A DNA stretch of 64,000 bases from Leifsonia williamsii (GTDB lineage Bacteria > Actinomycetota > Actinomycetes > Actinomycetales > Microbacteriaceae), in the NCBI RefSeq assembly GCF_030433685.1, contig NZ_JAROCF010000001.1:2108001-2172000 (forward strand), given 5' to 3'. How positions within the stretch are numbered: position 1 is the stretch's first letter; every line of letters starts with the position of its first letter. The notes below the pieces were generated by a model that saw only the letters and a program-made list of their open reading frames with translations, was not told the DNA's origin and did not search any database. This document shows, piece after piece, positions 1-64,000 of this stretch. Both the position numbers and the translations under genes were made by a program.

Positions 1-877
<877 letters not shown>

Positions 878-1011
878 CGGCTCTCTCTCGATCCGTCCGT
901 CGCGGTCACTGTACCTTGCCGCGGGCGCGCACCTGCCACGAGGATCGCGGGGTCACAGGAGCTGCGACGGAGGCGGGGCCGGAGAGAAACGCTACCAGGA
1001 GAGCCGGGCCG

Positions 1012-1326
1012 TCAGTCGACCGGGACGATCAAGCCATCCTCGTCGAGCACGAGACGCGTGAAAGGCTGCCGGCCGAAGGCGTTGATGCCCTCGTCGAGGT
1101 GGATGAGGAAGAGTCCGAAGCTCCGTTCGGCGCGTGTGGCGCCGCCCATCCACTCGAAGCCGTCGCGAGTGGACAGCCTGTCGGCGTCTGCCGCCGTCAC
1201 GGCCAGGGTTACCTTTCGACCGTTCCGCGCGCGGAGGAACACGGTTCCGTTCGCGCGGTCGATGGACTCCACCGACGGTTCCCAAGCCGTGAGGTGGTCG
1301 AACAGAGCGTCGAGATTCTGGTTCAT
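1012..1326 (-). CDS. Small hypothetical protein (104 aa)
   Basis: I do not recognise this family. The product is 104 residues, soluble, acidic, with alternating strand/helix character (for example RANGTVFLRARNGRKVTLAV) and no signal peptide, membrane helix or cysteine. Its ATG shares one base with the TGA of the upstream secreted-protein gene (TGATG at 1328-1324), so translation is probably coupled and the two proteins may act together. The composition looks like real coding sequence: G+C-rich third positions and balanced amino acids, unlike the overlapping reading frames. Function unknown. Confidence 0.6.
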   Translation of the reverse strand: MNQNLDALFDHLTAWEPSVESIDRANGTVFLRARNGRKVTLAVTAADADRLSTRDGFEWMGGATRAERSFGLFLIHLDEGINAFGRQPFTRLVLDEDGLIVPVD

Positions 1327-1595
1327 CAGCTCGATCGTGTCACGTGCGTGGGAGCCAGCCCATCGGTGGTATTGGTCGCCTCGGCTTGCGCAGCGGGAAT
1401 GTCCACTCCCGCCTCCGCGAACTGATCAACGTAGTCGTCCATCGCGGCAACCGGCTCGAGACTCCCGTCGTAGACCCCGCCGCCGGCCTCGATGTTCGCA
1501 GGCAGGGCATCCGCGGTCACACAGGGCGCCAGGCCGCAGAGGGGGAGAAGCGCAGTTACGCCTGCCGCAGCCGAGATGCGAATGGAGGGTCTCAT
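1326..1595 (-). CDS. Small secreted hypothetical protein (89 aa)
   Basis: Begins MRPSIRISAAAGVTALLPLCG, a basic N-terminus and hydrophobic core typical of a Sec signal peptide. Two cysteines lie near the end of the hydrophobic core (LC and APC), but neither fits a clean lipobox, so it is more likely secreted than lipidated. The mature part is about 60 residues, acidic and without recognisable motifs. I chose the ATG at 1595, which has a G-rich ribosome-binding sequence. A TTG at 1604 would add three residues. It is the first gene of a two-gene unit with the 104-aa protein. No family recognised. Confidence 0.55.
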   Translation of the reverse strand: MRPSIRISAAAGVTALLPLCGLAPCVTADALPANIEAGGGVYDGSLEPVAAMDDYVDQFAEAGVDIPAAQAEATNTTDGLAPTHVTRSS

Positions 1596-1697
1596 GACCC
1601 CCAATCTGCCGGGCAGCCGATCCGCGTGGACCCGAACGGGCGCGATGCAGTGGTGTCAGCCGTCAGCTTTGCGTAGCGCAGCCCGACGAGTGCGAGC

Positions 1698-3263
1698 TCA
1701 CCAGGCCGACGCCCGGTAGTCCTTCAGGAACACCCCGTGGACGTCGTCGCCGGCCTCGCCGCGGACGATCGGGTCGTAGACGCGGGCGGCGCCGTCGACC
1801 AGGTCGAGCGGGGCGTGGAAGCCCTCCTCGGCGAGGCGGACCTTGGTGTGGTGGGGGCGCTCGTCGGTGATCCAGCCGGTGTCGACGCTCGTCATGAGCA
1901 CGTGGTCGGTTTCGAACAGCTCGCCGGCGCTCGTGCGCGTGAGCATGTTGAGCGCCGCCTTCGCCATGTTGGTGTGCGGGTGGCCGGCGCCCTTGTAGCG
2001 GCGGCCGAACACGCCCTCCATCGCCGAGACGTTGACCACGTAGGCGCGGCCGGCCGCGGCGGCTCCGGCGGCGAGGGAGGGGCGGAGGCGGTCGATCAGG
2101 ATGAAGGGCGCCGTAGTGTTGCAGAGCTGCACCTCCAACAGTTCCAGCGGGTCCACGGCGCCGAGCGCCTGCGTCCAGCTGTTCACGTGCAGCTTGTCCG
2201 GCACGAGGCCGCCGGCGTCGATCGCCGTGCCGTCCGCGTGGCGGGCGAGGGAGGCGGAGCCCGCGGCCATGGCCTGCGCGGCCAGATCGTCGGCGGTGAG
2301 GGCGGCGGGTCCGGCGAGCTCGGCGATGGTGCCGCGCACGTCGGCGGCGGAGAGCAGCGGGTGGGCGGCGACCGACGCCTGCAGCGCCTGCGGGTGCGGG
2401 TCGGCGGTGTGGCCGAACGTCTCCAGCTCGGGCAGCGGGCCGTCGGGGAGGGGCTGCGTCTCGGCCTCCGCCAGCAGCGAGTAGGCGCCGGGGGAGCGGC
2501 GGACGGTCTGCGCCGCGTTGTTGATGAGGATGTCGAGCGGGCCGCGCGAGGCGACCGAGTCGGCGAGGGCGATCACCTGCGACGGGTCGCGCAGGTCGAT
2601 GCCGACGACCCGGAGGCGGTGCAGCCACTGGCCCGCGTCGGGGAGCTGCGAGAACCTCCGCACGGCGTCGCGCGGGAAGCGGGTCGTGATGGTGAGGTGC
2701 GCGCCGTCACGCAGCAGCCGCAGGGCGATGTGCATGCCGATCTTGGCGCGGCCGCCGGTGAGCAGGGCGCGGCGGCCGGTGAGGTCGGTGCGCGCGTTGC
2801 GCTTGGCGTGGCTGAGCGCCGCGCACGACGGGCAGAGCTGGTGGTAGAACCAGTCCACCTCGGTGTAGTGCTGCTTGCAGATGTAGCAGGCCTGCGACTG
2901 GCGCAGCGTCCCCGCCGTCGCGGACCCGGTGGAGCTGGAGGTGAGCTCGCGTCCGCGGGTCTCGTCGTCGATGCGGTCGGCGGCGCCGGTCGCGGTCGCC
3001 GCGATCACGGCGCGGTCGTGGGCCAGCTCCTCCTCGCGGAGCTGCCGCCGCCTGGCCTGCTTGACGGCCTTGAACATGTGGCCGGTCGCGCGGCGCACGG
3101 CGATGAAGTCCGGGTGCTCCTGGTCGAGGTCGTGGAGGCTCGCGAGCACGCGCAGGGTCGTCGCCAGGTCGTCGGGGTGGATGCCGGGTTCGGAGGCGGC
3201 GGAGGGCGCGGTGGAGTCTGCCGGCGCCGGAGAGTCCGGGATCGCCGTGGTATCGGGAAGCAC
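1698..3263 (-). CDS. SDR-family oxidoreductase with N-terminal CxxC/CxxC zinc-ribbon module (521 aa)
   Basis: Residues 1-160 are an extra N-terminal region, helical and then carrying C126-x2-C129 and C144-x2-C147 (CYIC and CPSC), a zinc-ribbon-like four-cysteine set. A Rossmann SDR domain follows, with TGGRAKIG at 169-176 as the cofactor loop and an NNAAQ motif. The usual YxxxK catalytic pair is not evident: the equivalent segment reads HTNMAK, with Thr where Tyr is expected. It is roughly twice the length of a classical SDR. The GTG start at 3263 is chosen because TAGAAT lies exactly 6 bases upstream, suggesting a leaderless transcript starting inside the end of the previous gene. Substrate unknown; a noncanonical or regulatory SDR is possible. 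Confidence 0.8.
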   Translation of the reverse strand: MLPDTTAIPDSPAPADSTAPSAASEPGIHPDDLATTLRVLASLHDLDQEHPDFIAVRRATGHMFKAVKQARRRQLREEELAHDRAVIAATATGAADRIDDETRGRELTSSSTGSATAGTLRQSQACYICKQHYTEVDWFYHQLCPSCAALSHAKRNARTDLTGRRALLTGGRAKIGMHIALRLLRDGAHLTITTRFPRDAVRRFSQLPDAGQWLHRLRVVGIDLRDPSQVIALADSVASRGPLDILINNAAQTVRRSPGAYSLLAEAETQPLPDGPLPELETFGHTADPHPQALQASVAAHPLLSAADVRGTIAELAGPAALTADDLAAQAMAAGSASLARHADGTAIDAGGLVPDKLHVNSWTQALGAVDPLELLEVQLCNTTAPFILIDRLRPSLAAGAAAAGRAYVVNVSAMEGVFGRRYKGAGHPHTNMAKAALNMLTRTSAGELFETDHVLMTSVDTGWITDERPHHTKVRLAEEGFHAPLDLVDGAARVYDPIVRGEAGDDVHGVFLKDYRASAW

Positions 3264-3269
3264 CGTGGA

Positions 3270-3275
3270 ATTCTA
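3270..3275 (-). promoter_or_regulatory. Leaderless -10 element for the zinc-ribbon SDR
   Basis: TAGAAT reads on the minus strand with 6 bases to the GTG start and overlaps the last codons of the DUF6510 gene. No Shine-Dalgarno sequence is present. Confidence 0.5.
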
Positions 3276-3557
3276 CGTGGTGTCGAGCTCGAGCCAGGCC
3301 AGACCCCGGAGGTCGAGGCACAGCCTCCCGTCGCGGTCGGTCGCCCGGGCGATCACCTCGCCGCAGACGTTGCACCGCAGGACGAGGCCGTGGTCGTCCG
3401 GGTAGAGCCGGGCGCGGGCGACGACGCTGACGTCGCCGCAGTGCGCGCAGCGTCCGCGCGCCGACGTGACGTCGACCGCGAACACCTCCGAGAGCATCCC
3501 CGCGGCGGCGTTGCCGTCGAGGAAGTCCATGGGCTGATCGGTGGGCTGATCGGTCAT
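3273..3557 (-). CDS. DUF6510 four-cysteine protein (94 aa)
   Basis: Small soluble protein with two CxxC knuckles, C37-x2-C40 (CAHC) and C62-x2-C65 (CNVC), separated by about 20 residues. This resembles a zinc ribbon or a rubredoxin-like metal site. The ATG at 3557 overlaps the TGA of the flavin reductase gene (ATGA), so it is translationally coupled as the third gene of the Mo-enzyme / reductase / DUF6510 unit. The family name is recognised; no function is established. The context suggests it serves the neighbouring oxidoreductases, either as a zinc protein or as an electron-transfer partner, but that is inference. Confidence 0.75.
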   Translation of the reverse strand: MTDQPTDQPMDFLDGNAAAGMLSEVFAVDVTSARGRCAHCGDVSVVARARLYPDDHGLVLRCNVCGEVIARATDRDGRLCLDLRGLAWLELDTT

Positions 3558-4306
3558 CCGGCACCTCCGATGCCGCCGTAGCGCTCGGTGCGGACGCGCG
3601 CAGGGTCGTGGCCGGCGTCGATCAGCCAGCCGGACACCGCCTCGACGAACGGGGTGGAGCCGCACAGGTAGAAGGTGGGCGCGACCTGCGCGGGCAGCAC
3701 GAGGTCGGCCAGGGTCGCGGCGGTGAGCCGCGCGGGGGCGGTGGGCCAGCCGGCCGGCGCCTCCCTGGTGTACGTGTAGTCGACGCGCAGCGGGGCGCCG
3801 GGGTCGGCCGCGAGCGCCGACAGCTCCTCGCGGTAGTAGCCCGCGGCGGGCGTGCGCAACGAGTAGAGCAGCCGGAAGGGGGCCGCGCTGGCGGCCGCGT
3901 GGTGCGCACGCGCCATCGACATGAGCGGGACGACGCCCGAACCGCCGGCGATGAGCTGCACGGGGCCCTCGTCACCGGTGCGCCAGACGAACCAGCCGCC
4001 GACCGGGCCGCGCACCTCGAGCTGCTCCCCGACCTGGAGGCCGCGGACGAGGTAGGGCGAGACCTCCCCGTCGGCCAGCTCCTCCACGGTCAGCTCCAGC
4101 TCGTCCTCGGGCAGCCCCGCGCCGGAGGCCGAGGCGATCGAGTAGGAGCGCACGGCCTGATAGCCGTCGGGGGCGGTGAGGCGGACATCCACGTGCTGGC
4201 CGGCGAGGTGGCCGTGCAGGCCGGGGATGCGGAGGCGGATGGTGCGGGCGGTCGGTGTCTCGAGCCGCGCGTCCACCACGTCGGCCACGCGCCAGACGGT
4301 GCTCAC
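3554..4306 (-). CDS. Ferredoxin-reductase-type FAD/NAD(P)H oxidoreductase (250 aa)
   Basis: Two-domain ferredoxin-NADP reductase fold: FAD-binding RSYSIAS at 53-59, pyridine-nucleotide loop GGSGVVP at 121-127, and the C-terminal YLCGSTPFVEAV segment. There is no 2Fe-2S domain, so electrons leave from the flavin directly. The GTG at 4306 overlaps the TGA of the molybdoenzyme gene (GTGA), which decides this start over longer alternatives running into that gene. It probably takes electrons from NAD(P)H and passes them to the cytosolic molybdoenzyme encoded just upstream, possibly through the DUF6510 protein encoded just downstream. The pairing is inferred from operon structure. Confidence 0.85.
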   Translation of the reverse strand: MSTVWRVADVVDARLETPTARTIRLRIPGLHGHLAGQHVDVRLTAPDGYQAVRSYSIASASGAGLPEDELELTVEELADGEVSPYLVRGLQVGEQLEVRGPVGGWFVWRTGDEGPVQLIAGGSGVVPLMSMARAHHAAASAAPFRLLYSLRTPAAGYYREELSALAADPGAPLRVDYTYTREAPAGWPTAPARLTAATLADLVLPAQVAPTFYLCGSTPFVEAVSGWLIDAGHDPARVRTERYGGIGGAG

Positions 4307-4896
4307 CAGTAGCGCTGCTCCTTCCAGGGGTCGCCGTACATGTTGTAGCCGTTCTGCTCCCAGAAGCCGGGCTGGTCCTGCGGGAGCATCTGCAGGCCGT
4401 TGACCCACTTGGCGCTCTTCCAGAAGTAGAGGTGCGGCACCAGGAGGCGCGCGGGGCCGCCGTGCTCGGGGGCGAGGTCCTCACCGTCGAAGGTGTGCGC
4501 GATCCAGGCCTTGCCGTCGAGCAGATCGGCGAGCGGGACGTTCGTCGTGTAGCCGCCGTAGCTGTGCGCCATCGTGTACTCGTACGACGTGTCGACCTCG
4601 GCGAACAGCGTGTCGAGCGAGACGCCCCGCCACGAGGTGCCGAGCTTCGACCAGCTGGTGACGCAGTGGATGTCGGTGGAGACGTCGTCCTGCGGCAGAG
4701 CCATGAATTCGTCCCAGCTCCAGCTGCGCTTCTCACCCTTCTCGTTGGTGATGGTGAACGCCCACTCGTCTTTGGAGATGCGCGGGGTGGGGCCGGCGCT
4801 CAGCACCGGGAAGCCCTCGGTCAGATACTGACCCGGTGGCAGGCGGGGGTCGTCGGTCCGGCGACGACCGAGGAAGCCGGAGGAGATGATGCCCAT
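4303..4896 (-). CDS. Cytosolic sulfite-oxidase-like molybdopterin oxidoreductase (197 aa)
   Basis: Compact molybdopterin-binding domain of the sulfite oxidase / MsrP (YedY) superfamily. The cysteine in DIHCVTSWSK (C78) is the expected molybdenum ligand, and HGGPARLLVPHLYFWKSAKW is the conserved cofactor-binding stretch. There is no signal peptide or Tat motif, so unlike periplasmic MsrP it stays in the cytosol. First gene of a coupled unit with a flavin reductase and DUF6510. TAGGCT lies 6 bases before the ATG, indicating a leaderless start. It diverges from moaA, which makes its cofactor precursor. The physiological substrate (a sulfoxide, N-oxide or oxyanion) cannot be told from sequence. 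Confidence 0.88.
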   Translation of the reverse strand: MGIISSGFLGRRRTDDPRLPPGQYLTEGFPVLSAGPTPRISKDEWAFTITNEKGEKRSWSWDEFMALPQDDVSTDIHCVTSWSKLGTSWRGVSLDTLFAEVDTSYEYTMAHSYGGYTTNVPLADLLDGKAWIAHTFDGEDLAPEHGGPARLLVPHLYFWKSAKWVNGLQMLPQDQPGFWEQNGYNMYGDPWKEQRYW

Positions 4897-4902
4897 GGGG
4901 CG

Positions 4903-4908
4903 AGCCTA
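4903..4908 (-). promoter_or_regulatory. Leaderless -10 element for the cytosolic Mo-enzyme operon
   Basis: TAGGCT on the minus strand, 6 bases before the ATG at 4896. It lies in a 46-base divergent gap shared with the moaA promoter. Confidence 0.5.
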
Positions 4909-4930
4909 ATGGGGTGGCGGCTGCGCGGTC

Positions 4931-4936
4931 TATGGT
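4931..4936 (+). promoter_or_regulatory. Leaderless -10 element for moaA
   Basis: TATGGT ends 6 bases before the ATG at 4943. This supports that upstream ATG over internal methionines. Confidence 0.45.
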
Positions 4937-4942
4937 GAAGGC

Positions 4943-6049
4943 ATGGCCGCCGTCAATCTCGGGATGCCGCGCAGTGCGATCGCGGATGCTGCTGGCACTG
5001 CCGCTGGGGGCGCTGGTGGCGCTTCGGGCGTCGCGCCGAGCATGGCCGGGCGGCCGGAGCATCCTGGGCTCCTCGACCGGTTCGGGCGCGTCGCGCGCGA
5101 CCTGCGGGTGTCGGTGACCGAGAAGTGCTCGCTGCGCTGCACCTACTGCATGCCGGCGGAGGGGCTCCCGGCGATACCCAGGGACGACCTCCTCACAGCC
5201 CCCGAGATCGCCCGGCTGGTCGGGATCGCCGCGCGCGACCTGGGGGTCAGGGAGGTGCGGTTCACCGGAGGCGAGCCGCTCATGCGCGCCGACCTCGCCG
5301 AGATCATCGGGCTGTCGGCGGCGGCGGCGCCCGGCGTCGACCTGTCGATCACGACCAACGGCATCGGGCTGGACCACCGCCTCCCCGCCCTCGTGGCGGC
5401 CGGGCTGACCCGCGTGAACGTGTCGCTCGACACCGTCGACCGTGCGCACTTCGCCGAGCTGACCCGCCGCGACCGGCTGCCGGCCGTGCTGGCGGGCATC
5501 CAGGCCGCCCACGACGCCGGGCTCAGCCCGCTCAAGCTCAACGCCGTGATGATGCGGCAGACGCTCGCGGATGCTCCCGACCTCCTCGCCTGGGCCCTCG
5601 AGCACGACTGCCGGCTGCGCTTCATCGAGCAGATGCCGCTCGACGCCGACCGCTCGTGGATCCGCGACAACATGGTCTCGGCGGCGGAGCTGCTGGAGGT
5701 GCTCGGCACACGCTTCGTGCTCACGGAGGCCGGACGCGACGACCCGTCCGCTCCCGCTGAGGAGTGGCTCGTGGACGGCGGCCCCGCGACGGTCGGCATC
5801 ATCGCCTCCGTCACCAGGTCCTTCTGCGCCGCGTGCGACCGCACCCGGGTCACGGCCGAGGGCACCGTGCGCTCGTGCCTGTTCGGCGACGACGAGACCG
5901 ACCTGCGCGGGCTGCTGCGTGGCGGCGCGGACGATACGGAGATCGCGCGCTGGTGGCGCGGCGCGATGTGGAACAAGCAGGCCGGGCACGGCATCGACGC
6001 GGCCGGATTCGCGCCGCCGGTCAGGAGCATGGGAGCGATCGGTGGCTGA
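4943..6049 (+). CDS. moaA: GTP 3',8-cyclase MoaA
   Basis: Radical-SAM enzyme that with MoaC converts GTP into cyclic pyranopterin monophosphate, the first step of molybdenum cofactor synthesis. The N-terminal cluster motif is C62-x3-C66-x2-C69 (CSLRCTYC). The second 4Fe-4S site is formed by C295, C298 and C312 (CAAC...RSC). FTGGEPL is the SAM-binding glycine motif, and the chain ends in GG as required in MoaA. About 40 extra alanine/glycine-rich residues precede the conserved domain. The start at 4943 is kept because a leaderless TATGGT lies 6 bases upstream; an ATG at codon 34 is possible. moaD overlaps its 3' end by 8 bases. Confidence 0.95.
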
Positions 6050-6287
6050 CATCCTGGTGCGGTACTTCGCGGCGGCCGAGGAGGCGGCGGGGCGCTCGGA
6101 GGAGCGGCTCGCGCTCGCCGACGCCACGGTGGGATCGTTGCGCGCCGAGCTCGTGGCGCGGCACGGGGAGCCGATGGAGAAGGTGCTGCGATCGGGGTCG
6201 TTCCTGGTGGGCGGTGTGGTGTCGCGGGATCCGTCGCGGGAGGTCGACGGGGTCGTGGACGTGCTGCCGCCGTTCGCCGGGGGGTGA
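6042..6287 (+). CDS. moaD: MoaD / ThiS-family sulfur carrier
   Basis: Ubiquitin-fold protein of 81 residues ending in the diagnostic Gly-Gly (PPFAGG) that is adenylated by MoeB and thiocarboxylated before sulfur transfer by molybdopterin synthase. It starts with GTG at 6042 inside the last codons of moaA, an 8-base overlap in another frame, so it is cotranslated with moaA. Its partner, the large subunit MoaE, is encoded on the opposite strand at 10107-10592. The size and ending match the family, so the assignment is firm. Confidence 0.9.
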
Positions 6288-6392
6288 GCGTCGTCGGCGC
6301 CTCGTGGGCGGCGCGACGCGCGCGGGAACCGTGCGTTCGTGCTCTGTCGTGTCCGGCCGCCCTCGCATAGTGTTCCGGAAAGGGGGTACGGG

Positions 6393-6737
6393 ATGTCCGC
6401 ACTGATGGGGGAATACGAGAAGGGGCGGCGTCGGGCCGCGCGATTCTGGATGCTGCTGATCGCAGCGTTCGCGGCGGGCGTCGGCGTGTGGTTGACGCTG
6501 CCGTACGGGATCGTGCTGGTCGCCGGTGACGTCGGAGCGGTCGGCGGCTGGGGGCTCGCCATGCTGGGCGCCGCGCTGCTGGCCGGTGTGGTGGCCGCGG
6601 GCGTGGCTGCTGCGCGAGTGCGCGTGCCGGTGACGAGTTCGCCGGGCAAGCCGAACGAACGTTTCGATCGGGTGGACCCGTCGCCCGATCCCGAGCCGGG
6701 TGTGGTCTGGAGCGGCGCGAAGCTGGGGTCGATGTAG
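6393..6737 (+). CDS. Two-helix membrane protein, hypothetical (114 aa)
   Basis: After a short basic start (MSALMGEYEKGRRRAARFW) there are two hydrophobic helices at roughly residues 17-42 and 50-75, then a hydrophilic proline-rich tail ending VVWSGAKLGSM. The ATG at 6393 is preceded by AAAGGGGG at Shine-Dalgarno distance. I recognise no domain. It lies between moaD and the converging modC, but its own ribosome-binding site and a 105-base gap argue against tight coupling with the molybdenum genes. Confidence 0.65.
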   Translation: MSALMGEYEKGRRRAARFWMLLIAAFAAGVGVWLTLPYGIVLVAGDVGAVGGWGLAMLGAALLAGVVAAGVAAARVRVPVTSSPGKPNERFDRVDPSPDPEPGVVWSGAKLGSM

Positions 6738-6772
6738 CGGACGGTGGTGGCGCCGGCGCCGGCGTCGGTTGG

Positions 6773-7885
6773 TCAGCGTGGGTGGATCGTCACATCCTCC
6801 GGGGCGACCAGGAGGTCGACCGAGCTGCCGATGACGAGCGCTGCGTCGGCGACGGTGGCCGGTGGGACGAGTGCGGTGAGGGTCGTGGTCCGGACGCGGA
6901 CCAGATCGGCGTGGGGCTCGAGGCCGGTGACGCGTGACGGGATGCGGTTGGGCGAGGCGGTGGCGGCCGGGTTCGGCGTGGTGGCGCCGGGGCTCGGCGC
7001 GGTGGCGGCCGGGCTCGGCGCGGTGTTGGTACTCGCCGCAGTGGGGGCGGTGACAGCGACGGCGGAGGGGCGGATGACGGCCGAGACGGGGGCGCCGACG
7101 GGGATGTGCTCGGTCGCGGTGCCGTGCAGGCGGAGGCCGTCGGTGGTGAGCAGGCCGGTGGGGGTGCGGCCTCCGGTGAGCAGTGTCAGGCCGGAGAGGT
7201 CGGCGGTGAAGGGGTGGTGGGGCCGTTCGAGCACGCGGCGCGTCTCTCCGTGCTCGACGACGCGGCCCTCGTGGAGCACGGCCACGCGATCGGCGAGGAG
7301 GTAGGCGTCCAGCACATCGTGGGTGACCAGCACCGTGGTCCGGTCGCGGAGGACGTCGGCGAGCATGCCCCGGAGCTCGGCGGCCACGGCGACGTCCAGC
7401 GCGGCGAGCGGCTCGTCGAGCAGGAGCAGCCGGGGCTCGGCGGCGAGGGCGCGGGCGATCGCGACACGCTGGGCCTGACCTCCCGACAGCGAGTCGGGGT
7501 GCCGGTCGGCGAAAGGGGCCGTCCCGGTGCGGCGCAGCCAGGCGTCGGCGCGGTCGCGGGCCTCGGCCCGGCCGGCGCCGGACGAGCGCGGGCCGAACTC
7601 GACGTTGTGTCGGACGGTGAGGTGGGGGAAGAGCAGGGCGTCCTGCGCGAGCAGTGCGACACCGCGGCGGTGCGGGGGCGTCCAGGTGCGGGGGAGGTCG
7701 AACAGCACGTCCCCGTCGAGCGCGGCGCGGCCGGTGTCCGGCCGCACGAGGCCGGCGAGCATGCCGAGCACGGTCGACTTGCCGGCGCCGTTCGGACCCA
7801 GCAGCGCCAGCGTCTCCCCGGCGTGGACGGACAGCTCGATGCTGACGTCGCGCTCCACGCTCGTCGCGGTGAGGGCGAGACTCAT
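6773..7885 (-). CDS. modC: Molybdate ABC transporter ATP-binding protein ModC, with a repeat-bearing C-terminal domain
   Basis: ATPase of the molybdate importer. Walker A is GPNGAGKST (30-38), the signature LSGGQ is at 133-137 and Walker B LLLLDEP at 153-159. The C-terminal TOBE/Mop-like region (about 245-370) binds oxyanion in this family but is interrupted by a low-complexity insert. That insert carries three heptads ([21 protein letters not shown]; residues 288-308) encoded by a 21-base tandem repeat. The ATG overlaps the modB stop (ATGA). Last gene of the regulator-modA-ORF39-modB-modC unit. Confidence 0.93.
6960..7022 (+). repeat. 21-bp tandem repeat, three units, inside modC
   Basis: Three units at 6960-6980, 6981-7001 and 7002-7022, differing at a few positions and in frame with modC. 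They encode proline/threonine/alanine heptapeptides. Repeat-number variation would keep the frame. Confidence 0.8.
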
Positions 7886-8733
7886 GGAGTCGCCTCCGGG
7901 GTGAGCGCACCGCGGGCGTCGCGCATAGCCCGGCCACCGCCTCCACCGCCTCCGCTTCTGCGCCGCCGCAGCGGCTCACCCGCGCTGTGCGCGACCGCGA
8001 CGACCAGCACGGCCACCACGATCAGGACCAGCGAGAGCGCGACGGCGGCGTCCGGGTCCGTCTCGCGTTGGAGGTAGATCTCCAGCGGCAGGGTGCGCGT
8101 GACGCCCTGCAGGCTCCCGGCGAAGGTCAGCGTGGCGCCGAACTCGCCGAGGGCGCGCGCGAAGGAGAGGATCGCCCCCGACACGATCGCCGGGACCACG
8201 AGCGGAAGGGTCACCCGGAACAGCACGGTCGAGGGGCGGGCACCGAGAGTCGCGGCGACGGCCTCGTAACGGTCGCCCGCGGACCGCAGCGCACCCTCCA
8301 GACTCAGCACCAGGAAGGGCAGCGCGACGAACGTCTGCGCCACCACGACCGCCGGAGTCGAGAACGCGATGCCCAGCACGCCGCCGAGCGCGCCGCGCCG
8401 ACCGTACAGGGACAGCAGCGCGAGGCCCCCGACGACGGGAGGCAGCACGAGGGGGAGCAGGACGAGCGCCCGCAGCAGGCGGCGTCCGGCGAACGGCAGG
8501 CGCGCCAGCACGATCGCCATCGGCACCCCGAGCACCAGGCAGGCGGCGGTTGCGAGCAGCGAGGTCCGCAGGCTCAGCAGCAGGGCGTCCACCGACGAGG
8601 GGGAGGTCACCAGCGGCACGAACTGCGACCACTCCACCCGGCCGACCATCGCCGCGAGCGGCAGGAGGACGAACAGCGCGCCGACCGCGGCGACCGCCAC
8701 GATCCACCGGGGCACGCCCAGCCGGCCGGTCAC
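7882..8733 (-). CDS. modB: Molybdate ABC transporter permease ModB
   Basis: Inner-membrane subunit with about five to six hydrophobic helices. The cytoplasmic coupling-loop motif [20 protein letters not shown] is characteristic of ModB. The GTG at 8733 is selected because it overlaps the TGA of the preceding small ORF (GTGA) and places the basic residues of RLGVPRW just before helix 1. The chain ends in a glycine-rich, basic tail. 283 residues, normal for the family apart from that tail. It partners with ModA and ModC in the same operon. Confidence 0.92.
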
Positions 8734-8739
8734 GGCGCC
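8725..8739 (+). repeat. 15-bp direct repeat, copy 1, at the ORF39/modB junction
   Basis: GCCGGTCACGGCGCC, identical to 8841-8855 and offset by 116 bases. It contains the GTGA overlap on the minus strand. Confidence 0.7.
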
Positions 8740-8849
8740 TCCCAGCCGGAGGCTGCGATGGACGACGCCAGGACACGCCAGGCCGGGTCGTCGTGGCGCC
8801 ACGCGTCGGCGACCACGGCCTCCGGACTCTCGCCCACGCCGCCGGTCAC
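8730..8849 (-). CDS. Candidate 39-aa small protein between modA and modB
   Basis: A 40-codon frame starts with GTG at 8849, overlapping the modA stop (GTGA), and stops at TGA 8732-8730, overlapping the modB GTG. This double 4-base coupling is what a real gene in this operon would show. The product starts [17 protein letters not shown] and ends [12 protein letters not shown]. It is soluble, with three tryptophans, and has no recognised family. An alternative is that the 116 bases are a duplication or insertion spacer, because both junctions carry the same 15-base word. No peptide-level evidence can be drawn from sequence alone. Confidence 0.4.
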
Positions 8850-8855
8850 GGCGCC
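8841..8855 (+). repeat. 15-bp direct repeat, copy 2, at the modA/ORF39 junction
   Basis: Same 15 bases as 8725-8739. Together the copies bracket the 39-codon ORF. Confidence 0.7.
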
Positions 8856-9661
8856 CCGAAGCCGGCGGCCTTCAGCACCGCGCGGCCGTCGGCCCCGGTG
8901 ACGTAGTCGATGAATGCTCGGGCGCCCTTCGCGTTGGGGCCGTCCACGATCGGCGCGATCGGGTAGGTGTTGACCGCGCCCTCGGCCTCCGGGAACGGCA
9001 CCGACTCCACCTTGTCGCCCGCGCCCGTCACGTCCGTGGCGTAGACCACGCCGGCGTCGGCCTCGCCGGACTCCACCTTGCCGAGCACGTCGGTGACCGA
9101 CGACTCCTGGCTCACCGGCGACAGCGTCACGCCGCTCGACGACTCCACCTTCGCGGTCGCAGACCCGCACGGCACCTGCGGTGCGCAGACGACCGTCTTC
9201 ACGCCCGGCTTCGCGAGGTCGGCGAACGATCCGATGCGGGCCGGGTTGCCGGGCGGCACCGCGATCGCCAGCACGTTGGTGGCGAAGTCGACAGGGTCGC
9301 CGTCGATGACGCCGGCCTTCTGCGCCTTCTGCATGTTCGTCTCGTCGGCCGACGCGAACACGTCGGCGGGCGCGCCCTCGGAGAGCTGGGTGACGAGGTC
9401 CGACGACCCGGCGAAGCTGAAGGTGACCGTGGAGCCGGGGTGCGCCTGCTCGAACCGCTTGCCCAACTCGGTGAAGGTGGAGGTGAGGGAGGCGGCGGCG
9501 AAGACGGTGATCGTGCCGCCGACCTCCGACGACGAGCTGCCGGTGCCGCCGGTCGGGCTCGCCGCCGGTGCGTCCGCGGCGGACGCGCAGCCGGCGAGCA
9601 CGAGGGCGGCGGCAGCGGCTCCGGCGGCGAGCAGTGCGGTGAGGGTTCGTCGGGTCCGCAT
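8846..9661 (-). CDS. modA: Molybdate-binding lipoprotein ModA
   Basis: Substrate-binding protein of the molybdate importer, 271 residues. Lipoprotein signal peptide with lipobox LVLAGC, then a small linker. The ModA fold starts [21 protein letters not shown] and includes [26 protein letters not shown], whose serines and alanines contact the oxyanion in this family. The ATG at 9661 has a strong GGGGAGGAG ribosome-binding site and follows the regulator stop by 2 bases. Anchored to the outer face of the membrane by the lipid. Confidence 0.95.
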
Positions 9662-9663
9662 GG

Positions 9664-10068
9664 TCAGCTCCTCCCCGCGGGGGTCTCGACGATGACGTTG
9701 GTCGCCTTGACGACCGCGACGGCGACCGAGCCGGGCTCGAGGCCGAGCTCGCGGACGGCTTCGCTGCTCATCAGCGAGACGACGCGGTGGGGGCCGCACT
9801 GCAGCTCCACCTGCGCCATCACGCGGTCCTGCACGACCTCGGTGACGATGCCGACGAAACGGTTGCGCGCCGAGCGGCCGATCTCGGACGGGTCGGCGGG
9901 CAGCACGGCGTTCTGCTTGGCGAGGCGGGCGAGGTCGAGGCCGTCGACGACCGTGCGGCCGGCGGCGTCCTTCGCGCTGGGAATCAGCCCGCCGTCGATC
10001 CAGCGACGGACGGTGTCGTCGCTCACGCCGAGGTAGAGCGACGCCTCTTTGATCCGAATCTGCGGCAT
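9664..10068 (-). CDS. HTH / Mop-domain molybdate-responsive regulator (134 aa)
   Basis: Residues 1-55 form a MerR/excisionase-type helix-turn-helix (QIRIKEASLYLGVSDDTVRRW). Residues 67-134 form a Mop/TOBE domain (RNRFVGIVTEVV...AVAVVKATNVIVETP) that binds molybdate in ModE-like proteins. It is the first gene ahead of modABC, with modA starting 2 bases after its stop, so it probably senses molybdate and controls its own transporter operon. I chose ATG 10068 because TAGCAT lies 7 bases upstream. ATG 10077 would overlap that hexamer. Confidence 0.85.
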   Translation of the reverse strand: MPQIRIKEASLYLGVSDDTVRRWIDGGLIPSAKDAAGRTVVDGLDLARLAKQNAVLPADPSEIGRSARNRFVGIVTEVVQDRVMAQVELQCGPHRVVSLMSSEAVRELGLEPGSVAVAVVKATNVIVETPAGRS

Positions 10069-10075
10069 GAAGCCC

Positions 10076-10081
10076 ATGCTA
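10076..10081 (-). promoter_or_regulatory. Leaderless -10 element for the mod operon regulator
   Basis: TAGCAT on the minus strand, 7 bases before ATG 10068, in the 38-base gap after moaE. Confidence 0.4.
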
Positions 10082-10106
10082 GACCCGCATCTGCGGAAGG
10101 CGTAGG

Positions 10107-10592
10107 TTACAGGCCGACCCACTCCGAGGCGCCGTCGGTGAAATGCTGGCGCTTCCAGATCGGGACGCGCGCCTTGATGATCTCCACCAGCTCGGCACAG
10201 GCGGCGAAGGCCTCCGCCCGATGCGGCGCGGCGACGGCGGCCACGAGGGCGAGGTCGCCGACGGTCAGGGAGCCCACCCGATGCTGAGCGGCGACCCGGA
10301 GGCCCGTGCCGCGAGCAACGTCCTCGCAGCACGCGCGCAGGAACGACTCGGCGTCGGGATGCGCGCGGTAGTCGAGCGACACGACGCCCCGCCCGCCGTC
10401 GTGGTCGCGAACGATGCCCTGGAACGACACGACGGCCCCCGCCTCCTCGCGCCACACGAACTCGTCGAGGGTGGAGGGGTCGAGCGGGAGGTCGGTGATC
10501 TCGGCGAGGACGTCGGAGCCGGGGCCCGCGGTGGGCTGGGGGCCGCGGTCGGCGGCGGCGCCTGACCCGGCGGCCGGGGTGTCGGCTGTCAT
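10107..10592 (-). CDS. moaE: Molybdopterin synthase catalytic subunit MoaE
   Basis: Large subunit of molybdopterin synthase, which adds two sulfurs from MoaD thiocarboxylate to cyclic pyranopterin. Conserved stretches: GAVVSFQGIVRDHDGGRGV, the AQHRVGSLTVGD region, and the C-terminal IIKARVPIWKRQHFTDG containing the active-site lysines. An extra 30-residue alanine/glycine-rich N-terminus precedes the fold. The ATG at 10592 overlaps the moaCB stop (ATGA), so it is translationally coupled to it. 161 residues. Confidence 0.94.
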   Translation of the reverse strand: MTADTPAAGSGAAADRGPQPTAGPGSDVLAEITDLPLDPSTLDEFVWREEAGAVVSFQGIVRDHDGGRGVVSLDYRAHPDAESFLRACCEDVARGTGLRVAAQHRVGSLTVGDLALVAAVAAPHRAEAFAACAELVEIIKARVPIWKRQHFTDGASEWVGL

Positions 10593-11605
10593 CGGTGGTC
10601 GCCTCCGCGGAGCTGGTCGAGCAGGTGGGGGAGCAGGTCGTCGAGCACGGCGAGGCCGTCGGCGACGCCGCCGCGGGAGCCGGGGAGGTTGACGACGAGC
10701 GTCGGTCCGGCGACGCCGGCGAGACCGCGGCTGACGGCGGCGAGCGGTGTGGAGGCGACGCCCCTGGCCCGCAGCGCTTCCGCCACGCCGGGGAGCTCGC
10801 GGTCGAGCACGGCCGCCGTCGCCTCGGGGGTGCGGTCGGTGGGGGAGATGCCGGTACCGCCGGTGGTGAGCACGACGGCCGGGCGCTCGCTCAGGGCGGT
10901 GCGCAGGGCGTCGGCGATGTCGGCGTCGGCGACCACACGCACGACGGCGGGGAGACCGAGGCGGTCGAGCCATTCGGCGATGACCGGGCCGGTGGTGTCG
11001 TCACGGGTGCCGGCGGCGGCGCGGGTGGAGGCGACGAGCACGATCGCGCGCTGCTCAGCGGCGGCGGGCCGGGCCGGGGCATCCGGTCCGAGGGCATCCG
11101 GTCGCGGAGCGCCCGCCGCCTCTGTACCGCCCTCCCGCGTCCAGTGACCGCGCTTGCCGCCGCGCTTCTCCACCAGTTGCACGTCGGTCAGCGTGGCGGC
11201 GGGGTCGACGGCCTTCACCATGTCGTGGAGGGTCAGCCCGGCGACGGCGACGGCGGTGAGCGCCTCCATCTCGACGCCGGTGCGTCCGCGCGTCTTGGCC
11301 ACGGCCTCGATGGCGATCGTGCCGGCCGCCGGGTCGAGGGCGAAGTCGATGCGGACCGAGGTCAGCGGCAGCGGGTGGCAGAGCGGGATGAGGTCGCTGG
11401 TGCGCTTGGCGCCGGCGATGCCCGCGATGCGCGCGGTGGGCAGCACGTCGGCCTTCGGGAGGCCGTCGGCGGCGACCAGGCGGACGACCTCTGCGGTCGT
11501 CACCAGGCGCCCGCGGGCGACGGCTTCGCGCTCGGTCTCGGCTTTCGCGCCGACGTCGACCATGCGGGCGCGGCCGTCGGCGTCCAGGTGGCTGAGCTCG
11601 GTCAT
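10589..11605 (-). CDS. moaCB: Bifunctional MoaC-MoaB fusion
   Basis: Residues 1-158 are MoaC, cyclic pyranopterin monophosphate synthase (SHLDADGRARMVDVGAK; LIPLCHPLPLT; KTRGRTGVEMEALTAV). Residues 187-338 are a MoaB/Mog-type molybdopterin adenylyltransferase domain with TTGGTGISPTD. A proline/alanine-rich linker of about 28 residues joins them. The fusion links an early and a late step of cofactor synthesis in one chain; similar fusions are known in actinobacteria. CAGGCT lies 7 bases before the ATG. It precedes and overlaps moaE. Confidence 0.93.
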   Translation of the reverse strand: MTELSHLDADGRARMVDVGAKAETEREAVARGRLVTTAEVVRLVAADGLPKADVLPTARIAGIAGAKRTSDLIPLCHPLPLTSVRIDFALDPAAGTIAIEAVAKTRGRTGVEMEALTAVAVAGLTLHDMVKAVDPAATLTDVQLVEKRGGKRGHWTREGGTEAAGAPRPDALGPDAPARPAAAEQRAIVLVASTRAAAGTRDDTTGPVIAEWLDRLGLPAVVRVVADADIADALRTALSERPAVVLTTGGTGISPTDRTPEATAAVLDRELPGVAEALRARGVASTPLAAVSRGLAGVAGPTLVVNLPGSRGGVADGLAVLDDLLPHLLDQLRGGDHR

Positions 11606-11612
11606 AGGGTCC

Positions 11613-11618
11613 AGCCTG
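11613..11618 (-). promoter_or_regulatory. Leaderless -10 candidate for moaCB
   Basis: CAGGCT on the minus strand, 7 bases before the ATG at 11605. The first base departs from TANNNT. Confidence 0.3.
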
Positions 11619-11642
11619 TCACGTCGCGGTGGGCGTGGGCGG

Positions 11643-12857
11643 TCACAGCGCCCACACCGTCACCTCCTGCCCGGCCGCCAGCGCCTCCACCTCCGCCGGC
11701 ACGTCGATCAGCACGTCGGCGCGGGCCATCGCCGCGACCAGGTGCGAGCCGGGGCCGGAGACCGCGACGACCGCGTCGCCGTCGGTGCGGCCGCGGAGGA
11801 ACTGGCGGCGACCGGGCACCGACCGCAGCCCCTCGGCGAGCGTCGCGCGGCGGCGCGGTGCGGGCGGAAGGCCGGCGGCCGTCCGCAGGAGGTCCCGCAC
11901 GAAGACGGTGAACGACACCTGCGTGCTGACCGGGTTGCCAGGGAAGCAGACGACAGGGACGCCGTCGACGAGCGCGGTCGCCTGCGGGCCGCCCGGCTGC
12001 ATCGCGACGGTCGTGACCTCACCGCCGCGGGGGACCACGACCTCCCGCACCACCTCGTACGCGCCCTGCGAGATGCCGCCGGAGGTGAGCACCAGGTCGC
12101 TGACCGCGATCGCCCGGTCGAGCAGCCGGCCGAACGCCTCGGGGTCGTCGGCGCAGGCCTCGCGCAGCGAGACGACGGCGCCCGCCTCCTGCACGAGCGC
12201 GGCGAGCGCGACGCCGTTCGCGTCGAACACCTGCCCGAAGCCGGCGCGCTCGCCGGAGGCGACCAGCTCCGATCCGGTGGAGAGCACGGCCACGCGCAGC
12301 GGCTCCCGCACGCCGACCGCCTCCACGCCGGCCGATGCGAGCGCGGCCAGGTGGCGGGCGGCCAGCCGGGTGCCGGCGGGGACGAGGAGGTCGCCGCGGC
12401 GGAGATCGCTCCCGCGCTCGCGCACGAACTCGCCGACGCTGCGCGGCCGCCGCACCTCCACGACGGCTCCGTGGAGGTCGTCGTCGCGGCCCAGGACCAG
12501 CTCGGTGTCCTCGACGGGAACGACCGCGTCGGCTCCGTCCGGGACGGGAGCGCCCGTCATGATGCGGATCGCGGTCCCGGCGTGCAGGACCACGGGCACC
12601 GTGTGCCCGGCCGGGATGTCGCCCGCCACTTCGAGCGCCAGCGGCGCGGCGGCGACGTCGGCAGCGCGCACCGCGTAGCCGTCCATCTGGGAGTTGCGGA
12701 ACAGCGGGAGGTCGACCTCCGACCGGACGTCCTCCGCGGTCACACGCCCGGCCGCCTCGGCGAGCGGGACGGTGGCGGTGGCGGGCTCGGTGCAGAGCGG
12801 GTCGAGCAGCCGCTCGATGGTCTCGGCGTGCTCCTCGACGCTGCGCGGCCTGGTCAT
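11643..12857 (-). CDS. moeA: Molybdopterin molybdotransferase MoeA
   Basis: Inserts molybdate into adenylated molybdopterin. Diagnostic segments: FRNSQMDGYAVRAAD with the active-site aspartate, IRIMTGAPVPDGADAVVPVE, VLTSGGISQGAYEVVRE and the FPGNPVSTQVSF motif. 404 residues, normal length. The ATG at 12857 has GATACT 6 bases upstream and no Shine-Dalgarno, consistent with a leaderless start. moaCB follows after 37 bases, so the two are probably also cotranscribed. Confidence 0.94.
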   Translation of the reverse strand: MTRPRSVEEHAETIERLLDPLCTEPATATVPLAEAAGRVTAEDVRSEVDLPLFRNSQMDGYAVRAADVAAAPLALEVAGDIPAGHTVPVVLHAGTAIRIMTGAPVPDGADAVVPVEDTELVLGRDDDLHGAVVEVRRPRSVGEFVRERGSDLRRGDLLVPAGTRLAARHLAALASAGVEAVGVREPLRVAVLSTGSELVASGERAGFGQVFDANGVALAALVQEAGAVVSLREACADDPEAFGRLLDRAIAVSDLVLTSGGISQGAYEVVREVVVPRGGEVTTVAMQPGGPQATALVDGVPVVCFPGNPVSTQVSFTVFVRDLLRTAAGLPPAPRRRATLAEGLRSVPGRRQFLRGRTDGDAVVAVSGPGSHLVAAMARADVLIDVPAEVEALAAGQEVTVWAL

Positions 12858-12863
12858 GGCCCC

Positions 12864-12869
12864 AGTATC
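12864..12869 (-). promoter_or_regulatory. Leaderless -10 element for moeA
   Basis: GATACT on the minus strand, 6 bases before the ATG. Confidence 0.35.
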
Positions 12870-12897
12870 CCGCGCGGCTCGCGCAGCGGCGAACGAG

Positions 12898-12947
12898 TTG
12901 GCGCGACATGCCGCCTCCGCACCCGACCAGACGGCGTGTTGCGCCAA
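12898..12947. repeat. Intergenic palindrome between moeB and moeA (CACGCCG family)
   Basis: Arms TTGGCGCGACATGCCG (12898-12913) and CGGCGTGTTGCGCCAA (12932-12947) pair over 16 bp. The two mismatches become G-U pairs in plus-strand RNA. The loop is 18 bases. The right arm matches the word CAACACGCCG seen at 20098-20139. Confidence 0.75.
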
Positions 12948-13018
12948 ATGGATGGAGGAGATGGAGGGGCGGGAGGGGGCGGCTGGAGGGGCCGGCACGA
13001 GGGGAGGGCGTGGCAGCG

Positions 13019-14149
13019 TCAGTAGCGCGGCAGCGCCGGGTCCACGTCGCGCGACCAGGCGTCGATGCCGCCCGCGAGCACGACGCCGGAGGCGCCGGCG
13101 GCGGCGAGCAGCTCGCGCGCGGTCTCGGCGCGGACGCCGTGGTGGCACACGATCACGAGGGGGTCGTCGCCGAGGCGGGCCGCGACACCGTCCGCGTCGC
13201 GCTGCACAACGCCGAGCGGCACGAGCAGGGAGCCGGGGATGGAGGCGACGTCGGCCTCCCACGGCTCCCGCACGTCGAGCAGCGTGTGCGGCTCGCCCGC
13301 CACCAGCCGCGCGTGCAGCTCCGCCGGGGAGACCGTGGCGGTGACGCCGCAGAAGAGGTCGTAGTCGATCAGCGCGGTCACCGGCGCGGCGACCGGGTCG
13401 CGCTCGTACGCCAGCTCGCGGAAGGCCCCGCGCAGCGCGTCGTGCACGACCACGCGGCCGAGCAGCGGCTCGCCGGTGCCGGTGACGAGCTTGATCGCCT
13501 CGCTGACCATGAGGCTGCCGATGGTCGCGCACTCCGACGGCAGCGCGCCCGCCTCGGCGCAGCTCGGCACCGATCCGGGCTCGGGAGGCTGCGGGAAGAG
13601 GTCGCGGTAGTGCGGCCCGTGCGCGGCCCAGCTGAGCCCGGCCTGACCGCCGGTCTGGTGCACGGCGCCCCACACGACCGGCAGCCCGGCGAGCAGGGCC
13701 GCGTCGTTCACCAGGTACCGGGTGGGGAAGTTGTCGCTGCCGTCGAGCACGAGGTCGAAGCCGGAGAGGATGCGGGAGGCGTTCGCAGCGGTCAGCCGCT
13801 CGGCGAACAGGCGGACCTCGATCGTCGGGTCGAGCGCCCGCAGCGTGTCGGCTGCCGACTCCACCTTGGGCCGGCCGAGGTCGGCGGGCGTGTGGATGTT
13901 CTGCCGCGGCAGGTTGCTCGGCTCGACCCGGTCGTCGTCGACGATGCCGATGGTCCCGAACCCGGTGGAGGCGAGCAGCGGCAGCACTGCGGAGCCGAGC
14001 CCGCCCGCGCCGATCACGAGCACGCGCGCGGCCCGCAGGCGTCTCTGGGCGACCGTCCCGAATCCCGGAAGCTGCGCTGTGCGGGCGTAGCGGGCCTCCT
14101 GCTCGGGGGTGAGCTCCTGGGCCGGTTCGACGAGCGGGGGGAGGGGCAT
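13019..14149 (-). CDS. moeB: MoeB/ThiF adenylyltransferase with C-terminal rhodanese domain
   Basis: Activates the C-terminal glycine of MoaD (or ThiS) by adenylation. Nucleotide loop GAGGLGS at 47-53, then DDDRVEPSNLPRQNIH. Residues 275-376 are a rhodanese domain whose active-site loop CHHGVRAE puts the persulfide cysteine at C335. It could therefore both activate and sulfurate its partner. The first zinc CxxC knuckle of canonical MoeB is not visible (YRDLFPQPP instead). TACGCT lies 6 bases before the ATG. No thiamine genes are nearby, so MoaD is the likely partner. Confidence 0.9.
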   Translation of the reverse strand: MPLPPLVEPAQELTPEQEARYARTAQLPGFGTVAQRRLRAARVLVIGAGGLGSAVLPLLASTGFGTIGIVDDDRVEPSNLPRQNIHTPADLGRPKVESAADTLRALDPTIEVRLFAERLTAANASRILSGFDLVLDGSDNFPTRYLVNDAALLAGLPVVWGAVHQTGGQAGLSWAAHGPHYRDLFPQPPEPGSVPSCAEAGALPSECATIGSLMVSEAIKLVTGTGEPLLGRVVVHDALRGAFRELAYERDPVAAPVTALIDYDLFCGVTATVSPAELHARLVAGEPHTLLDVREPWEADVASIPGSLLVPLGVVQRDADGVAARLGDDPLVIVCHHGVRAETARELLAAAGASGVVLAGGIDAWSRDVDPALPRY

Positions 14150-14155
14150 GACCTC

Positions 14156-14161
14156 AGCGTA
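14156..14161 (-). promoter_or_regulatory. Leaderless -10 element for moeB
   Basis: TACGCT on the minus strand, 6 bases before the ATG at 14149. Confidence 0.5.
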
Positions 14162-14187
14162 AGCCCGTCCGCTCCGGGCGTCCCGCG

Positions 14188-15735
14188 TCAGACGACGGTG
14201 ACCGCCACACTGTGCAGCCCCGTGGCGCCGTCGGGCACGACGCCCTGCTGCTTGGTGACCTGCTGCTTCCCGTTCGCGTCCGTCGCCCGCACCCGGATGG
14301 TGTGCGCGCCCGGCTCCGCCTCCCACGCGTACCGCCACTGCCGCCAGGTGTCGGCCGAGATGGCGTCGGCGAGGGTCGCCGCCCGCCAGGGGCCGTCGTC
14401 GATCTGCACGTGCACCGCGGACACGCCGACGTGCTGCGACCAGGCGACGCCCGCGACGGCGACCGTCCCTGCGCGCACCTGGCGCCCGGCGGCCGGCACG
14501 TCGATGCGCGACGACAGCTTGACGGGCCCGCGCTCCGACCAGCCGCGGTCGGTCCAGTACGAGGTCACGCGGTCGAACCGGGTGACCTCCAGCGAGACGA
14601 CCCACTTGGTCGCCGACACGTACCCGTAGAGGCCAGGGACGACCATCCGCACCGGGTAGCCGTGCTCCAGCGGCAGGGGAGCGCCGTTCATGCCGACGGC
14701 GAGGATGGCGTTGCGCTCGTCGGTCAGCGCCTCGATCGGCGTGCTGGCGGTCCAGCCGTCCTGGCTGCGCGAGAGCACCATGTCGGCGTCGGCGTGCGGC
14801 TTCGCCCGGGCGAGGAGGTGCCGGATCGGGTAGCCGAGCCAGACCGCGTTGCCGATCAGGTCGCCGCCGACCTCGTTGGAGACGCAGGTGAGGGTCGTCA
14901 CCGACTCCTCCAGCGGCAGCGCGAGCAGCTCGGCGAAGGTGAGCTCGATCTCCTGCTCCACCATGCCCGTGATGCGCAGCCGCCAGTCCTGCGGCTGCAC
15001 GCCCGGGATCTGCAGCGCGGTGTCGATGCGGTAGAAGTCCGCGTTCGGCGTGATGATCGGCGACAGCCCTGCGATGTCGAACGACGCGCCCGGCGGCACC
15101 GGCGGCGCGGTGACGGTCGGGGCCGGGAGATGGAAGGAGGCTCGCGCGGCCGCCGCCGCCCGGTACCCGGTCGCGACCATCTGCCCCACAACCGCTGCGA
15201 GCGCACCGGCCGCCGCCGTCGCTGCGGTCGCCCCGACGAACCTCCGCCGGCTGACCGCTCCGAGTGGTGACACCCGGGTCGGCTCCGCGCCGCGATCGAG
15301 CCCGATCAGCCAGCCGAGCAGCAGGACGGCCACCACCGCCGCGAGGGCGGAGGGAACGGCGTCCACGATCCCCGCGCCCGACCGGGTGAGCGCGGCGAGC
15401 ACGCCGACCGCGCCGCCGAGGGCGATCAGCACCCGGCCCCACGGTGGGAGGCGCCGCTCCAGCATCCCCGCCGCCGCTCCTCCCACGAGCAGCACAACCG
15501 CCAGCACGACGATCAGGAACGCCTTGTCGCCGGTGCCGAACAGGGCGATCACGCCCTCCTTCAGCCACGGCGGGGCGAGGTCGATGGCGAGCGCTCCGAC
15601 GACGAGCACCGGGCTGCCGTTCTGCACGACGAACGCGCTCACCAGCTCGGCCGCGCCGACCCCCGCGACGACGCTCGCCGCACCGGCCGCGGCCGGACGC
15701 CACCACCTCCGCCACCAGGAGTCCGTCGACCGCAT
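14188..15735 (-). CDS. Membrane-anchored sulfite-oxidase-family molybdoenzyme with internal twin-arginine motif
   Basis: Residues 14-145 hold about four hydrophobic helices. SRRRFVG at 162-168, a twin-arginine motif, is followed by a fifth hydrophobic segment. The catalytic part then has the molybdenum-ligand cysteine C284 (TLTCVSNEVGG), the conserved HGYPVRMVVPGLYG, and a C-terminal immunoglobulin-like dimerisation domain. The layout suggests Sec-inserted helices followed by Tat export of the folded cofactor domain to the outer face. TACGCT lies 6 bases before the ATG. Substrate unknown; the family includes sulfite oxidases and related oxyanion/sulfoxide enzymes. Confidence 0.9.
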   Translation of the reverse strand: MRSTDSWWRRWWRPAAAGAASVVAGVGAAELVSAFVVQNGSPVLVVGALAIDLAPPWLKEGVIALFGTGDKAFLIVVLAVVLLVGGAAAGMLERRLPPWGRVLIALGGAVGVLAALTRSGAGIVDAVPSALAAVVAVLLLGWLIGLDRGAEPTRVSPLGAVSRRRFVGATAATAAAGALAAVVGQMVATGYRAAAAARASFHLPAPTVTAPPVPPGASFDIAGLSPIITPNADFYRIDTALQIPGVQPQDWRLRITGMVEQEIELTFAELLALPLEESVTTLTCVSNEVGGDLIGNAVWLGYPIRHLLARAKPHADADMVLSRSQDGWTASTPIEALTDERNAILAVGMNGAPLPLEHGYPVRMVVPGLYGYVSATKWVVSLEVTRFDRVTSYWTDRGWSERGPVKLSSRIDVPAAGRQVRAGTVAVAGVAWSQHVGVSAVHVQIDDGPWRAATLADAISADTWRQWRYAWEAEPGAHTIRVRATDANGKQQVTKQQGVVPDGATGLHSVAVTVV

Positions 15736-15741
15736 GGCGGC

Positions 15742-15747
15742 AGCGTA
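15742..15747 (-). promoter_or_regulatory. Leaderless -10 element for the membrane Mo-enzyme
   Basis: TACGCT on the minus strand, 6 bases before the ATG at 15735. It is the same hexamer and spacing as at moeB. Confidence 0.5.
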
Positions 15748-15812
15748 CGACGCGCGCCTGTGCGCGGGCAGCGTGCGCACGCTCCCCGCAGCCGTGGGAG
15801 GCTGGAGGCACC

Positions 15813-18377
15813 ATGACCGACACCGCCTCCCGCCTCCGCGTCGACGACCTCCCCGGCTGGGCCGGAGCGGGGAGCGTCGGAGAGGACGCGGTCTACGACG
15901 CCTTCGTCACCTGGGCGCAGGCGGGCGGGCTCACGCTCTACCCGGCGCAGGACGAGTCGGTGATCGAGATCGTCGGCGGGTCCCACCTGATCCTCAGCAC
16001 GCCGACCGGCACCGGCAAGTCGCTCGTCGCCGTCGGCGCGCACTTCGCCGCCCTGGCCAGGGGCGAGCGCAGCTTCTACACCGCGCCGATCAAGGCGTTG
16101 GTGTCGGAGAAGTTCTTCGCGCTGGTCGACATCTTCGGCGCCGAGAACGTCGGGATGATGACCGGGGACTCCGCCGTGAACGCCGACGCGCCGATCATCT
16201 GCTGCACGGCCGAGATCCTCGCCAACCTCGCGCTGCGGCACGGCGAGGACTCGCCGGTCGGGCAGGTCGTCATGGACGAGTTCCACTTCTACTCCGACCC
16301 CGACCGCGGCTGGGCCTGGCAGGTGCCGCTGCTGAGCCTCCCGCACGCCCAGTTCGTGCTCATGTCGGCCACGCTCGGCGACGTGACGGCGCTCGCCGAC
16401 GACCTGAGCCGCCGCACGGGACGCGCGACCGCGACCGTCACCGGCGTCGAGCGGCCGGTGCCGCTGCACTACTACTACGAGGTGACGCCGGTCCACGAGA
16501 CGATCGACGACCTCCTGCAGACCGGGCAGGCGCCGATCTATGTCGTCCACTTCTCCCAGCTCGCCGCGCTGGAGCGGGCGCAGTCGCTGTCGAGCGCGAA
16601 GATCGCGAGCCGCGAGCAGCGCGACGCGATCGCCGAGCTGATCGGCGGCTTCCGCTTCACGACCTCCTTCGGCAAGACCCTCTCGCGCCTGCTCCGGCAG
16701 GGCATCGGCGTGCACCACGCCGGCATGCTGCCCAAGTACCGCCGCCTGGTCGAGCAGCTCGCCCAGCGCGGCATGCTCCGCGTCATCTGCGGCACCGACA
16801 CCCTCGGCGTCGGGATCAACGTGCCCATCCGCACGGTGCTGCTCACCGCCCTGACGAAGTTCGACGGCACCAGGATGCGGCAGCTCAACGCCCGCGAGTT
16901 CCACCAGATCGCCGGGCGGGCCGGCCGCGCCGGGTACGACACGGCCGGGACGGTCGTCGCGCAGGCTCCCGAGCACGAGAGCGAGAACCTCAAGGCGATC
17001 GAGAAGGCGGGGGACGACCCCAAGAAGCGCCGCAAGATCGTGCGCAAGAAGGCGCCGGAGGGCTTCGTCTCGTGGGGCGAGCCGTCGTTCCGCAAGCTGA
17101 TCGAGGCCGAGCCGGAGACGCTGACCTCGTCGATGCAGATCACGAGCGCCATGCTCATCAACGTGATCGGCCGCGGCGGCGACGTCTACGGGCACGTGCG
17201 CGCGCTCGTCTTCGACAACCACGAGCCGTGGAAGCGGCAGCTCGCCCTCGCCAGGCGCGCCATCGAGCTGTACCGGTCGCTGCTGACGGCCGGGGTGGTC
17301 GAGAACGTTGCCGGCGAGGTCCGCCTCACCGTCGACCTCCAGCCCAACTTCGCCCTCAACCAGCCGCTGTCGCCGTTCGCGCTCGCCGCGTTCGAGCTGT
17401 TCGACGCGGAGTCGCCCGTCTACGCCCTCGACATCGTCTCGGTGGTGGAGGCGACCCTCGACGACCCGCGCCCGGTGCTCTCCGCGCAGCAGTTCCACGC
17501 CCGCGGAGAGGCGGTCGCCGCCATGAAGGCCGAGGGCGTCGAGTACGACGAGCGGATGGAGCTGCTGGAGCAGGTCACCCACCCCAAGCCGCACGACGTG
17601 CTGCTGCACGAGGCGTTCGCGACCTACGCCTCCAGTCAGCCCTGGGTCGCCGACTTCGAGCTCAGCCCGAAGTCGGTGGTGCGCGACCTCTACGAGCGCG
17701 CCATGACGTTCGGCGAGTTCATCGCCTTCTACCGGCTGGCCCGCTCCGAGGGCGTCGTGCTGCGCTACCTCTCCGATGCGTACCGCGCCCTCAACCAGAC
17801 CGTGCCGCTGGAGGCGCGCACCGAGGACCTCCGCGACATCATCGAATGGCTCGGCGAGCTCGTCCGCCAGGTCGACTCCAGCCTCCTCGACGAGTGGGAG
17901 GAGCTGGTGCACCCGGACGCCGCCCGGCACGCCGCCGAGTCGGCCGAGCTCGCGCCTCCCGCGCCCCGCAACGTCACCACCAATCGCCGCGCCTTCTTCG
18001 TGCTCGTGCGCAACGAGCTGTTCCGCCGGGTGCAGCTCGCCGCGCTCGACCGCATCGAGGAGCTCGGGAAGCTGGAGGCGGAGGCCGCGGCGCTCGCCGG
18101 GGGAGCGGCTCCCTCGTTCACCGGCAGCCAGTGGGACGCGGCCCTGGAGGCCTACTACGCCGAGCACGACGAGATCCTCACCGACGCCTCCGCCCGCTCC
18201 GCCGCCCACATCGCCGTCGACGAGACCGACGCGGCGAAGGGCGTCTGGCGGGTCAGGCAGACCCTCGCCGACCCCGAGGGCGACCACGACTGGGGGATCG
18301 CCGCCGAGGTGCTGCTCGAGGACTCCGCCCGCGAGGGCGTCGCGGTGATCCGCGTCACCGCTGTCGATCGCCTCTGA
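15813..18377 (+). CDS. DEAD/DEAH-box helicase with DUF3516 C-terminal region (854 aa)
   Basis: Superfamily 2 RNA/DNA helicase. Walker A TPTGTGKS at 63-70, Walker B MDEFHFYSD, motif III MSATLGD, and the second RecA domain with GTDTLGVGINVP and HQIAGRAGRAGYD. The long C-terminal half matches the DUF3516 extension found on actinobacterial helicases of this size. The ATG at 15813 follows a GGAGG Shine-Dalgarno. Biological role is not established for the family; RNA or DNA unwinding in repair or RNA turnover is the general expectation. Divergent from the membrane Mo-enzyme gene. Confidence 0.9.
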   Translation: MTDTASRLRVDDLPGWAGAGSVGEDAVYDAFVTWAQAGGLTLYPAQDESVIEIVGGSHLILSTPTGTGKSLVAVGAHFAALARGERSFYTAPIKALVSEKFFALVDIFGAENVGMMTGDSAVNADAPIICCTAEILANLALRHGEDSPVGQVVMDEFHFYSDPDRGWAWQVPLLSLPHAQFVLMSATLGDVTALADDLSRRTGRATATVTGVERPVPLHYYYEVTPVHETIDDLLQTGQAPIYVVHFSQLAALERAQSLSSAKIASREQRDAIAELIGGFRFTTSFGKTLSRLLRQGIGVHHAGMLPKYRRLVEQLAQRGMLRVICGTDTLGVGINVPIRTVLLTALTKFDGTRMRQLNAREFHQIAGRAGRAGYDTAGTVVAQAPEHESENLKAIEKAGDDPKKRRKIVRKKAPEGFVSWGEPSFRKLIEAEPETLTSSMQITSAMLINVIGRGGDVYGHVRALVFDNHEPWKRQLALARRAIELYRSLLTAGVVENVAGEVRLTVDLQPNFALNQPLSPFALAAFELFDAESPVYALDIVSVVEATLDDPRPVLSAQQFHARGEAVAAMKAEGVEYDERMELLEQVTHPKPHDVLLHEAFATYASSQPWVADFELSPKSVVRDLYERAMTFGEFIAFYRLARSEGVVLRYLSDAYRALNQTVPLEARTEDLRDIIEWLGELVRQVDSSLLDEWEELVHPDAARHAAESAELAPPAPRNVTTNRRAFFVLVRNELFRRVQLAALDRIEELGKLEAEAAALAGGAAPSFTGSQWDAALEAYYAEHDEILTDASARSAAHIAVDETDAAKGVWRVRQTLADPEGDHDWGIAAEVLLEDSAREGVAVIRVTAVDRL

Positions 18378-18379
18378 TC

Positions 18380-18401
18380 GATCCGCGCATCCGCGCGGAT
18401 C
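18380..18401 (+). terminator. Hairpin after the helicase gene
   Basis: GATCCGCGC and GCGCGGATC are perfect 9-bp arms with a 4-base loop, starting 3 bases after the helicase stop. There is no T-tract. Confidence 0.5.
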
Positions 18402-18482
18402 CGCAGGAGGGATTTCGCGCGCCGCCGACCGGCATGCGATCATCTTCTCGGCTGGTTGCCAGCACTACTGCCCTTGCATGAA

Positions 18483-18508
18483 CTCCCGATGAATGATTGC
18501 GTCGGGAG
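18483..18508 (+). promoter_or_regulatory. Inverted repeat in the 5' region of the phosphate transporter gene
   Basis: CTCCCGA (18483-18489) and TCGGGAG (18502-18508) are perfect 7-bp arms around a 12-base loop, 30 bases before the start codon. It could be an operator or a leader hairpin. Confidence 0.35.
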
Positions 18509-18538
18509 GACCTGCTCCCCACATCCGGAAAGAGATCG

Positions 18539-19744
18539 GTGGACCTCAGCCTCATCGTCGTGCTGGTGATCGTGCTGGCTCTCTTCTTCGACTTCACGAA
18601 CGGCTTCCACGACACGGCCAACGCGATGGCGACCCCCATCGCGACCGGTGCGATGCGGCCGAAGGTGGCGGTCGCGCTCGCCGCGGTGCTCAACCTGATC
18701 GGCGCCTTCCTGTCGACGGAGGTGGCCAAGACCATCTCCGGCGGCATCATCCGCGAGGGCGACGGCGGCGTGCAGATCACGCCGGAGCTGATCTTCGCGG
18801 GCCTCATGGGCGCGATCGTGTGGAACATGGTCACCTGGCTGTTCGGCCTCCCGTCGTCGTCCTCGCACGCGCTGTTCGGCGGCCTGATCGGCGCCACGAT
18901 CGTCGGTGTCGGGGTCGGGGCCGTCGACTTCGTCGTCGTTCTCGACAAGGTGGTCCTGCCCGCCCTGATCGCCCCGGTCACCGCCGGCGTCGTGGCGTAC
19001 AGCGCGACCAAGCTGGCCTACTGGATCACCAGGAGGCCAGACGGCTGGCCCAACGGCCGCGGCGGCTTCCGCTACGGCCAGATCTTCTCGTCGTCGCTCG
19101 TCGCGCTCTCGCACGGCACCAACGACGCTCAGAAGACCATGGGCGTCATCACCCTCACCCTCATCTCCGTGGGTGCCCAGCCGGCGGGCAGCGGCCCGGA
19201 GGTGTGGGTCGTCTTCACCTGCGCCCTCGCCATCGCGCTCGGCACGTACTCGGGCGGCTGGCGCATCATCCGCACGCTCGGCCGCGGCCTCACCGAGGTG
19301 AAGCCCGCCCAGGGCTTCGCCGCCGAGACCGGCACCGCGGCGACCATCCTCGCCTCCAGCCACCTCGGCTTCGCGCTCTCGACCACCCAGGTCGCCTCCG
19401 GATCCGTCATCGGCTCCGGACTCGGCCGCCGCGGGTCGAAGGTGCGCTGGGGCACAGCCGGGCGCATCGGGATCGGCTGGCTGCTCACGCTGCCGGCCGC
19501 AGGCATCGTCGGGGCTGTCGCCGCGCTCGTCGCGGGCACCGGCCCGGTAGGCGTCGCCATCGTCACCGTCGTGGGCGTCGCGGTGATCGCGCTGATCTTC
19601 TGGCTCTCCAGCCGCAACCGCGTGCACGCCGCCAACGCCATCAAGCCGGTGCCGGTGCAGGGTCGCAGCGAGGTCGCCGCGTCCGGCCACGCGGTCGCGA
19701 TCGACAAGCGCCGCAAGAAGGAAACGACAAGGAGGACCTCGTGA
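18539..19744 (+). CDS. pit: Inorganic phosphate transporter, PiT family
   Basis: Cation-coupled phosphate permease of 401 residues and about ten membrane helices. Both PiT signature copies are visible: FFDFTNGFHDTANAMATPIA near the N-terminus and ALSHGTNDAQKTMGV mid-protein. I start at GTG 18539, which has GGAAAGAGA at Shine-Dalgarno distance and begins VDLSLIVVLVIVL. A TTG at 18497 would add 14 unconserved residues. The 3' end overlaps the next small membrane protein by 4 bases. Confidence 0.92.
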   Translation: MDLSLIVVLVIVLALFFDFTNGFHDTANAMATPIATGAMRPKVAVALAAVLNLIGAFLSTEVAKTISGGIIREGDGGVQITPELIFAGLMGAIVWNMVTWLFGLPSSSSHALFGGLIGATIVGVGVGAVDFVVVLDKVVLPALIAPVTAGVVAYSATKLAYWITRRPDGWPNGRGGFRYGQIFSSSLVALSHGTNDAQKTMGVITLTLISVGAQPAGSGPEVWVVFTCALAIALGTYSGGWRIIRTLGRGLTEVKPAQGFAAETGTAATILASSHLGFALSTTQVASGSVIGSGLGRRGSKVRWGTAGRIGIGWLLTLPAAGIVGAVAALVAGTGPVGVAIVTVVGVAVIALIFWLSSRNRVHAANAIKPVPVQGRSEVAASGHAVAIDKRRKKETTRRTS

Positions 19745-20073
19745 TCGACTGGGCCGCCTTCCTCATCGTCTTCGGCGCCGCTCTGCTCGCGACCTGCGTC
19801 GTCGTCAGCCTCTACGCGCTCGGCACGCGCCTGCTCTCCGTCGCCGGCCGTGTGCCGGTCGTGGAGCCGGTGGAGTTCACCGACGCGATCACCGTCATGA
19901 CGCCCGAGCAACTCCGGCGCGCGCAGCGCCGCGCCGAGAAGGCGGCGAAGCGGAGCCCGCTGACCGAGGGCCAGAAGCGGGCCGCACTGACCGGCGCGTA
20001 CGCGTGCTTCACCGCCTGCGGGCTCGCCGTGCTGTTCGGGCTGTACCTGATCATCCCGTACTTCCACGGCTGA
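19741..20073 (+). CDS. Small membrane protein coupled to the phosphate transporter (110 aa)
   Basis: Two hydrophobic helices flank a basic cytosolic loop (LRRAQRRAEKAAKRSPL): residues 5-30 and about 85-107. The GTG at 19741 overlaps the pit stop (GTGA), and AAGGAGG lies just upstream inside pit. Coupling and position suggest an accessory subunit or partner of PiT. I do not recognise a named family. It ends before a strong bidirectional palindrome. Confidence 0.75.
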   Translation: MIDWAAFLIVFGAALLATCVVVSLYALGTRLLSVAGRVPVVEPVEFTDAITVMTPEQLRRAQRRAEKAAKRSPLTEGQKRAALTGAYACFTACGLAVLFGLYLIIPYFHG

Positions 20074-20097
20074 GCCGCCCGGCTCCCAACGATGTGA

Positions 20098-20139
20098 CGC
20101 AACACGCCGCCCGGGCGAGTGCCCGGACGGCGTGTTGCG
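20098..20139. terminator. Bidirectional palindrome between converging genes (CAACACGCCG family)
   Basis: Arms CGCAACACGCCGCCCGGGC (20098-20116) and GCCCGGACGGCGTGTTGCG (20121-20139) form a 19-bp stem with one mismatch and a GAGT loop. It lies between the PiT-linked gene and the uracil permease. Confidence 0.75.
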
Positions 20140-20157
20140 ACAACTCGATCGGAGGTG

Positions 20158-21435
20158 TCAGGCCGTGCCGCGCACCCGGCTGATCGCGTTCATGACGTGG
20201 TAGACCACGATCGCGGCGATGGCGCCGAGCGCGATGCCGTTGAAGGTCAGCTGGCCGAGGTTGAGCGTGAAGTCGCCGATGCCGATGATCAGCGCGGTCG
20301 CCGCCGTGAACTGGTTCGTCGGGCGTGAGAAGTCGACCTTGTTGTCGAGCCAGATCTTGACGCCGATGATGCCGATGAGGCCGTAGAGCGCGGTGGTGAC
20401 GCCGCCCAGGACGCCGGCCGGGATGGTGTTGATGACCGCGCCGACCTTGGGGGAGAGGCCGAGCAGCACCGCGACGATGCCGGCCACCCAGTAGGCCGCG
20501 GTCGAGTAGACGCGCGTGGCGGCCATGACGCCGATGTTCTCGCCGTAGGTGGTCGTGCCGGAGCCGCCGAAGAAGCCCGCGATGGTCGTGGCGACGCCGT
20601 CCGCGAGCAGCGCGCGGCCAGTGACACGGTTCACCGACGGGTCGGTGAGCTGCGCGACGCCGCGGATGTGGCCGACGTTCTCGGCGATCAGCACGAGCAC
20701 GACCGGCAGGAACGCGGGCAGGATGCCCCACGTCGCCGCGGGCGCGGTGAACGGGTTCGCCGGGAGGGTGAACTGCGGCAGCCCGATCCAGTCGGCCTTC
20801 GCGACGGCCGAGAAGTCCACCTCGCCGACGATCACGGCGAACGCGTAGCCGACCAGCACGCCGAGGAAGATCGACAGCCTCCCGAGCATCCCCCTGAACA
20901 GCACGGTGCACAGGATGACCGCGGCCAGCGTCACGAGGGCGGTGACGGGGGCCTGCACGAAGTTGTTCTTCGCAGCGGGCGCCAGGTTGAAGCCGATCAG
21001 CGCGACGATCGCGCCGGCCACCACCGGCGGCATCAGCGCGTCGATCCAGCCGGTTCCCGTCGCGATGACGATGGCGCCGACGAGGAGCAGCAGGAGGCCG
21101 GTGACGACGATCCCGAACAGCGCCGCCGGCATCCCCTCCGCCTTCGTCGCCGCCACGATCGGCACGATGAAGGCGAACGACGAGCCGAGGTAGCTGGGCA
21201 GCCGGTTGCCGGTGATGACGAGGAAGAGCAGCGTGCCGACACCCGAGAACAGCAGCGTCGTGGCGGGCGGGAACCCGGTCAGCAGCGGCACGAGGAAGGT
21301 CGCGCCGAACATGGCGACGACATGCTGCGCGCCGATGCCGATCGTGCGCGGCCAGGAGAGCCGCTCGCCGGGGAGCACGATGTCGCGCGCCCCCACCGTC
21401 GTTCCGTCGCCGTGCAGCTTCCAGGGCAGGGCCAT
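20158..21435 (-). CDS. Uracil/xanthine permease, NCS2 family
   Basis: A 425-residue, roughly 12-14 helix permease. PSYLGSSFAFIVPI is the conserved helix-3 segment, GGSGTTTYGENIGVMAATRVYS the helix-10 signature of uracil transporters (UraA type), and VVLVLIAENVGHIRGVAQL includes the substrate-site glutamate. GAAGGAC precedes the ATG. It diverges from an AzgA-type purine permease, so one short region controls two nucleobase importers. Confidence 0.9.
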   Translation of the reverse strand: MALPWKLHGDGTTVGARDIVLPGERLSWPRTIGIGAQHVVAMFGATFLVPLLTGFPPATTLLFSGVGTLLFLVITGNRLPSYLGSSFAFIVPIVAATKAEGMPAALFGIVVTGLLLLLVGAIVIATGTGWIDALMPPVVAGAIVALIGFNLAPAAKNNFVQAPVTALVTLAAVILCTVLFRGMLGRLSIFLGVLVGYAFAVIVGEVDFSAVAKADWIGLPQFTLPANPFTAPAATWGILPAFLPVVLVLIAENVGHIRGVAQLTDPSVNRVTGRALLADGVATTIAGFFGGSGTTTYGENIGVMAATRVYSTAAYWVAGIVAVLLGLSPKVGAVINTIPAGVLGGVTTALYGLIGIIGVKIWLDNKVDFSRPTNQFTAATALIIGIGDFTLNLGQLTFNGIALGAIAAIVVYHVMNAISRVRGTA

Positions 21436-21464
21436 GCGCGTCCTTCGCTCGTGAGAATGGGAAT

Positions 21465-21470
21465 TAGGCT
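21465..21470 (+). promoter_or_regulatory. Candidate -10 element for the purine permease
   Basis: TAGGCT, 77 bases before the ATT start. It overlaps the alternative TTG codon at 21470, which would then lie upstream of the transcript start. Confidence 0.3.
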
Positions 21471-21547
21471 TGAGTGCGGCGCGTCGCGCCTGCGAATCAG
21501 CTCCGGATGTTCAGAGCACGTTCATCGAGATATTACGGGAGATCACC

Positions 21548-22999
21548 ATTTCGGCTTCGACCACCGCGCCCGCGCCGACCACCAAGGGGCGCCTCGACCG
21601 GTTCTTCGAGATCACGAAACGCGGCACCACCTGGGGCACCGAGGTGCGCGGCGGCGTCCTGACCTTCGTGACCATGGCGTACATCGTCATCCTCAACCCG
21701 ATCATCCTGGGCTCCGGGCCGGATGTGGCGGGCAACACCCTGCCGCAGGCGCAGGTCGCCGCCGTGACCGCGCTGAGCGCCGGTGTCATGACGTTGCTGT
21801 TCGGCCTGATCGCCCGCCTGCCGTTCGCGTTCGCGGCGGGCCTCGGCATCAACTCGTTCCTCGCCGTCAACGTGGTGCAGGTGCTGACCTGGCCGGAGGC
21901 GATGGGCCTCGTGGTCATCAACGGCCTCATCATCGTGCTGCTGTCGGCGACCGGCCTGCGCAAGCTGATCTTCAACGCCGTGCCCGCGCAGCTCAAGACC
22001 GCGATCACGGTCGGCATCGGCCTCTTCATCGCCTTCATCGGCTTCGTCGACAGCGGCTTCGTTCGCTCCACGAACGCCTCCTCGCCGCCCGTGCAGCTCG
22101 GCGAGGCCGGCTCCATCGCGACCGTGCCGACGCTGATCTTCCTCGTCGCGCTCGTCATCATGGGCGTGCTGATGGCACGCAAGGTCAAGGGCGCGCTGCT
22201 GATCGGCATCGTGGCCGCGACCGTCATCGCGATCATCGTGGAGGCCATCTGGCACGTCGGCCCGTCGATGGGCGGCAAGAACCCGGGCGGCTGGAACCTC
22301 ACCGTCCCGCAGCTGCCGAGCTCGCTCGTCGCGCTGCCGAACCTGAGCCTGGTCGGCCAGGTCGACCTGATCGGCGCCTTCGGCCGCATCGGCGCGCTGG
22401 CCGCGATCATGCTGATCTTCACGCTGGTCTTCACCAACTTCTTCGACGCCATGGGCTCGATGACGGGCCTCGCGCGCTCCGCGGGACTGGCCGACGAGGA
22501 CGGCACCTTCCCGCGCCTCCAGCCCGCCCTGATCGTGGAGGGTGTCGGCGCGGTCGTCGGCGGCGCCACCTCCTCCTCGTCCAACACGGTGTTCGTGGAG
22601 TCGGCCTCGGGCATCGGCGAAGGCGCGCGGACCGGCTTCGCGAGCGTCGTCACCGGTGTGCTCTTCCTGCTCGCCATGTTCTTCACCCCGCTGACGAACG
22701 TGGTGCCGCAGGAGGTCGCCGCGGCGGCTCTCGTCATCGTCGGTGCGCTCATGGTCGTGCAGATCCGCCACATCGACTTCAGCGAGTTCTCGGTCGTGCT
22801 GCCGGTGTTCCTGACGATCATCGTGATGCCGCTGACCTACTCGATCGCGAACGGCATCGGCGTCGGCTTCATCAGCTGGGTGCTGGTGCGCTCGCTCTCC
22901 GGCAAGGCGCGCGAGATCAGCCCGCTGCTGTGGGTCGTGGCGGCCGGCTTCCTGGTCTACTTCGCCCGCGGCCCGATCGAGGCGCTGCTCGGGCAGTAG
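21548..22999 (+). CDS. Adenine/guanine/hypoxanthine permease, AzgA-like NCS2 family, possible ATT start
   Basis: Nucleobase importer beginning SASTTAPAPTTKGRLDRFFE and then TKRGTTWGTEVRGGVLTFVTMAYIV at helix 1. Other marks are GLGINSF, FTNFFDAMGSMTGLA with substrate-site acidic residue, and ATSSSSNTVFVESASGIGEG. No ATG or GTG lies near the conserved N-terminus. An ATT at 21548 sits 5 bases after GGGAGA, the only good ribosome-binding site. The conventional alternative is TTG 21470, which has no ribosome-binding site and overlaps a -10-like hexamer. Diverges from the uracil permease. Confidence 0.88.
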   Translation: MSASTTAPAPTTKGRLDRFFEITKRGTTWGTEVRGGVLTFVTMAYIVILNPIILGSGPDVAGNTLPQAQVAAVTALSAGVMTLLFGLIARLPFAFAAGLGINSFLAVNVVQVLTWPEAMGLVVINGLIIVLLSATGLRKLIFNAVPAQLKTAITVGIGLFIAFIGFVDSGFVRSTNASSPPVQLGEAGSIATVPTLIFLVALVIMGVLMARKVKGALLIGIVAATVIAIIVEAIWHVGPSMGGKNPGGWNLTVPQLPSSLVALPNLSLVGQVDLIGAFGRIGALAAIMLIFTLVFTNFFDAMGSMTGLARSAGLADEDGTFPRLQPALIVEGVGAVVGGATSSSSNTVFVESASGIGEGARTGFASVVTGVLFLLAMFFTPLTNVVPQEVAAAALVIVGALMVVQIRHIDFSEFSVVLPVFLTIIVMPLTYSIANGIGVGFISWVLVRSLSGKAREISPLLWVVAAGFLVYFARGPIEALLGQ

Positions 23000-23029
23000 C
23001 GGCGCGCGGCGCAGCGCGCCGACGGCTCG

Positions 23030-23089
23030 AGCGGCCGGTCTCCGGGTGACCCCTGATCCGAATCGGGGGTTATCCGGATACCGGCCGCT
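23030..23089. terminator. 24-bp-arm palindrome after the purine permease
   Basis: Arms 23030-23053 and 23066-23089 pair with 3 mismatches (outer arm AGCGGCCGGT / ACCGGCCGCT) around an 11-base loop. It has no CACGCCG word and no T-tract. Confidence 0.65.
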
Positions 23090-23113
23090 TCGTCGTCCCG
23101 CTTGACTTGTCTC

Positions 23114-23398
23114 ATGACCAGCACTCCGTACTCCGCCACCGCTCCCGTCCGCACGCTCAGCGTCACGAGCTTCGCCTTCGGCCTCGCCTCCATCGTCTTC
23201 GGCTGGACCTTCGTCGCCCCGATCGCCGGCCTCGTCATCGGCGTGCTGGCGCTGCGCCGCGAGCCGCTCGGCCGCACCTTCGCGATCTGGGGCATCGTGC
23301 TCAACGCCATCATGCTGGCCGGCGTGATCGTCGGCCTGCTGTTCGCGGCGATCGGGCTCGGCATCGGCTTCGCGTTCCTCCCGCTCGCGTTCCTCTGA
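23114..23398 (+). CDS. DUF4190-like small membrane protein (94 aa)
   Basis: Two hydrophobic helices joined by a short charged loop (LALRREPLGRTFA) after a polar N-terminus, the layout of DUF4190 proteins common in Gram-positive bacteria. The first helix contains SFAFGLASIVFGW and the second ends in phenylalanine- and leucine-rich sequence. Function unknown. ATG 23114 is chosen; a TTG 12 bases upstream is weaker. Monocistronic-looking, between the purine permease palindrome and trmB. Confidence 0.7.
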   Translation: MTSTPYSATAPVRTLSVTSFAFGLASIVFGWTFVAPIAGLVIGVLALRREPLGRTFAIWGIVLNAIMLAGVIVGLLFAAIGLGIGFAFLPLAFL

Positions 23399-23433
23399 GC
23401 GGGGCATCGGGCGCCCGGCTCCGTCCCTCCTGC

Positions 23434-23439
23434 GACAAT
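23434..23439 (+). promoter_or_regulatory. Leaderless -10 element for trmB
   Basis: GACAAT ends 6 bases before the ATG at 23446. Confidence 0.4.
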
Positions 23440-23445
23440 GGAGGG

Positions 23446-24129
23446 ATGGAACCGACCCCTCTCGTCCGCCCCCGCAGCTTCGTCGTCCGCGGCCGCAAGA
23501 CCGAGGCGCAGACGCGCGCGATCGACGAGCTCTGGCCCTCCTTCGGGCTGGAGTTCACCGGTGAGCCGCTCGACCTCGACGCCGCCTTCGGCCGCCGGGC
23601 GCCGCGCGTGGTCGAGATCGGCTTCGGCAACGGCGAGAACCTGCTGACCCTCGCCGAGCGGCACCCCGACCGCGACTTCGTCGGCATCGAGGTGCACGGG
23701 GCGGGCATCGGGCGGGTGCTCGGCGCCATGCGCGACCGCGGGCTGACGAACATCCGCATCGTCCGGCACGACGCCGTCGAGGTGTTCGAGACCGGCCTGC
23801 GGCCCGGCAGCATCGACGAGATCCTGATCTTCTTCCCCGACCCGTGGCCCAAGGCGCGACACCACCGCCGCCGCCTCGTCCAGCCGGAGTTCGGGAGGCT
23901 GCTGGTGCGTGCCATCGCCCCGACCGGTGTGCTGCGCCTCGCCACCGACTGGGAGCCGTACGCGGAGCACATGATCGAGGTGCTCGACGCGGAGCCCGGC
24001 CTCGCGAACGCCGCCGGTGCCGACCGGTTCGTGCCGCGCCCGGAGGACCGCCCCGTCACCAAGTTCGAGCGCCGCGGGGAGCGGCTGGGCCACGCGATCT
24101 TCGACCTGGAGTACCGCCCGCGCACCTGA
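23446..24129 (+). CDS. trmB: tRNA (guanine-N7-)-methyltransferase TrmB
   Basis: SAM-dependent enzyme making m7G46 in the variable loop of tRNAs. RVVEIGFGNGENLLTLAERHP is the SAM-binding motif, IFFPDPWPKARHHRRRLVQ the catalytic/tRNA-binding signature, and TKFERRGERLGHAIFDLEY the conserved C-terminus. 227 residues, normal length. The start is supported by GACAAT 6 bases upstream. A purine-rich GAGGG between that and the ATG could also act as a short ribosome-binding sequence. Confidence 0.94.
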   Translation: MEPTPLVRPRSFVVRGRKTEAQTRAIDELWPSFGLEFTGEPLDLDAAFGRRAPRVVEIGFGNGENLLTLAERHPDRDFVGIEVHGAGIGRVLGAMRDRGLTNIRIVRHDAVEVFETGLRPGSIDEILIFFPDPWPKARHHRRRLVQPEFGRLLVRAIAPTGVLRLATDWEPYAEHMIEVLDAEPGLANAAGADRFVPRPEDRPVTKFERRGERLGHAIFDLEYRPRT

Positions 24130-24162
24130 CGCGGCTCCCGCGGCTACGGCGGCGCGTGCCCC

Positions 24163-24168
24163 TAGGAT
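24163..24168 (+). promoter_or_regulatory. Leaderless -10 element for the aldehyde dehydrogenase
   Basis: TAGGAT ends 6 bases before the ATG at 24175. Confidence 0.55.
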
Positions 24169-24174
24169 GACGGC

Positions 24175-25608
24175 ATGACCAGCGCCCCCACCGGAATCCC
24201 GGGAATCGCGGGAATCCCGCAGACCGTCGCCGACCTGCGCTCCACCTTCGACCGCGGTGTCACGACCTCCCTCGCCTGGCGGCTGGGCCAGCTGCGCGCC
24301 CTGCGGCGGATGCTGACCGACCGCGCCGAGGACTTCGAGGAGGCGCTGCGCAGCGACCTGGCCAAGCACCCGACCGAGTCGCAGATCGCCGAGATCGGCT
24401 TCGTCGTCGGCGAGCTCGACCACACGCTCCGGCGCCTGCGGAGGTGGCTGCGGCCCCGACGGGTCGCCGTGCCGGGCGCGCTGCTGCCCGCGCGAGCCTC
24501 CACCCTCCTGGAGCCGCTCGGTGTGGTGCTGATCATCGCGCCGTGGAACTACCCGGTGCAGCTGCTGCTCGGCCCGCTCGTCGGGGCGCTTGCCGCCGGC
24601 AACACGGTCGTGCTGAAGCCGAGCGAGCTCGCGCCCGCGACCTCCGCCGCCATGGCCCGGCTCGCTCCGCAGTACCTCGACCGGCGCGCGGTCGCCGTCG
24701 TGGAGGGCGGCGTGGAGGAGACGACCGAGCTGCTCGCACAGCGCTTCGACCACATCTTCTACACCGGCAACGGCCGGGTCGGGCGCATCGTCGCCGCCGC
24801 CGCGGTCGAGCACCTGACGCCGGTCACCCTGGAGCTCGGCGGCAAGTCGCCGGTGTACGTCGACGACTCGGCCGACCTCGCCGCGGTCGCGCACCGGCTC
24901 GCCTGGGGCAAGTTCATGAACGCCGGGCAGACGTGCGTCGCGCCCGACTACGTGCTGGCCACCCGCGACGTCGCCGGCCGGCTGGCGGAGGCGCTGGGGG
25001 ATGCGGTGCGCGAGCTGTACGGCGACCGCCCCGAACAGAGCCCGGCCTACGGGCGCATCGTCAACGACCGGCAGTTCGAGCGTCTCACCGGGCTGCTCGG
25101 CGCCGTCGGGGGAGCCGGCGCCGGGACCGTCGCGGTCGGCGGCGAGCACGACGCGGCGACCAGGTACGTTGCGCCGACCGTGCTGACCGACGTGCCGCTC
25201 GACGCCCCGGTGATGCAGGAGGAGATCTTCGGGCCCATCCTGCCGATCGTCACCGTCGACGGGCCAGAGGAGGCCATCCGCATCATCCGCGCGGGCGACA
25301 AGCCGCTCGCGCTGTACGTGTTCAGCGAGCGCGCCTCCGTGCGCCGCCGCTTCCTCACCAGGACCAGTTCGGGCGCGGTCGGCTTCGGCGTTCCCGCCGC
25401 CCACCTCGGCGTCGCCGGGCTGCCCTTCGGGGGCGTGGGCGCGAGCGGCTCCGGCGCCTATCACGGCGAGCGGTCGCTGCGCACCTTCAGCCACGAGAAG
25501 GCCGTGCTGGCCAAGCCGCTCGCGCCCGACACGCTCCGGCTGATCTATCCGCCGTTCACCGAGGGCAAGGACTGGTTCGCGCGCCGGCTGCTGCGCAAGC
25601 TCGGCTGA
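24175..25608 (+). CDS. Aldehyde dehydrogenase, class 3-like (477 aa)
   Basis: Oxidises an aldehyde with NAD(P)+. [15 protein letters not shown] is the cofactor-pocket asparagine motif, E220 in LELGGK is the general base and C254 in NAGQTC the nucleophile. The short N-terminus and C-terminal region ([20 protein letters not shown]) resemble class 3 / fatty-aldehyde dehydrogenases and coniferyl aldehyde dehydrogenases. No signal peptide. It is followed by a palindrome and aspA with no coupling. Substrate not predictable. Confidence 0.9.
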
Positions 25609-25625
25609 GCGGCCGCCGCCTCCCG

Positions 25626-25646
25626 CACTCGACACGGTGTCGAGTG
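25626..25646. promoter_or_regulatory. Perfect palindrome upstream of aspA
   Basis: CACTCGACAC and GTGTCGAGTG are perfect 10-bp arms about a single G. The near-zero loop favours a dimeric protein-binding site over an RNA hairpin. It lies 17 bases after the aldehyde dehydrogenase stop and 122 before aspA. Confidence 0.5.
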
Positions 25647-25768
25647 GCGTCCGGGATGCCGGACAGTGCGTCCACCTCGACCCCCGGGGCCCGGGGTATC
25701 GTCGGAGGCAGCCGGCGGCCACGAACGGCCGGCTCGTCCAGCTCGCCACCGCACAACGAGAGGCAACG

Positions 25769-27286
25769 GTGCCCACCGTGAGTTCCACCACCCCCACCCC
25801 GGTCGTCGACGCGTCGGAGAACGTGTCGGATGTGCCGCACGCCGAGCCCGACGGCCGGCCGACCCGGGTCGAGACCGACTCGCTCGGCAGCCGCGAGATC
25901 CCCGCCGACGCGTACTGGGGCGTCCACACCTCCCGCGCCATCGAGAACTTCCCGATCGCGAAGCGGCCCATCTCCGTCTACCCCGACCTCGTCGTCGCGC
26001 TCGCCAGCGTCAAGCAGGCCGCGGCCCGCGCGAACCTCGAGATCGGCGTGCTGGAGGAGCACAAGGCGCGGCTGATCGACCAGGCCTGCCAGCTCATCAT
26101 CGACGGCCGGTACCACGACCAGTTCGTGGTCGGCGTGATGCAGGGAGGCGCCGGCACCTCCACCAACATGAACGCCAACGAGGTCATCGCGAACATCGCG
26201 CTCGAGCTCGACGGCCACGAGAAGGGCGACTACGCCCACCTCAGCCCCATCGACGACGTCAACCGCAGCCAGAGCACCAACGACACGTACCCGACCGCGA
26301 TCAAGATCGCCCTCACCTTCGCGCTGGAGCACCTGCTCGACGAGCTCGCGCTGCTGCGCGACTCCTTCCTGCGCAAGGGGGAGGAGTTCCGGCACATCCT
26401 CAAGGTCGGCCGCACCCAGCTGCAGGACGCCGTGCCGATGACCCTCGGCCAGGAGTTCCACGGCTTCGCCACGACGCTGACCGAGGACCACGCCCGGCTC
26501 ACCGAGACCAAGTGGCTGCTCGCCGAGATCAACCTCGGCGCGACCGCGATCGGCACCGGCATCACCGCCGACCCCGGGTACGCGGCGGCGGCGGTCAAGC
26601 ACCTCAACGCGATCACCGGGCTGAACCTCGAGACCGCCCCCGACCTCATCGAGTCGACCAGCGACGCGGGCGCCTTCATGTCGTTCTCCGGCTCGCTGAA
26701 GCGCAGCGCGATCAAGCTGTCGAAGATCTGCAACGACCTGCGGCTGCTGTCGTCCGGCCCGCAGGCCGGTCTCGGCGAGATCAACCTCCCGCCGCGCCAG
26801 GCCGGTTCGAGCATCATGCCCGGCAAGGTGAACCCGGTCATCCCGGAGGTCGTCAACCAGGTCGCTTTCTCGGTGGCCGGCGCCGACGTGACGGTGACGA
26901 TGGCGGCGGAGGGAGGCCAGCTCCAGCTGAACGCCTTCGAGCCGGTCATCGCGCACTCGCTGCTGCAGAGCATCACGTGGATGGCGCAGGCGTTCCGCAC
27001 GCTGCGCATCAACTGCGTCGACGGCATCACCGCGAACGAGGAGCGCCTCGGCGCCATGGTGGGCTCGTCGGTCGGCGTGATCACGGCGCTGACCCCGCAC
27101 ATCGGCTATGCGGCCGCGGCGGCGCTCGCGAAGTCGGCCCTCCTCACCGGCCGCAACGTCGCCGACCTGGTGGTGGAGGCGAAGCTGATGAGCCGCGCCG
27201 AGGTCACCCACCTGCTCTCCCCGGCCCGCCTCAGCGGCCTGGAGGCGATCACGACCGCGATCCCGATCACCCCGCCGGAGGACTAG
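25769..27286 (+). CDS. aspA: Aspartate ammonia-lyase
   Basis: Interconverts aspartate with fumarate and ammonia. Fumarase/aspartase superfamily signature GSSIMPGKVNP, with GGAGTSTNMNANEVIAN and RSQSTNDTYPTAIKIA as the other active-site regions. 505 residues, with about 35 extra N-terminal residues rich in Thr, Pro and Val. GTG 25769 is chosen, after GAGAGGCAAC. A second GTG at 25778 is possible. Aspartase rather than fumarase is favoured by the overall resemblance of the N-terminal domain (SREIPADAYWGVHT). Ends in a large palindromic gap. Confidence 0.9.
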   Translation: MPTVSSTTPTPVVDASENVSDVPHAEPDGRPTRVETDSLGSREIPADAYWGVHTSRAIENFPIAKRPISVYPDLVVALASVKQAAARANLEIGVLEEHKARLIDQACQLIIDGRYHDQFVVGVMQGGAGTSTNMNANEVIANIALELDGHEKGDYAHLSPIDDVNRSQSTNDTYPTAIKIALTFALEHLLDELALLRDSFLRKGEEFRHILKVGRTQLQDAVPMTLGQEFHGFATTLTEDHARLTETKWLLAEINLGATAIGTGITADPGYAAAAVKHLNAITGLNLETAPDLIESTSDAGAFMSFSGSLKRSAIKLSKICNDLRLLSSGPQAGLGEINLPPRQAGSSIMPGKVNPVIPEVVNQVAFSVAGADVTVTMAAEGGQLQLNAFEPVIAHSLLQSITWMAQAFRTLRINCVDGITANEERLGAMVGSSVGVITALTPHIGYAAAAALAKSALLTGRNVADLVVEAKLMSRAEVTHLLSPARLSGLEAITTAIPITPPED

Positions 27287-27306
27287 GGCGGCCCTGCCGC
27301 CTGCGT

Positions 27307-27499
27307 GCGCAACTCCGGAGGCGGCGCGGCCTGCGGCCGCCGCCCCCGGAGTTGGGCGCGTTCGCGCGGCGTGTCGCGTCGAATCTCCGTAATTGCACGC
27401 GTGGTCGCCATTTCCGGAGTGTTGCCACGACACGCCGCGCAAGCGCGCGCAAGTCCGGCGATGCGGGGCGAGGGAGGCGGAGCCTCCGGAGTTGCGCGC
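27307..27499. repeat. 193-bp composite of nested palindromes between aspA and an alpha/beta hydrolase
   Basis: The outermost arms GCGCAACTCCGGAGGC (27307-27322) and its complement (27482-27497) match perfectly over 16 bp. Inside them lie a separate hairpin at 27310-27354 (17-bp arms, 1 mismatch), a perfect 13-bp pair GCGCGGCGTGTCG / CGACACGCCGCGC (27364-27376, 27428-27440), and a third hairpin at 27445-27499. Several alternative folds are therefore possible. It fills a convergent gap with no gene. Confidence 0.85.
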
Positions 27500-27509
27500 G
27501 CAGCCCCGA

Positions 27510-28415
27510 CTACTCAGCGGCGCGGAAGAGCGCGAGCATGTCGCGGCCGAGCTGGTGCGGCGCCGTCTCGCACGGGCTGTGCCCGGTGCGGTAGACCGCG
27601 AGCCGCGCGCCGAGGACGCGCGCGTTCCTCGCGTGCAGGTACGTGGGCCACAGGTCGTGGTTGCCGGTCGCGACCAGCACCGGCACCCCGCTCGCCGTCA
27701 CCTGCGCGCGCACGTCGGGCACGCGCTTCATCAGCCCGACGATGTCGTCGACGCTGGAGCGGCGGGTCAGCGCGAAGCGCGAGCGCACGAAGTCGAGGCG
27801 GTTCGGTGGCACGCGGTTCTTGTTCGTGACGATGCCCCAGATCATCAGCCCGCCCGCGATGCGGCCGCCCACGAACCAGCTGAGCGGCCCGATGAACCGC
27901 ACACCCCGGAACGCCTGTCCGGGCTCGGGCGGAGAAGTGAGCAGGGTGAGGCTGCGGAACAGCTCCGGCTGCCGGACCAGGGCCAGCTGCGCGAGGATCC
28001 CGGCGAACGAGTAGCCGAGCACATGCGCCGGACCGCCGTCGCGGAGGAAGGCGAGGAGGTCTGCGACGAGCAGCTCGTACGTATATCGGCCTCCTGCGAC
28101 CGGCCCCGCCTCCGCCGACTCGTACTGTCCGGCGAGGTCGAAGCTCTGCACGTGGTACCCGGCGGAGACGAGGATGGGCGCGAGCAGGTAGAAGTCCTCC
28201 TTCGACCCGGTCACGCCAGGGACGAGCACCACGCGCGGGTCGGACGGGTCGCCCAGCGAGGCGACCGCGAGCTCGCCGCTCGGCGCGCGGAAGCGCGAGA
28301 ACACGGTGCCGACCGGTGCGATCGACCAGTCGATGTCGGGCAGCGCGGCGTCGAGGCGCGCAGCCTCGTCGTCGCCTCCTCCGGCCACTCCCGGCCGGCG
28401 CTCACCGATGGACAC
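27510..28415 (-). CDS. Alpha/beta hydrolase (301 aa)
   Basis: Serine hydrolase fold. VVLVPGVTGSKEDFYLLAP carries the oxyanion-hole region, GYSFAG the nucleophile elbow, VATGNHDLWP the acid and the GHSPCE region the histidine. No signal peptide. GTG 28415 is chosen because TAGCGT is 6 bases upstream and there is no ribosome-binding site. No adjacent pathway identifies its ester or amide substrate; it is transcribed alone, and converges on aspA. Confidence 0.85.
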   Translation of the reverse strand: MSIGERRPGVAGGGDDEAARLDAALPDIDWSIAPVGTVFSRFRAPSGELAVASLGDPSDPRVVLVPGVTGSKEDFYLLAPILVSAGYHVQSFDLAGQYESAEAGPVAGGRYTYELLVADLLAFLRDGGPAHVLGYSFAGILAQLALVRQPELFRSLTLLTSPPEPGQAFRGVRFIGPLSWFVGGRIAGGLMIWGIVTNKNRVPPNRLDFVRSRFALTRRSSVDDIVGLMKRVPDVRAQVTASGVPVLVATGNHDLWPTYLHARNARVLGARLAVYRTGHSPCETAPHQLGRDMLALFRAAE

Positions 28416-28421
28416 GTGCCT

Positions 28422-28427
28422 ACGCTA
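28422..28427 (-). promoter_or_regulatory. Leaderless -10 element for the alpha/beta hydrolase
   Basis: TAGCGT on the minus strand, 6 bases before the GTG. Confidence 0.5.
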
Positions 28428-28462
28428 GCCGACACGCCCGACCTTGGCAGGGTGGCGGGGCC

Positions 28463-29338
28463 TCAGGTGACGCGGCAGTACGTCGTCAGGTAGCCGATCC
28501 CCCCGATCGAGACCGTGACCGTCGAGCGGTCCTTGAGGAACACCGGGGGCGTGCGCGAGTAGCCGGCGCCGCCCGGGCTGCCGGTCGAGATGAGCGTGCC
28601 CGGCTGGATGGTCGCCGACCGCGACAGGAACTCGATGATCTCGGCGACCGAGCGGACCATGTCGGCGGTGGAGGTGTCCTGCAGGATCTGCCCGTCGACG
28701 TTCGTGGTCAGCCACAGGTCCTGCGGGTCCGCGATCTCGTCGGCGGTGACGACGACCGGGCCGTTCGGGGTGAAGCCGTCGAAGGACTTGCAGCGCGACC
28801 ACTGCGCCTCCGAGAACTGGAGGTCGCGGGCCGTGATGTCGTTGACGACCGTGTAGCCCCACACGTAGTCGAGGGCGTCCTGCACCGAGACGTTGCGCGC
28901 GGGCCGGCCGATGATCACGCCGAGCTCGGCCTCGTAGTCGACCTGCGTGGTCAGGTCCTCCGGCCAGGCCGTGGTGCCGCCGTGCCCGGCGAGCGAGTTG
29001 GGCCAGAGCGAGAACACGGTAGCCGCCTTCTCGCTGCGCAGCTTGAGCTCGGAAGCGTGGGCCGCGTAGTTCGCGCCGATGGCGATCACCTGGGGCGGCC
29101 GGAGCACCGCGGAGGCGTGCCGCAGCTCGTGCACCGGGGCGAGCGGAGCGCCGGCGGCGACGGCCTGGTCGACGAGCGCGCGCACGTCGGCGAGAGCGCC
29201 CTCCCCGCGCTCGATGAGCTCCTGCAGGTCGCGGGGCGCCGCCTCCATCACCTCCTCGAGGAACAGGGCGCCGTCTCCGATGACGGCGGCCAGTCGCGGA
29301 GGTGCGTCGGGGCCGGTGCTGAGGTGCGAGAATCTCAC
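28463..29338 (-). CDS. Fumarylacetoacetate hydrolase family protein (291 aa)
   Basis: FAH-fold enzyme acting on beta-diketo or 2-hydroxy-dienoate acids with a divalent metal. Metal and substrate motifs: VDYEAELGVIIGR, GYTVVNDITARDLQ, KSFDGFTPNGP and LISTGSPGGAGYSRTPP. The nearest functional relatives are acylpyruvases and 2-hydroxyhepta-2,4-diene-1,7-dioate isomerases. GTG start at 29338, with TAGCCT 6 bases upstream. No aromatic degradation genes are adjacent, so the physiological acid is unknown. Confidence 0.88.
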   Translation of the reverse strand: MRFSHLSTGPDAPPRLAAVIGDGALFLEEVMEAAPRDLQELIERGEGALADVRALVDQAVAAGAPLAPVHELRHASAVLRPPQVIAIGANYAAHASELKLRSEKAATVFSLWPNSLAGHGGTTAWPEDLTTQVDYEAELGVIIGRPARNVSVQDALDYVWGYTVVNDITARDLQFSEAQWSRCKSFDGFTPNGPVVVTADEIADPQDLWLTTNVDGQILQDTSTADMVRSVAEIIEFLSRSATIQPGTLISTGSPGGAGYSRTPPVFLKDRSTVTVSIGGIGYLTTYCRVT

Positions 29339-29344
29339 CTCACC

Positions 29345-29350
29345 AGGCTA
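29345..29350 (-). promoter_or_regulatory. Leaderless -10 element for the FAH-family gene
   Basis: TAGCCT on the minus strand, 6 bases before the GTG. Confidence 0.5.
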
Positions 29351-29416
29351 TCGGGGATGCGGCGACGACGGAAAGCGCGGTCGCGCACGCCGTACGCGAC
29401 GGAAACCGTGGTGGAG

Positions 29417-29433
29417 ACGACGGATTCCGTCGT
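29417..29433. promoter_or_regulatory. Perfect 8-bp-arm palindrome upstream of the FAH gene
   Basis: ACGACGGA-T-TCCGTCGT sits 79 bases upstream of the FAH start. Two further GACGGAAA words lie between it and the start. It is a candidate operator. Confidence 0.4.
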
Positions 29434-29478
29434 GGAGCGGTCGGTATCCCGGCGGAGGACGGTGGAGGGAGGCCGCGC

Positions 29479-30243
29479 TCAGGCCAGCGCGTCCGGCGCC
29501 TCGGCCGTGTGCTCCTGCCGCCAGCGCCGCCTGGCCATGCGCCGCCGCAAGGGCGAGTCCTCCGGCAGGTGCATGCGCAGCGTCGTGTACGCCCAGCCCA
29601 GTCTCCGGCCGAAGCCGCGCCAGGTCGAGAACGGCCGCGCCGAGATGCCGACGGTCAGCAGCTCGTCGTATCGGACGACGACGCCGGGGTCGAGGTGGAA
29701 GGAGAGATCGAGGTCGTCGTGCACCGCGGCGAGGCCGCTGTGCACGCGGTCGCGCACGTCGCGCCAGACCGCGCGGCGCATGGCGAAGTTCGAGCCGAAG
29801 ATCGGCGGCTGCCCGAGCCACAGGCCCATCGACCAGAAGTAGCCGCCGATGTAGAGCACCTGGCCGAGCCCGGCGACCACCGGGTTGCCGTCGTAGAAGA
29901 CGCCGGGGCCGGTGAGCACGTCGACCTCCGGCGCCTCCAGCAGCTCCGCCTCGAGGTGCAGCAGCCAGTCGACGGGAGGCCGCGAGTCGGCGTCGAGGCG
30001 CGCGATGACGTCGCCGGTGGCGGCGTCGTACCCGGTGGCCGCCGCCGACCAGATGCCGCGGACAGGCTGCTCGATCACGCGTGCGCCTGCCGCGCGCGCG
30101 ACGGCGGCGGTGTCGTCGGTGCTGCCGTTGTCGACCACGACGATCTCGTCCGCCGGCCGGAGCTGCGCGGCGAGGGCCGCGAGGCACTGGGTGAGCATCT
30201 CCGCGTCGTCGAGCGCGGGGATCACGACGCTGAAGGACGGCAC
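29479..30243 (-). CDS. Family 2 glycosyltransferase (254 aa)
   Basis: GT-A fold transferase. FSVVIPALDDAEML opens the nucleotide-binding domain, VVVDNGSTDDTAAVAR and RLDADSRPP contain the acidic residues that hold the metal-sugar nucleotide, and VHDDLDLSF is the later acidic motif. No membrane helix is certain, although GGYFWSMGLWLGQPPIFG is hydrophobic. GTG 30243 has TAATGT 6 bases upstream. No polysaccharide cluster surrounds it, so the acceptor is unknown. Confidence 0.87.
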   Translation of the reverse strand: MPSFSVVIPALDDAEMLTQCLAALAAQLRPADEIVVVDNGSTDDTAAVARAAGARVIEQPVRGIWSAAATGYDAATGDVIARLDADSRPPVDWLLHLEAELLEAPEVDVLTGPGVFYDGNPVVAGLGQVLYIGGYFWSMGLWLGQPPIFGSNFAMRRAVWRDVRDRVHSGLAAVHDDLDLSFHLDPGVVVRYDELLTVGISARPFSTWRGFGRRLGWAYTTLRMHLPEDSPLRRRMARRRWRQEHTAEAPDALA

Positions 30244-30249
30244 GGGTTC

Positions 30250-30255
30250 ACATTA
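30250..30255 (-). promoter_or_regulatory. Leaderless -10 element for the glycosyltransferase
   Basis: TAATGT on the minus strand, 6 bases before the GTG. It overlaps the stop codon of the Ada-AlkA gene. Confidence 0.45.
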
Positions 30256-31770
30256 CGCCGCCCAGAGGTGCATCCCGGCGTAGCTGCGCCACGGCGCCCA
30301 GGCCGTGCCGCGCTCCGCGAGCGCCTTCGGGTCGGACGGCAGCCCGAGCCGGGCGGCGCCCTGCCGCAACGCCAGGTCGCCGGTGAGCAGCACGTCCGGG
30401 CTGCCGAGCACGCGCATGGCGACGTAGCCGGCCGTCCACGGGCCGACACCGGGGAGGGCGAGGAGGCGCGCCTCCAGCTCGTCCCGCGACTCGCCGACGT
30501 CGATCGTCAGCGACCCGTCCGCGAGCGCCGCCGCGGCGCCGACGATGGCGTCGATGCGGCGGGCCGGCCCGCGCAGCACCTCGCGCCCGCGCTCGGCGAT
30601 CGCCTGCGCGGTGGGGAACAGGCGCGTGAAGCCGCCGAGGTCGATCGGCTCGCCGATGGCCGCGGTCAGCCGGGCCAGCGCTGTGCGCGCCGCCGCCACG
30701 GACACCTGCTGGCCGATGAGCGCGCGGAACAGCACCTCCTCGGCGTCCACCGCCCCGGGCACCCGCCGGCCGGGGGAGGCCGCGACGCTGGGCGCGAGCG
30801 CCGGGTCGGCGGCGAGGGCGGTGTCGATCGCGTCGGCGTCCGCGTCGAGGTCGAGCAGTCGCCGGACCCTGGCGACCAGGGGAGCGAGGTCGGCGACGTC
30901 CGCGAGGGTGGCGTCGCACTGCACCGCGGGAGCCTGCGGCGTCCCGGTGAGGGTCAGGCGCACGGTCGCCGGCCCGTGCGGGAGGCGCAGAGCGCGGGCG
31001 TAGGAGCCGGCGTCCGCCTGCTCCACGCCGTCGATCGCCCGGGCGGCCAGGAAGCCCAGCAGTGCTCCGCCGTCGAACGGCGCCCGGGCCGGGAGGTGCA
31101 GGCTGAGCGTCGCGCCGCCGCCCTCGACGTGCGATCCGGCCGGTCGCCGGCGTGCGGCCTGCCGGATCGCCCCGGGGGTCATCCGGTAGACCTCTGCCAT
31201 CGTCTCGTTGAACTGCCGCACGCTCGAGAACCCGGCGGCGAACGCGACGTCGGTGATCGGGAGGTCGGTTCCGGTGAGCAGCAGCCGCGCCGTCTGTGCG
31301 CGGTGGGCACGCGCGAGGGCGAGCGGGCCGGCGCCGAGCTCGGCGGTCAGCACCCGCCCCAGGTGCCGCGGCGTGTAGCCGAGCCGGCGGGCGAGGCCGG
31401 GCACGCCCTCCCGCTCGACCGTGCCATCGGCGATCAGGCGCATGGCCCTGGCGGCGAGGTCGTCGCGCACGTTCCACTCGGGCGAGCCGGGCACGGCGTC
31501 GGGAAGGCAGCGTTTGCAGGCGCGCAACCCGGCCTCGTGCGCGGCCGCGGCGGTCAGGTAGAACGTGACGTTGCCGGGCTTGGGCGCGACCGCCGGGCAG
31601 CTCGGCCGGCAGTAGATCCCGGTCGAGTGCACGCCGGTGATGAACTGGCCGTCGAAGCGGGCGTCGCGGGCGCTCATGGCCCGGTAGCGCTCGGCGAAGA
31701 CCGGGTCGGCCATGCGGTCGTCGGTGCGCGCGCCTGGCCGGGCGTCCGTGCGGCCGGAGGTGGTGGTCAT
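30253..31770 (-). CDS. Ada-AlkA fusion: methyl-sensing regulator joined to DNA-3-methyladenine glycosylase
   Basis: Residues 20-95 are the Ada metal-binding domain with C54, C58, C85 and C88; C54 corresponds to the cysteine that accepts methyl from phosphotriesters. Residues 100-195 are an AraC-type helix-turn-helix. Residues 215-330 resemble the AlkA N-terminal domain, and 330-490 the helix-hairpin-helix glycosylase core ([18 protein letters not shown] with the catalytic Asp in [10 protein letters not shown]). The O6-methylguanine methyltransferase domain of E. coli Ada is absent. The chain can in principle sense alkylation, activate transcription and excise methylated bases. CAGGCT lies 6 bases before the ATG. 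Confidence 0.93.
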
Positions 31771-31776
31771 GCCTCC

Positions 31777-31782
31777 AGCCTG
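31777..31782 (-). promoter_or_regulatory. Leaderless -10 candidate for the Ada-AlkA gene
   Basis: CAGGCT on the minus strand, 6 bases before the ATG at 31770. Confidence 0.3.
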
Positions 31783-31832
31783 GCACCGCCCGCCGACATC
31801 CGATAGCGGAAAACGGACATGGGCGCGTTCGC

Positions 31833-31838
31833 TAGCCT
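31833..31838 (+). promoter_or_regulatory. Leaderless -10 element for the FAD-linked oxidase
   Basis: TAGCCT ends 6 bases before the ATG at 31845. Confidence 0.5.
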
Positions 31839-31844
31839 GAGGGC

Positions 31845-33239
31845 ATGGACCTCCTCGACTGGCTGGCCGCGGCCCTCGGCGACGACGCCGTCGCGGCCGG
31901 CGTGCTCACGACCGACCCCGCCCTGCTGGACGCCGTCCGCACCGACCGTTCCGGCTGGACCGCCGAGGGCCGCCCGGTCGCCCTGGTCAACGCCACGCGG
32001 GTGGAGCACGTGCAGGCCACGCTGCGCGCCGCGAGCGAGTTCCGGGTGCCGGTCGTGCCGCGTGGAGCAGGCACCGGCCTCGCGGGCGGCGCCAACGGCA
32101 CCGACGGCGCGATCGTGCTCTCGGTCGCGGGCATGGACCGCATCCTCGAGATCTCGGCGGAGGACCAGCTCGCGGTCGTCGAGCCGGGCGTCGTCAACAG
32201 CGACCTCAACGACACCCTGCAGCCGTACGGGCTGTTCTTCGCACCCGACCCCGCCAGCCGCGCCATCTCGACCGTCGGCGGCAACATCGCCACGAATGCG
32301 GGCGGCCTGCTGTGCGCCAAGTACGGAGTGACGCGGGAGGCGGTGCTCGGCCTCGACGTCGTCCTCGCCGACGGGCGCCTCATCTCCACCGGCCACCGCA
32401 CGGTCAAGGGCGTGACCGGCTACGACCTCACGGCGTTGTTCACCGGGTCGGAGGGAACGCTCGGCGTCATCGTCGGCGCGACCGTGCGCCTGCTCCCGCT
32501 GCCCGCGGGCGAGCCGACCACGCTCGGCGCGATCTTCCCCGACGTGCGCAGCGCGGCCGGGGCCTCCGCCCGCATCACCGCTGCACAGCTCCGCCCCGCG
32601 GTGATGGAGCTGATGGACGGCCCGTCGCTCACCCGCATCGCCGACCACCTCGGCCCCGAGACCATCGCCGACGCGTTCGGCACGACCGGAGGCGGCAGCT
32701 TCCTGCTCGTCCAGTTCGACGGGATCGGCTCGGCCGACGACGCGGCGGCGGCCGCGAGGCTGATCGAGGAGGCGGGGGGCTCGGTGCGCGTCTCGCACGA
32801 CGCCGACGAGGGGGAGCGGCTGCTCGCCATCCGGCGCGCCTTCCACCCGGCCCTCGCCGCGACCGGAGAGGTGCTCATCGAGGACGTCGCGGTCCCGCGC
32901 TCGCGCCTGCCCGAGATGTTCGACGCGATCGAGCGCATCTCGGAGCGGTACGGCATCCCGATCCCGACGGTCGCGCACGCGGGCGACGGCAACCTCCACC
33001 CGAACTTCGTGTTCGCGGGCGAGGAGGCGCCGCCGATCGTGTGGGAGGCGGCCGGCGACCTCTTCCGCACGGCGGTGGAGCTGGGCGGCACGCTGACCGG
33101 CGAGCACGGCGTCGGCGTGCTCAAGCGACGCTGGCTCGCCGACGAGCTGGGGCCGGACTCCTACGAGCTGCAGGTGAAGCTCAAGTCGGTGTTCGACCCG
33201 CTCGGCATCCTGAACCCGGGCAAGGTCTTCGGGCGTTAG
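31845..33239 (+). CDS. FAD-linked 2-hydroxyacid oxidase / dehydrogenase, GlcD-like
   Basis: VAO-type flavoenzyme of 464 residues. The PCMH FAD-binding fold shows [22 protein letters not shown] and [20 protein letters not shown], followed by [21 protein letters not shown]. The C-terminal cap has [13 protein letters not shown] and [17 protein letters not shown], which hold the active-site histidines and substrate carboxylate in glycolate/lactate dehydrogenases. It stands alone, without GlcE/GlcF partners. It diverges from the Ada-AlkA gene. Confidence 0.9.
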
Positions 33240-33251
33240 TGCCGTTAAAAG

Positions 33252-33303
33252 ACTCGACGCCCGGTGGTGCGGCGATGCCTGCAACGCTCCCGGGTCGTCG
33301 AGT
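33252..33303. repeat. Imperfect palindrome after the GlcD-like gene
   Basis: ACTCGACGCCCGG (33252-33264) pairs with CCGGGTCGTCGAGT (33290-33303) with one bulged T. It lies between two plus-strand genes, so it may terminate the first. Confidence 0.5.
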
Positions 33304-33403
33304 TATGCAACTAGGGTGCACCCGCGGCGCCAGGATTTCAAGACCCCGTCCCGCAACGGCTGCGCGCACAGCGAACGCCTTTGACGGCGGCGGCCGCCGC
33401 AGG

Positions 33404-33409
33404 TTGGAT
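33404..33409 (+). promoter_or_regulatory. Leaderless -10 candidate for the FKBP gene
   Basis: TTGGAT ends 6 bases before the ATG at 33416. A GGAG follows, so a short ribosome-binding site is also possible. Confidence 0.3.
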
Positions 33410-33415
33410 GGAGCC

Positions 33416-33790
33416 ATGGCAGAGAACACCAACCAGAAGCCCGAGGTCGACGCTCCGGAGGGCCCCGCCCCCGAGACGCTCGAGATCGTCGACATCGTCG
33501 AGGGCGGCGGCGACGAGGCGAAGGCCGGCTCCAAGGTCGACGTGCACTACCTCGGCGTCGAGTACGAGACCGGCGAGGAGTTCGACTCCTCGTGGAGCCG
33601 CGGGCAGTCGATCAACTTCCCGCTCAACAACCTGATCAAGGGCTGGCAGGAGGGCATCCCCGGCATGAAGGTCGGCGGCCGCCGCAAGCTCACCGTCCCG
33701 CCGGCGCTCGCCTACGGCCCGGCCGGCGGCGGTCACCCGCTCTCGGGCAAGACCCTGATCTTCGTGATCGACCTGCTCGGCGTCAGCTGA
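33416..33790 (+). CDS. FKBP-type peptidyl-prolyl cis-trans isomerase
   Basis: Single FKBP domain after a 20-residue acidic/proline-rich N-terminus. VDVHYLGVEYETGEEFDSSW, LIKGWQEGIPGMKVGGRRKL and PPALAYGPAGGGHPLSGKTL are the standard strands and active-site loops, and the chain ends with the FVIDLLGV strand. 124 residues, no signal peptide, so a cytosolic folding helper. It is followed by a strong hairpin and converges on the AhpD-like gene. Confidence 0.92.
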   Translation: MAENTNQKPEVDAPEGPAPETLEIVDIVEGGGDEAKAGSKVDVHYLGVEYETGEEFDSSWSRGQSINFPLNNLIKGWQEGIPGMKVGGRRKLTVPPALAYGPAGGGHPLSGKTLIFVIDLLGVS

Positions 33791-33806
33791 GCCTCCCGTA
33801 CCCGGA

Positions 33807-33842
33807 GAAGCGCTCCCTCGGCAAACGCCGGGGGAGCGCTTC
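33807..33842. terminator. Bidirectional hairpin after the FKBP gene
   Basis: GAAGCGCTCCCTCGGC pairs with GCCGGGGGAGCGCTTC over 16 bp (one G-U) with an AAAC loop, in the convergent gap. Confidence 0.75.
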
Positions 33843-33863
33843 GTCGTGTGGGACGCCGACCGC

Positions 33864-34319
33864 TCAGAGCGCCGGCGGCTGCATGTGCGTCGGGATGGCG
33901 ACGCGGTTCCAGATGTTGATCGTGCCGATGGCGAGGATGAGGTCGGAGAGCCCGCGGTCGCCGAACTCGTCGCGGGCGCGCTCGTAGAGGTCGTCCGGCA
34001 CGCCGCCCTGGTGGATCAGGGTCACCGCCTCGGTCAGCTCGAGCGCGATCCGCTCCCGCTCGCTGAACCACGGCGACTCTCGCCAGGCCGACACCGCGAA
34101 CACCTTGCGCAGCGGGAAGCCCCGGTTCTGCAGGTCGACCGAGTGCATGTCGACGCAGTAGGTGCAGCCGTTGATCTGCGAGGCCCGCAGCTTGAGGAGG
34201 TCGCCGAGCGGCTCCTCCACGTTCATCCCGACGTAGCCGTCGAGCTTGATGACGGCGCGGTAGCCATCGGGCGAGAGGGAGGGGATCTGGATGCGGTCGC
34301 TGGTCGTGGTGTCTGTCAT
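33864..34319 (-). CDS. AhpD/carboxymuconolactone decarboxylase family protein (151 aa)
   Basis: Alkylhydroperoxidase-like fold with the redox motif CTYC followed by H (NGCTYCVDMHSVDL), the proton-relay arrangement of AhpD-type peroxidases. LTEAVTLIHQGGVPDDLYERA is the conserved helix pair. It diverges from a MocR-type regulator whose likely sites lie between them, so it may be that regulator's target. Its own substrate, a peroxide or an aromatic lactone, is not determined. Confidence 0.87.
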   Translation of the reverse strand: MTDTTTSDRIQIPSLSPDGYRAVIKLDGYVGMNVEEPLGDLLKLRASQINGCTYCVDMHSVDLQNRGFPLRKVFAVSAWRESPWFSERERIALELTEAVTLIHQGGVPDDLYERARDEFGDRGLSDLILAIGTINIWNRVAIPTHMQPPAL

Positions 34320-34342
34320 GCCTCCACGCTAGGAATGCCGGT

Positions 34343-34386
34343 GGACCGTTGTAAGGTCCAATCCGACGGGTTCTCACCGGACCAAT
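34343..34386. promoter_or_regulatory. Candidate MocR operator region
   Basis: GGTCCAAT (34355-34362) and GGACCAAT (34379-34386) form a direct repeat spaced 24 bases. GGACC (34343-34347) adds an inverted half-site to the first copy. Direct repeats of this spacing are typical of MocR/GabR binding. Confidence 0.5.
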
Positions 34387-34410
34387 CGCGCCGATCCAGG
34401 AGGGAGCGGG

Positions 34411-35895
34411 ATGGACCTCCACGTGTCCGTCGGCGAGCGCGGCGATCGCGCGGACCGCATCTACCGCGAGCTGCGCCAGGCCGTCCTCGACGGGAGGCTG
34501 CGACCGGGCGAGCGCGTCCCTCCGTCGCGCGAGCTGGCCGCCGACCTCGGCGTCGCCCGATCGACCGTCACGACCGTCTACGACCGGCTGATCGCCGAGG
34601 GCTACCTGGTGGCGCGCCGCGGCGCAGGCACGTTCGCGGCCGCGGTGGGCGGCCGCGCGGGGGATCGAGCGGGCGCCCCGGCCGGCCACCGCCCAGCGCC
34701 AGGCGCGGCGCGTCCTGCGCCCTGGTGGGAGGAGCTCGACGACCCGCTCTGGCGCGAGCCGCTGCCGATCGCGTACGACTTCAGCGTCGGCTCGCCCGAC
34801 GCGGCGCTCTTCCCGGCGGACGAGTGGAGGCGCAGCGTCGCGGCCGCGCTGCGGGACCGCCGCTCCCGCTCGGCGCACTACGGCGACCCGGCCGGCGACG
34901 AGCGGTTGCGCGCCGCGGTCTCTCGGCGGATCGCGCTCTCGCGCTCGGTGGAGGCGGATGCGGCGGACGTCCTGATCACCAGCGGCGCGCAGCAGGCGTT
35001 CGACCTGATCGCGCGGGTCGTGCTTCGGCCCGGCGATGTGATCGCCGTCGAGGACCCGGGCTATCCTCCCGTGCGCCAGCTGTTCGCCTCGCTCGGCGCC
35101 CGGGTGGTGCCGGTCCCGGTGGACGAGCACGGCCTCCGCGTCGACCTGCTGCCGCCCGCGCGGCTGGTCTACGTCACGCCGTCGCACCAGTTCCCGCTCG
35201 GCGGCGTGCTCCCGCTGGAGCGCCGCAGGGCCCTGCTGGCCTGGGCCGAGCGGCACGACGCCGTGGTCATCGAGGACGACTACGACAGCGAGTTCCGCTT
35301 CGCGTCCCGTCCGCTCGACCCACTGCACCGTGTGGACGACAGCGGGCGCGTGGTCTACGTGGGGACCTTCTCGAAGACCATGCTGCCGTCGCTGCGCGTC
35401 GGTTTCGTCGTCGCGCCACGCTCGCTGCTGCCCGCGCTGCGGGCGGCGAAGCGGCTGACCGACTGGCACACGGACGGGCTCACGCAGGCGGCGCTGGCCC
35501 GGTTCGTCGACACCGGCGCCTTCGCGCGGCACCTCCGGCACGCGACGCGGGCGTACGCCGAGCGGCACGCCTCCATCGGGCGGCAGGCGGCCGAGCAGCT
35601 GGGGGAGTGGCTGCACGTGGTGCCCTCGGTCGCCGGGCTGCACCTGGCGCTGCTGCCGCGGGAGGGGGTGGCGCTCGACTCCGAGCGGGTCGCCGCGCGT
35701 GCGGCCGTGGCCGGTGTGGTCGTGCAGCCGCTGCCGCGGTTCGGTGCGGGGGAGCCCGGGACGAGAGGGCAAGGCGCGGGAGGGCGCAGGGAGGGCCTCC
35801 TGCTCGGGTTCGGCGCGGTGCCGGCCGCCGATGTGCCCGACGGGCTGCGCCTCCTCGCCGACGCCCTCGCCCGGGAGCGCCCCGCCGAGTCGTGA
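34411..35895 (+). CDS. MocR-family regulator: GntR helix-turn-helix fused to aminotransferase-like domain (PdxR-like)
   Basis: Residues 10-75 are a GntR winged helix (YRELRQAVLDGRLRPGERVPPSRELAADLG). Residues 110-490 are a fold-type I PLP domain, with the lysine in VGTFSKTMLPSLRVGF and the aspartate/tyrosine region VIEDDYDSEF. Such proteins sense PLP or GABA and control vitamin B6 or amino-acid genes. No pdxST genes are present here; the divergent AhpD-like gene is the obvious candidate target. 494 residues. GGAGGGAGCGGG gives it a strong ribosome-binding site. Confidence 0.9.
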   Translation: MDLHVSVGERGDRADRIYRELRQAVLDGRLRPGERVPPSRELAADLGVARSTVTTVYDRLIAEGYLVARRGAGTFAAAVGGRAGDRAGAPAGHRPAPGAARPAPWWEELDDPLWREPLPIAYDFSVGSPDAALFPADEWRRSVAAALRDRRSRSAHYGDPAGDERLRAAVSRRIALSRSVEADAADVLITSGAQQAFDLIARVVLRPGDVIAVEDPGYPPVRQLFASLGARVVPVPVDEHGLRVDLLPPARLVYVTPSHQFPLGGVLPLERRRALLAWAERHDAVVIEDDYDSEFRFASRPLDPLHRVDDSGRVVYVGTFSKTMLPSLRVGFVVAPRSLLPALRAAKRLTDWHTDGLTQAALARFVDTGAFARHLRHATRAYAERHASIGRQAAEQLGEWLHVVPSVAGLHLALLPREGVALDSERVAARAAVAGVVVQPLPRFGAGEPGTRGQGAGGRREGLLLGFGAVPAADVPDGLRLLADALARERPAES

Positions 35896-35915
35896 CCCGA
35901 TGTCACGATTCGGCG
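35883..35915. terminator. Convergent hairpin overlapping the MocR stop codon
   Basis: CGCCGAGTCGTGAC pairs with GTCACGATTCGGCG over 14 bp with one mismatch and a 5-base loop. The left arm contains the MocR stop. Confidence 0.65.
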
Positions 35916-35938
35916 GAGCGGATCGCGCGCAGGATGCG

Positions 35939-36697
35939 TCAGATCGCCGACCAGCCGCCGTCCGAGGCCAGGACAACGCCCGTGACGTTCGCGGAGTCGT
36001 CGCTGAGCAGCCAGGTGATCGCCGCGGCGAGCTGCTCCGGCTGCGCCACCGGCGGCACGGTGGTCTGCATGATCGGGCCGATGCGCTCGCCCGCCCACTG
36101 CGAGCGGAACGGCGCCTCGATGTTCGTCGCCACCGGTCCCGGGGCGACGGCGTTGGCGCGCACGCCCTTCGGCGAGTAGAAGACGCTCGTGCTCTTGGTG
36201 AGGCCGACGACCGCGTGCTTCGACGCGGTGTACGCCGCTCCCGCCGCCGAGCCGCGCAGGCCCGCCTCCGACGAGACGTTGACGATGGAGCCGGCTCCGG
36301 CCTCCACCATCAGCGGCAGGACCGCCCGGCTGAGCCGCATGATCGCGGTGACGTTGATCGTGAAGACGCGGTCCCAGGTGGCGTCGTCGACCTCGGCCGT
36401 CGGCAGGAAGCCGTCCATGATGCCCGCGACGTTGGCGAGCGCGTCGACGCGGCCGCCCGCCGCCTCCAGCAGGCGTGCGATCGTCTCCTCGGCGGCCACG
36501 TCGCCGGCGACGGGCACGATGTCGAGACCGGGGTTCTCGGCGACGAGCGCGTCGAGGCGCTCGGGCGCGATGTCGCTCGCGACGACCCGGGCGCCCTCGG
36601 CGGCCAGGCGCAGCGCGGTGGCGCGGCCGATGCCGGAGCCGGCGCCGGTGACGATGGCGGTCTTGCCCGCGAAGCGGTCGGTGGAAGCAGTGCTCAT
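35939..36697 (-). CDS. Short-chain dehydrogenase/reductase (252 aa)
   Basis: Classical SDR: TGAGSGIGRA cofactor loop, NVAG motif, SIVNVSS catalytic serine and the YTASKHAVVGL tyrosine-lysine pair, with APGPVATNI after them. The ATG at 36697 follows GAGGAG. It diverges from a TetR regulator across an 83-base gap containing a palindrome, so it is the probable repressed target. Substrate unknown; the C-terminus GVVLASDGGWSAI is typical of ketoacyl or alcohol-type SDRs. Confidence 0.9.
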   Translation of the reverse strand: MSTASTDRFAGKTAIVTGAGSGIGRATALRLAAEGARVVASDIAPERLDALVAENPGLDIVPVAGDVAAEETIARLLEAAGGRVDALANVAGIMDGFLPTAEVDDATWDRVFTINVTAIMRLSRAVLPLMVEAGAGSIVNVSSEAGLRGSAAGAAYTASKHAVVGLTKSTSVFYSPKGVRANAVAPGPVATNIEAPFRSQWAGERIGPIMQTTVPPVAQPEQLAAAITWLLSDDSANVTGVVLASDGGWSAI

Positions 36698-36752
36698 GAC
36701 GGATCTCCTCATCCCTCTGCGATGAGCGCCGTGAGCGCGGCGCTCGAGCTAT

Positions 36753-36773
36753 TTATAGCACTCGGTGCCATAA
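36753..36773. promoter_or_regulatory. TetR operator candidate between SDR and TetR genes
   Basis: TTATAGCAC-TCG-GTGCCATAA is a 21-bp palindrome with one mismatch, the A+T-richest part of the gap. It overlaps the TetR -10, so binding would shut off the regulator itself. Confidence 0.65.
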
Positions 36774-36774
36774 T
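36769..36774 (+). promoter_or_regulatory. Leaderless -10 element for the TetR gene
   Basis: CATAAT ends 6 bases before the ATG at 36781 and lies within the palindrome. Confidence 0.5.
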
Positions 36775-36780
36775 CAAGCC

Positions 36781-37389
36781 ATGAGTTCACCGGACGTTCC
36801 TTCGACGCCCGCCCCGCGGCGGCGCGGCCGGCCCGCCGACGTCGACCCCGACGCGGTCGCGCTGGTCGCGCTGCGCCACTTCGACGCCCACGGCTACGAC
36901 GAGACGACCATGGACGACATCGCCGCTGCGGCCGGCGTCAGCAGGCGCACGCTGTTCCGCTACTTCCCGAGCAAGCCGGCACTGGTCTGGGGAGGCATGG
37001 AGCCGGTCGTCGAGCGGATGCGCGCGGTGTTCGACGCCGCCGGCGAGACCGAGCCGGTGCGCGACGTGCTCGCGCGCGCCTTCACCGAGTCCCTCGACCT
37101 CGGCCCCGACCGGCTCGAGGCGACACGGAGGAGGCTGCGGCTCATGGCCGCCCACCCGGCCCTCGTGGGCTTCGGGATCACCAGCCTGGCCGTCGACCGC
37201 GACCTGCTGTGCACCTTCCTGGCGCGCCGGCTGCGCGTGCCCGCCGACGGCCTCCGCGCCCAGGTCCTCGCGGACGCGCTGACCTCGGCGAACTTCTCGG
37301 CGCTGCTCTGGTGGGCGCAGCACGACGACGGCGACCCTGCGCGGATCGCCGTCGCCGCGCTGGACGAGGTGCTGCGCGGCCCGGTCTAG
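36781..37389 (+). CDS. TetR-family transcriptional regulator (202 aa)
   Basis: N-terminal helix-turn-helix DETTMDDIAAAAGVSRRTLFRYFPSKPALVW is a clear TetR motif, followed by a divergent ligand-binding half. It likely represses itself and the divergent SDR through the palindrome at 36753-36773. It converges on an alcohol dehydrogenase, with the two stop codons sharing a CTAG at 37386-37389. The ligand cannot be deduced. Confidence 0.92.
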   Translation: MSSPDVPSTPAPRRRGRPADVDPDAVALVALRHFDAHGYDETTMDDIAAAAGVSRRTLFRYFPSKPALVWGGMEPVVERMRAVFDAAGETEPVRDVLARAFTESLDLGPDRLEATRRRLRLMAAHPALVGFGITSLAVDRDLLCTFLARRLRVPADGLRAQVLADALTSANFSALLWWAQHDDGDPARIAVAALDEVLRGPV

Positions 37390-38426
37390 TCGTTCGGGAT
37401 GATCACCGCGCGCCCGCGGATGCGGCCCTCGTGCAGCCGCTCGTACGCCTTCGGCGCCTCGTCGAGGGTGTACGTCTCGATCTCGACGTTCACGGCGCCG
37501 GCGCGGGCGAGGTCGAGCACCTCCATCAGCTCGGCACGCGACCCCCAGTACGGCGTGCGGACCGCCACGTCGTAGCCGATCCTCCCGAAGCCGACCGGGA
37601 GGGCGCCTCCGCCGATGCCGACGATCGTCACGTCGCCCTCGGTCGCGGCCATGCCGCCCGCCAGGTCGACGGTCGGCTGGATGCCGACGAAGTCGAAGAC
37701 CGCGTCGGCGCCGCGGCCGTCGGTGCGCTCGCGCACGGCCCGCACCGCATCGGCGTTCGACAGGAGCGCGTCGTGCGCCCCGACCTCGCGGGCGAGTGCC
37801 AGCTTCTCGTCGTTGACATCGAGCGCGATCACGGTCGCGCCGCTGATCGCGCGCAGGATCTGGATGCCGACGTGCCCGAGCCCGCCGGTCCCGATCACCA
37901 CGGCGGTCGTCCCGGCGCCGAGCTTCGGCAGCGACGTCTTGATCGCGTGGTACGGCGTCAGGCCGGCGTCGGTGAGGGAGACGTTGCGCACCGGGTCCAG
38001 GCCGCCCAGCGGGACGAGGTGCCGCTCGCTGTCGACCAGCATGTACTCGGCCATCGACCCCGGCGCGCCGAGGCCGGGCGGGCGGATGCCCTCCGCCTCC
38101 GCGTTCAGGCAGTAGTTCTCCTTGCCCTGCGCGCACATGTGGCAGCGGCCGCAGCCCCACGGGCCGTACACCGCGACCGCGTCGCCGGGCTTGACGCCCG
38201 TGACGCCGTCGCCGACGGCCTCCACGATCCCGGCTCCCTCGTGCCCGAGGGTCAGCGGGAGGCCGTAGATGTACTGCTCGGCGGGCAGGCCCATGATGAA
38301 CTCGTCCGAGTGGCAGACACCCGCGGCGGTGACCTTGAGGAGCACCTGGCCGGGGCCCACCTCGGGGTCCGGGACGTCGACGACCTGGGGCGCCGAACCG
38401 ATCTCTCGATATTGCAATGCCTTCAT
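37386..38426 (-). CDS. Zinc-dependent alcohol dehydrogenase (346 aa)
   Basis: MDR-family NAD(P)-dependent dehydrogenase. Catalytic zinc ligands lie in GVCHSDE (Cys) and LTLGHEGAG (His). The structural zinc cluster CGRCHMCAQGKENYC is complete. IGTGGLGHVGIQ is the Rossmann glycine motif, with an acidic residue after the second strand (ALDVND), suggesting NAD preference. TAGCGT lies 7 bases before the ATG. The likely role is general alcohol oxidation; resemblance to NAD alcohol dehydrogenases of actinobacteria is strong. Confidence 0.92.
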   Translation of the reverse strand: MKALQYREIGSAPQVVDVPDPEVGPGQVLLKVTAAGVCHSDEFIMGLPAEQYIYGLPLTLGHEGAGIVEAVGDGVTGVKPGDAVAVYGPWGCGRCHMCAQGKENYCLNAEAEGIRPPGLGAPGSMAEYMLVDSERHLVPLGGLDPVRNVSLTDAGLTPYHAIKTSLPKLGAGTTAVVIGTGGLGHVGIQILRAISGATVIALDVNDEKLALAREVGAHDALLSNADAVRAVRERTDGRGADAVFDFVGIQPTVDLAGGMAATEGDVTIVGIGGGALPVGFGRIGYDVAVRTPYWGSRAELMEVLDLARAGAVNVEIETYTLDEAPKAYERLHEGRIRGRAVIIPND

Positions 38427-38433
38427 GAGGGCG

Positions 38434-38439
38434 ACGCTA
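38434..38439 (-). promoter_or_regulatory. Leaderless -10 element for the alcohol dehydrogenase
   Basis: TAGCGT on the minus strand, 7 bases before the ATG at 38426. Confidence 0.45.
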
Positions 38440-38516
38440 CTCCGGCCGCATGAGCGCTCCGCAAGGGGTGACCGCCGCGTTCGGGAGCACCCTCCCGCAA
38501 CCGGGTGGCGACGGGC

Positions 38517-38522
38517 TACCGT
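38517..38522 (+). promoter_or_regulatory. Leaderless -10 element for the VOC gene
   Basis: TACCGT ends 6 bases before the ATG at 38529, which decides that start over an in-frame upstream codon. Confidence 0.45.
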
Positions 38523-38528
38523 GTGCGC

Positions 38529-39290
38529 ATGCCGATCGTGACCTCCTTCCCGTCGGGCACCCCGATCTGGGTGGACCTGCAGAGCCCCGACCAGCCGGCC
38601 GCCGCCGCCTACTACCGGGCGCTCTTCGACTGGGAGGTGACGCCGGCCGATCCGCGGATGGGCGGCTACTCCTCGGCCTCGCTGCGGGGCGTCCCCGTCG
38701 GCGCGCTCGGCCCGCTCCTGTCGGACGACGTGCCCTCGATGTGGACGACCTACTTCGCCGTGCCCGGCCTGCACGCCGCAGCGCAGGCGGTGGAGGCCGC
38801 GGGCGGCACGGTCCTGCTGCCGCCGGGCGAGACCGTGCCCGGCGTCTTCCTCTCCATCGTGCAGGACCCGGCCGGGGCCGTGTTCGGCATCTGGGAGAAG
38901 CGCGGCGATCACCGCTGGCTGCGCGACGAGCCGGGCGCCGTCGACTGGGTCGAGCTCGTCACGCCCGAGCCGGAGGCCGTGTTCCCGTTCTACGAGGCGG
39001 TGCTCGGCGTCGGCGCCAGCGAGATGCGGGTGGGGGACAAGCCCTACGGGCTGTTCGACGTCGGCGACAACAGCGTGGCCGGCGTCTACGAGGGTGCGGG
39101 AGGCCCCTCCCGCTGGCTCGTGTACGTCAACGTCGCCGACCTCGACGCCGCGGTGGTGCGGGCGACGGAGCTCGGCGGCACCCTCGCGCTGGAGCCGCTC
39201 TCGGCGCCCGGCGTCGGCCGCTGGGCCGAGATCACCGATCCCCAGGGCGCCGCCTTCGCCCTCCTCGAGCCGGAGCGCGAACCGGACTGA
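38529..39290 (+). CDS. Two-domain VOC (glyoxalase/bleomycin-resistance) family protein
   Basis: Two tandem VOC modules of about 120 residues each: the first opens [20 protein letters not shown] and the second [20 protein letters not shown]. Both end in strands such as [12 protein letters not shown] and [12 protein letters not shown]. This is the layout of actinobacterial proteins often annotated as hydroxylases or glyoxalases without proven activity. 253 residues, cytosolic. It is followed by the rpsO leader. Confidence 0.87.
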
Positions 39291-39308
39291 GCGCCCGCCC
39301 TCCTCTGG

Positions 39309-39314
39309 TAGACT
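39309..39314 (+). promoter_or_regulatory. Candidate -10 element for rpsO
   Basis: TAGACT, about 90 bases before the rpsO ATG. It implies a leader of roughly 80-85 bases, long enough for S15 autoregulation, although no known S15 site is recognised. Confidence 0.4.
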
Positions 39315-39403
39315 CTTCAGGTTGCCGTCGAACGGCCGCGGATCAAGAGAGCCCAGGCATACGGCCCCGGGCACCGCGCAACGAGAGGAAGGGGATCCCA
39401 TCT

Positions 39404-39673
39404 ATGGCACTGGATGCTGAGACCAAGAAGGCGATCATCGAAGAGTACGCTACCCACCCCGGTGACACCGGATCCCCCGAGGTTCAGGTCGCCATCCTGA
39501 CCAAGCGGATCAAGGACCTCACCGAGCACCTCAAGGAGCACAAGCACGACCACCACTCGCGTCGTGGCCTGCTCCTCCTCGTGGGTCAGCGTCGTCGACT
39601 GCTCGGATACCTCTCCGACATCGACATCAACCGGTACCGTGCGCTCATCGAGCGCCTCGGTCTGCGTCGATAA
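39404..39673 (+). CDS. rpsO: 30S ribosomal protein S15
   Basis: Standard 89-residue S15: [25 protein letters not shown] and [21 protein letters not shown] are the conserved 16S rRNA-binding helices. GAGAGGAAGGGGAT supplies the ribosome-binding site. In many bacteria rpsO is followed directly by pnp; here three genes intervene. Base composition shifts slightly lower in G+C, as expected for a highly expressed gene. Confidence 0.98.
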
Positions 39674-39772
39674 CTTCGACCGCGAGCTTCTTCGCGAACG
39701 GGTCGTCACCCGGGCTTCACGGCCCCGGTGGCGGCCCGTTTCCCGTATCACGACGACCACCCCGGCCGTCCA

Positions 39773-39859
39773 CAACTCCGGAGATCGCGGTCGACACGCC
39801 GCCGCCGTACCGGAGAAGCAGGCCGCGGCCCGGCGTGTCGGCGCGCGCCTCCGGAGTTG
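39773..39859. repeat. 87-bp nested palindrome after rpsO (CAACTCCGGAG + CGACACGCCG)
   Basis: Outer arms CAACTCCGGAG (39773-39783) and CTCCGGAGTTG (39849-39859) and inner arms CGACACGCCG (39792-39801) and CGGCGTGTCG (39831-39840) are both perfect. Unpaired spacers of 7-8 bases separate them. Same building blocks as 27307-27499. It lies in a convergent gap. Confidence 0.85.
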
Positions 39860-39871
39860 CCGACGCGGACG

Positions 39872-41062
39872 TCAGGCGCGCGCCGCCGCCTCCCGCGCCG
39901 CCACCGCCCGGTCCACGAGCGTCGCCGCCACCAGTCCGGCCGCGACCACCGCGATCCCGATGGTCACGCCGACCAGGCCGATCGCGGGGGAGGCGAGCGG
40001 CAGCAGCAGGATGAGCACGATCGCGACCGTCGTCTTCAGCGGCCGGATCACCACCTCCTGCACCAGCGGCGCGTGCAGCACGTAGAGCATCAGCAGGAAG
40101 ACCGCGACCGGGATCGCGACCGCGTACTCGACAGCCGTGTCGGAGACCTCCGCATGGTCGGCGCCGCGCTGCACCGCGACCTCCAGCCCCGCGCCGAGCG
40201 CCGCCAGCGACGCGAACACGAAGTAGTGGCCGTAGCCCCAGTAGAACGACCGGCCCCGCCGCGACGACAGCCCCTCGGCCGCCGGCTCGAGGAAGTACAG
40301 CCACCACAGCGCGAACAGCAGCACCAGTCCCGCGGCCGCGATCGCGATCAGTGACGCCGACAGGCCGTTCGCCGCCAGGGCGCGCTGCACGCCGACCGAC
40401 GAGGCGAGCACCGACTCCCCGAGCACGATGATGGTGAACAGCCCGTACCGCTCGGCGATGTGATGCGGATGCCAGGAGGTCATGCCGGTCCGCTCGGCCC
40501 ACAGCGGCACCGCGAGCTCCAGCAGCGCACCCACCGGGAACAGCCACGGCGCGATCGCGGGAGGCATGAACCCCCACGCCACCCACAGCACCTGCACCGC
40601 GGCCACCCCGCCCGCGTAGCGCAGGGCGGTCACGCGGCCCTCGGGATGCTCCACCGCCGCACGGATCCACTGGGCGACCAGCGCCAGCCGCATGATCAGG
40701 TAGCCCACGATGACCGCCGTGAACGACTGCTCCTCGAACGCCGCCGGCACTCCGGCCGCCAGCACGAGCACGCCGCCCATCTGCAGCATGGTCATGAGGC
40801 GATACGGCACGTCGTCCGTGTCGTACGCCGAGGCGAACCAGGTGAAGTTCATCCAGGCCCACCAGATCGCGAAGAACACCATGCAGTACGGCCCGAGCTT
40901 GTCGAGCGCGTGGCCCTCCTCGCCCGCGGTGGCGAGCTCCGCGGCGACCTGCGCGATGGCGACGACGAAGGTCAGATCGAACAGCAGCTCCAGCGGGCTC
41001 GAGACGCGGTGCTTCTCATCGGTGGCGCGTCCGGTCATCCGGATGCGGAACGGGAGGGTCAT
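39872..41062 (-). CDS. Low-temperature-requirement protein A (LtrA) family membrane protein
   Basis: 396 residues with about eleven hydrophobic helices. SPLELLFDLTFVVAIAQVAAEL at helix 1 is the LtrA signature, and GMTSWHPHHIAERYGLFTIIVLGESVLA is the most conserved block. Function is unresolved in the family. ATG 41062 is chosen; ATG 41074 and 41116 are in frame, the last running into the divergent VanZ gene. Part of the block inserted between rpsO and pnp. Confidence 0.88.
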   Translation of the reverse strand: MTLPFRIRMTGRATDEKHRVSSPLELLFDLTFVVAIAQVAAELATAGEEGHALDKLGPYCMVFFAIWWAWMNFTWFASAYDTDDVPYRLMTMLQMGGVLVLAAGVPAAFEEQSFTAVIVGYLIMRLALVAQWIRAAVEHPEGRVTALRYAGGVAAVQVLWVAWGFMPPAIAPWLFPVGALLELAVPLWAERTGMTSWHPHHIAERYGLFTIIVLGESVLASSVGVQRALAANGLSASLIAIAAAGLVLLFALWWLYFLEPAAEGLSSRRGRSFYWGYGHYFVFASLAALGAGLEVAVQRGADHAEVSDTAVEYAVAIPVAVFLLMLYVLHAPLVQEVVIRPLKTTVAIVLILLLPLASPAIGLVGVTIGIAVVAAGLVAATLVDRAVAAREAAARA

Positions 41063-41081
41063 GTGCGCCAGCATAGAAGGC

Positions 41082-41516
41082 ATGCTGCGACGCCGTCCCG
41101 CCCTCGCCGCCGTCACCGGCGTCTACCTGCTCGCGGTCGCCTGGATCACGCTCAACCCGTTCCCGCCCGACCCGCACGGCAACGGCCTGCTGAAGCAGCT
41201 GCTCGCCTTCACCGCCGACGTCGCCCCGCTGCGGTGGATCACGTTCGACGTCGTCGAATTCACCGCCAACGTGCTGATGTTCGTGCCGATGGGGGTGCTG
41301 TTCACGCTGCTGCTGGGTCTCGGGAGGTGGTGGTGGGCGCTGCTGATCGGCGTCGCCTCCACGTGTTTCATCGAGGGCGTCCAGCTGTTCCTGCCGAACC
41401 GCTACAGCGACGTGCGCGACCTCGCGGCGAACACGCTCGGCACGCTGATCGGGATCGGGATCGTGGCACTGGTCGCCGTCGCGGCCCGGCGACGGCGCCC
41501 GGTGCAGGCCGCGTAG
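41082..41516 (+). CDS. VanZ-like family protein (144 aa)
   Basis: Four hydrophobic helices with the VanZ pattern: WITLNPFPPDPHG after helix 1, EFTANVLMFVPMGVLFTLLLG, and FIEGVQLFLPNRYSDVRDLAANTLGTLIG at the C-terminal half. VanZ proteins are linked to teicoplanin tolerance, but most chromosomal copies have no known function. It is followed at 1-10 bases by the kinase-like gene, so the two may be cotranscribed. Confidence 0.87.
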   Translation: MLRRRPALAAVTGVYLLAVAWITLNPFPPDPHGNGLLKQLLAFTADVAPLRWITFDVVEFTANVLMFVPMGVLFTLLLGLGRWWWALLIGVASTCFIEGVQLFLPNRYSDVRDLAANTLGTLIGIGIVALVAVAARRRRPVQAA

Positions 41517-41519
41517 GGT
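41514..41519 (+). promoter_or_regulatory. Leaderless -10 candidate for the kinase-like gene
   Basis: TAGGGT ends 7 bases before the ATG at 41527 and contains the VanZ stop codon. Confidence 0.35.
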
Positions 41520-41526
41520 GACGCGC

Positions 41527-42309
41527 ATGGAGATGTGGCAGGGGGAGACCCTGGTCAAGCAGCGCTCCGACGCCCCGGACCGCTTCTTCGAGGCGGAGGC
41601 CGCCGGCCTGCGCTGGCTCGCCGAGCCCGAGCAGCACGGAGGAGCCCGCGTCGTCCGTGTCGCCGCCGTCTCGCCCGGGCGCATCGAACTGGAGCGGGTG
41701 CGGGAGGCGCGGCCGAGCAGGGAGGCGGCGCGTGCGTTCGGCGCGGCTCTGGCGGTGACGCACGCGGCCGGAGCCGCCGCGTTCGGCGCCCGCCCCGACG
41801 GTTGGGAGGGCCCGCTGTACATCGGCCGGCGCCCGCTGCCCGCCGCCGACGAGACCAGCTGGGGCCGCTTCTACGCCCGCGACCGCGTGCTCCCGTACCT
41901 CGACATCGCGGTCGCCGTCGGCAACGTGACCCGCGCCCAGGAGCCGGTGATCCGCGAGGCGGTGGAGCGGGTCGCGAGCGGCGCCTTCGACGACGGCGAG
42001 CCTCCGGCCCGCCTCCACGGCGACCTGTGGACGGGCAACGTGCTGTGGACGCCGGAGGGCGCGGTGCTGATCGACCCGGCCGCGCACGGCGGGCACCGTG
42101 AGACGGACCTGGCGATGCTCGCGCTGTTCGGCCTCCCGCACCTCGACGAGGTCCTGGCCGCCTACGACGCCGCCCGTCCGCTGCGGGAGGGGTGGGAGGC
42201 GCGGGTGCCGCTGCACCAGCTGCACCCGCTCGCGGTGCACGCGGCCGGGCACGGGCCGTCGTACGGCACGGAACTGGCGGAGGCCGCCCGCGCGACGCTC
42301 GCCCTCTGA
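41527..42309 (+). CDS. Fructosamine-kinase / aminoglycoside-phosphotransferase fold protein
   Basis: 260 residues of the fructosamine kinase family. PPARLHGDLWTGNVLW is the catalytic loop with Asp and Asn, and VLIDPAAHGGHRETDLAML the metal-binding DP motif; LVKQR supplies the ATP-binding lysine region. These enzymes phosphorylate glycated amines for deglycation. ATG 41527 is chosen because TAGGGT is 7 bases upstream. GTG 41518 would add three residues. Confidence 0.87.
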   Translation: MEMWQGETLVKQRSDAPDRFFEAEAAGLRWLAEPEQHGGARVVRVAAVSPGRIELERVREARPSREAARAFGAALAVTHAAGAAAFGARPDGWEGPLYIGRRPLPAADETSWGRFYARDRVLPYLDIAVAVGNVTRAQEPVIREAVERVASGAFDDGEPPARLHGDLWTGNVLWTPEGAVLIDPAAHGGHRETDLAMLALFGLPHLDEVLAAYDAARPLREGWEARVPLHQLHPLAVHAAGHGPSYGTELAEAARATLAL

Positions 42310-42324
42310 ATCGGCGCGGACTGA

Positions 42325-42330
42325 TAGGAT
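42325..42330 (+). promoter_or_regulatory. Candidate -10 element for pnp
   Basis: TAGGAT, 256 bases before the pnp TTG. It implies a leader of about 250 bases. Confidence 0.45.
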
Positions 42331-42335
42331 GCTCA

Positions 42336-42586
42336 CGGTCGGCAGTGCGCCGACCGAACCGGAGCAGGCCGGCAGGAGCTGGTCCTCGGTGGTGGTATCC
42401 GGAGGCGTCCGCGCAAGATCGCGGGGGGCGTCACCGTGTATTTCTACTGATGGCCAGACGGGCTCGGCCCACGCACCCGCGTGGGGATGCCGCGTACACG
42501 GAACGTGTCGAACTGCTTGCTCCTGCTCCTTGGAGTGAAGTCGCGCCCACACGGGGTGGCGACGTTAAACAAAGGAGAAAGACCTC
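42336..42586 (+). other. Long structured leader of pnp
   Basis: The predicted 5' end is a perfect 8-bp hairpin, CGGTCGGC-AGTGC-GCCGACCG (42336-42356). CCCACGC-ACCC-GCGTGGG lies mid-leader, and GTCGCGCCC pairs imperfectly with GGGTGGCGAC shortly before the ribosome-binding site. In E. coli, pnp is autoregulated through a cleaved leader hairpin; a similar role here is inference. No conserved small ORF is seen. Confidence 0.45.
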
Positions 42587-44878
42587 TTGGAAGGTCCTGA
42601 GATCAAGTTCGCCGAAGCCGTCCTCGACAACGGCCGCTTCGGCACCCGCACCGTCCGGTTCGAGACCGGACGCCTCGCCCAGCAGGCGCAGGGCGCCGTC
42701 GCCGCCTACCTCGACGAGGAGACCATGCTGCTGAGCGCGACGAGCGCCAGCAAGCACCCGAAGGACAACTTCGACTTCTTCCCGCTGACCGTCGACGTGG
42801 AGGAGCGCTCCTACGCCGCCGGCAAGATCCCCGGCTCGTTCTTCCGCCGCGAGGGCCGCCCCTCCACCGAGGCGATCCTCGTCTGCCGCCTGATCGACCG
42901 CCCGCTGCGCCCGTCGTTCGTCGACGGCCTCCGCAACGAGGTCCAGATCGTCATCACCGTCCTGAGCATCGCCCCCGGCGAGTTCTACGACGCGCTCGCG
43001 ATCAACGCCGCCAGCGCCTCCACGCAGATCTCCGGTCTGCCCTTCTCCGGCCCGATCGCCGGCGTCCGCCTCGCCCTCATCCCGGGCAACGGCGCGCACG
43101 AGGACCAGTGGATCGCGTTCCCGAAGGCCGAGCAGCTCGAGGAGGCCGTGTTCGACCTCATCGTCGCCGGCCGCGTCCTCACCAACGAGGACGGCTCCGA
43201 GGGCGACGTCGCGATCATGATGGTCGAGGCCGAGGCGACCGAGAACTCCTGGAACCTGATCCAGGGCGGCGCCGTCAAGCCGAACGAGGAGATCGTCGCC
43301 CAGGGCCTGGAGGCGGCCAAGCCGTTCATCCGCCAGCTGGTCGGCGCGCAGAACGTCATCGCGCAGCAGTCCGCGAAGGCGATCGCCGACTACCCGGTGT
43401 TCCTGCCCTACTCGCAGACGACGTACGACAACGTCGCCGGCCTCGCGTACGACGAGCTGGTGAACGTCTACCAGATCGCCGACAAGATCGAGCGCCAGAA
43501 CGCCGACGACGCCCTCAAGGAGCGCGTCAAGGCGGCCCTCGCCGAGAAGGTGGAGGCGGGTGTCCTCGACCCCGAGGTGCTCACCCAGTTCTCGGCCGCC
43601 TACAAGTCGGTCTCGAAGGTCGTCATGCGCGGCCGCGTGCTGCGCGAGGGCGTCCGGATCGACGGCCGCGGGCTGACGGACATCCGTCCGCTCGACGCCG
43701 AGGTGCAGGTCATCCCGCGCGTCCACGGCTCGGCGATCTTCCAGCGCGGCGAGACCCAGATCCTGGGCGTCACCACGCTGAACATGCTCAAGATGGAGCA
43801 GCAGATCGACTCCCTGTCGCCGGTCACGCACAAGCGCTACCTGCACCACTACAACTTCCCGCCCTACTCGACCGGTGAGACCGGTCGCGTCGGCTCGCCG
43901 AAGCGGCGCGAGATCGGCCACGGCTTCCTGGCCGAGCGCGCGCTCGTGCCGGTGCTGCCGAGCCGCGAGGAGTTCCCGTACGCGATCCGTCAGGTGTCCG
44001 AGGCGCTCGGCTCCAACGGCTCCACCTCGATGGGCTCCGTTTGCGCCTCCACCCTGTCGCTGCTGAACGCCGGTGTGCCGCTGCGCGCCCCGGTCGCCGG
44101 CATCGCCATGGGCCTGATCTCCGACGTCGTCGACGGCGAGACCCGCTACGCGGCGCTCACCGACATCCTGGGCGCGGAGGACGCGCTCGGCGACATGGAC
44201 TTCAAGGTCGCCGGCACGAGCGAGTTCGTCACCGCCATCCAGCTGGACACGAAGCTCGACGGCATCCCGTCGTCGGTGCTCGCCGGCGCGCTGAAGCAGG
44301 CCAAGGACGCCCGCACCACCATCCTGAGCGTGCTCAACGCCGCGATCGACCGTCCGGACGAGATGGCCCCGACCGCGCCGCGCGTGATCTCGGTCCAGAT
44401 CCCGGTCGACAAGATCGGCGAGCTGATCGGCCCGAAGGGCAAGACGATCAACGGCATCCAGGACGAGACCGGCGCCGAGATCTCCATCGAGGAGGACGGC
44501 ACCGTCTACATCGGCGCCACCGACGGCCCGGCCGCCGAGGCCGCCCGCGCCGCCGTCAACGCGATCGCGAACCCCACCAACCCGGAGGTCGGCGAGCAGT
44601 TCCTCGGAACCGTCGTCAAGCTCGCCGCGTTCGGCGCGTTCGTCTCGCTGCTCCCGGGCAAGGACGGCCTGCTGCACATCTCCGAGGTGCGCAAGCTCGC
44701 CGGCGGCAAGCGCGTCGAGAACGTCGAGGACGTGCTCGGCGTCGGTCAGAAGATCCTGGTGGAGATCACCAAGATCGACGACCGCGGCAAGCTGTCGCTC
44801 GCCCCGGTGATCGCCGAGGAGGCCGAGGCGCCCGCCGCCGAGGCGCCCGCCGCCGCCGAGGCCCCCGCGGAGTCCTGA
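42587..44878 (+). CDS. pnp: Polyribonucleotide nucleotidyltransferase (PNPase)
   Basis: Phosphorolytic 3'-5' exoribonuclease of 763 residues. Two RNase PH domains (first with [14 protein letters not shown] and [11 protein letters not shown]; second with [14 protein letters not shown] and [18 protein letters not shown]), a KH domain ([19 protein letters not shown]) and an S1 domain ([28 protein letters not shown]). The chain ends in an alanine/glutamate/proline tail. The start is TTG 42587, after AAAGGAGAAA. A strong terminator follows. Confidence 0.97.
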
Positions 44879-44890
44879 CCCCGCTGGGCA

Positions 44891-44906
44891 ACCGCCGAGT
44901 ACGCGG
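44891..44906 (+). repeat. Extra copy of the terminator arm after pnp
   Basis: ACCGCCGAGTACGCGG repeats the left arm of the downstream palindrome 30 bases earlier and could form an alternative pairing with the right arm. Confidence 0.5.
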
Positions 44907-44918
44907 ATAATCGCCCCG

Positions 44919-44959
44919 AAACCGCCGAGTACGCAGACTGTCTGCGTACTCGGCGGTTT
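44919..44959. terminator. Terminator of pnp: perfect 20-bp-arm palindrome with T-tract
   Basis: AAACCGCCGAGTACGCAGAC (44919-44938) and its exact complement (44940-44959) flank a single T. On plus the right arm runs into TTTTT. It is also the 3' end of the converging Lrp gene. Confidence 0.85.
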
Positions 44960-44960
44960 T

Positions 44961-45425
44961 TCATGTGTCGCGGGTGAGGAGCTGGCGGAGGCGGTAGGGG
45001 ATCAGCTCGCCCATGTCGAGCGAGGTCTCGGCGCGGTCGACGCCCTCCACCGCTTGGATCAGGCCGGTGATGCGGAACAGGTCCTCCGCGTCGACGCACA
45101 CCACGCGCAGCAGCAGGTCGTACGGCCCTGAGATGCCGTGGGCCTGCACGATCTCGGGGATGCCGGCCAGTGCCTCCACCACCTCCGCCAGCATCTGCTG
45201 CCGCACGTGCACGGTCACGAAGGCCGCGAGCGGGTATCCGGCGGAGCGCGCGCTGATGCGGCGCTCGAACGACAGGAAGACGCCGTTGCGCTCCAGCTCG
45301 GCCACCCGCGCCTGCACGGTGTTGCGGCTGAGGCCGAGGCGGTCGGCGAGCGAGACGTTGGTCGACCGCGGGTCGTCGGCGAGGGCGACGAGGATGCGGC
45401 GGTCGGTGCTGTCGAAGCTGCGCAT
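44961..45425 (-). CDS. Lrp/AsnC-family transcriptional regulator (154 aa)
   Basis: N-terminal helix-turn-helix (DDPRSTNVSLADRLGLSRNTVQARVAELE) and C-terminal RAM ligand-binding domain (VHVRQQMLAEVVEALAGIPEI...SGPYDLLLRVVC). TAGGTT lies 7 bases before the ATG. Divergent from a 2-oxoacid dehydrogenase operon, the same arrangement as BkdR-controlled branched-chain operons in other bacteria, so it likely responds to branched-chain amino acids. Confidence 0.92.
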   Translation of the reverse strand: MRSFDSTDRRILVALADDPRSTNVSLADRLGLSRNTVQARVAELERNGVFLSFERRISARSAGYPLAAFVTVHVRQQMLAEVVEALAGIPEIVQAHGISGPYDLLLRVVCVDAEDLFRITGLIQAVEGVDRAETSLDMGELIPYRLRQLLTRDT

Positions 45426-45432
45426 GGTGTGC

Positions 45433-45438
45433 AACCTA
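45433..45438 (-). promoter_or_regulatory. Leaderless -10 element for the Lrp gene
   Basis: TAGGTT on the minus strand, 7 bases before the ATG at 45425. Confidence 0.5.
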
Positions 45439-45606
45439 GCAGGAGTCAAACCGCAGCGATAGAGCACTCTGCACGGTCGACACGCCGTTGGTTGTGCGCG
45501 GTGACCGGGGCGCGTAGCCTTCCGGTAATTCCGGCGACGAGGCCGGGAGCCGGTCGGGCACGCCACAAGCATGCCGGCCGGGCAGAGAGTGAAGGTTGCG
45601 TGAACC

Positions 45607-46758
45607 GTGACGATCGACAATCAGCCCGACACCCGGATGGACGACGTGCGCCTGCCCGCCGGGGCCGACACGATGGCCATGACCGACACCGTGCAGCTGT
45701 TGAGCCCTGCGGGGGAGCGGCTGAGCGACGTCCGCTTCGACGCCTGGATCTCCGACATCGGCTCGGACCAGCTGCTCGCCCTCTACGACGACATGGTCGT
45801 CATCCGCCGCATCGACGCCGAGGCGACCGCCCTGCAGCGCCAGGGCGAGCTGGGGCTGTGGCCGCCGCTGCTCGGCCAGGAGGCCGCCCAGATCGGCTCC
45901 GGACGCGCGCTGCGCTCCGACGACTTCGTCTTCTCCAGCTACCGCGAGCACGGCGTCGCCTACTGCCGCGGAGCCGGCCTCGTCGACCTGCTGCGCGTCT
46001 GGCGCGGCGTCGCGCAGAGCGGGTGGAACCCGTACGACATCAACATGGCGACGCCGCAGGTCATCATCGGCGCCCAGACGCTCCACGCGACCGGGTACGC
46101 GCTCGGCATCCAGGCCGACGGCACCGACGCGGTCGCGCTCGCCTACTTCGGCGACGGAGCGACCAGCGAGGGCGACGTCAGCGAGGCCCTGATCTTCGCC
46201 GCGACCTACTCGGCGCCCGTCATCTTCTTCTGCCAGAACAACCAGTACGCGATCTCCGAGCCGGTCGCCCTGCAGGCGCAGCGCCCGATCGCCGAGCGCG
46301 CGCCGGGCTTCGGCGTGCCGAGCGTGCGCGTCGACGGCAACGACGTCCTCGCGGTGATGGCCGTGACCCGTGCGGCCCTCGACCGGGCGCGTTCGGGAGG
46401 CGGCCCCACCTTCATCGAGGCCGTCACCTACCGCATGGGTCCGCACACCACCGCCGACGATCCGTCGCGCTACCGCGACCCCGCCGAGCTGGACGAGTGG
46501 GCCGGCCGCGACCCGCTGGCCCGGGTGGAGGCGCGGCTCGTCGCCGACGGCGTGCTCACCGAGGAGGCGCGTGCGGCCATCGCCGCCAAGGCCGACCGCG
46601 TCGCCGCCGAGATGCGCGCGGGCATCGTCCAGCTCGAGGACCCGGACCCGCTCACCGTCTTCGACCACGTCTATGCCGAACCGCACTCCGGACTCGTCCG
46701 CGAGCGCGACCACTACTCCCGCTACCTGCGTACCTTCGTCTCGGGAGGCGACCGATGA
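45607..46758 (+). CDS. 2-Oxoacid dehydrogenase E1 component, alpha subunit (branched-chain or pyruvate type)
   Basis: Thiamine-diphosphate subunit of 383 residues. GDGATSEGDVSEALIFAATY through FCQNNQYAIS is the thiamine motif, and GPHTTADDPSRYRD the phosphorylation-loop region. It pairs with the beta subunit, whose ATG overlaps this stop (ATGA). GTG 45607 follows GTGAAGG. The Lrp neighbour and alpha/beta/E2 order favour the branched-chain complex, but a pyruvate dehydrogenase role is not excluded. Confidence 0.9.
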   Translation: MTIDNQPDTRMDDVRLPAGADTMAMTDTVQLLSPAGERLSDVRFDAWISDIGSDQLLALYDDMVVIRRIDAEATALQRQGELGLWPPLLGQEAAQIGSGRALRSDDFVFSSYREHGVAYCRGAGLVDLLRVWRGVAQSGWNPYDINMATPQVIIGAQTLHATGYALGIQADGTDAVALAYFGDGATSEGDVSEALIFAATYSAPVIFFCQNNQYAISEPVALQAQRPIAERAPGFGVPSVRVDGNDVLAVMAVTRAALDRARSGGGPTFIEAVTYRMGPHTTADDPSRYRDPAELDEWAGRDPLARVEARLVADGVLTEEARAAIAAKADRVAAEMRAGIVQLEDPDPLTVFDHVYAEPHSGLVRERDHYSRYLRTFVSGGDR

Positions 46759-47765
46759 CCGCGCTCACGATGGCAAAGGCGATCAACGTAGGACTCCGCA
46801 AGGCCCTCGCCGACGACGACCACGTCGTGCTCATGGGCGAGGACATCGGCACCCTCGGCGGCGTGTTCCGCGTGACCGACGGCCTGCAGACCGAGTTCGG
46901 CCCGCGCCGCGTGATGGATTCGCCACTGGCGGAGTCGGGCATCCTCGGCACCGCGGTCGGGATGGCGTACCGCGGCTACCGGCCGGTGGTCGAGATCCAG
47001 TTCGACGGCTTCATCTACCCGGCGTTCGACCAGATCGTGAACCAGGTGGCGCGCATGCACTACCGGACGCAGGGCGCGGTGCGGATGCCCATCACGATCC
47101 GCGTGCCCTTCGCCGGCGGCATCGGGGCGGCGGAGCACCACTCCGACTCGCCCGAGGCCTACTTCGCGCACGCCGCCGGGCTCCGCGTGGTCAGCCCGTC
47201 TGACCCGCAGGAGGCGTACACGCTCATCCAGCAGGCCATCGCCTCCGACGACCCGGTGCTCTACTTCGAGCCGAAGCGGCGGTATCACGCCAAGGGCGAG
47301 GTGGACGAGGAGGCTCCGCTCGCCGACGCGCGCCCGATGGGCACCGCTCGAGTGCTGTCGACCGGCTCCGACCTCACGCTCGTGACGTACGGAGGACTGG
47401 TGCAGCTCGCCAAGGACGCCGCGACGGCCGCGGAGGACGACGGCGTCTCGGTGGAGGTCATCGACCTGCGCTCCCTCTCGCCGCTCGACCTCGACACGGT
47501 CGCCGCATCCGTCCGCAAGACCGGGCGGCTGGTGGTCACGCACGAGGCGGCGCTGTCGGGCGGGCTCGGGGCCGAGATCTCGGCCTCCATCACCGAGCGC
47601 TGCTTCTACCACCTGGAGCACGCGCCGGTGCGGGTCACCGGGCACGACATCCCGTATCCGCCCGCGCGCCTGGAGTCGGCGCACCTGCCCGACCTCGACC
47701 GCATCCTCGACGGCATCGACCGTGCGATGGACCGGCCGAACTCGCTGACGGGGGTGGAGGACTGA
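46755..47765 (+). CDS. 2-Oxoacid dehydrogenase E1 component, beta subunit
   Basis: 336 residues. VVLMGEDIGTLGGVFRVTDGL begins the thiamine-diphosphate domain, RMHYRTQGAVRMPITIRVPF is the subunit interface, and DPVLYFEPKRRY and VVTHEAALSGGLGAEI lie in the C-terminal transketolase domain. The ATG overlaps the alpha stop, and its own TGA overlaps the E2 ATG (TGATG at 47763-47767). It completes the E1 heterotetramer. Confidence 0.93.
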   Translation: MTALTMAKAINVGLRKALADDDHVVLMGEDIGTLGGVFRVTDGLQTEFGPRRVMDSPLAESGILGTAVGMAYRGYRPVVEIQFDGFIYPAFDQIVNQVARMHYRTQGAVRMPITIRVPFAGGIGAAEHHSDSPEAYFAHAAGLRVVSPSDPQEAYTLIQQAIASDDPVLYFEPKRRYHAKGEVDEEAPLADARPMGTARVLSTGSDLTLVTYGGLVQLAKDAATAAEDDGVSVEVIDLRSLSPLDLDTVAASVRKTGRLVVTHEAALSGGLGAEISASITERCFYHLEHAPVRVTGHDIPYPPARLESAHLPDLDRILDGIDRAMDRPNSLTGVED

Positions 47766-49169
47766 TGCCGGTCAAGGACTTCGCCCTGCCCGACCTCGGC
47801 GAGGGGCTGACCGAGTCGGAGCTCGTGAGCTGGCGCGTCGCCGTGGGCGACAGCGTGAAGCTCAACCAGATCATCGCGGAGGTGGAGACGGCGAAGGCCC
47901 TCGTCGAGCTCCCCGCGCCCTATGACGGCCGCGTGTCGCGCCTGTACGTGGAGCCCGGAGTGACGGTCGCGGTGGGGGAGCCGCTCGTCGCGATCGAGGT
48001 GGGGGACCTCGAGGAGGCTCCGGAGCCGACCCTCGTCGGGTACGGCGCGCGGCCCGACGCGTCCGGCGGCGGCCGCGCGCCGCCCGCGGCCCGGGCTGGC
48101 GGCGCCCGCCACGTCCGTGCCCGCGACCGCCCACCCCGAGCCCGCGGCCGCCCACCCCGAGCCCGTGAAGGCCCACCCCGAGCCCGCGACAGCGGGGTCC
48201 CGACACGCCGTGTCGGACATCCACGAGACGGCGCGTCGGGACCCCGCTGCGGCGCCCGCCGCGCCCGCGGCGGCGACGGCCGTGGCGGAGCGGCCGCGTG
48301 CGACGCCGCCGGTGCGCAAGCTCGCGCGCGAGCTGGGCGTCGACCTGGTGAGCATCGCCGGCACCGGTGACCGCGGGCTCATCACGCGACACGACGTGGA
48401 GGCTGCGGGAGGCGCGGCTCAGGCCGGGCCGACGGCGGCGGCGGCGGAGGCGACGCCGGCCACCACCGGCCGCGAGCGCCGCATCCCGATCAAGGGCGTA
48501 CGCAAGGCGACCGCCGACGCGATGGTGCGCAGCGCCTTCACCGCGCCGCAGGCCACCGTGTTCCTGACCGTCGACGTGACGCCGACGATGGAGCTGCTGG
48601 AGCGGCTGCGCGCCCGTCCCGACCTCGCCGATGCCCGCCCCGGGCTGCTGGCCGTGGTCGCGAAGGCGCTCTGCCTCGCCCTGCGACGGACCCCGGCGGC
48701 CAACGCCCGCTGGGACGACGCCGCGCAGGAGATCGTCGAGTTCGACGACGTGCACCTCGGGATCGCGGCGGCGACGCCGCGCGGACTCCTCGTCCCGGTG
48801 ATCCGCGACGCGCACGCACGCGACCTCGCCGACCTCGCCGGCGCGATCCGCAGCCTCGCCGAGACCGCACGGGCCGGACGGACTCCGCCCGCCGAGCTGA
48901 GCGGCGGCACCATCACGATCACGAACGTCGGTGTGTTCGGCGTCGACGCGGGCACGCCCATCCTGACGCCGGGGGAGGCCGCCATCCTCGCGCTCGGGGC
49001 CGTCCGCCGTCAGCCGTGGGAGCACGACGGCGGCATCGCGCTGCGCCAGGTCGTCACGCTCGCGCTGTCGTTCGACCACCGGATCGTGGACGGCGAGCAG
49101 GCGGCGCGCCTCATCGCCGACATCGGGCGCATCCTGAGCGAGCCGGGGTCGGTGCTGACGATGGTGTGA
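47765..49169 (+). pseudogene. Dihydrolipoamide acyltransferase (E2), frameshifted in the linker
   Basis: The N-terminal lipoyl domain (ALPDLGEGLTESELVSW, lipoyl lysine in VETAKALVEL) is read from the ATG at 47765. The peripheral-subunit domain (PVRKLARELGVDL) and the catalytic domain with SFDHRIVDGEQ are read one base later, up to 49169. The frames cross between about 48062 and 48090 in a C/G-only run. The net change is one extra base or two missing. Both halves are well conserved, so a sequencing error or recent mutation is more likely than decay. The linker has three HPEP repeats and a 58-bp palindrome at 48191-48248. An internal GTG at 48117 could start a truncated acyltransferase. Confidence 0.85.
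48191..48248. repeat. Palindromic element inside the E2 coding sequence
   Basis: AGCGGGGTCCCGACACGCCG (48191-48210) and its near-complement (48229-48248, one mismatch) flank an 18-base loop. The left arm shares GGGGTCCCGACACGCCG with the intergenic copy at 60758-60810. It encodes part of the interdomain linker. Confidence 0.8.
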
Positions 49170-49192
49170 GGGCGGGCCGTCGGGCCGCGCGG

Positions 49193-50215
49193 CTACGCGT
49201 GCAGAGCGGCGTTGAGCTCGACGCCCTGGCCGGCGCGGCGCAGCACCTCGACAGCGCCGGTCAGCGAGTTGCGGCGGAACAGCAGCCCGGCGACGCCGGA
49301 GAGCTCGGCCGCCTTCACCGTCTGCGGGCGCCCGTCGGCGGTGGGGGCGGCGTCGGCGAGCACGACCTTCGTCCCGGCGGTGACGTAGAGGCCCGCCTCC
49401 ACGATCGAGTCGTCGCCGATCGAGATGCCGATGCCGGAGTTGGCGCCGAGCAGAGACCGCTCGCCGATCGCGACGCGGTGCGTGCCGCCTCCCGAGAGGG
49501 TGCCCATGATGGAGGCGCCGCCGCCGATGTCGGAGCCGTCGCCGACGACGACGCCCTGCGAGATGCGGCCCTCGACCATCGAGGCGCCGAGCGTGCCGGC
49601 GTTGTAGTTGACGAAGCCCTCGTGCATCACGGTCGTGCCGGGGGCGAGGTGCGCACCGAGCCGTACGCGCGAGGCGTCGGCGATGCGGACGCGCTCGGGC
49701 GTGACGTAGTCGAGCAGCCGCGGGAACTTGTCGATGCCGGTGACGTGGATGCCCGCCCGCTGCAGCGACGGCCGCAGCCGGTCGAGGTCGGCGGGGAGCA
49801 CCGGGCCGGCGTTCGTCCACGCGACGATCGGCAGGTGGGCGAAGATGCCGTCGAGGTTCAGGGTGTTCGGCTGCACGAGCAGGTGCGAGAGCAGGTGCAG
49901 GCGCAGGTACGCGTCGGAGGTGGAGGCGGGAGGCGCGTCCAGGTCGATCTGCACGGTCACGATGTCGACGCGTACGTTGCGGCGGCGGTCCTCGGTGGCG
50001 AGCTCCTCCAGCTCCGCCGGGGCGATCCAGGGGTCGCGTCCGTCCGGGATGCGGCCGAGCCGCGGCTCCGGGAACCAGGTGTCGAGCACGGTGCCGTCAG
50101 CGGCGATCGTCGCGAGGCCGTACCCCCAGGCGGAGCGCACGGCGGAGTCGGCGGAGGAGCCGGCCGCCGATCCGGTTCGGGGCGCGGCGGATTCGGAGGG
50201 AACGGCGGAAGGCAT
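49193..50215 (-). CDS. dapD: 2,3,4,5-tetrahydropyridine-2,6-dicarboxylate N-succinyltransferase
   Basis: Lysine/diaminopimelate pathway enzyme of the actinobacterial DapD type, 340 residues. The C-terminal left-handed beta helix has hexapeptide repeats: [41 protein letters not shown] and [20 protein letters not shown]. About 25 Ser/Ala-rich residues precede the domain. AGAGGG precedes the ATG. It diverges from dapE, which removes the succinyl group two steps later. Confidence 0.95.
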
Positions 50216-50220
50216 CCCTC

Positions 50221-50226
50221 TAGATT
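50221..50226 (+). promoter_or_regulatory. Leaderless -10 element for dapE
   Basis: TAGATT ends 6 bases before the GTG at 50233. Confidence 0.55.
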
Positions 50227-50232
50227 AGTAGC

Positions 50233-51315
50233 GTGCCTCTCGACCTCACCGCCTCCTCCATCGACCTGACCCGCCAGCTCTGCGACATCGAGTCGGTGTC
50301 CGGCAACGAGCGCCCGCTCGCCGACGCGATCGTGGAGGCGCTGGAGGGCCTCGGCCACCTCGAGATCATCCGCGACGGCGACACGATCGTCGCGCGCACG
50401 AACCTCGGCCGGGAGCGCCGTGCGCTGATCGCCGGGCACATCGACACCGTCCCACTCAACGACAACCTGCCGACGCGCTACGAGACCGACGGCGGCGTCC
50501 GCTACCTGTGGGGCCGCGGAACCGTCGACATGAAGGCGGGCGTCGCGGTGCAGCTCAAGCTCGCCGCCGAGCTCACGAACCCGGCGATCGACGTCACGTG
50601 GATGTGGTACGACCACGAGGAGGTCAACGCCGAGCTGAACGGCCTCAACCGGCTCGCCCGCAACCGGCCCGACCTGTTCACCGGCGACTTCGCCATCCTC
50701 GGCGAGCCCAGCAACGGCGTGGTCGAGGGCGGCTGCAACGGCAACCTGCGCGTGGAGGTGCGTGCCTACGGCAAGCGCGCCCACTCGGCCCGCGGCTGGG
50801 TGGGGGAGAACGCCATCCACAAGGTCGCGCGGATCCTCGACACCCTGGCCGCGTACCAGGCGCGCGAGGTGGAGGTCGACGGTCTCGTCTACAAGGAGGG
50901 CCTGAACGCCGTCGGCATCTCCGGCGGGGTCGCGGGCAACATCATCCCCGACGAGGCGATGGTGCACATCAACTACCGGTTCGCGCCCTCCCGCAGCTCG
51001 GAGGAGGCGATCGAGCACATGCGCGAGCTGTTCGGCGACTACGAGATCACGGTGGTCGACCGCGCCGACGGCGCCCGGCCGGGCCTCGACGCGCCGCTCG
51101 CCCAGGAGTTCGTCGCCGCGGTCGGCGGCGTCGCGAAGCCGAAGTACGGCTGGACCGACGTCGCCCGGTTCAGCGCGCTCGGCATCCCCGCCGTCAACTA
51201 CGGCCCCGGCGACCCGCTCAAGGCGCACGCCGACGACGAGCGGGTCGACGTCGAGCAGATCGTCGCCGTCGAGGCGGGTCTCCGTGCCTGGCTCACCGGT
51301 TCCCGCGAGCACTGA
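50233..51315 (+). CDS. dapE: Succinyl-diaminopimelate desuccinylase
   Basis: M20 zinc peptidase family, 360 residues. Metal ligands lie in AGHIDTVP (His), GRGTVDMKAG (Asp) and YDHEEVNAEL (Glu pair). GWVGENAIHKVARIL is in the dimerisation domain. It generates LL-diaminopimelate for cell wall and lysine. GTG start with leaderless -10 at 50221. The 3' end overlaps the following membrane protein gene by 32 bases. Confidence 0.94.
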   Translation: MPLDLTASSIDLTRQLCDIESVSGNERPLADAIVEALEGLGHLEIIRDGDTIVARTNLGRERRALIAGHIDTVPLNDNLPTRYETDGGVRYLWGRGTVDMKAGVAVQLKLAAELTNPAIDVTWMWYDHEEVNAELNGLNRLARNRPDLFTGDFAILGEPSNGVVEGGCNGNLRVEVRAYGKRAHSARGWVGENAIHKVARILDTLAAYQAREVEVDGLVYKEGLNAVGISGGVAGNIIPDEAMVHINYRFAPSRSSEEAIEHMRELFGDYEITVVDRADGARPGLDAPLAQEFVAAVGGVAKPKYGWTDVARFSALGIPAVNYGPGDPLKAHADDERVDVEQIVAVEAGLRAWLTGSREH

Positions 51316-52537
51316 CGCCGGCGCGCCCGCGACCGAGCTCCGGGCGCCCTGGTGGAGGCTGTGGTGGGTCCGCGTGCTCGCGGTCTTCGCCGCGAGCCGG
51401 GTGGCGACGACCGTCATCCTGCTGATCTTCGCCGCGAACCAGGGGCAGAACCCGTGGACAGGGCCGAAGCCGGACTACTTCTCGTACGCCACCATCTGGG
51501 ACGGCCTCTGGTACAACATCGTCGCGGTCTCCGGCTACCCGTCGGTGCTGCCGTACACCGACGGCGTGCATGTCGGCGAGAACGCGTGGGCGTTCATGCC
51601 CGGGTATCCGGCGGTGGTCGACGCGGTGATGTTCCTCACCCGGCTGCCGTGGTCGCCGGCTGCCGTGCTGGTGTCGCTGGCCTGCGCCGCGGGGGCCGCG
51701 CTCGTGTTCTACCGGCTGATGCTGCGGGTCGGGCTCCCGGCCTCCACCTCCCTGTTCGCGGTCGCGCTGTTCTGCGTGTCGCCGGTGTCGCCGCTGTTCC
51801 AGGTGGCGTACGCGGAGGCGCTGTATCTGCTGCTGCTCGCGACCTCCCTGCTGCTCCTGGTCGAGCGGCGGTACGTCGTGCTGTTCCCGGTGGTGCTCGC
51901 GATGGCGTTCACGCGGCCGAGCGGGCTCGCGTTCGCTCTCGCGCTCGCGATGCACGTGGTCTACCGCTGGCTGCGGGTGCGACGCGGCGTCGAGCCGTTC
52001 CCCGTGCGCGAGCGCGTTCTCAGCGTCGGGCTCACCGTGTTCAGCGGGCTCGCCGGCCTCGCCTGGCCGGCCATCGCCGCCGTCGCGACGGGATCGTGGA
52101 CGGCGTACACCGACACCGAGCTGGCGTGGCGCGCGCCGTACATCGGGTACACGCACCTGGTGCCGTTCGCCTCCTGGTTCCAGGGCGCCGACTGGTGGGC
52201 GACCGTGATGCTGGGCGTGCCGGGGTGGATCGGCGTGATCGCGCTGGTGCTGCTCGTGGCGATCTACGCCGTGCTGCTGTTCTCACCGGCGGTGAAGCGG
52301 CTGGGGCCGGACATCCGGTTCTGGGTCGCCGCGTACTCCCTCTACCTGTTCGCCGTGTTCTTCCCGCAGTCGAGCACGTTCCGGCTGCTGATGCCGCTGT
52401 TCCCGCTGCTCGGAGCGGTCGCGCTGCCGCGCAACCGTTGGTACCGGGTGGGGATGGTCGTGCTGTTCCTCGCCCTCCAGGTGGGCTGGATCGCCATCTG
52501 CTGGGGGGTGGACGGGGCCGACTGGTCGCCGCCGTGA
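51284..52537 (+). CDS. Integral membrane protein, GPI-mannosyltransferase-like (417 aa)
   Basis: About ten helices. DGLWYNIVAVSGYP just after helix 1 and AWAFMPGYPAVVDAVM resemble the catalytic loop of polyprenol-phosphate-mannose-dependent GT-C transferases (PIG-V / mannosyltransferase type). FPQSSTFRLLMPLFPLLGA is the conserved C-terminal helix. GTG 51284 lies within dapE; the 32-base overlap suggests cotranscription without a shared pathway. A role in mannosylating lipoglycans or proteins is inferred. Confidence 0.8.
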   Translation: MPGSPVPASTDAGAPATELRAPWWRLWWVRVLAVFAASRVATTVILLIFAANQGQNPWTGPKPDYFSYATIWDGLWYNIVAVSGYPSVLPYTDGVHVGENAWAFMPGYPAVVDAVMFLTRLPWSPAAVLVSLACAAGAALVFYRLMLRVGLPASTSLFAVALFCVSPVSPLFQVAYAEALYLLLLATSLLLLVERRYVVLFPVVLAMAFTRPSGLAFALALAMHVVYRWLRVRRGVEPFPVRERVLSVGLTVFSGLAGLAWPAIAAVATGSWTAYTDTELAWRAPYIGYTHLVPFASWFQGADWWATVMLGVPGWIGVIALVLLVAIYAVLLFSPAVKRLGPDIRFWVAAYSLYLFAVFFPQSSTFRLLMPLFPLLGAVALPRNRWYRVGMVVLFLALQVGWIAICWGVDGADWSPP

Positions 52538-52662
52538 TCGGCCCTCCACCGATACCCGACCGGCCGGTTCGGCAGTGGCCCGGCGGATTCCGCCGACGCC
52601 GAATTTCCACACGCCGTGCCGGATGTCGGATAATAGGAGGACATCCACGAAAGGGGAGCTGC

Positions 52663-52836
52663 ATGGCGGCCATGAAGCCGAGGACCGGGGACGGGCCGAT
52701 GGAGGCTGTGAAGGAGGGACGGCTCATCATCGTGCGTGTGCCGCTCGAGGGTGGGGGACGTCTCGTCGTCTCCGTCAACGACGCGGAAGCCAAAGAACTC
52801 CACGATGCGCTCGCGAGTGTGGTGAGCGCCTCCTAG
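52663..52836 (+). CDS. DUF3117 protein (57 aa)
   Basis: MAAMKPRTGDGPMEAVKEGR is the invariant start of DUF3117, a small protein conserved throughout actinobacteria (Rv1211 type). The rest, IIVRVPLEGGGRLVVSVNDAEAKEL, forms a short beta-hairpin and helix. Function unknown despite strong conservation. AAGGGGAG gives a good ribosome-binding site. It is followed by a 31-bp-arm palindrome. Confidence 0.92.
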   Translation: MAAMKPRTGDGPMEAVKEGRLIIVRVPLEGGGRLVVSVNDAEAKELHDALASVVSAS

Positions 52837-52859
52837 CGAGGCGTCCACCGGCTTGCGCA

Positions 52860-52926
52860 GCCGTCGAGTACACGAAGAATGCGCGGAATCACGACGATTC
52901 CGCGCATTCTTCGCGTACTGGGCGGC
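52860..52926. terminator. 31-bp-arm palindrome in a convergent gap
   Basis: Arms 52860-52890 and 52896-52926 pair with 3 mismatches around ACGAC. The inner 18 bp (CGAAGAATGCGCGGAATC) are perfect. The outer part contains GAGTACACG, close to the GAGTACGC of the pnp terminator. Confidence 0.8.
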
Positions 52927-52956
52927 TTCTCTGCTCGGCGGCTGCCGGGCGCACGG

Positions 52957-53589
52957 CTACGGGGTGAGCTTCGTGATCTGGAGCAGGCCGTCGCCGGCGG
53001 GGGAGAGGGCGCTGATGACGGCGCCGGAGGCCGCGGTCTCGGTGATCAGGGTCCGGAAGCCGGTCGCGATCTCGTCGCGCGCGGCCGGGTCGGCGACGCG
53101 GCCCCGCCACAGCGCGCGGGCGACGAGCACCGTGCCGCCCGGGCGCACCAGGCGGAGTCCGTGCTCGACGTACTCGATCACCGACTGCGGATCGGCGTCG
53201 ACGAAGACGATGTCGTAGGAGTTCTCGTTCATGCGTGGTAGCACGTCGAGCGCGCGGCCGGGGATCAGCCGGACGCGGTTCGACGGCGCGCCCGCCTCGG
53301 TGAAGAACGCCCGCGCGTGCTGCTGGTGCTCCACCTCCACATCGATGGAGGTCAGCTGCGCCTCCGGGCTGCCCGTGAGCAGCCACAGGCCGGAGACGCC
53401 GACTCCGGTGCCGATCTCGACGATGTTCTCGGCGGCGGTGGCGGCCACCACGACGGCGGCCTGAGCGCCCGTGCTCGGCGGGATCGGGTCGATGCCGAGC
53501 TCCAGCGACTGCTGACGGGCCCGCAGGATCACCTCGCTCTCGACGATCACGTCGTCGGCGAATCTCCAGTTCGAGTCCTTCTCAGACAC
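52957..53589 (-). CDS. SAM-dependent O-methyltransferase, caffeoyl-CoA/catechol type (210 aa)
   Basis: NIVEIGTGVGVSGLWLL is the SAM-binding motif I, LTSIDVEVEHQQHAR motif II and DIVFVDADPQSVIEYV the metal-binding region of class I O-methyltransferases. Very similar short enzymes are widespread in actinobacteria (Rv1220c type), where they sit, as here, next to DUF3117 and tatB. Substrate unknown. Confidence 0.9.
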   Translation of the reverse strand: MSEKDSNWRFADDVIVESEVILRARQQSLELGIDPIPPSTGAQAAVVVAATAAENIVEIGTGVGVSGLWLLTGSPEAQLTSIDVEVEHQQHARAFFTEAGAPSNRVRLIPGRALDVLPRMNENSYDIVFVDADPQSVIEYVEHGLRLVRPGGTVLVARALWRGRVADPAARDEIATGFRTLITETAASGAVISALSPAGDGLLQITKLTP

Positions 53590-53655
53590 AGCGCTCCCTC
53601 ACTCCCTCCCCAGGATACGGTGCGCGGTTCCAGCATCCGTGCAGCGCCGGGCGGA

Positions 53656-53661
53656 TATCCT
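53656..53661 (+). promoter_or_regulatory. Leaderless -10 element for tatB
   Basis: TATCCT ends 6 bases before the GTG at 53668. Confidence 0.5.
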
Positions 53662-53667
53662 CGACAT

Positions 53668-54033
53668 GTGTTCGGCCTGACCTTCGACAAACTGCTCATC
53701 GTGGCGGTGATCGCCGCGTTCGTCATCGGTCCCGAGCGCCTGCCCACGTACGCGGCCAAGCTGGGCGGTCTCGTCCGCTCCCTGCGCGACTTCGCCAACG
53801 GCGCCAAGAGCCGGATGCGCGAGGAGATGGGCCCCGAGTTCGACGAGGTCGACTGGAAGAAGCTCGACCCCCGGCAGTACGACCCGCGCCGGATCATCCG
53901 CGAGGCGCTGCTCGAGGACTCACCGGCTCCTGCCAGCTCGATCAAGCCGGTGACGCAGTCGGCGTACGCGCAGCGCGCGGCCAGGACGCTGCAGGCGGGG
54001 GCGGTTCCCCCCTTCGACAGCGAGTCGACCTGA
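53668..54033 (+). CDS. tatB: Sec-independent protein translocase subunit TatB
   Basis: One N-terminal membrane helix (FDKLLIVAVIAAFVIGPERLP) followed by an amphipathic helix (AAKLGGLVRSLRDFANGAKS) and a charged, flexible tail. The GPERLP hinge and length of 121 residues fit TatB rather than TatA. It is the twin-arginine receptor partner of TatC; tatC is not in the window. Relevant because the membrane Mo-enzyme at 14188-15735 has a twin-arginine motif. Confidence 0.87.
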   Translation: MFGLTFDKLLIVAVIAAFVIGPERLPTYAAKLGGLVRSLRDFANGAKSRMREEMGPEFDEVDWKKLDPRQYDPRRIIREALLEDSPAPASSIKPVTQSAYAQRAARTLQAGAVPPFDSEST

Positions 54034-54095
54034 CCGCTCGCCGTCGACCTGCCAGCTCGGCCGGGGCGTTCCTCCGCCGCCGCCGCGGCATCCAC

Positions 54096-54101
54096 TACGC
54101 T
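54096..54101 (+). promoter_or_regulatory. Leaderless -10 element for the MFS transporter
   Basis: TACGCT ends 6 bases before the ATG at 54108. Confidence 0.5.
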
Positions 54102-54107
54102 GCGGAC

Positions 54108-55487
54108 ATGATCGCAACGGAGCCGTCGCTCGATCGGGCGACCGTCGCGCGGTACGCCGTCGGCTCGCTCGGCACGGGCGGCTTCGCCACGCTGCCGGGC
54201 CTGGTGCTCGTCTACTACCTGACCAACACGCTGGGAGTCCCCGCCCTCGCCGCGGGTGCGGTCGTCGTGGTCGCCAAGGTGTGGGACGTCGTCATCGACC
54301 CCGTCATCGGCGCCCGCAGCGACCGCATGCTCGCGGCGCGCGGGTCGCGTCGGCCGGCGATGGTGCTCGGGGCGGCGGCGTTGCCGGTGTTCTTCCTGCT
54401 CACGTTCCTCGTGCCCCCGGGAACGCCGTGGGTGGTGGCGGCGCTGTGGGTGCTGGTCGCCTTCGTGCTGACCGCGACCGCTTTCAGCCTGTTCCAGGTG
54501 CCGTACATCGCATTGCCGGCCGAGCTGGCCGCCGGCTACGACGAGCGCACCCGGCTGCTGACCTGGCGCGTGGTGGTGCTGACCTTCGCGATCCTGCTGT
54601 TCGGAGCGGGAGGGCCGGCGCTGCGGTCGCTCGGCGGCGGAAGCACCTTCGGCGGGTACGCGCTCATGGCGCTCGTCGCCGCCGTGGTCATCGGCGCCGG
54701 GATGCTGGTGTCCAGCACGGTCGCGCCGCGCGGACTGCCCGCCGGCGCTCTTCCACCGCGGGAAAGCGCGCTGGTGACGCTGCGTGCGAACTACGCCGCG
54801 GGTGTGCGCGTGCTGCGCGAGAGCCGGCCGTTCCGGGCGCTGCTGTCGGCCTTCCTGCTGCAGGGCCTCGCGACGGGGATGATGCTGGCGGGCGCGAACT
54901 ACGTGGCGACCTGGGTGCTCCACTCGGAGGACGCGGTGACACTGCTGTTCCTCGCCCTCATCGCACCGGCACTGGTGGTGACACCGCTGTGGGGCGTTGT
55001 GGCGCGGCGCGTCGGCAAGGAGCGCGGCTTCCGGATCGCCTCCGCTCTGTTCGCGCTGGCCGCGCTCTCGATGATCGGCCTGCTGTGGGCGCCCGGCGCC
55101 TGGCTGTATCTGCCGGTCGCGGTGGCGGGAGCGGCGTATGCGGGGATGCAGTCCCTCCCGATGGCCATGCTCCCGGACGTGATCTCGCACGACGCGCGCA
55201 GCGGCGGGGGCGATCGCGCCGGGACGTTCGGCGGCATGTGGACCGCGGGGGAGACGACGGGCATGGCGCTCGGGACGGCCGCCTTCGCCCTCGCGCTCGC
55301 CATCACCGGATACGTCGAGCGCAGCGCCGACCCGTCCGTGGTCGTGGCCGGAGCGACGCAGCCCGGCAGCGCGGTCGCGGGCATCGTCGTCGCGTTCAGC
55401 GTCATCCCGGCCGCGATCGTCGCTCTCAGCCTCGTGCCGCTCGCCCGCTACCGGCTCCGCAGGGAGGACATCGATGGTCTCGTTTGA
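54108..55487 (+). CDS. MFS transporter, GPH-like (459 aa)
   Basis: Twelve-helix transporter. KVWDVVIDPVIGARSDR is the loop 2-3 motif of the glycoside-pentoside-hexuronide cation symporter branch, and FSLFQVPYIALPAEL is the helix-4 segment seen in that group. No sugar genes lie nearby. The downstream PLP decarboxylase gene overlaps its last 14 bases, so the pair may import and process one substrate. The substrate itself is not known. Confidence 0.87.
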   Translation: MIATEPSLDRATVARYAVGSLGTGGFATLPGLVLVYYLTNTLGVPALAAGAVVVVAKVWDVVIDPVIGARSDRMLAARGSRRPAMVLGAAALPVFFLLTFLVPPGTPWVVAALWVLVAFVLTATAFSLFQVPYIALPAELAAGYDERTRLLTWRVVVLTFAILLFGAGGPALRSLGGGSTFGGYALMALVAAVVIGAGMLVSSTVAPRGLPAGALPPRESALVTLRANYAAGVRVLRESRPFRALLSAFLLQGLATGMMLAGANYVATWVLHSEDAVTLLFLALIAPALVVTPLWGVVARRVGKERGFRIASALFALAALSMIGLLWAPGAWLYLPVAVAGAAYAGMQSLPMAMLPDVISHDARSGGGDRAGTFGGMWTAGETTGMALGTAAFALALAITGYVERSADPSVVVAGATQPGSAVAGIVVAFSVIPAAIVALSLVPLARYRLRREDIDGLV

Positions 55488-56976
55488 CGCGCAGGCGATC
55501 CTCGCGCGGCTGGCGGCGCTCCGCTCGGCCGACGCCCCGACCCACGGCGGCCGGGTGCTGAGCTACGTGTACGACTCCGGCGTGCCCGCGATCGACGAGC
55601 TGGCCACGGAGGCGATGCGGCTGGTGCAGCCGGTCAACGGACTCGACCCGACGACGTTCACCTCGGTGGCCGTGATGGAGCGGGAGGTGGTGGGCTTCGC
55701 GCGCGAGCTGCTGCACGGCGGCGACGACGTGGTGGGCTCGGTCACCTCGGGTGGGACGGAGTCGTGCCTGCTCGCCGTCAAGACCGCGCGCGACGCGTGG
55801 CGGGCGGAGGCTGCGGCGCGCGGCGAGGCCGAGGCGGTCCGTCCGCGCATCCTGGCCCCGATCACGGTGCACGCCGCGTTCCACAAGGCCGCAGAGTACT
55901 TCGACCTGGAGCTGGACCTCGTGCCCGTCGACCCGGCGACCGGGCGTCTCGACCCGGAGCGGCTGGTCGAGCGGCTGGGATCCGACGTGGCGCTCACGGT
56001 CGTGTCGGCGCCGTCCTACCCCTTCGGCACGCTCGACCCGGTGGAGGAGGTGGCCGCCGCGTGCGAGGAGGCCGGCGTCGCCCTGCACGTCGACGGCTGC
56101 ATCGGCGGCTGGATCCTGCCGTTATGGCGGGCGGATGACGGCGGTGCGCTGCCGGCCTGGGACTTCCGGGTGCCGGGAGTGACGAGCGTCTCCGCCGACC
56201 TCCACAAGTACGGCTACGCGCCCAAGGGGGCGAGCGTGCTCCTGCAGCGCGGCCGCGACCGCCAGCGGCGGCAGTACTTCGCGACGACCGGCTGGCCGGG
56301 CTACCCGGTTGTCAACCCGACGCTGCTCGGTTCGAAGTCCGCGGGCTCGCTCGCGGCCTCCTGGGCGATCGTGCAGGCGCTCGGCGCACGCGGCTTCGCC
56401 GAGCTGGCGGAGTCGTGCCGCCGCTCGACGCGGGCGCTCGCCGACCTGGTGGCCGACATCGAGGGCCTGCGCGTGCTCGGCGCACCGACCGGTCCGCTGC
56501 TCGCCATCGCCTCCGATGACGCGGTGCCGCCGGAGCGCCGGGTGGACCCGCATCACTGGGCGGACCGCGTGCGGCGGCGCGGCTGGCACCTGCAGCTGCA
56601 GCCCGGGCTCGCGCAGCCCGACGGCACGCGGCTGCCGCACACCACGCACCTCACGGTCACACCGGTGACGGGGTCGCGGTTGGACGAATTGGAGGCGGCG
56701 CTCCGGGCCTCGGCGGACGAGGCGCGCGGCGTGCCCCCGGTCGACGCGGAGGCGGTGCTGGCGCAGCTCCCGGGCGCCGCGAGCCTCCCGCCCGCCGGCC
56801 TCGACTCCGACACCGCCGCCGAGCTGCTCGGGGCGCTCGGCCTCGCCGGACGCGACGGCGACGGCGGGCTCCCGCCGGAGCAGGCGCCCCTGCTCGCGCT
56901 GATCGAGGCGCTCCCGCGCCCGGTCACCGAGCGCCTCCTGATCGAGCTCCTCGCCCGCATCGTCGAGCCCCGCTAG
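55474..56976 (+). CDS. PLP-dependent decarboxylase / sphingosine-phosphate-lyase-like enzyme (500 aa)
   Basis: Fold-type I PLP enzyme. TSGGTESCLLAVKTARD is the phosphate-binding start, HVDGCIGGWILPLW the cofactor aspartate region, and SVSADLHKYGYAPKGASV holds the Schiff-base lysine K245. This combination is closer to sphingosine-1-phosphate lyase and tyrosine decarboxylase relatives than to glutamate decarboxylases. About 100 extra C-terminal residues are alanine/leucine-rich. It overlaps the MFS gene, indicating coexpression. Confidence 0.87.
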   Translation: MVSFDAQAILARLAALRSADAPTHGGRVLSYVYDSGVPAIDELATEAMRLVQPVNGLDPTTFTSVAVMEREVVGFARELLHGGDDVVGSVTSGGTESCLLAVKTARDAWRAEAAARGEAEAVRPRILAPITVHAAFHKAAEYFDLELDLVPVDPATGRLDPERLVERLGSDVALTVVSAPSYPFGTLDPVEEVAAACEEAGVALHVDGCIGGWILPLWRADDGGALPAWDFRVPGVTSVSADLHKYGYAPKGASVLLQRGRDRQRRQYFATTGWPGYPVVNPTLLGSKSAGSLAASWAIVQALGARGFAELAESCRRSTRALADLVADIEGLRVLGAPTGPLLAIASDDAVPPERRVDPHHWADRVRRRGWHLQLQPGLAQPDGTRLPHTTHLTVTPVTGSRLDELEAALRASADEARGVPPVDAEAVLAQLPGAASLPPAGLDSDTAAELLGALGLAGRDGDGGLPPEQAPLLALIEALPRPVTERLLIELLARIVEPR

Positions 56977-57008
56977 CCACGAGCGGCTAGCGCCTAGCGG
57001 CTAGCGGT

Positions 57009-58175
57009 TCAGCGGACGGAGAGGCCGAGCTTGCGGCCGGAGAGGCCGCGCGAGCGCGTCGCGAGGCGCTCGGCGACCGCGCGGATCGCGACGGCGGCCG
57101 GGTCGGCCGGGTCGGTGACGACGATCGGGGCGCCCGCGTCCCCGCCCGCGCGCAGCGCGATGCTGAGCGGCACGGAGGCCAGCAGCGGCACCTCCTCGTC
57201 CTGCCCGGCCGACAGCCGGCGCGCCACCTCGGCGCCGCCGCCGCTGCCGAACAGGTCGAGCACCGTGCCGTCGGGCTGGGGGAGGCCCGCCATGTTCTCG
57301 ATGACGCCGACGACCTTCTGGCCGGTCTGCCTCGCGACGACGCCGCTGCGCTCGGCCACGTCGGCGGCGGCGGGCTGCGGCGTGGTGACGACCAGCACCT
57401 CCGCGCCGGGGAGCAGCTGGCCGACCGAGATGGCGATGTCGCCGGTCCCGGGCGGAAGGTCGAGCAGCAGCACGTCGAGGTCGCCGAAGAACACGTCGGT
57501 CAGGAACTGCTGGATCGTCCGGTGCAGCATCGGCCCGCGCCAGGCGACCGCCGCGGAGGCGGAGTCGACGAACATGCCGATGGAGACGACCTTCACGCCG
57601 TACGCCACCGGCGGCAGGATCATGTCGTCCACCCGGGTCGGCCGCGGTGCGACGCCGTGCTCGTCGGTGAGGCCGAGCACGCCGGGGATCGAGAAGCCGT
57701 GCACATCCGCGTCCACGATCCCGACCCGCAGCCCGCGCTCAGCCAGCGCGACGGCGAGGTTGGCGGTCAGCGTCGACTTGCCGACGCCGCCCTTGCCACT
57801 GGTGACCGCATACACGCGGGTCAGCGAATCCGGGCCGAACTGCGGGCCCCGGGAGGCGCGGCCGCCGCGCAGCCGCTCGGTGAGCGCCTTCCGCTCGGCC
57901 GGGGTCATCACGCCGACGTCGACGGTCACGCCGGTGACGCCGGGCACGCTCGCGGCAGCGGCGTGCACGTCGCGCTCGATCGCGTCGGCCGCCGGGCAGC
58001 CGACGATGGTGAGCTTGACGCCGACGGTCGCGTGACCATCGGCCGACACCTCCACGCCGGAGACCATGTCGAGCTCCACGATCGGCTTGCGGATCTCGGG
58101 GTCGAGCACGGCTCCGAGCGCGCGCTCGACCGCGGTGCGCAGCGGAGCGGCCTCCACGCCCTCCACGTCAGGCAC
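57009..58175 (-). CDS. mrp: Mrp/ApbC-type P-loop ATPase, iron-sulfur cluster carrier
   Basis: Residues 9-90 are a MIP18 (DUF59) domain. The ATPase has the deviant Walker A SGKGGVGKST at 126-135 and DLPPGTGDIAISV later. The C-terminal CxxC that binds the bridging 4Fe-4S cluster in ApbC/Nbp35 is not seen: the region reads NMAGLPQPDGTVLDLFGSGGG. It may bind a cluster differently or act otherwise. GTG start overlapping the DUF1003 gene by 8 bases; third gene of its operon. 388 residues. Confidence 0.92.
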   Translation of the reverse strand: MPDVEGVEAAPLRTAVERALGAVLDPEIRKPIVELDMVSGVEVSADGHATVGVKLTIVGCPAADAIERDVHAAAASVPGVTGVTVDVGVMTPAERKALTERLRGGRASRGPQFGPDSLTRVYAVTSGKGGVGKSTLTANLAVALAERGLRVGIVDADVHGFSIPGVLGLTDEHGVAPRPTRVDDMILPPVAYGVKVVSIGMFVDSASAAVAWRGPMLHRTIQQFLTDVFFGDLDVLLLDLPPGTGDIAISVGQLLPGAEVLVVTTPQPAAADVAERSGVVARQTGQKVVGVIENMAGLPQPDGTVLDLFGSGGGAEVARRLSAGQDEEVPLLASVPLSIALRAGGDAGAPIVVTDPADPAAVAIRAVAERLATRSRGLSGRKLGLSVR

Positions 58176-58686
58176 GGGCCTGCCCGCCCTCGCCCTCGCG
58201 CTCCTCGAGGTCTTCGAGCAGCGCGCGCAGCTCGGCGCGGATGAAGTCCTTGGTCGCCATGTCCTTCACCGCCAGCCGCAGCGCTACCACCTCGCGGGCG
58301 AGGTACTCGGTGTCGGCGAGGTTGCGCTCGGCGCGCTGCCGGTCCTGCTCGATCTGCACGCGGTCGCGGTCGTCCTGCCGGTTCTGGGCGAGCAGGATGA
58401 GCGGCGCCGCGTACGACGCCTGCAGCGACAGCACCAGTGTGAGGGCGATGAAGCCCAGGCCGGCGGAGTCGAACCGCCACGACTCCGGCAGGAGCGTGTT
58501 CCACAGCATCCACGCCAGCACGAAGACCGTCAGCCCGAGCACGAACCACGGCGTGCCCATGGCGCGCGCGATCCACTCGGTGAACCGGCCGAACCGGTCG
58601 CTCTGCTCGGGGCCGCGCCGGCCGAGCACCGGCGTCCGCAGCCCCTTGGGGGCGTCCAGCCGCGCGTCGTCCCTACCTCGTGCCAC
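58168..58686 (-). CDS. DUF1003 membrane protein (172 aa)
   Basis: Two membrane helices (WFVLGLTVFVLAWMLWNTLLP and LGFIALTLVLSLQASYAAPLIL) with the DUF1003 sequence ILLAQNRQDDRDRVQIEQDRQRAERN directly after, then a long charged coiled coil. Function not established. GTG start overlaps the MgtE_N-CBS gene by 14 bases, and its stop overlaps mrp, so the three are cotranslated. Confidence 0.9.
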   Translation of the reverse strand: MARGRDDARLDAPKGLRTPVLGRRGPEQSDRFGRFTEWIARAMGTPWFVLGLTVFVLAWMLWNTLLPESWRFDSAGLGFIALTLVLSLQASYAAPLILLAQNRQDDRDRVQIEQDRQRAERNLADTEYLAREVVALRLAVKDMATKDFIRAELRALLEDLEEREGEGGQARA

Positions 58687-59992
58687 TTCCGCCCCTCCTT
58701 CCGTTCACGATGCGGATGCTGCCGGTCTCGTCGGACGGGCCGCGTTTCACGGGTTCGTCTTCGTCTTGACTCCGCCAGTCGTCCGGGAGCAGATAGTCGA
58801 GGATGTCGTCGATGGTCACCACCCCGACGAGCCGGTGCTTCTCGTCCACGACCGGGACCGAGACGAGGTTGTAGCTGGCCAGGATGCGAGAGACCTCGGC
58901 CGCGGACGTGTCGGCGGTGACCGGCTCCAGGCTGGGGTCGAGCAGGGTGCCGAGGCGCACGTGCGGCGGGTAGCGCAGCATCCGCTGGAAGTGCACGATG
59001 CCGAGGAACCGGCCGGTCGGCGCCTCGTACGGCGGAAGGGTCACGCAGACGGCCGCGCCCAGGGCGGGCGCCAGCTCGTGCCGGCGGATGAGCGCGAGAC
59101 CTTCGGCGACCGTGGCGTCAGCCGAGACGATGATCGGCTCGGTCGTCATCAGGCCGCCTGCGGTGTCGGGGGCGTAGGTGAGGAGCATGCGGACGTCCTC
59201 CGCCTCCTCGGGCTCCATCAGCTCCAGGAGGTGCTCACCGCGCTCGTCCGACAGCTGCGCGATCAGGTCGGCGGCGTCGTCGGGCTGCATCTGGTCGAGC
59301 ACGTCGGCGGCGCGGTCGTCGTCGAGCTTGGTGAGGATCTGCACCTGCTCGCTCTCCGGCATCTCCTCGAGCACGTCGGCGAGCCGATCGTCGGGGAGCT
59401 CCTCCGCCACCTCGAGCATGCGCTGTGGCGGGAGGTCGAGCAGCGTGTTGGCGAGGTCGGCGGGCTTCAGCTCGGAGTACGTCGCGATCAGCTGCTCGGC
59501 CGACTGCGCGGCACCGCGCTCCTGCTTCTCGCGCACCTCGTTCCAGGCCACGAGGGTCGTCGGACCCTTGCCGAACGGGGACGGACCCACCTTCGGCCGG
59601 CGCACGAACAGCTGGCTGACCGCCCACTCGCCGGTCGGCGACTCCTCGATCGCCACATCCTCCACCGTCGCCTCGCCGCTGCCGTCCGCGAAGACGACCC
59701 GGCGGCCCAGCAGCTCGGCGATCACGCGCACCTCGCCGCCGCGCTGCTCGAACCGGCGCACGTTGATCAGCCCGTTGGTGATGATCTGCCCGCTGGAGAT
59801 GCTGGTCACGCGGCCGATCGAGAGGAACACCCTGCGCTTGCCCGGGATCTCGACCACGAGCCCGACGACGCTCGGCGGATCGTTCTTGCGGTACACCACG
59901 AGCACGTCGCGCACGCGACCGACCCGGTCTCCGACCGGGTCGAACACGCTTGTCCCGGCCAGCCGGGCGACGAAGATTCTGCTCGGGCTCAC
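58673..59992 (-). CDS. MgtE N-terminal/CBS domain protein lacking a transport domain (439 aa)
   Basis: N-terminal PRC-barrel-like part (about 1-125), then an MgtE_N superhelical domain (LPDDRLADVLEEMPESEQVQ; VLDQMQPDDAADLI) and a CBS pair (GGLMTTEPIIVSAD; LVGVVTIDDILDYLLPDDW). The MgtE pore helices are absent, so it may be a cytosolic magnesium or nucleotide sensor. GTG 59992, with TAGGTT 7 bases upstream. First gene of an operon with DUF1003 and mrp. Confidence 0.9.
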   Translation of the reverse strand: MSPSRIFVARLAGTSVFDPVGDRVGRVRDVLVVYRKNDPPSVVGLVVEIPGKRRVFLSIGRVTSISSGQIITNGLINVRRFEQRGGEVRVIAELLGRRVVFADGSGEATVEDVAIEESPTGEWAVSQLFVRRPKVGPSPFGKGPTTLVAWNEVREKQERGAAQSAEQLIATYSELKPADLANTLLDLPPQRMLEVAEELPDDRLADVLEEMPESEQVQILTKLDDDRAADVLDQMQPDDAADLIAQLSDERGEHLLELMEPEEAEDVRMLLTYAPDTAGGLMTTEPIIVSADATVAEGLALIRRHELAPALGAAVCVTLPPYEAPTGRFLGIVHFQRMLRYPPHVRLGTLLDPSLEPVTADTSAAEVSRILASYNLVSVPVVDEKHRLVGVVTIDDILDYLLPDDWRSQDEDEPVKRGPSDETGSIRIVNGRRGGSGTR

Positions 59993-59999
59993 GTGTAAT

Positions 60000-60005
60000 A
60001 ACCTA
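60000..60005 (-). promoter_or_regulatory. Leaderless -10 element for the MgtE_N-CBS operon
   Basis: TAGGTT on the minus strand, 7 bases before the GTG. Confidence 0.5.
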
Positions 60006-60049
60006 AGCCCTTCCCGCCGCAGGGGCCCTGACAATGGGATGATGGCGGC

Positions 60050-60742
60050 ATGACGACACCCAGCCCCATGGGCGGCCGCAACCGAGTCCTCTTCCCGACC
60101 CTGCCGCGAGGGGAGGTCGTCGCCACGTTCGAGACCTACCCCGAGGCGCAGCAGGCGGTCGACCTGCTCGCCCGCGCCGACTTCCCGGTCGACAAGGTCT
60201 CGATCGTCGGAAGCGACCTGAAGAGCGTCGAGCGCGTCACCGGCAAGCTCACCTGGGGCCGCGTGGCCCTGGCGGGCGCCGCGTCCGGCGCCTGGCTCGG
60301 CATCTTCTTCGGGCTCCTGCTGATCATCTTCTCGCCGACCGTCAGCCTCGCGTTCGTGCTCGCCGCTGTGCTGATCGGCGCGGGCTTCGGCATGCTGTTC
60401 GGCATCGCCTCCTACGCCATCAACCGCCGGCGCCGCGACTACACCTCGGTCATGCAGGTCATCGCGACCAGCTACTCGGTGCTCGTCGACTCCGACCTCG
60501 TGAACCGGGCGCGCAACCTGCTCGCGGGCGGGGGAGGAGACGGGGGAGCGCAGGAGCCGGTCGGGCCGGCCGCCGGCCTGCCGCCGCAGCCGCAGCACCC
60601 GAGCGACCCGCCGCCCGCGCCGCCCGCCGCGCCGCAGCCGCCGGTGCAGCCGCAGCCGCCCGTCCAGCCGCAGCCGCCGACGGCTCCCGAGCCTCCCACG
60701 ACCCCGCCGTCGGGCCAGCAGCCCCCGGCGCCCCTCGCCTAG
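60050..60742 (+). CDS. General-stress-protein-like (GSP17M type) membrane protein with proline-rich tail (230 aa)
   Basis: Residues 20-65 resemble the general stress protein 17M fold (VVATFETYPEAQQAVDLLARADFPVDKVSIVGSDL). Two membrane helices follow at about 75-125. The last 60 residues are proline/glutamine-rich with PQPPV repeats. Divergent from the MgtE_N-CBS operon, a neighbourhood I have the impression recurs in actinobacteria. Function unknown. Confidence 0.82.
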   Translation: MTTPSPMGGRNRVLFPTLPRGEVVATFETYPEAQQAVDLLARADFPVDKVSIVGSDLKSVERVTGKLTWGRVALAGAASGAWLGIFFGLLLIIFSPTVSLAFVLAAVLIGAGFGMLFGIASYAINRRRRDYTSVMQVIATSYSVLVDSDLVNRARNLLAGGGGDGGAQEPVGPAAGLPPQPQHPSDPPPAPPAAPQPPVQPQPPVQPQPPTAPEPPTTPPSGQQPPAPLA

Positions 60743-60757
60743 CGCGACAACGACAGA

Positions 60758-60810
60758 AGGGGTCCCGACACGCCGCTCGCCCTGCGCGGGCGCTGCGTGT
60801 CGGGACCCCT
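60758..60810. terminator. Palindrome with GGGGTCCCGACACGC arms in a convergent gap
   Basis: AGGGGTCCCGACACGC (60758-60773) and its exact complement (60795-60810) enclose a 21-base loop with its own GCCC/GGGC pairing. Same family as the copy inside E2. Confidence 0.8.
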
Positions 60811-60849
60811 CTGCGTTCGCCGGCGGGACCGGCTCTCAGCGGTCGCCTT

Positions 60850-62440
60850 CTAACGGGCGCTGAGGCGCTGCACCCACGCCTCCACGTCGTCCGCCGTGCG
60901 CGGGATCGCGATCGAGAGGTTCTCGGCGCCGTCCTCGGTGACGAGGATGTTGTCCTCGATCCGCACGCCGATGCCGCGGAACCGCTCGGGCACGGTCAGG
61001 TCGTCGGGCTGGAAGTACAGGCCGGGCTCGATCGTGAAGGTCATGCCCGGCTCCAGCACGCCGTCGAGGTAGAGCTCGCGGCGGGCCTGCGCGCAGTCGT
61101 GCACGTCGAGGCCGAGGTGGTGGCTGGTGCCGTGGACCATGTAGCGGCGGTGGTGCTGGTTGTCCGCCTCCAGCGCCTCCTCGGCGGAGACGGGCAGCAG
61201 ACCCCACTCGGCCGTGCGCCGCGCGATGACGGCCATCGCGGTCGCGTGGATCTCGCGGAACCGGATGCCGGGCCGGACGATCGCGAAGGCCGCATCGGCC
61301 GCCTCCCGCACCGTCTCGTAGACCAGCCGCTGCGTCTCGGTGAACGTGCCGCCGATCGGGAAGGTGCGCGTGATGTCGGCCGTGTAGTAGCTGTCCACCT
61401 CCACGCCTGCGTCGAGCAGGATCAGGTCGCCGGGCACCACGGGGCCGTCGTTGCGCGTCCTGCAGGATGCAGGCGTGCGGCCCGCTCGCCGCGATCGTGT
61501 CGTAGCCGACCGCATTGCCGTCGGCACGGGCGCGCCCGTTGAAGACGCCCTCCACGAGCCGCTCGCCGCGCGGGTGCACGGTGATGCGGGGGAGGTCGGC
61601 GATCACGTCGTCGAAGCCGCGCGCGGTGGCCGCGACGGCGGCGCGCAGCTGGCCGATCTCGTACTCGTCCTTGACCAGGCGCAGCTCGGACAGATCACGG
61701 GCGAGCCGGTCGTCCTCGGAGTGGTCCTCGGGGTCGCGGTCGCCGTCGGTGTCGTCCCAGAGCACCATGCGGGCGGCGTCGACCCGATCGGTGAGCCCGG
61801 GGTCGGCCTCCCGCAGCACGACGGTCTCGCCGTCGGCCTCGTCGAGCAGCGCGCCGACCTCGGCGATGCCGCGGGTCGGGAGGTCGAGGTCGGCGGCGAC
61901 CTGGGCGAGCGACGGGCGCGGCCCGATCCAGAACTCGCCGATCTCGGGGTTGGCGTAGAACTCGTCGGAGTCGCGGCCGGCGCGCTCCCGGAAGTAGAGG
62001 GTGGCCTCGTGCCCGGCGGCGGTCGGCTCCATGACCAGCACGCTGCCCGGCTCGGAGTCGGAGCCCCAGCCCGTCAGGTGGGTGAACGCCGAGTGCGCGC
62101 GGAAGACGTAGTCGGTGTCGTTGGAGCGCTGCTTGAGCCGCCCCGCCGGGATGATCAGGCGCTTGCCCGGGAACAGCTCGGAGACGCGGGCCCGGCGGGA
62201 GGCGGCATAGGCGGCCTGCTCGCGCGGCGCGGGCAGCGGCTCCTCGCGGTCGGCCCAGCCGCTGCCGATGTACTCCTTGAAGCGGTCGGAGCCCGGCGTG
62301 GTCGAGCGGTTCGCGGTCGCGCGCGGCGCCGCCTCCGGCTCGATCGGGGTGCTGTCGGGGGTGAGCGCCGCGGCCTCGTCGGCGGCGGCGGCGCCCTCGG
62401 CGGGCGCGGTGGACGGAGTGGACGACTGCGACGACGACAT
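60850..62440 (-). pseudogene. pepP: Aminopeptidase P family protein, frameshifted
   Basis: M24B metallopeptidase removing N-terminal residues before proline. The N-terminal creatinase-like domain is read from ATG 62440 to the GPHACILQ segment. The catalytic domain is read in another frame down to 60850 and keeps all metal ligands (DAGVEVDSYYTADITRTFP, GTSHHLGLDVHD, TIEPGLYF, RIEDNILVT). The frames break at about 61460, where a two-base loss turns the expected HWTRNDGP into a shifted reading. Restoring it gives about 530 residues. A sequencing error or recent mutation is likely. Confidence 0.87.
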
Positions 62441-62460
62441 GGCGACCATTCTCCCACTCC

Positions 62461-62466
62461 TAGGAT
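62461..62466 (+). promoter_or_regulatory. Leaderless -10 element for the PHP gene
   Basis: TAGGAT ends 7 bases before ATG 62474. Confidence 0.5.
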
Positions 62467-62473
62467 GGTGAGC

Positions 62474-63346
62474 ATGGTGGAGAAGCGACGGTTCCGGGGT
62501 CCCGTCGACCTGCACACGCACTCGAGCGTGTCGGACGGCACCGAGACCCCCGGCGAGCTGGTGCGTTCCGCCGCCGCCGCGGGGCTGGGCACCGTCGCCC
62601 TCACCGACCACGACTCCACGGCCGGGTGGGCGGAGGCCGCAGAGGCGGGCCGCGAGAGCGGGGTCACCGTCATCCCGGCGATGGAGCTGAGCACCCGCAT
62701 CGAGTTCGCGAGCGTCCACATGCTCGGCTACCTCTTCGACCCGACGAACCCGGCCCTGGTCGCCGAGACGCAGCGCATCCGCGACGGCCGCATGCGGCGC
62801 GCGGAGGACATGGTCCGCCGCATCGCCGAGGACTACGACATCACCTGGGCCGACGTCATGGCGCAGGCCACCGAGGGCGCCACCGTCGGCCGCCCGCACA
62901 TCGCCGACGCCCTCGTCGCCCGCGGCCTCGCGAGCGACCGCAGCGCCGCCTTCGCGGGCATCCTGCACTGGCGCAGCGGCTACTTCCAGCCGCACTACGC
63001 CCCCGAACCTCTGACGGGCGTGCGGCTGATCCGCGAGGCGGGCGGCATCCCGGTGCTGGCCCATCCGGCGACGGGAGGCCGCGGCCGGGTGATCCCGCGC
63101 GACCGGCTCAAGCGCCTGGTCGACGCCGGACTGTTCGGCCTCGAGATCGACCACCGCGAGAACCTCGAGGACGGCAAGCAGCGCCTCCGCGAGCTGGCCA
63201 AGGAGTTCGGCCTCGCGGTCACGGGCTCCAGCGACTACCACGGCGCCGGCAAGCCGAACCGGCTGGGCGAGAACACGACCGACCCCGCCGTCGTCGACCG
63301 GATGATCGAAGAAGCGACAGGCGCGGCGCCTTTCTACGCCTCCTGA
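62474..63346 (+). CDS. PHP-domain phosphoesterase (290 aa)
   Basis: Polymerase-and-histidinol-phosphatase fold. DLHTHSSVSDGT and LTDHDSTAGW are metal motifs, VLAHPATGG and GSSDYHGAG the later ones. Relatives are 3',5'-nucleoside bisphosphate phosphatases, so nucleotide cleavage is likely. ATG 62474 is chosen with TAGGAT upstream. ATG 62465 would overlap that hexamer. Divergent from pepP. Confidence 0.9.
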   Translation: MVEKRRFRGPVDLHTHSSVSDGTETPGELVRSAAAAGLGTVALTDHDSTAGWAEAAEAGRESGVTVIPAMELSTRIEFASVHMLGYLFDPTNPALVAETQRIRDGRMRRAEDMVRRIAEDYDITWADVMAQATEGATVGRPHIADALVARGLASDRSAAFAGILHWRSGYFQPHYAPEPLTGVRLIREAGGIPVLAHPATGGRGRVIPRDRLKRLVDAGLFGLEIDHRENLEDGKQRLRELAKEFGLAVTGSSDYHGAGKPNRLGENTTDPAVVDRMIEEATGAAPFYAS

Positions 63347-63357
63347 CGACCTGCCCC

Positions 63358-63363
63358 TAGCCT
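63358..63363 (+). promoter_or_regulatory. Leaderless -10 element for the coiled-coil protein
   Basis: TAGCCT ends 6 bases before the GTG at 63370. Confidence 0.5.
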
Positions 63364-63369
63364 GAACGG

Positions 63370-64000
63370 GTGACACGCAACGGGCGAGCAACGGCGGCCG
63401 CGGTCGTCCTGGCCGCCGTCCTGACGATCGCGGGAGGCGCCGCCCCCGCACTGGCGGACGGCTACCCCTCCTGGGACGAGGTGCAGGCCGCGAAGGCGAA
63501 CGCGGCGGCGGCGCAGGGCGAGGTGGACCGGATCAACGGGCTGCTGCAGGGCCTCCAGTCGGCGGCCAACGCGGCGGGCGACCTCGCGGTGAAGCGGCTC
63601 GGCGAGTACGGGAAGGCGGAGGCCGCGCTGCAGGCCGCGAGCGAGAAGTCCGCCGACCTCGCGCAGGAGGCGCAGGAGGCGACCGCGAAGGCGGACGCGC
63701 TGAAGCAGCAGAGCGGCAGGCTCGCGGAGCAGCTCACCCGCGCCGACAGCTCCTCCGTGTCGCTGCAGCTCCTCCTCAGCCCCGACGCCAAGCGCTCGGA
63801 CTCGCTGCTCTACCAGCTCGGCGCCGTCTCGAAGCTGGCCGACCAGGCCAGCACTCTGTACGCGCAGGCGAACGCGCAGAAGAACACCGCGGCCTCCCTC
63901 AGCGCCCAGGCGGCGGAGGCCGAGAAGGTGCGCGACAAGCTGGCGGAGGACGCGAAGACCGCCCTCGCCGCCGCGAACGCCGCCAAGAAGGCCGCGGACA
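63370..64000 (+). CDS. Secreted coiled-coil protein, probably NlpC/P60 peptidoglycan hydrolase N-terminus (partial)
   Basis: The frame stays open to the window edge. GTG start, basic N-terminus TRNGRATAAA, hydrophobic core VVLAAVLTIAGGAAPALA with an ALA-D cleavage site, then about 180 residues of alanine/glutamate/glutamine heptads typical of the coiled coil before an NlpC/P60 catalytic domain (RipA-like). LLLSPDAKRSDSLLYQLG matches the conserved helix of that family. The catalytic part is outside the window, so the enzyme call is inference. Confidence 0.78.
   Translation, partial: MTRNGRATAAAVVLAAVLTIAGGAAPALADGYPSWDEVQAAKANAAAAQGEVDRINGLLQGLQSAANAAGDLAVKRLGEYGKAEAALQAASEKSADLAQEAQEATAKADALKQQSGRLAEQLTRADSSSVSLQLLLSPDAKRSDSLLYQLGAVSKLADQASTLYAQANAQKNTAASLSAQAAEAEKVRDKLAEDAKTALAAANAAKKAAD

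Follow-up and report, generated by a model that had tools for sequence, protein, structure and literature searches.

The gap between two convergent genes in this Leifsonia williamsii DNA contains two copies of element A, an intergenic family of about 84 bases from some bacteria of the Leifsonia group that is apparently undescribed; no account of it was found in the open-licence literature, and nine papers that contain its exact words look unrelated, judging by title. We give roughly even chances to the reading that element A is a protein-bound, orientation-free boundary element at gene 3′ ends, mainly between convergent genes, with a putative protein as its partner. Palindromes dispersed at gene ends are frequent among bacteria, yet it is seldom clear if they act as hairpins in RNA, as sites for proteins or as parasites. 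The genus offers two families with a common word and the same kind of gap, only one of which bears clear pairing selection.

Element A is identified by three CTCCGGAG-type words and one CGACACGCCG word—the C word—at fixed distances. For Leifsonia, the architecture reads AACTCCGGA-N9-CGACACGCCG-N13-second AACTCCGGA-like word-N25-TCCGGAGTT, mostly over 84 or 85 bp. In the window—the whole stretch of 64,000 nucleotides that was analysed—copy 1 lies at 27311–27394 on the minus strand (84 bp; profile match 45.0 bits, E 4.6e-13), with word 3 at 27311–27319, the CGACACGCCG word at 27367–27376 and a degenerate word 1 (AATTACGGA) at 27386–27394. Copy 2 follows at 27410–27493 on the plus strand (84 bp; 55.1 bits, E 3.4e-16), with a degenerate word 1 (ATTTCCGGA) at 27410–27418, CGACACGCCG at 27428–27437 and word 3 (TCCGGAGTT) at 27485–27493. 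Both sit between an aspartase/fumarase-type lyase gene (25769–27286, plus strand; Pfam Lyase_1 1.6e-90), called aspA in the sequence-only reading, and an alpha/beta hydrolase gene (27510–28388, minus strand; Abhydrolase_6 9.2e-11). The third copy, at 39774–39858 (85 bp), is almost symmetric and is matched by the profile on both strands (52.2 and 40.7 bits); it carries AACTCCGGA at 39774–39782, CGACACGCCG at 39792–39801, CGGCGTGTCG at 39831–39840 and TCCGGAGTT at 39850–39858, between the convergent genes of rpsO (S15) and LtrA.

The sequence-only reading had described the aspA gap as one nested structure. The palindrome is real: perfect 16-bp outer arms (GCGCAACTCCGGAGGC at 27307–27322, inverse at 27482–27497) and an inner 13-bp pair (GCGCGGCGTGTCG at 27364–27376, inverse at 27428–27440) can be read directly in the sequence, as can the nested recurrence of both words at 39773–39859, and a repeat search joins all of the aspA-gap structure as one arm pair of 95 nt at 75%. 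It is nevertheless made of two directional 84-bp copies placed head to head with 15 bp between them; the first words, on the inside, are degenerate, and the third words, on the outside, are perfect.

The spacing of the words is conserved well beyond the window. With at most one mismatch, the third word is found at a total length of 84/85 in 17 of 21 matches of G000, 35 of 37 of L. poae, 8 of 10 of G156, 4 of 11 of G157 and 4 of 7 of G162 (two more at 83); it is seen in none of the 8 matches of G163. Two other genera carry elements of 73–75 bp: all 15 matches of G026 have the third word, again at one mismatch or less, at 73/74 and all six of G142 at 74/75. The length gap between genera is about 10 bp, one helical turn, which is suggestive only. 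Copies selected at length 84 with at most two mismatches (53 in number) align over 100 columns without a gap, and the distances 34, 41 and 75 bp recur between exact CAACTCCGGAG copies in the genome. From lineage to lineage the words themselves change together—L. poae has AACTCCGGAa and G163 has AACGCAGGAG—and for the subclade of G161 and G163 the first word is now AACGCAGGAG or similar with CGACACGCCG unchanged. A mirrored CGACACGCCG word is found in Agromyces and also in the copy at 39774. Spacers are mostly dissimilar between copies; about 12 bases 3′ of the C word are, as judged by eye, largely common to copies of the G150/G162/G151 lineage, so the spacers are not wholly free.

The genome of 3.89 Mb holds 28 exact CAACTCCGGAG matches against none in the reversed control, and the bipartite word AACTCCGGAG-N8-CGACACGCCG has 25 matches at up to three mismatches against none in the control, a few of the three-mismatch ones looking incidental. 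Single words with one mismatch are near background in the window (7 matches against 3.9 expected for AACTCCGGAG, 44 against 41 for CGACACGCCG); the signal comes from exact copies, from the constant spacing and from the genome as a whole. An exact scan for the bipartite word over 84,980 species, with one genome each, returned 57 stretches. Leifsonia, Agromyces and Cryobacterium cheniae account for 45 of them; the other 12 come from unrelated taxa and were treated as incidental. In evenly drawn samples of the bacterial family such matches are rare: the inverted pair occurs in 2 of 150 genomes and the bipartite word in 6 of 299, the genome studied here being counted. The words were thus sought both in this genome and in related Microbacteriaceae, and the earlier claim of a recurrent family holds up. 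Background frequency, or a lack of excess of intergenic inverted pairs, had been named as evidence against it; neither was found, because the family recurs, is present in relatives, is intergenic and lies mostly between convergent genes.

Across 28 Leifsonia genomes, the profile separates 13 rich (16–102 matches) from 15 poor ones (0–8) in a bimodal copy number, a split drawn after the counts were known, whereby one palindromic copy may score twice and counts may be low since at most 146 candidates were scored per genome. Some poor genomes have clear matches (best E 5.5e-14 in G160, 3.9e-7 in G169, 3.8e-6 in G154). When placed on a tree built from aspA and mfd DNA, the rich species require six changes, and a single clade for them is rejected (p-AU 0.0005). 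The element positions listed for G000, G156 and G166 look spread by eye, with terminus and macrodomain sites considered.

Gene context was read from gene calls by our own codon-usage script. Once identical cores and the 12 loci from unrelated taxa had been removed, 79 of 124 elements lie between convergent genes, 35 in tandem gaps and 5 in divergent gaps; 3 fall within a called gene and 2 at the edge of a locus, with at least one copy (L196) counted twice at two lengths. Counted per gap within the same loci, 58 of 88 gaps with an element are convergent versus 17 of 142 without (p = 2e-17), and 3 of 88 versus 49 of 142 are divergent (p = 4e-9). Within tandem gaps, 20 elements run opposite to the genes and 15 in the same direction, and no orientation bias relative to the genes is clear. 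Pfam confirms Mfd, RecO and LeuA among the neighbours, and at the recO/leuA genes copies also stand in G000, in G157 and at two more loci. At two Agromyces loci (L063 2847–3593 and L201 2680–3594), a small gene lies between element copies about 1.1 kb from each other, and its protein clusters with a protein near a G000 element; L009 2023–2508 was noted alongside, and the Pfam matches of the L063 and L009 genes are weak, just below the cut-off (DUF559 5e-4 and REase_MTES_1575 5e-7, respectively).

Divergence was compared at 14 orthologous loci in the species pairs G150/G162 and G157/G165, chosen from the matches listed, whereby only words unused for detection were scored and one detection by words 1 and C and five by words 2 and 3 were removed for gaps. 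For the 21 elements found by words 1 and C, 20 of 189 positions of word 3 and 32 of 294 of word 2 (its parts giving 12 of 105 and 20 of 189) are divergent, versus 201 of 879 in the spacers. For the 25 found by words 2 and 3—a loose scan that may include non-elements—word 1 diverges at 14 of 220 versus 233 of 1048 spacer positions. In this second set, the C word (CGACACGCCG) does not differ from those spacers (46 of 250, p = 0.2). CTCCGGAG-type words hence diverge at no more than half the spacer rate in orthologous copies and are, therefore, constrained after insertion.

An array of protein sites fits these data because the words are constrained, the spacing is fixed, the spacers are freer, no orientation bias is clear and there is no overall selection for pairing; together with the convergent position, this makes a two-way boundary the most likely role. 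On this view, a DNA-binding protein specific to the lineage would recognise the words as double-stranded sites and assemble over all 84 bp, forming a complex that may act in both directions as a transcription roadblock, a termination aid or a topological insulator. The element has probably spread as a repeat and was then kept by constraint on its words; patchy occupancy of species and of gaps makes a repeat-like spread likely. A more specific form of the boundary reading is that a lineage-specific putative protein reads three palindromic words plus a core word over 84 bp and seals convergent ends, in a system with tens of sites that species gain and lose—a picture that we offer tentatively, as one that may well be wrong.

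One rival holds that element A is a selfish non-autonomous repeat, similar to a MITE or REP, whose words are recognition sites for a transposase and whose place at gene ends is where insertion does the least harm; a bias toward gene ends and convergent gaps could also arise if insertions elsewhere are purged. This would account for the patchy distribution with rich species outside one clade, for copies in a gap of one species that are missing in its relatives, for L. poae gaps that contain several copies one after another and for the palindromic consensus between words 2 and 3. Against it stand the constraint on CTCCGGAG-type words at orthologous sites and the nature of copies within one genome, which by eye share words and spacing and little spacer outside the subfamily stretches. 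A Y1 transposase (RAYT, PF01797), the type of REP systems, has no match in the genome, while 5 of 14 control genomes are positive. Among the proteins neighbouring elements, 475 were clustered, and the 25 largest clusters look like ordinary genes without a transposase, as judged by eye and with a domain search on five neighbours. Phages, plasmids and viral contigs gave no match to element A, and no target-site duplication was seen by eye. We therefore consider a purely selfish repeat rather unlikely.

Alternatively, element A could be an RNA hairpin at mRNA 3′ ends—a terminator or exonuclease block—which is kept as word 1 or 2 pairs with word 3. The 3′-end location suits this idea, the words are by their make-up complementary to one another, and covariation could not show itself in words that do not vary. 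As RNA, two of the three copies in the window have stable folds (z −4.1 and −6.4; −0.6 for the third), and in some relatives the same gap is taken by family B and T-run hairpins. The variable positions, on the contrary, do not covary: for 109 elements under within-lineage shuffles, three of 59 tested pairs reach p 0.01–0.05 and none lower, and RNAalifold on 53 elements gives five pairs, four of them invariant, with a covariation term of 0.02. Shuffling the spacers does make the folding poorer (native mean z −0.95, se 0.14, 102 elements). Column permutation of 89 elements, however, leaves the folding energy much the same overall (native −39.98, permuted −39.79, sd 0.36; 21 of 60 permutations as low), and, therefore, the extra stability sits in the consensus and not in each element. 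The excess is explained by the partly palindromic consensus, which is compatible with a past or weak pairing role. Element-specific spacer pairing is absent overall, lineage G150 being the exception as the only one of seven sets to beat all its permutations (0 of 60 as low). In the 75-bp class, one flank pair pairs beyond expectation (17 of 18, z 4.0, without lineage control). A central hairpin CTCCG-N6-CGGAG, convincing by eye, was rejected as it does not covary within lineages. The assertion that the arms are selected for pairing is, hence, not borne out.

The hairpin idea also meets the absence of a T run. No intrinsic terminator with a GC-rich stem and T run was found in 27200–27600, and Rfam gives no match in the window at gathering score, three sub-threshold matches to viral and miRNA models looking like chance. 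Furthermore, a fixed length of 84/85 bp with long unpaired spacers is needless for a hairpin. Overall, an RNA hairpin seems unlikely to be what maintains element A. The gap had earlier been guessed to be a bidirectional terminator, a nucleoid-protein site or a small non-autonomous repeat; as a simple intrinsic terminator the first is improbable, and the best fit is a protein site, or a dispersed repeat that has become a boundary. An apparently ordinary intrinsic terminator lies elsewhere in the window, at 44919–44964—a 20-bp perfect inverted repeat between convergent genes that ends in TTTTT, with a near copy of its left arm 5′ of it at 44890–44912—so the genome uses that type too. A 51-nt inverted repeat (76%) at 52840–52946, with GAGTAC and GATTCCGCGCATTCTTCG words, is perhaps another intergenic repeat family.

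A similar pairing test does detect covariation in family B, which consists of the C word CRACACGCCG and its inverse at a short distance. It occurs in 20 of the 28 Leifsonia genomes with up to 46 per genome, the control giving one match per strand, in one genome. Spans among the matches listed are 37 bp for 68 copies, 38 bp for 62 and 36 bp for one, in a set of 131 that includes 19 from G172, 6 from G162 and none from G000 and leaves out one duplicate and five matches of G153 and G161; two G161 copies outside the set span 28. With within-genome shuffling, the loops of the 38-bp class covary (e.g., pair 14:25, 41 of 62 versus 25.5 expected), and the signal of the 37-bp class is weak. Covariation is strong in the outer arms (e.g., −5:+5, 33 of 35 versus 19.5 expected) in a test that pooled genomes and included one flank with N. 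Family B copies are true hairpins because their arms covary. Like element A, they carry the CRACACGCCG word, stand at gene ends (of 32, 19 lie in convergent gaps, 10 in tandem gaps and 1 in a divergent gap, and 2 within a called gene), have a nearly fixed span of 37/38 bp and can fill the same gap; unlike element A, their arms covary and they are abundant also in species poor in element A. In the window, a family B hairpin spans 20083–20154 in a convergent gap, with CAACACGCCG at 20100–20109 and its inverse at 20128–20137 (RNA fold z −7.0). Further hairpins of C word plus inverse, with spans of 37/38 and matching outer arms, lie at 12899–12946, 48185–48254 and 60754–60813, the last in a convergent gap; their copies at 12904, 48201 and 60766 have one mismatch in one word.

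Comparison of single gaps across relatives suggests that families A and B have a related, though not indispensable, job at gene ends. For the mfd gap, recognisable A words were seen by eye in 10 of 13 rich genomes (partial in G165 and G171) and in none of the 15 poor ones, five of which carry family B there. The aspA/hydrolase gap, which has two A elements here, was followed by eye: G161 has an A variant and G163 a fragment, G155 carries a family B hairpin, a T-rich hairpin occurs in G156 and in G169, and another hairpin in G157, G160 and G165. In G150, G162 and G166 the gap is short, with neither A nor B nor other hairpins by eye, and in several other relatives a different gene lies downstream of aspA. 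Element A is not indispensable at this gap, as some rich congeners have none there. The hairpin at L211, L209 and L214 (G157, G160 and G165) is common to the three and in G165 reads GGGGCACGTCGTTGTCGCTTT...AAAAGTGACAACGACGTGCCCC.

Finally, it is very improbable that the words are of the DNA-uptake type, with inverted pairs that also serve as terminators: complementary uptake signals in close spacing are reported to form terminators (PMC2267715), but the genome has only 28 word copies in 3.9 Mb, and in the 14 stretches examined by eye other element words lie close by.

Together with families A and B, related rich and poor species provide a natural experiment on the sealing of convergent genes, and the 84-bp element might serve as bait for finding the putative protein.

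Several known systems invite comparison. Integron attC sites carry RYYYAAC...GTTRRRY cores in cassette arrays; the flanks gcgCAAC...GTTGcgc mismatch this consensus and the element sites are dispersed, and site-specific recombination cores and uptake signals were both dropped for mismatching features. In Neisseria and Haemophilus, inverted pairs of uptake signals act as terminators. Uptake signals number above a thousand, far more than the 28 word copies here. These terminators share with element A an inverted word at gene ends and differ in copy number, composite architecture and spacing. Copies of BOX/RUP and MITE-like families share most of their sequence, whereas copies of element A have mainly words and spacing in common, with neighbouring L. 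poae copies and the stretch 3′ of the C word in the G150 lineage as exceptions. Pneumococcal BOX/RUP and MITE-like small interspersed repeats are short and dispersed (PMC3049150). Element A was not filed as a REP because a Y1 transposase and pairing selection were both looked for and not found; its arms are, G150 excepted, not maintained by pairing overall, and it further departs from REP/BIME in its fixed 84/85-bp multi-word architecture, its freer spacers and its words. Nevertheless, REP/BIME is the nearest known kind. The REP/BIME sequences of Escherichia coli are short dispersed intergenic inverted words, frequently between convergent genes, and are reported to bind gyrase, Pol I and IHF (PMC1525189); element A likewise consists of dispersed intergenic inverted words that lie mostly in convergent gaps.
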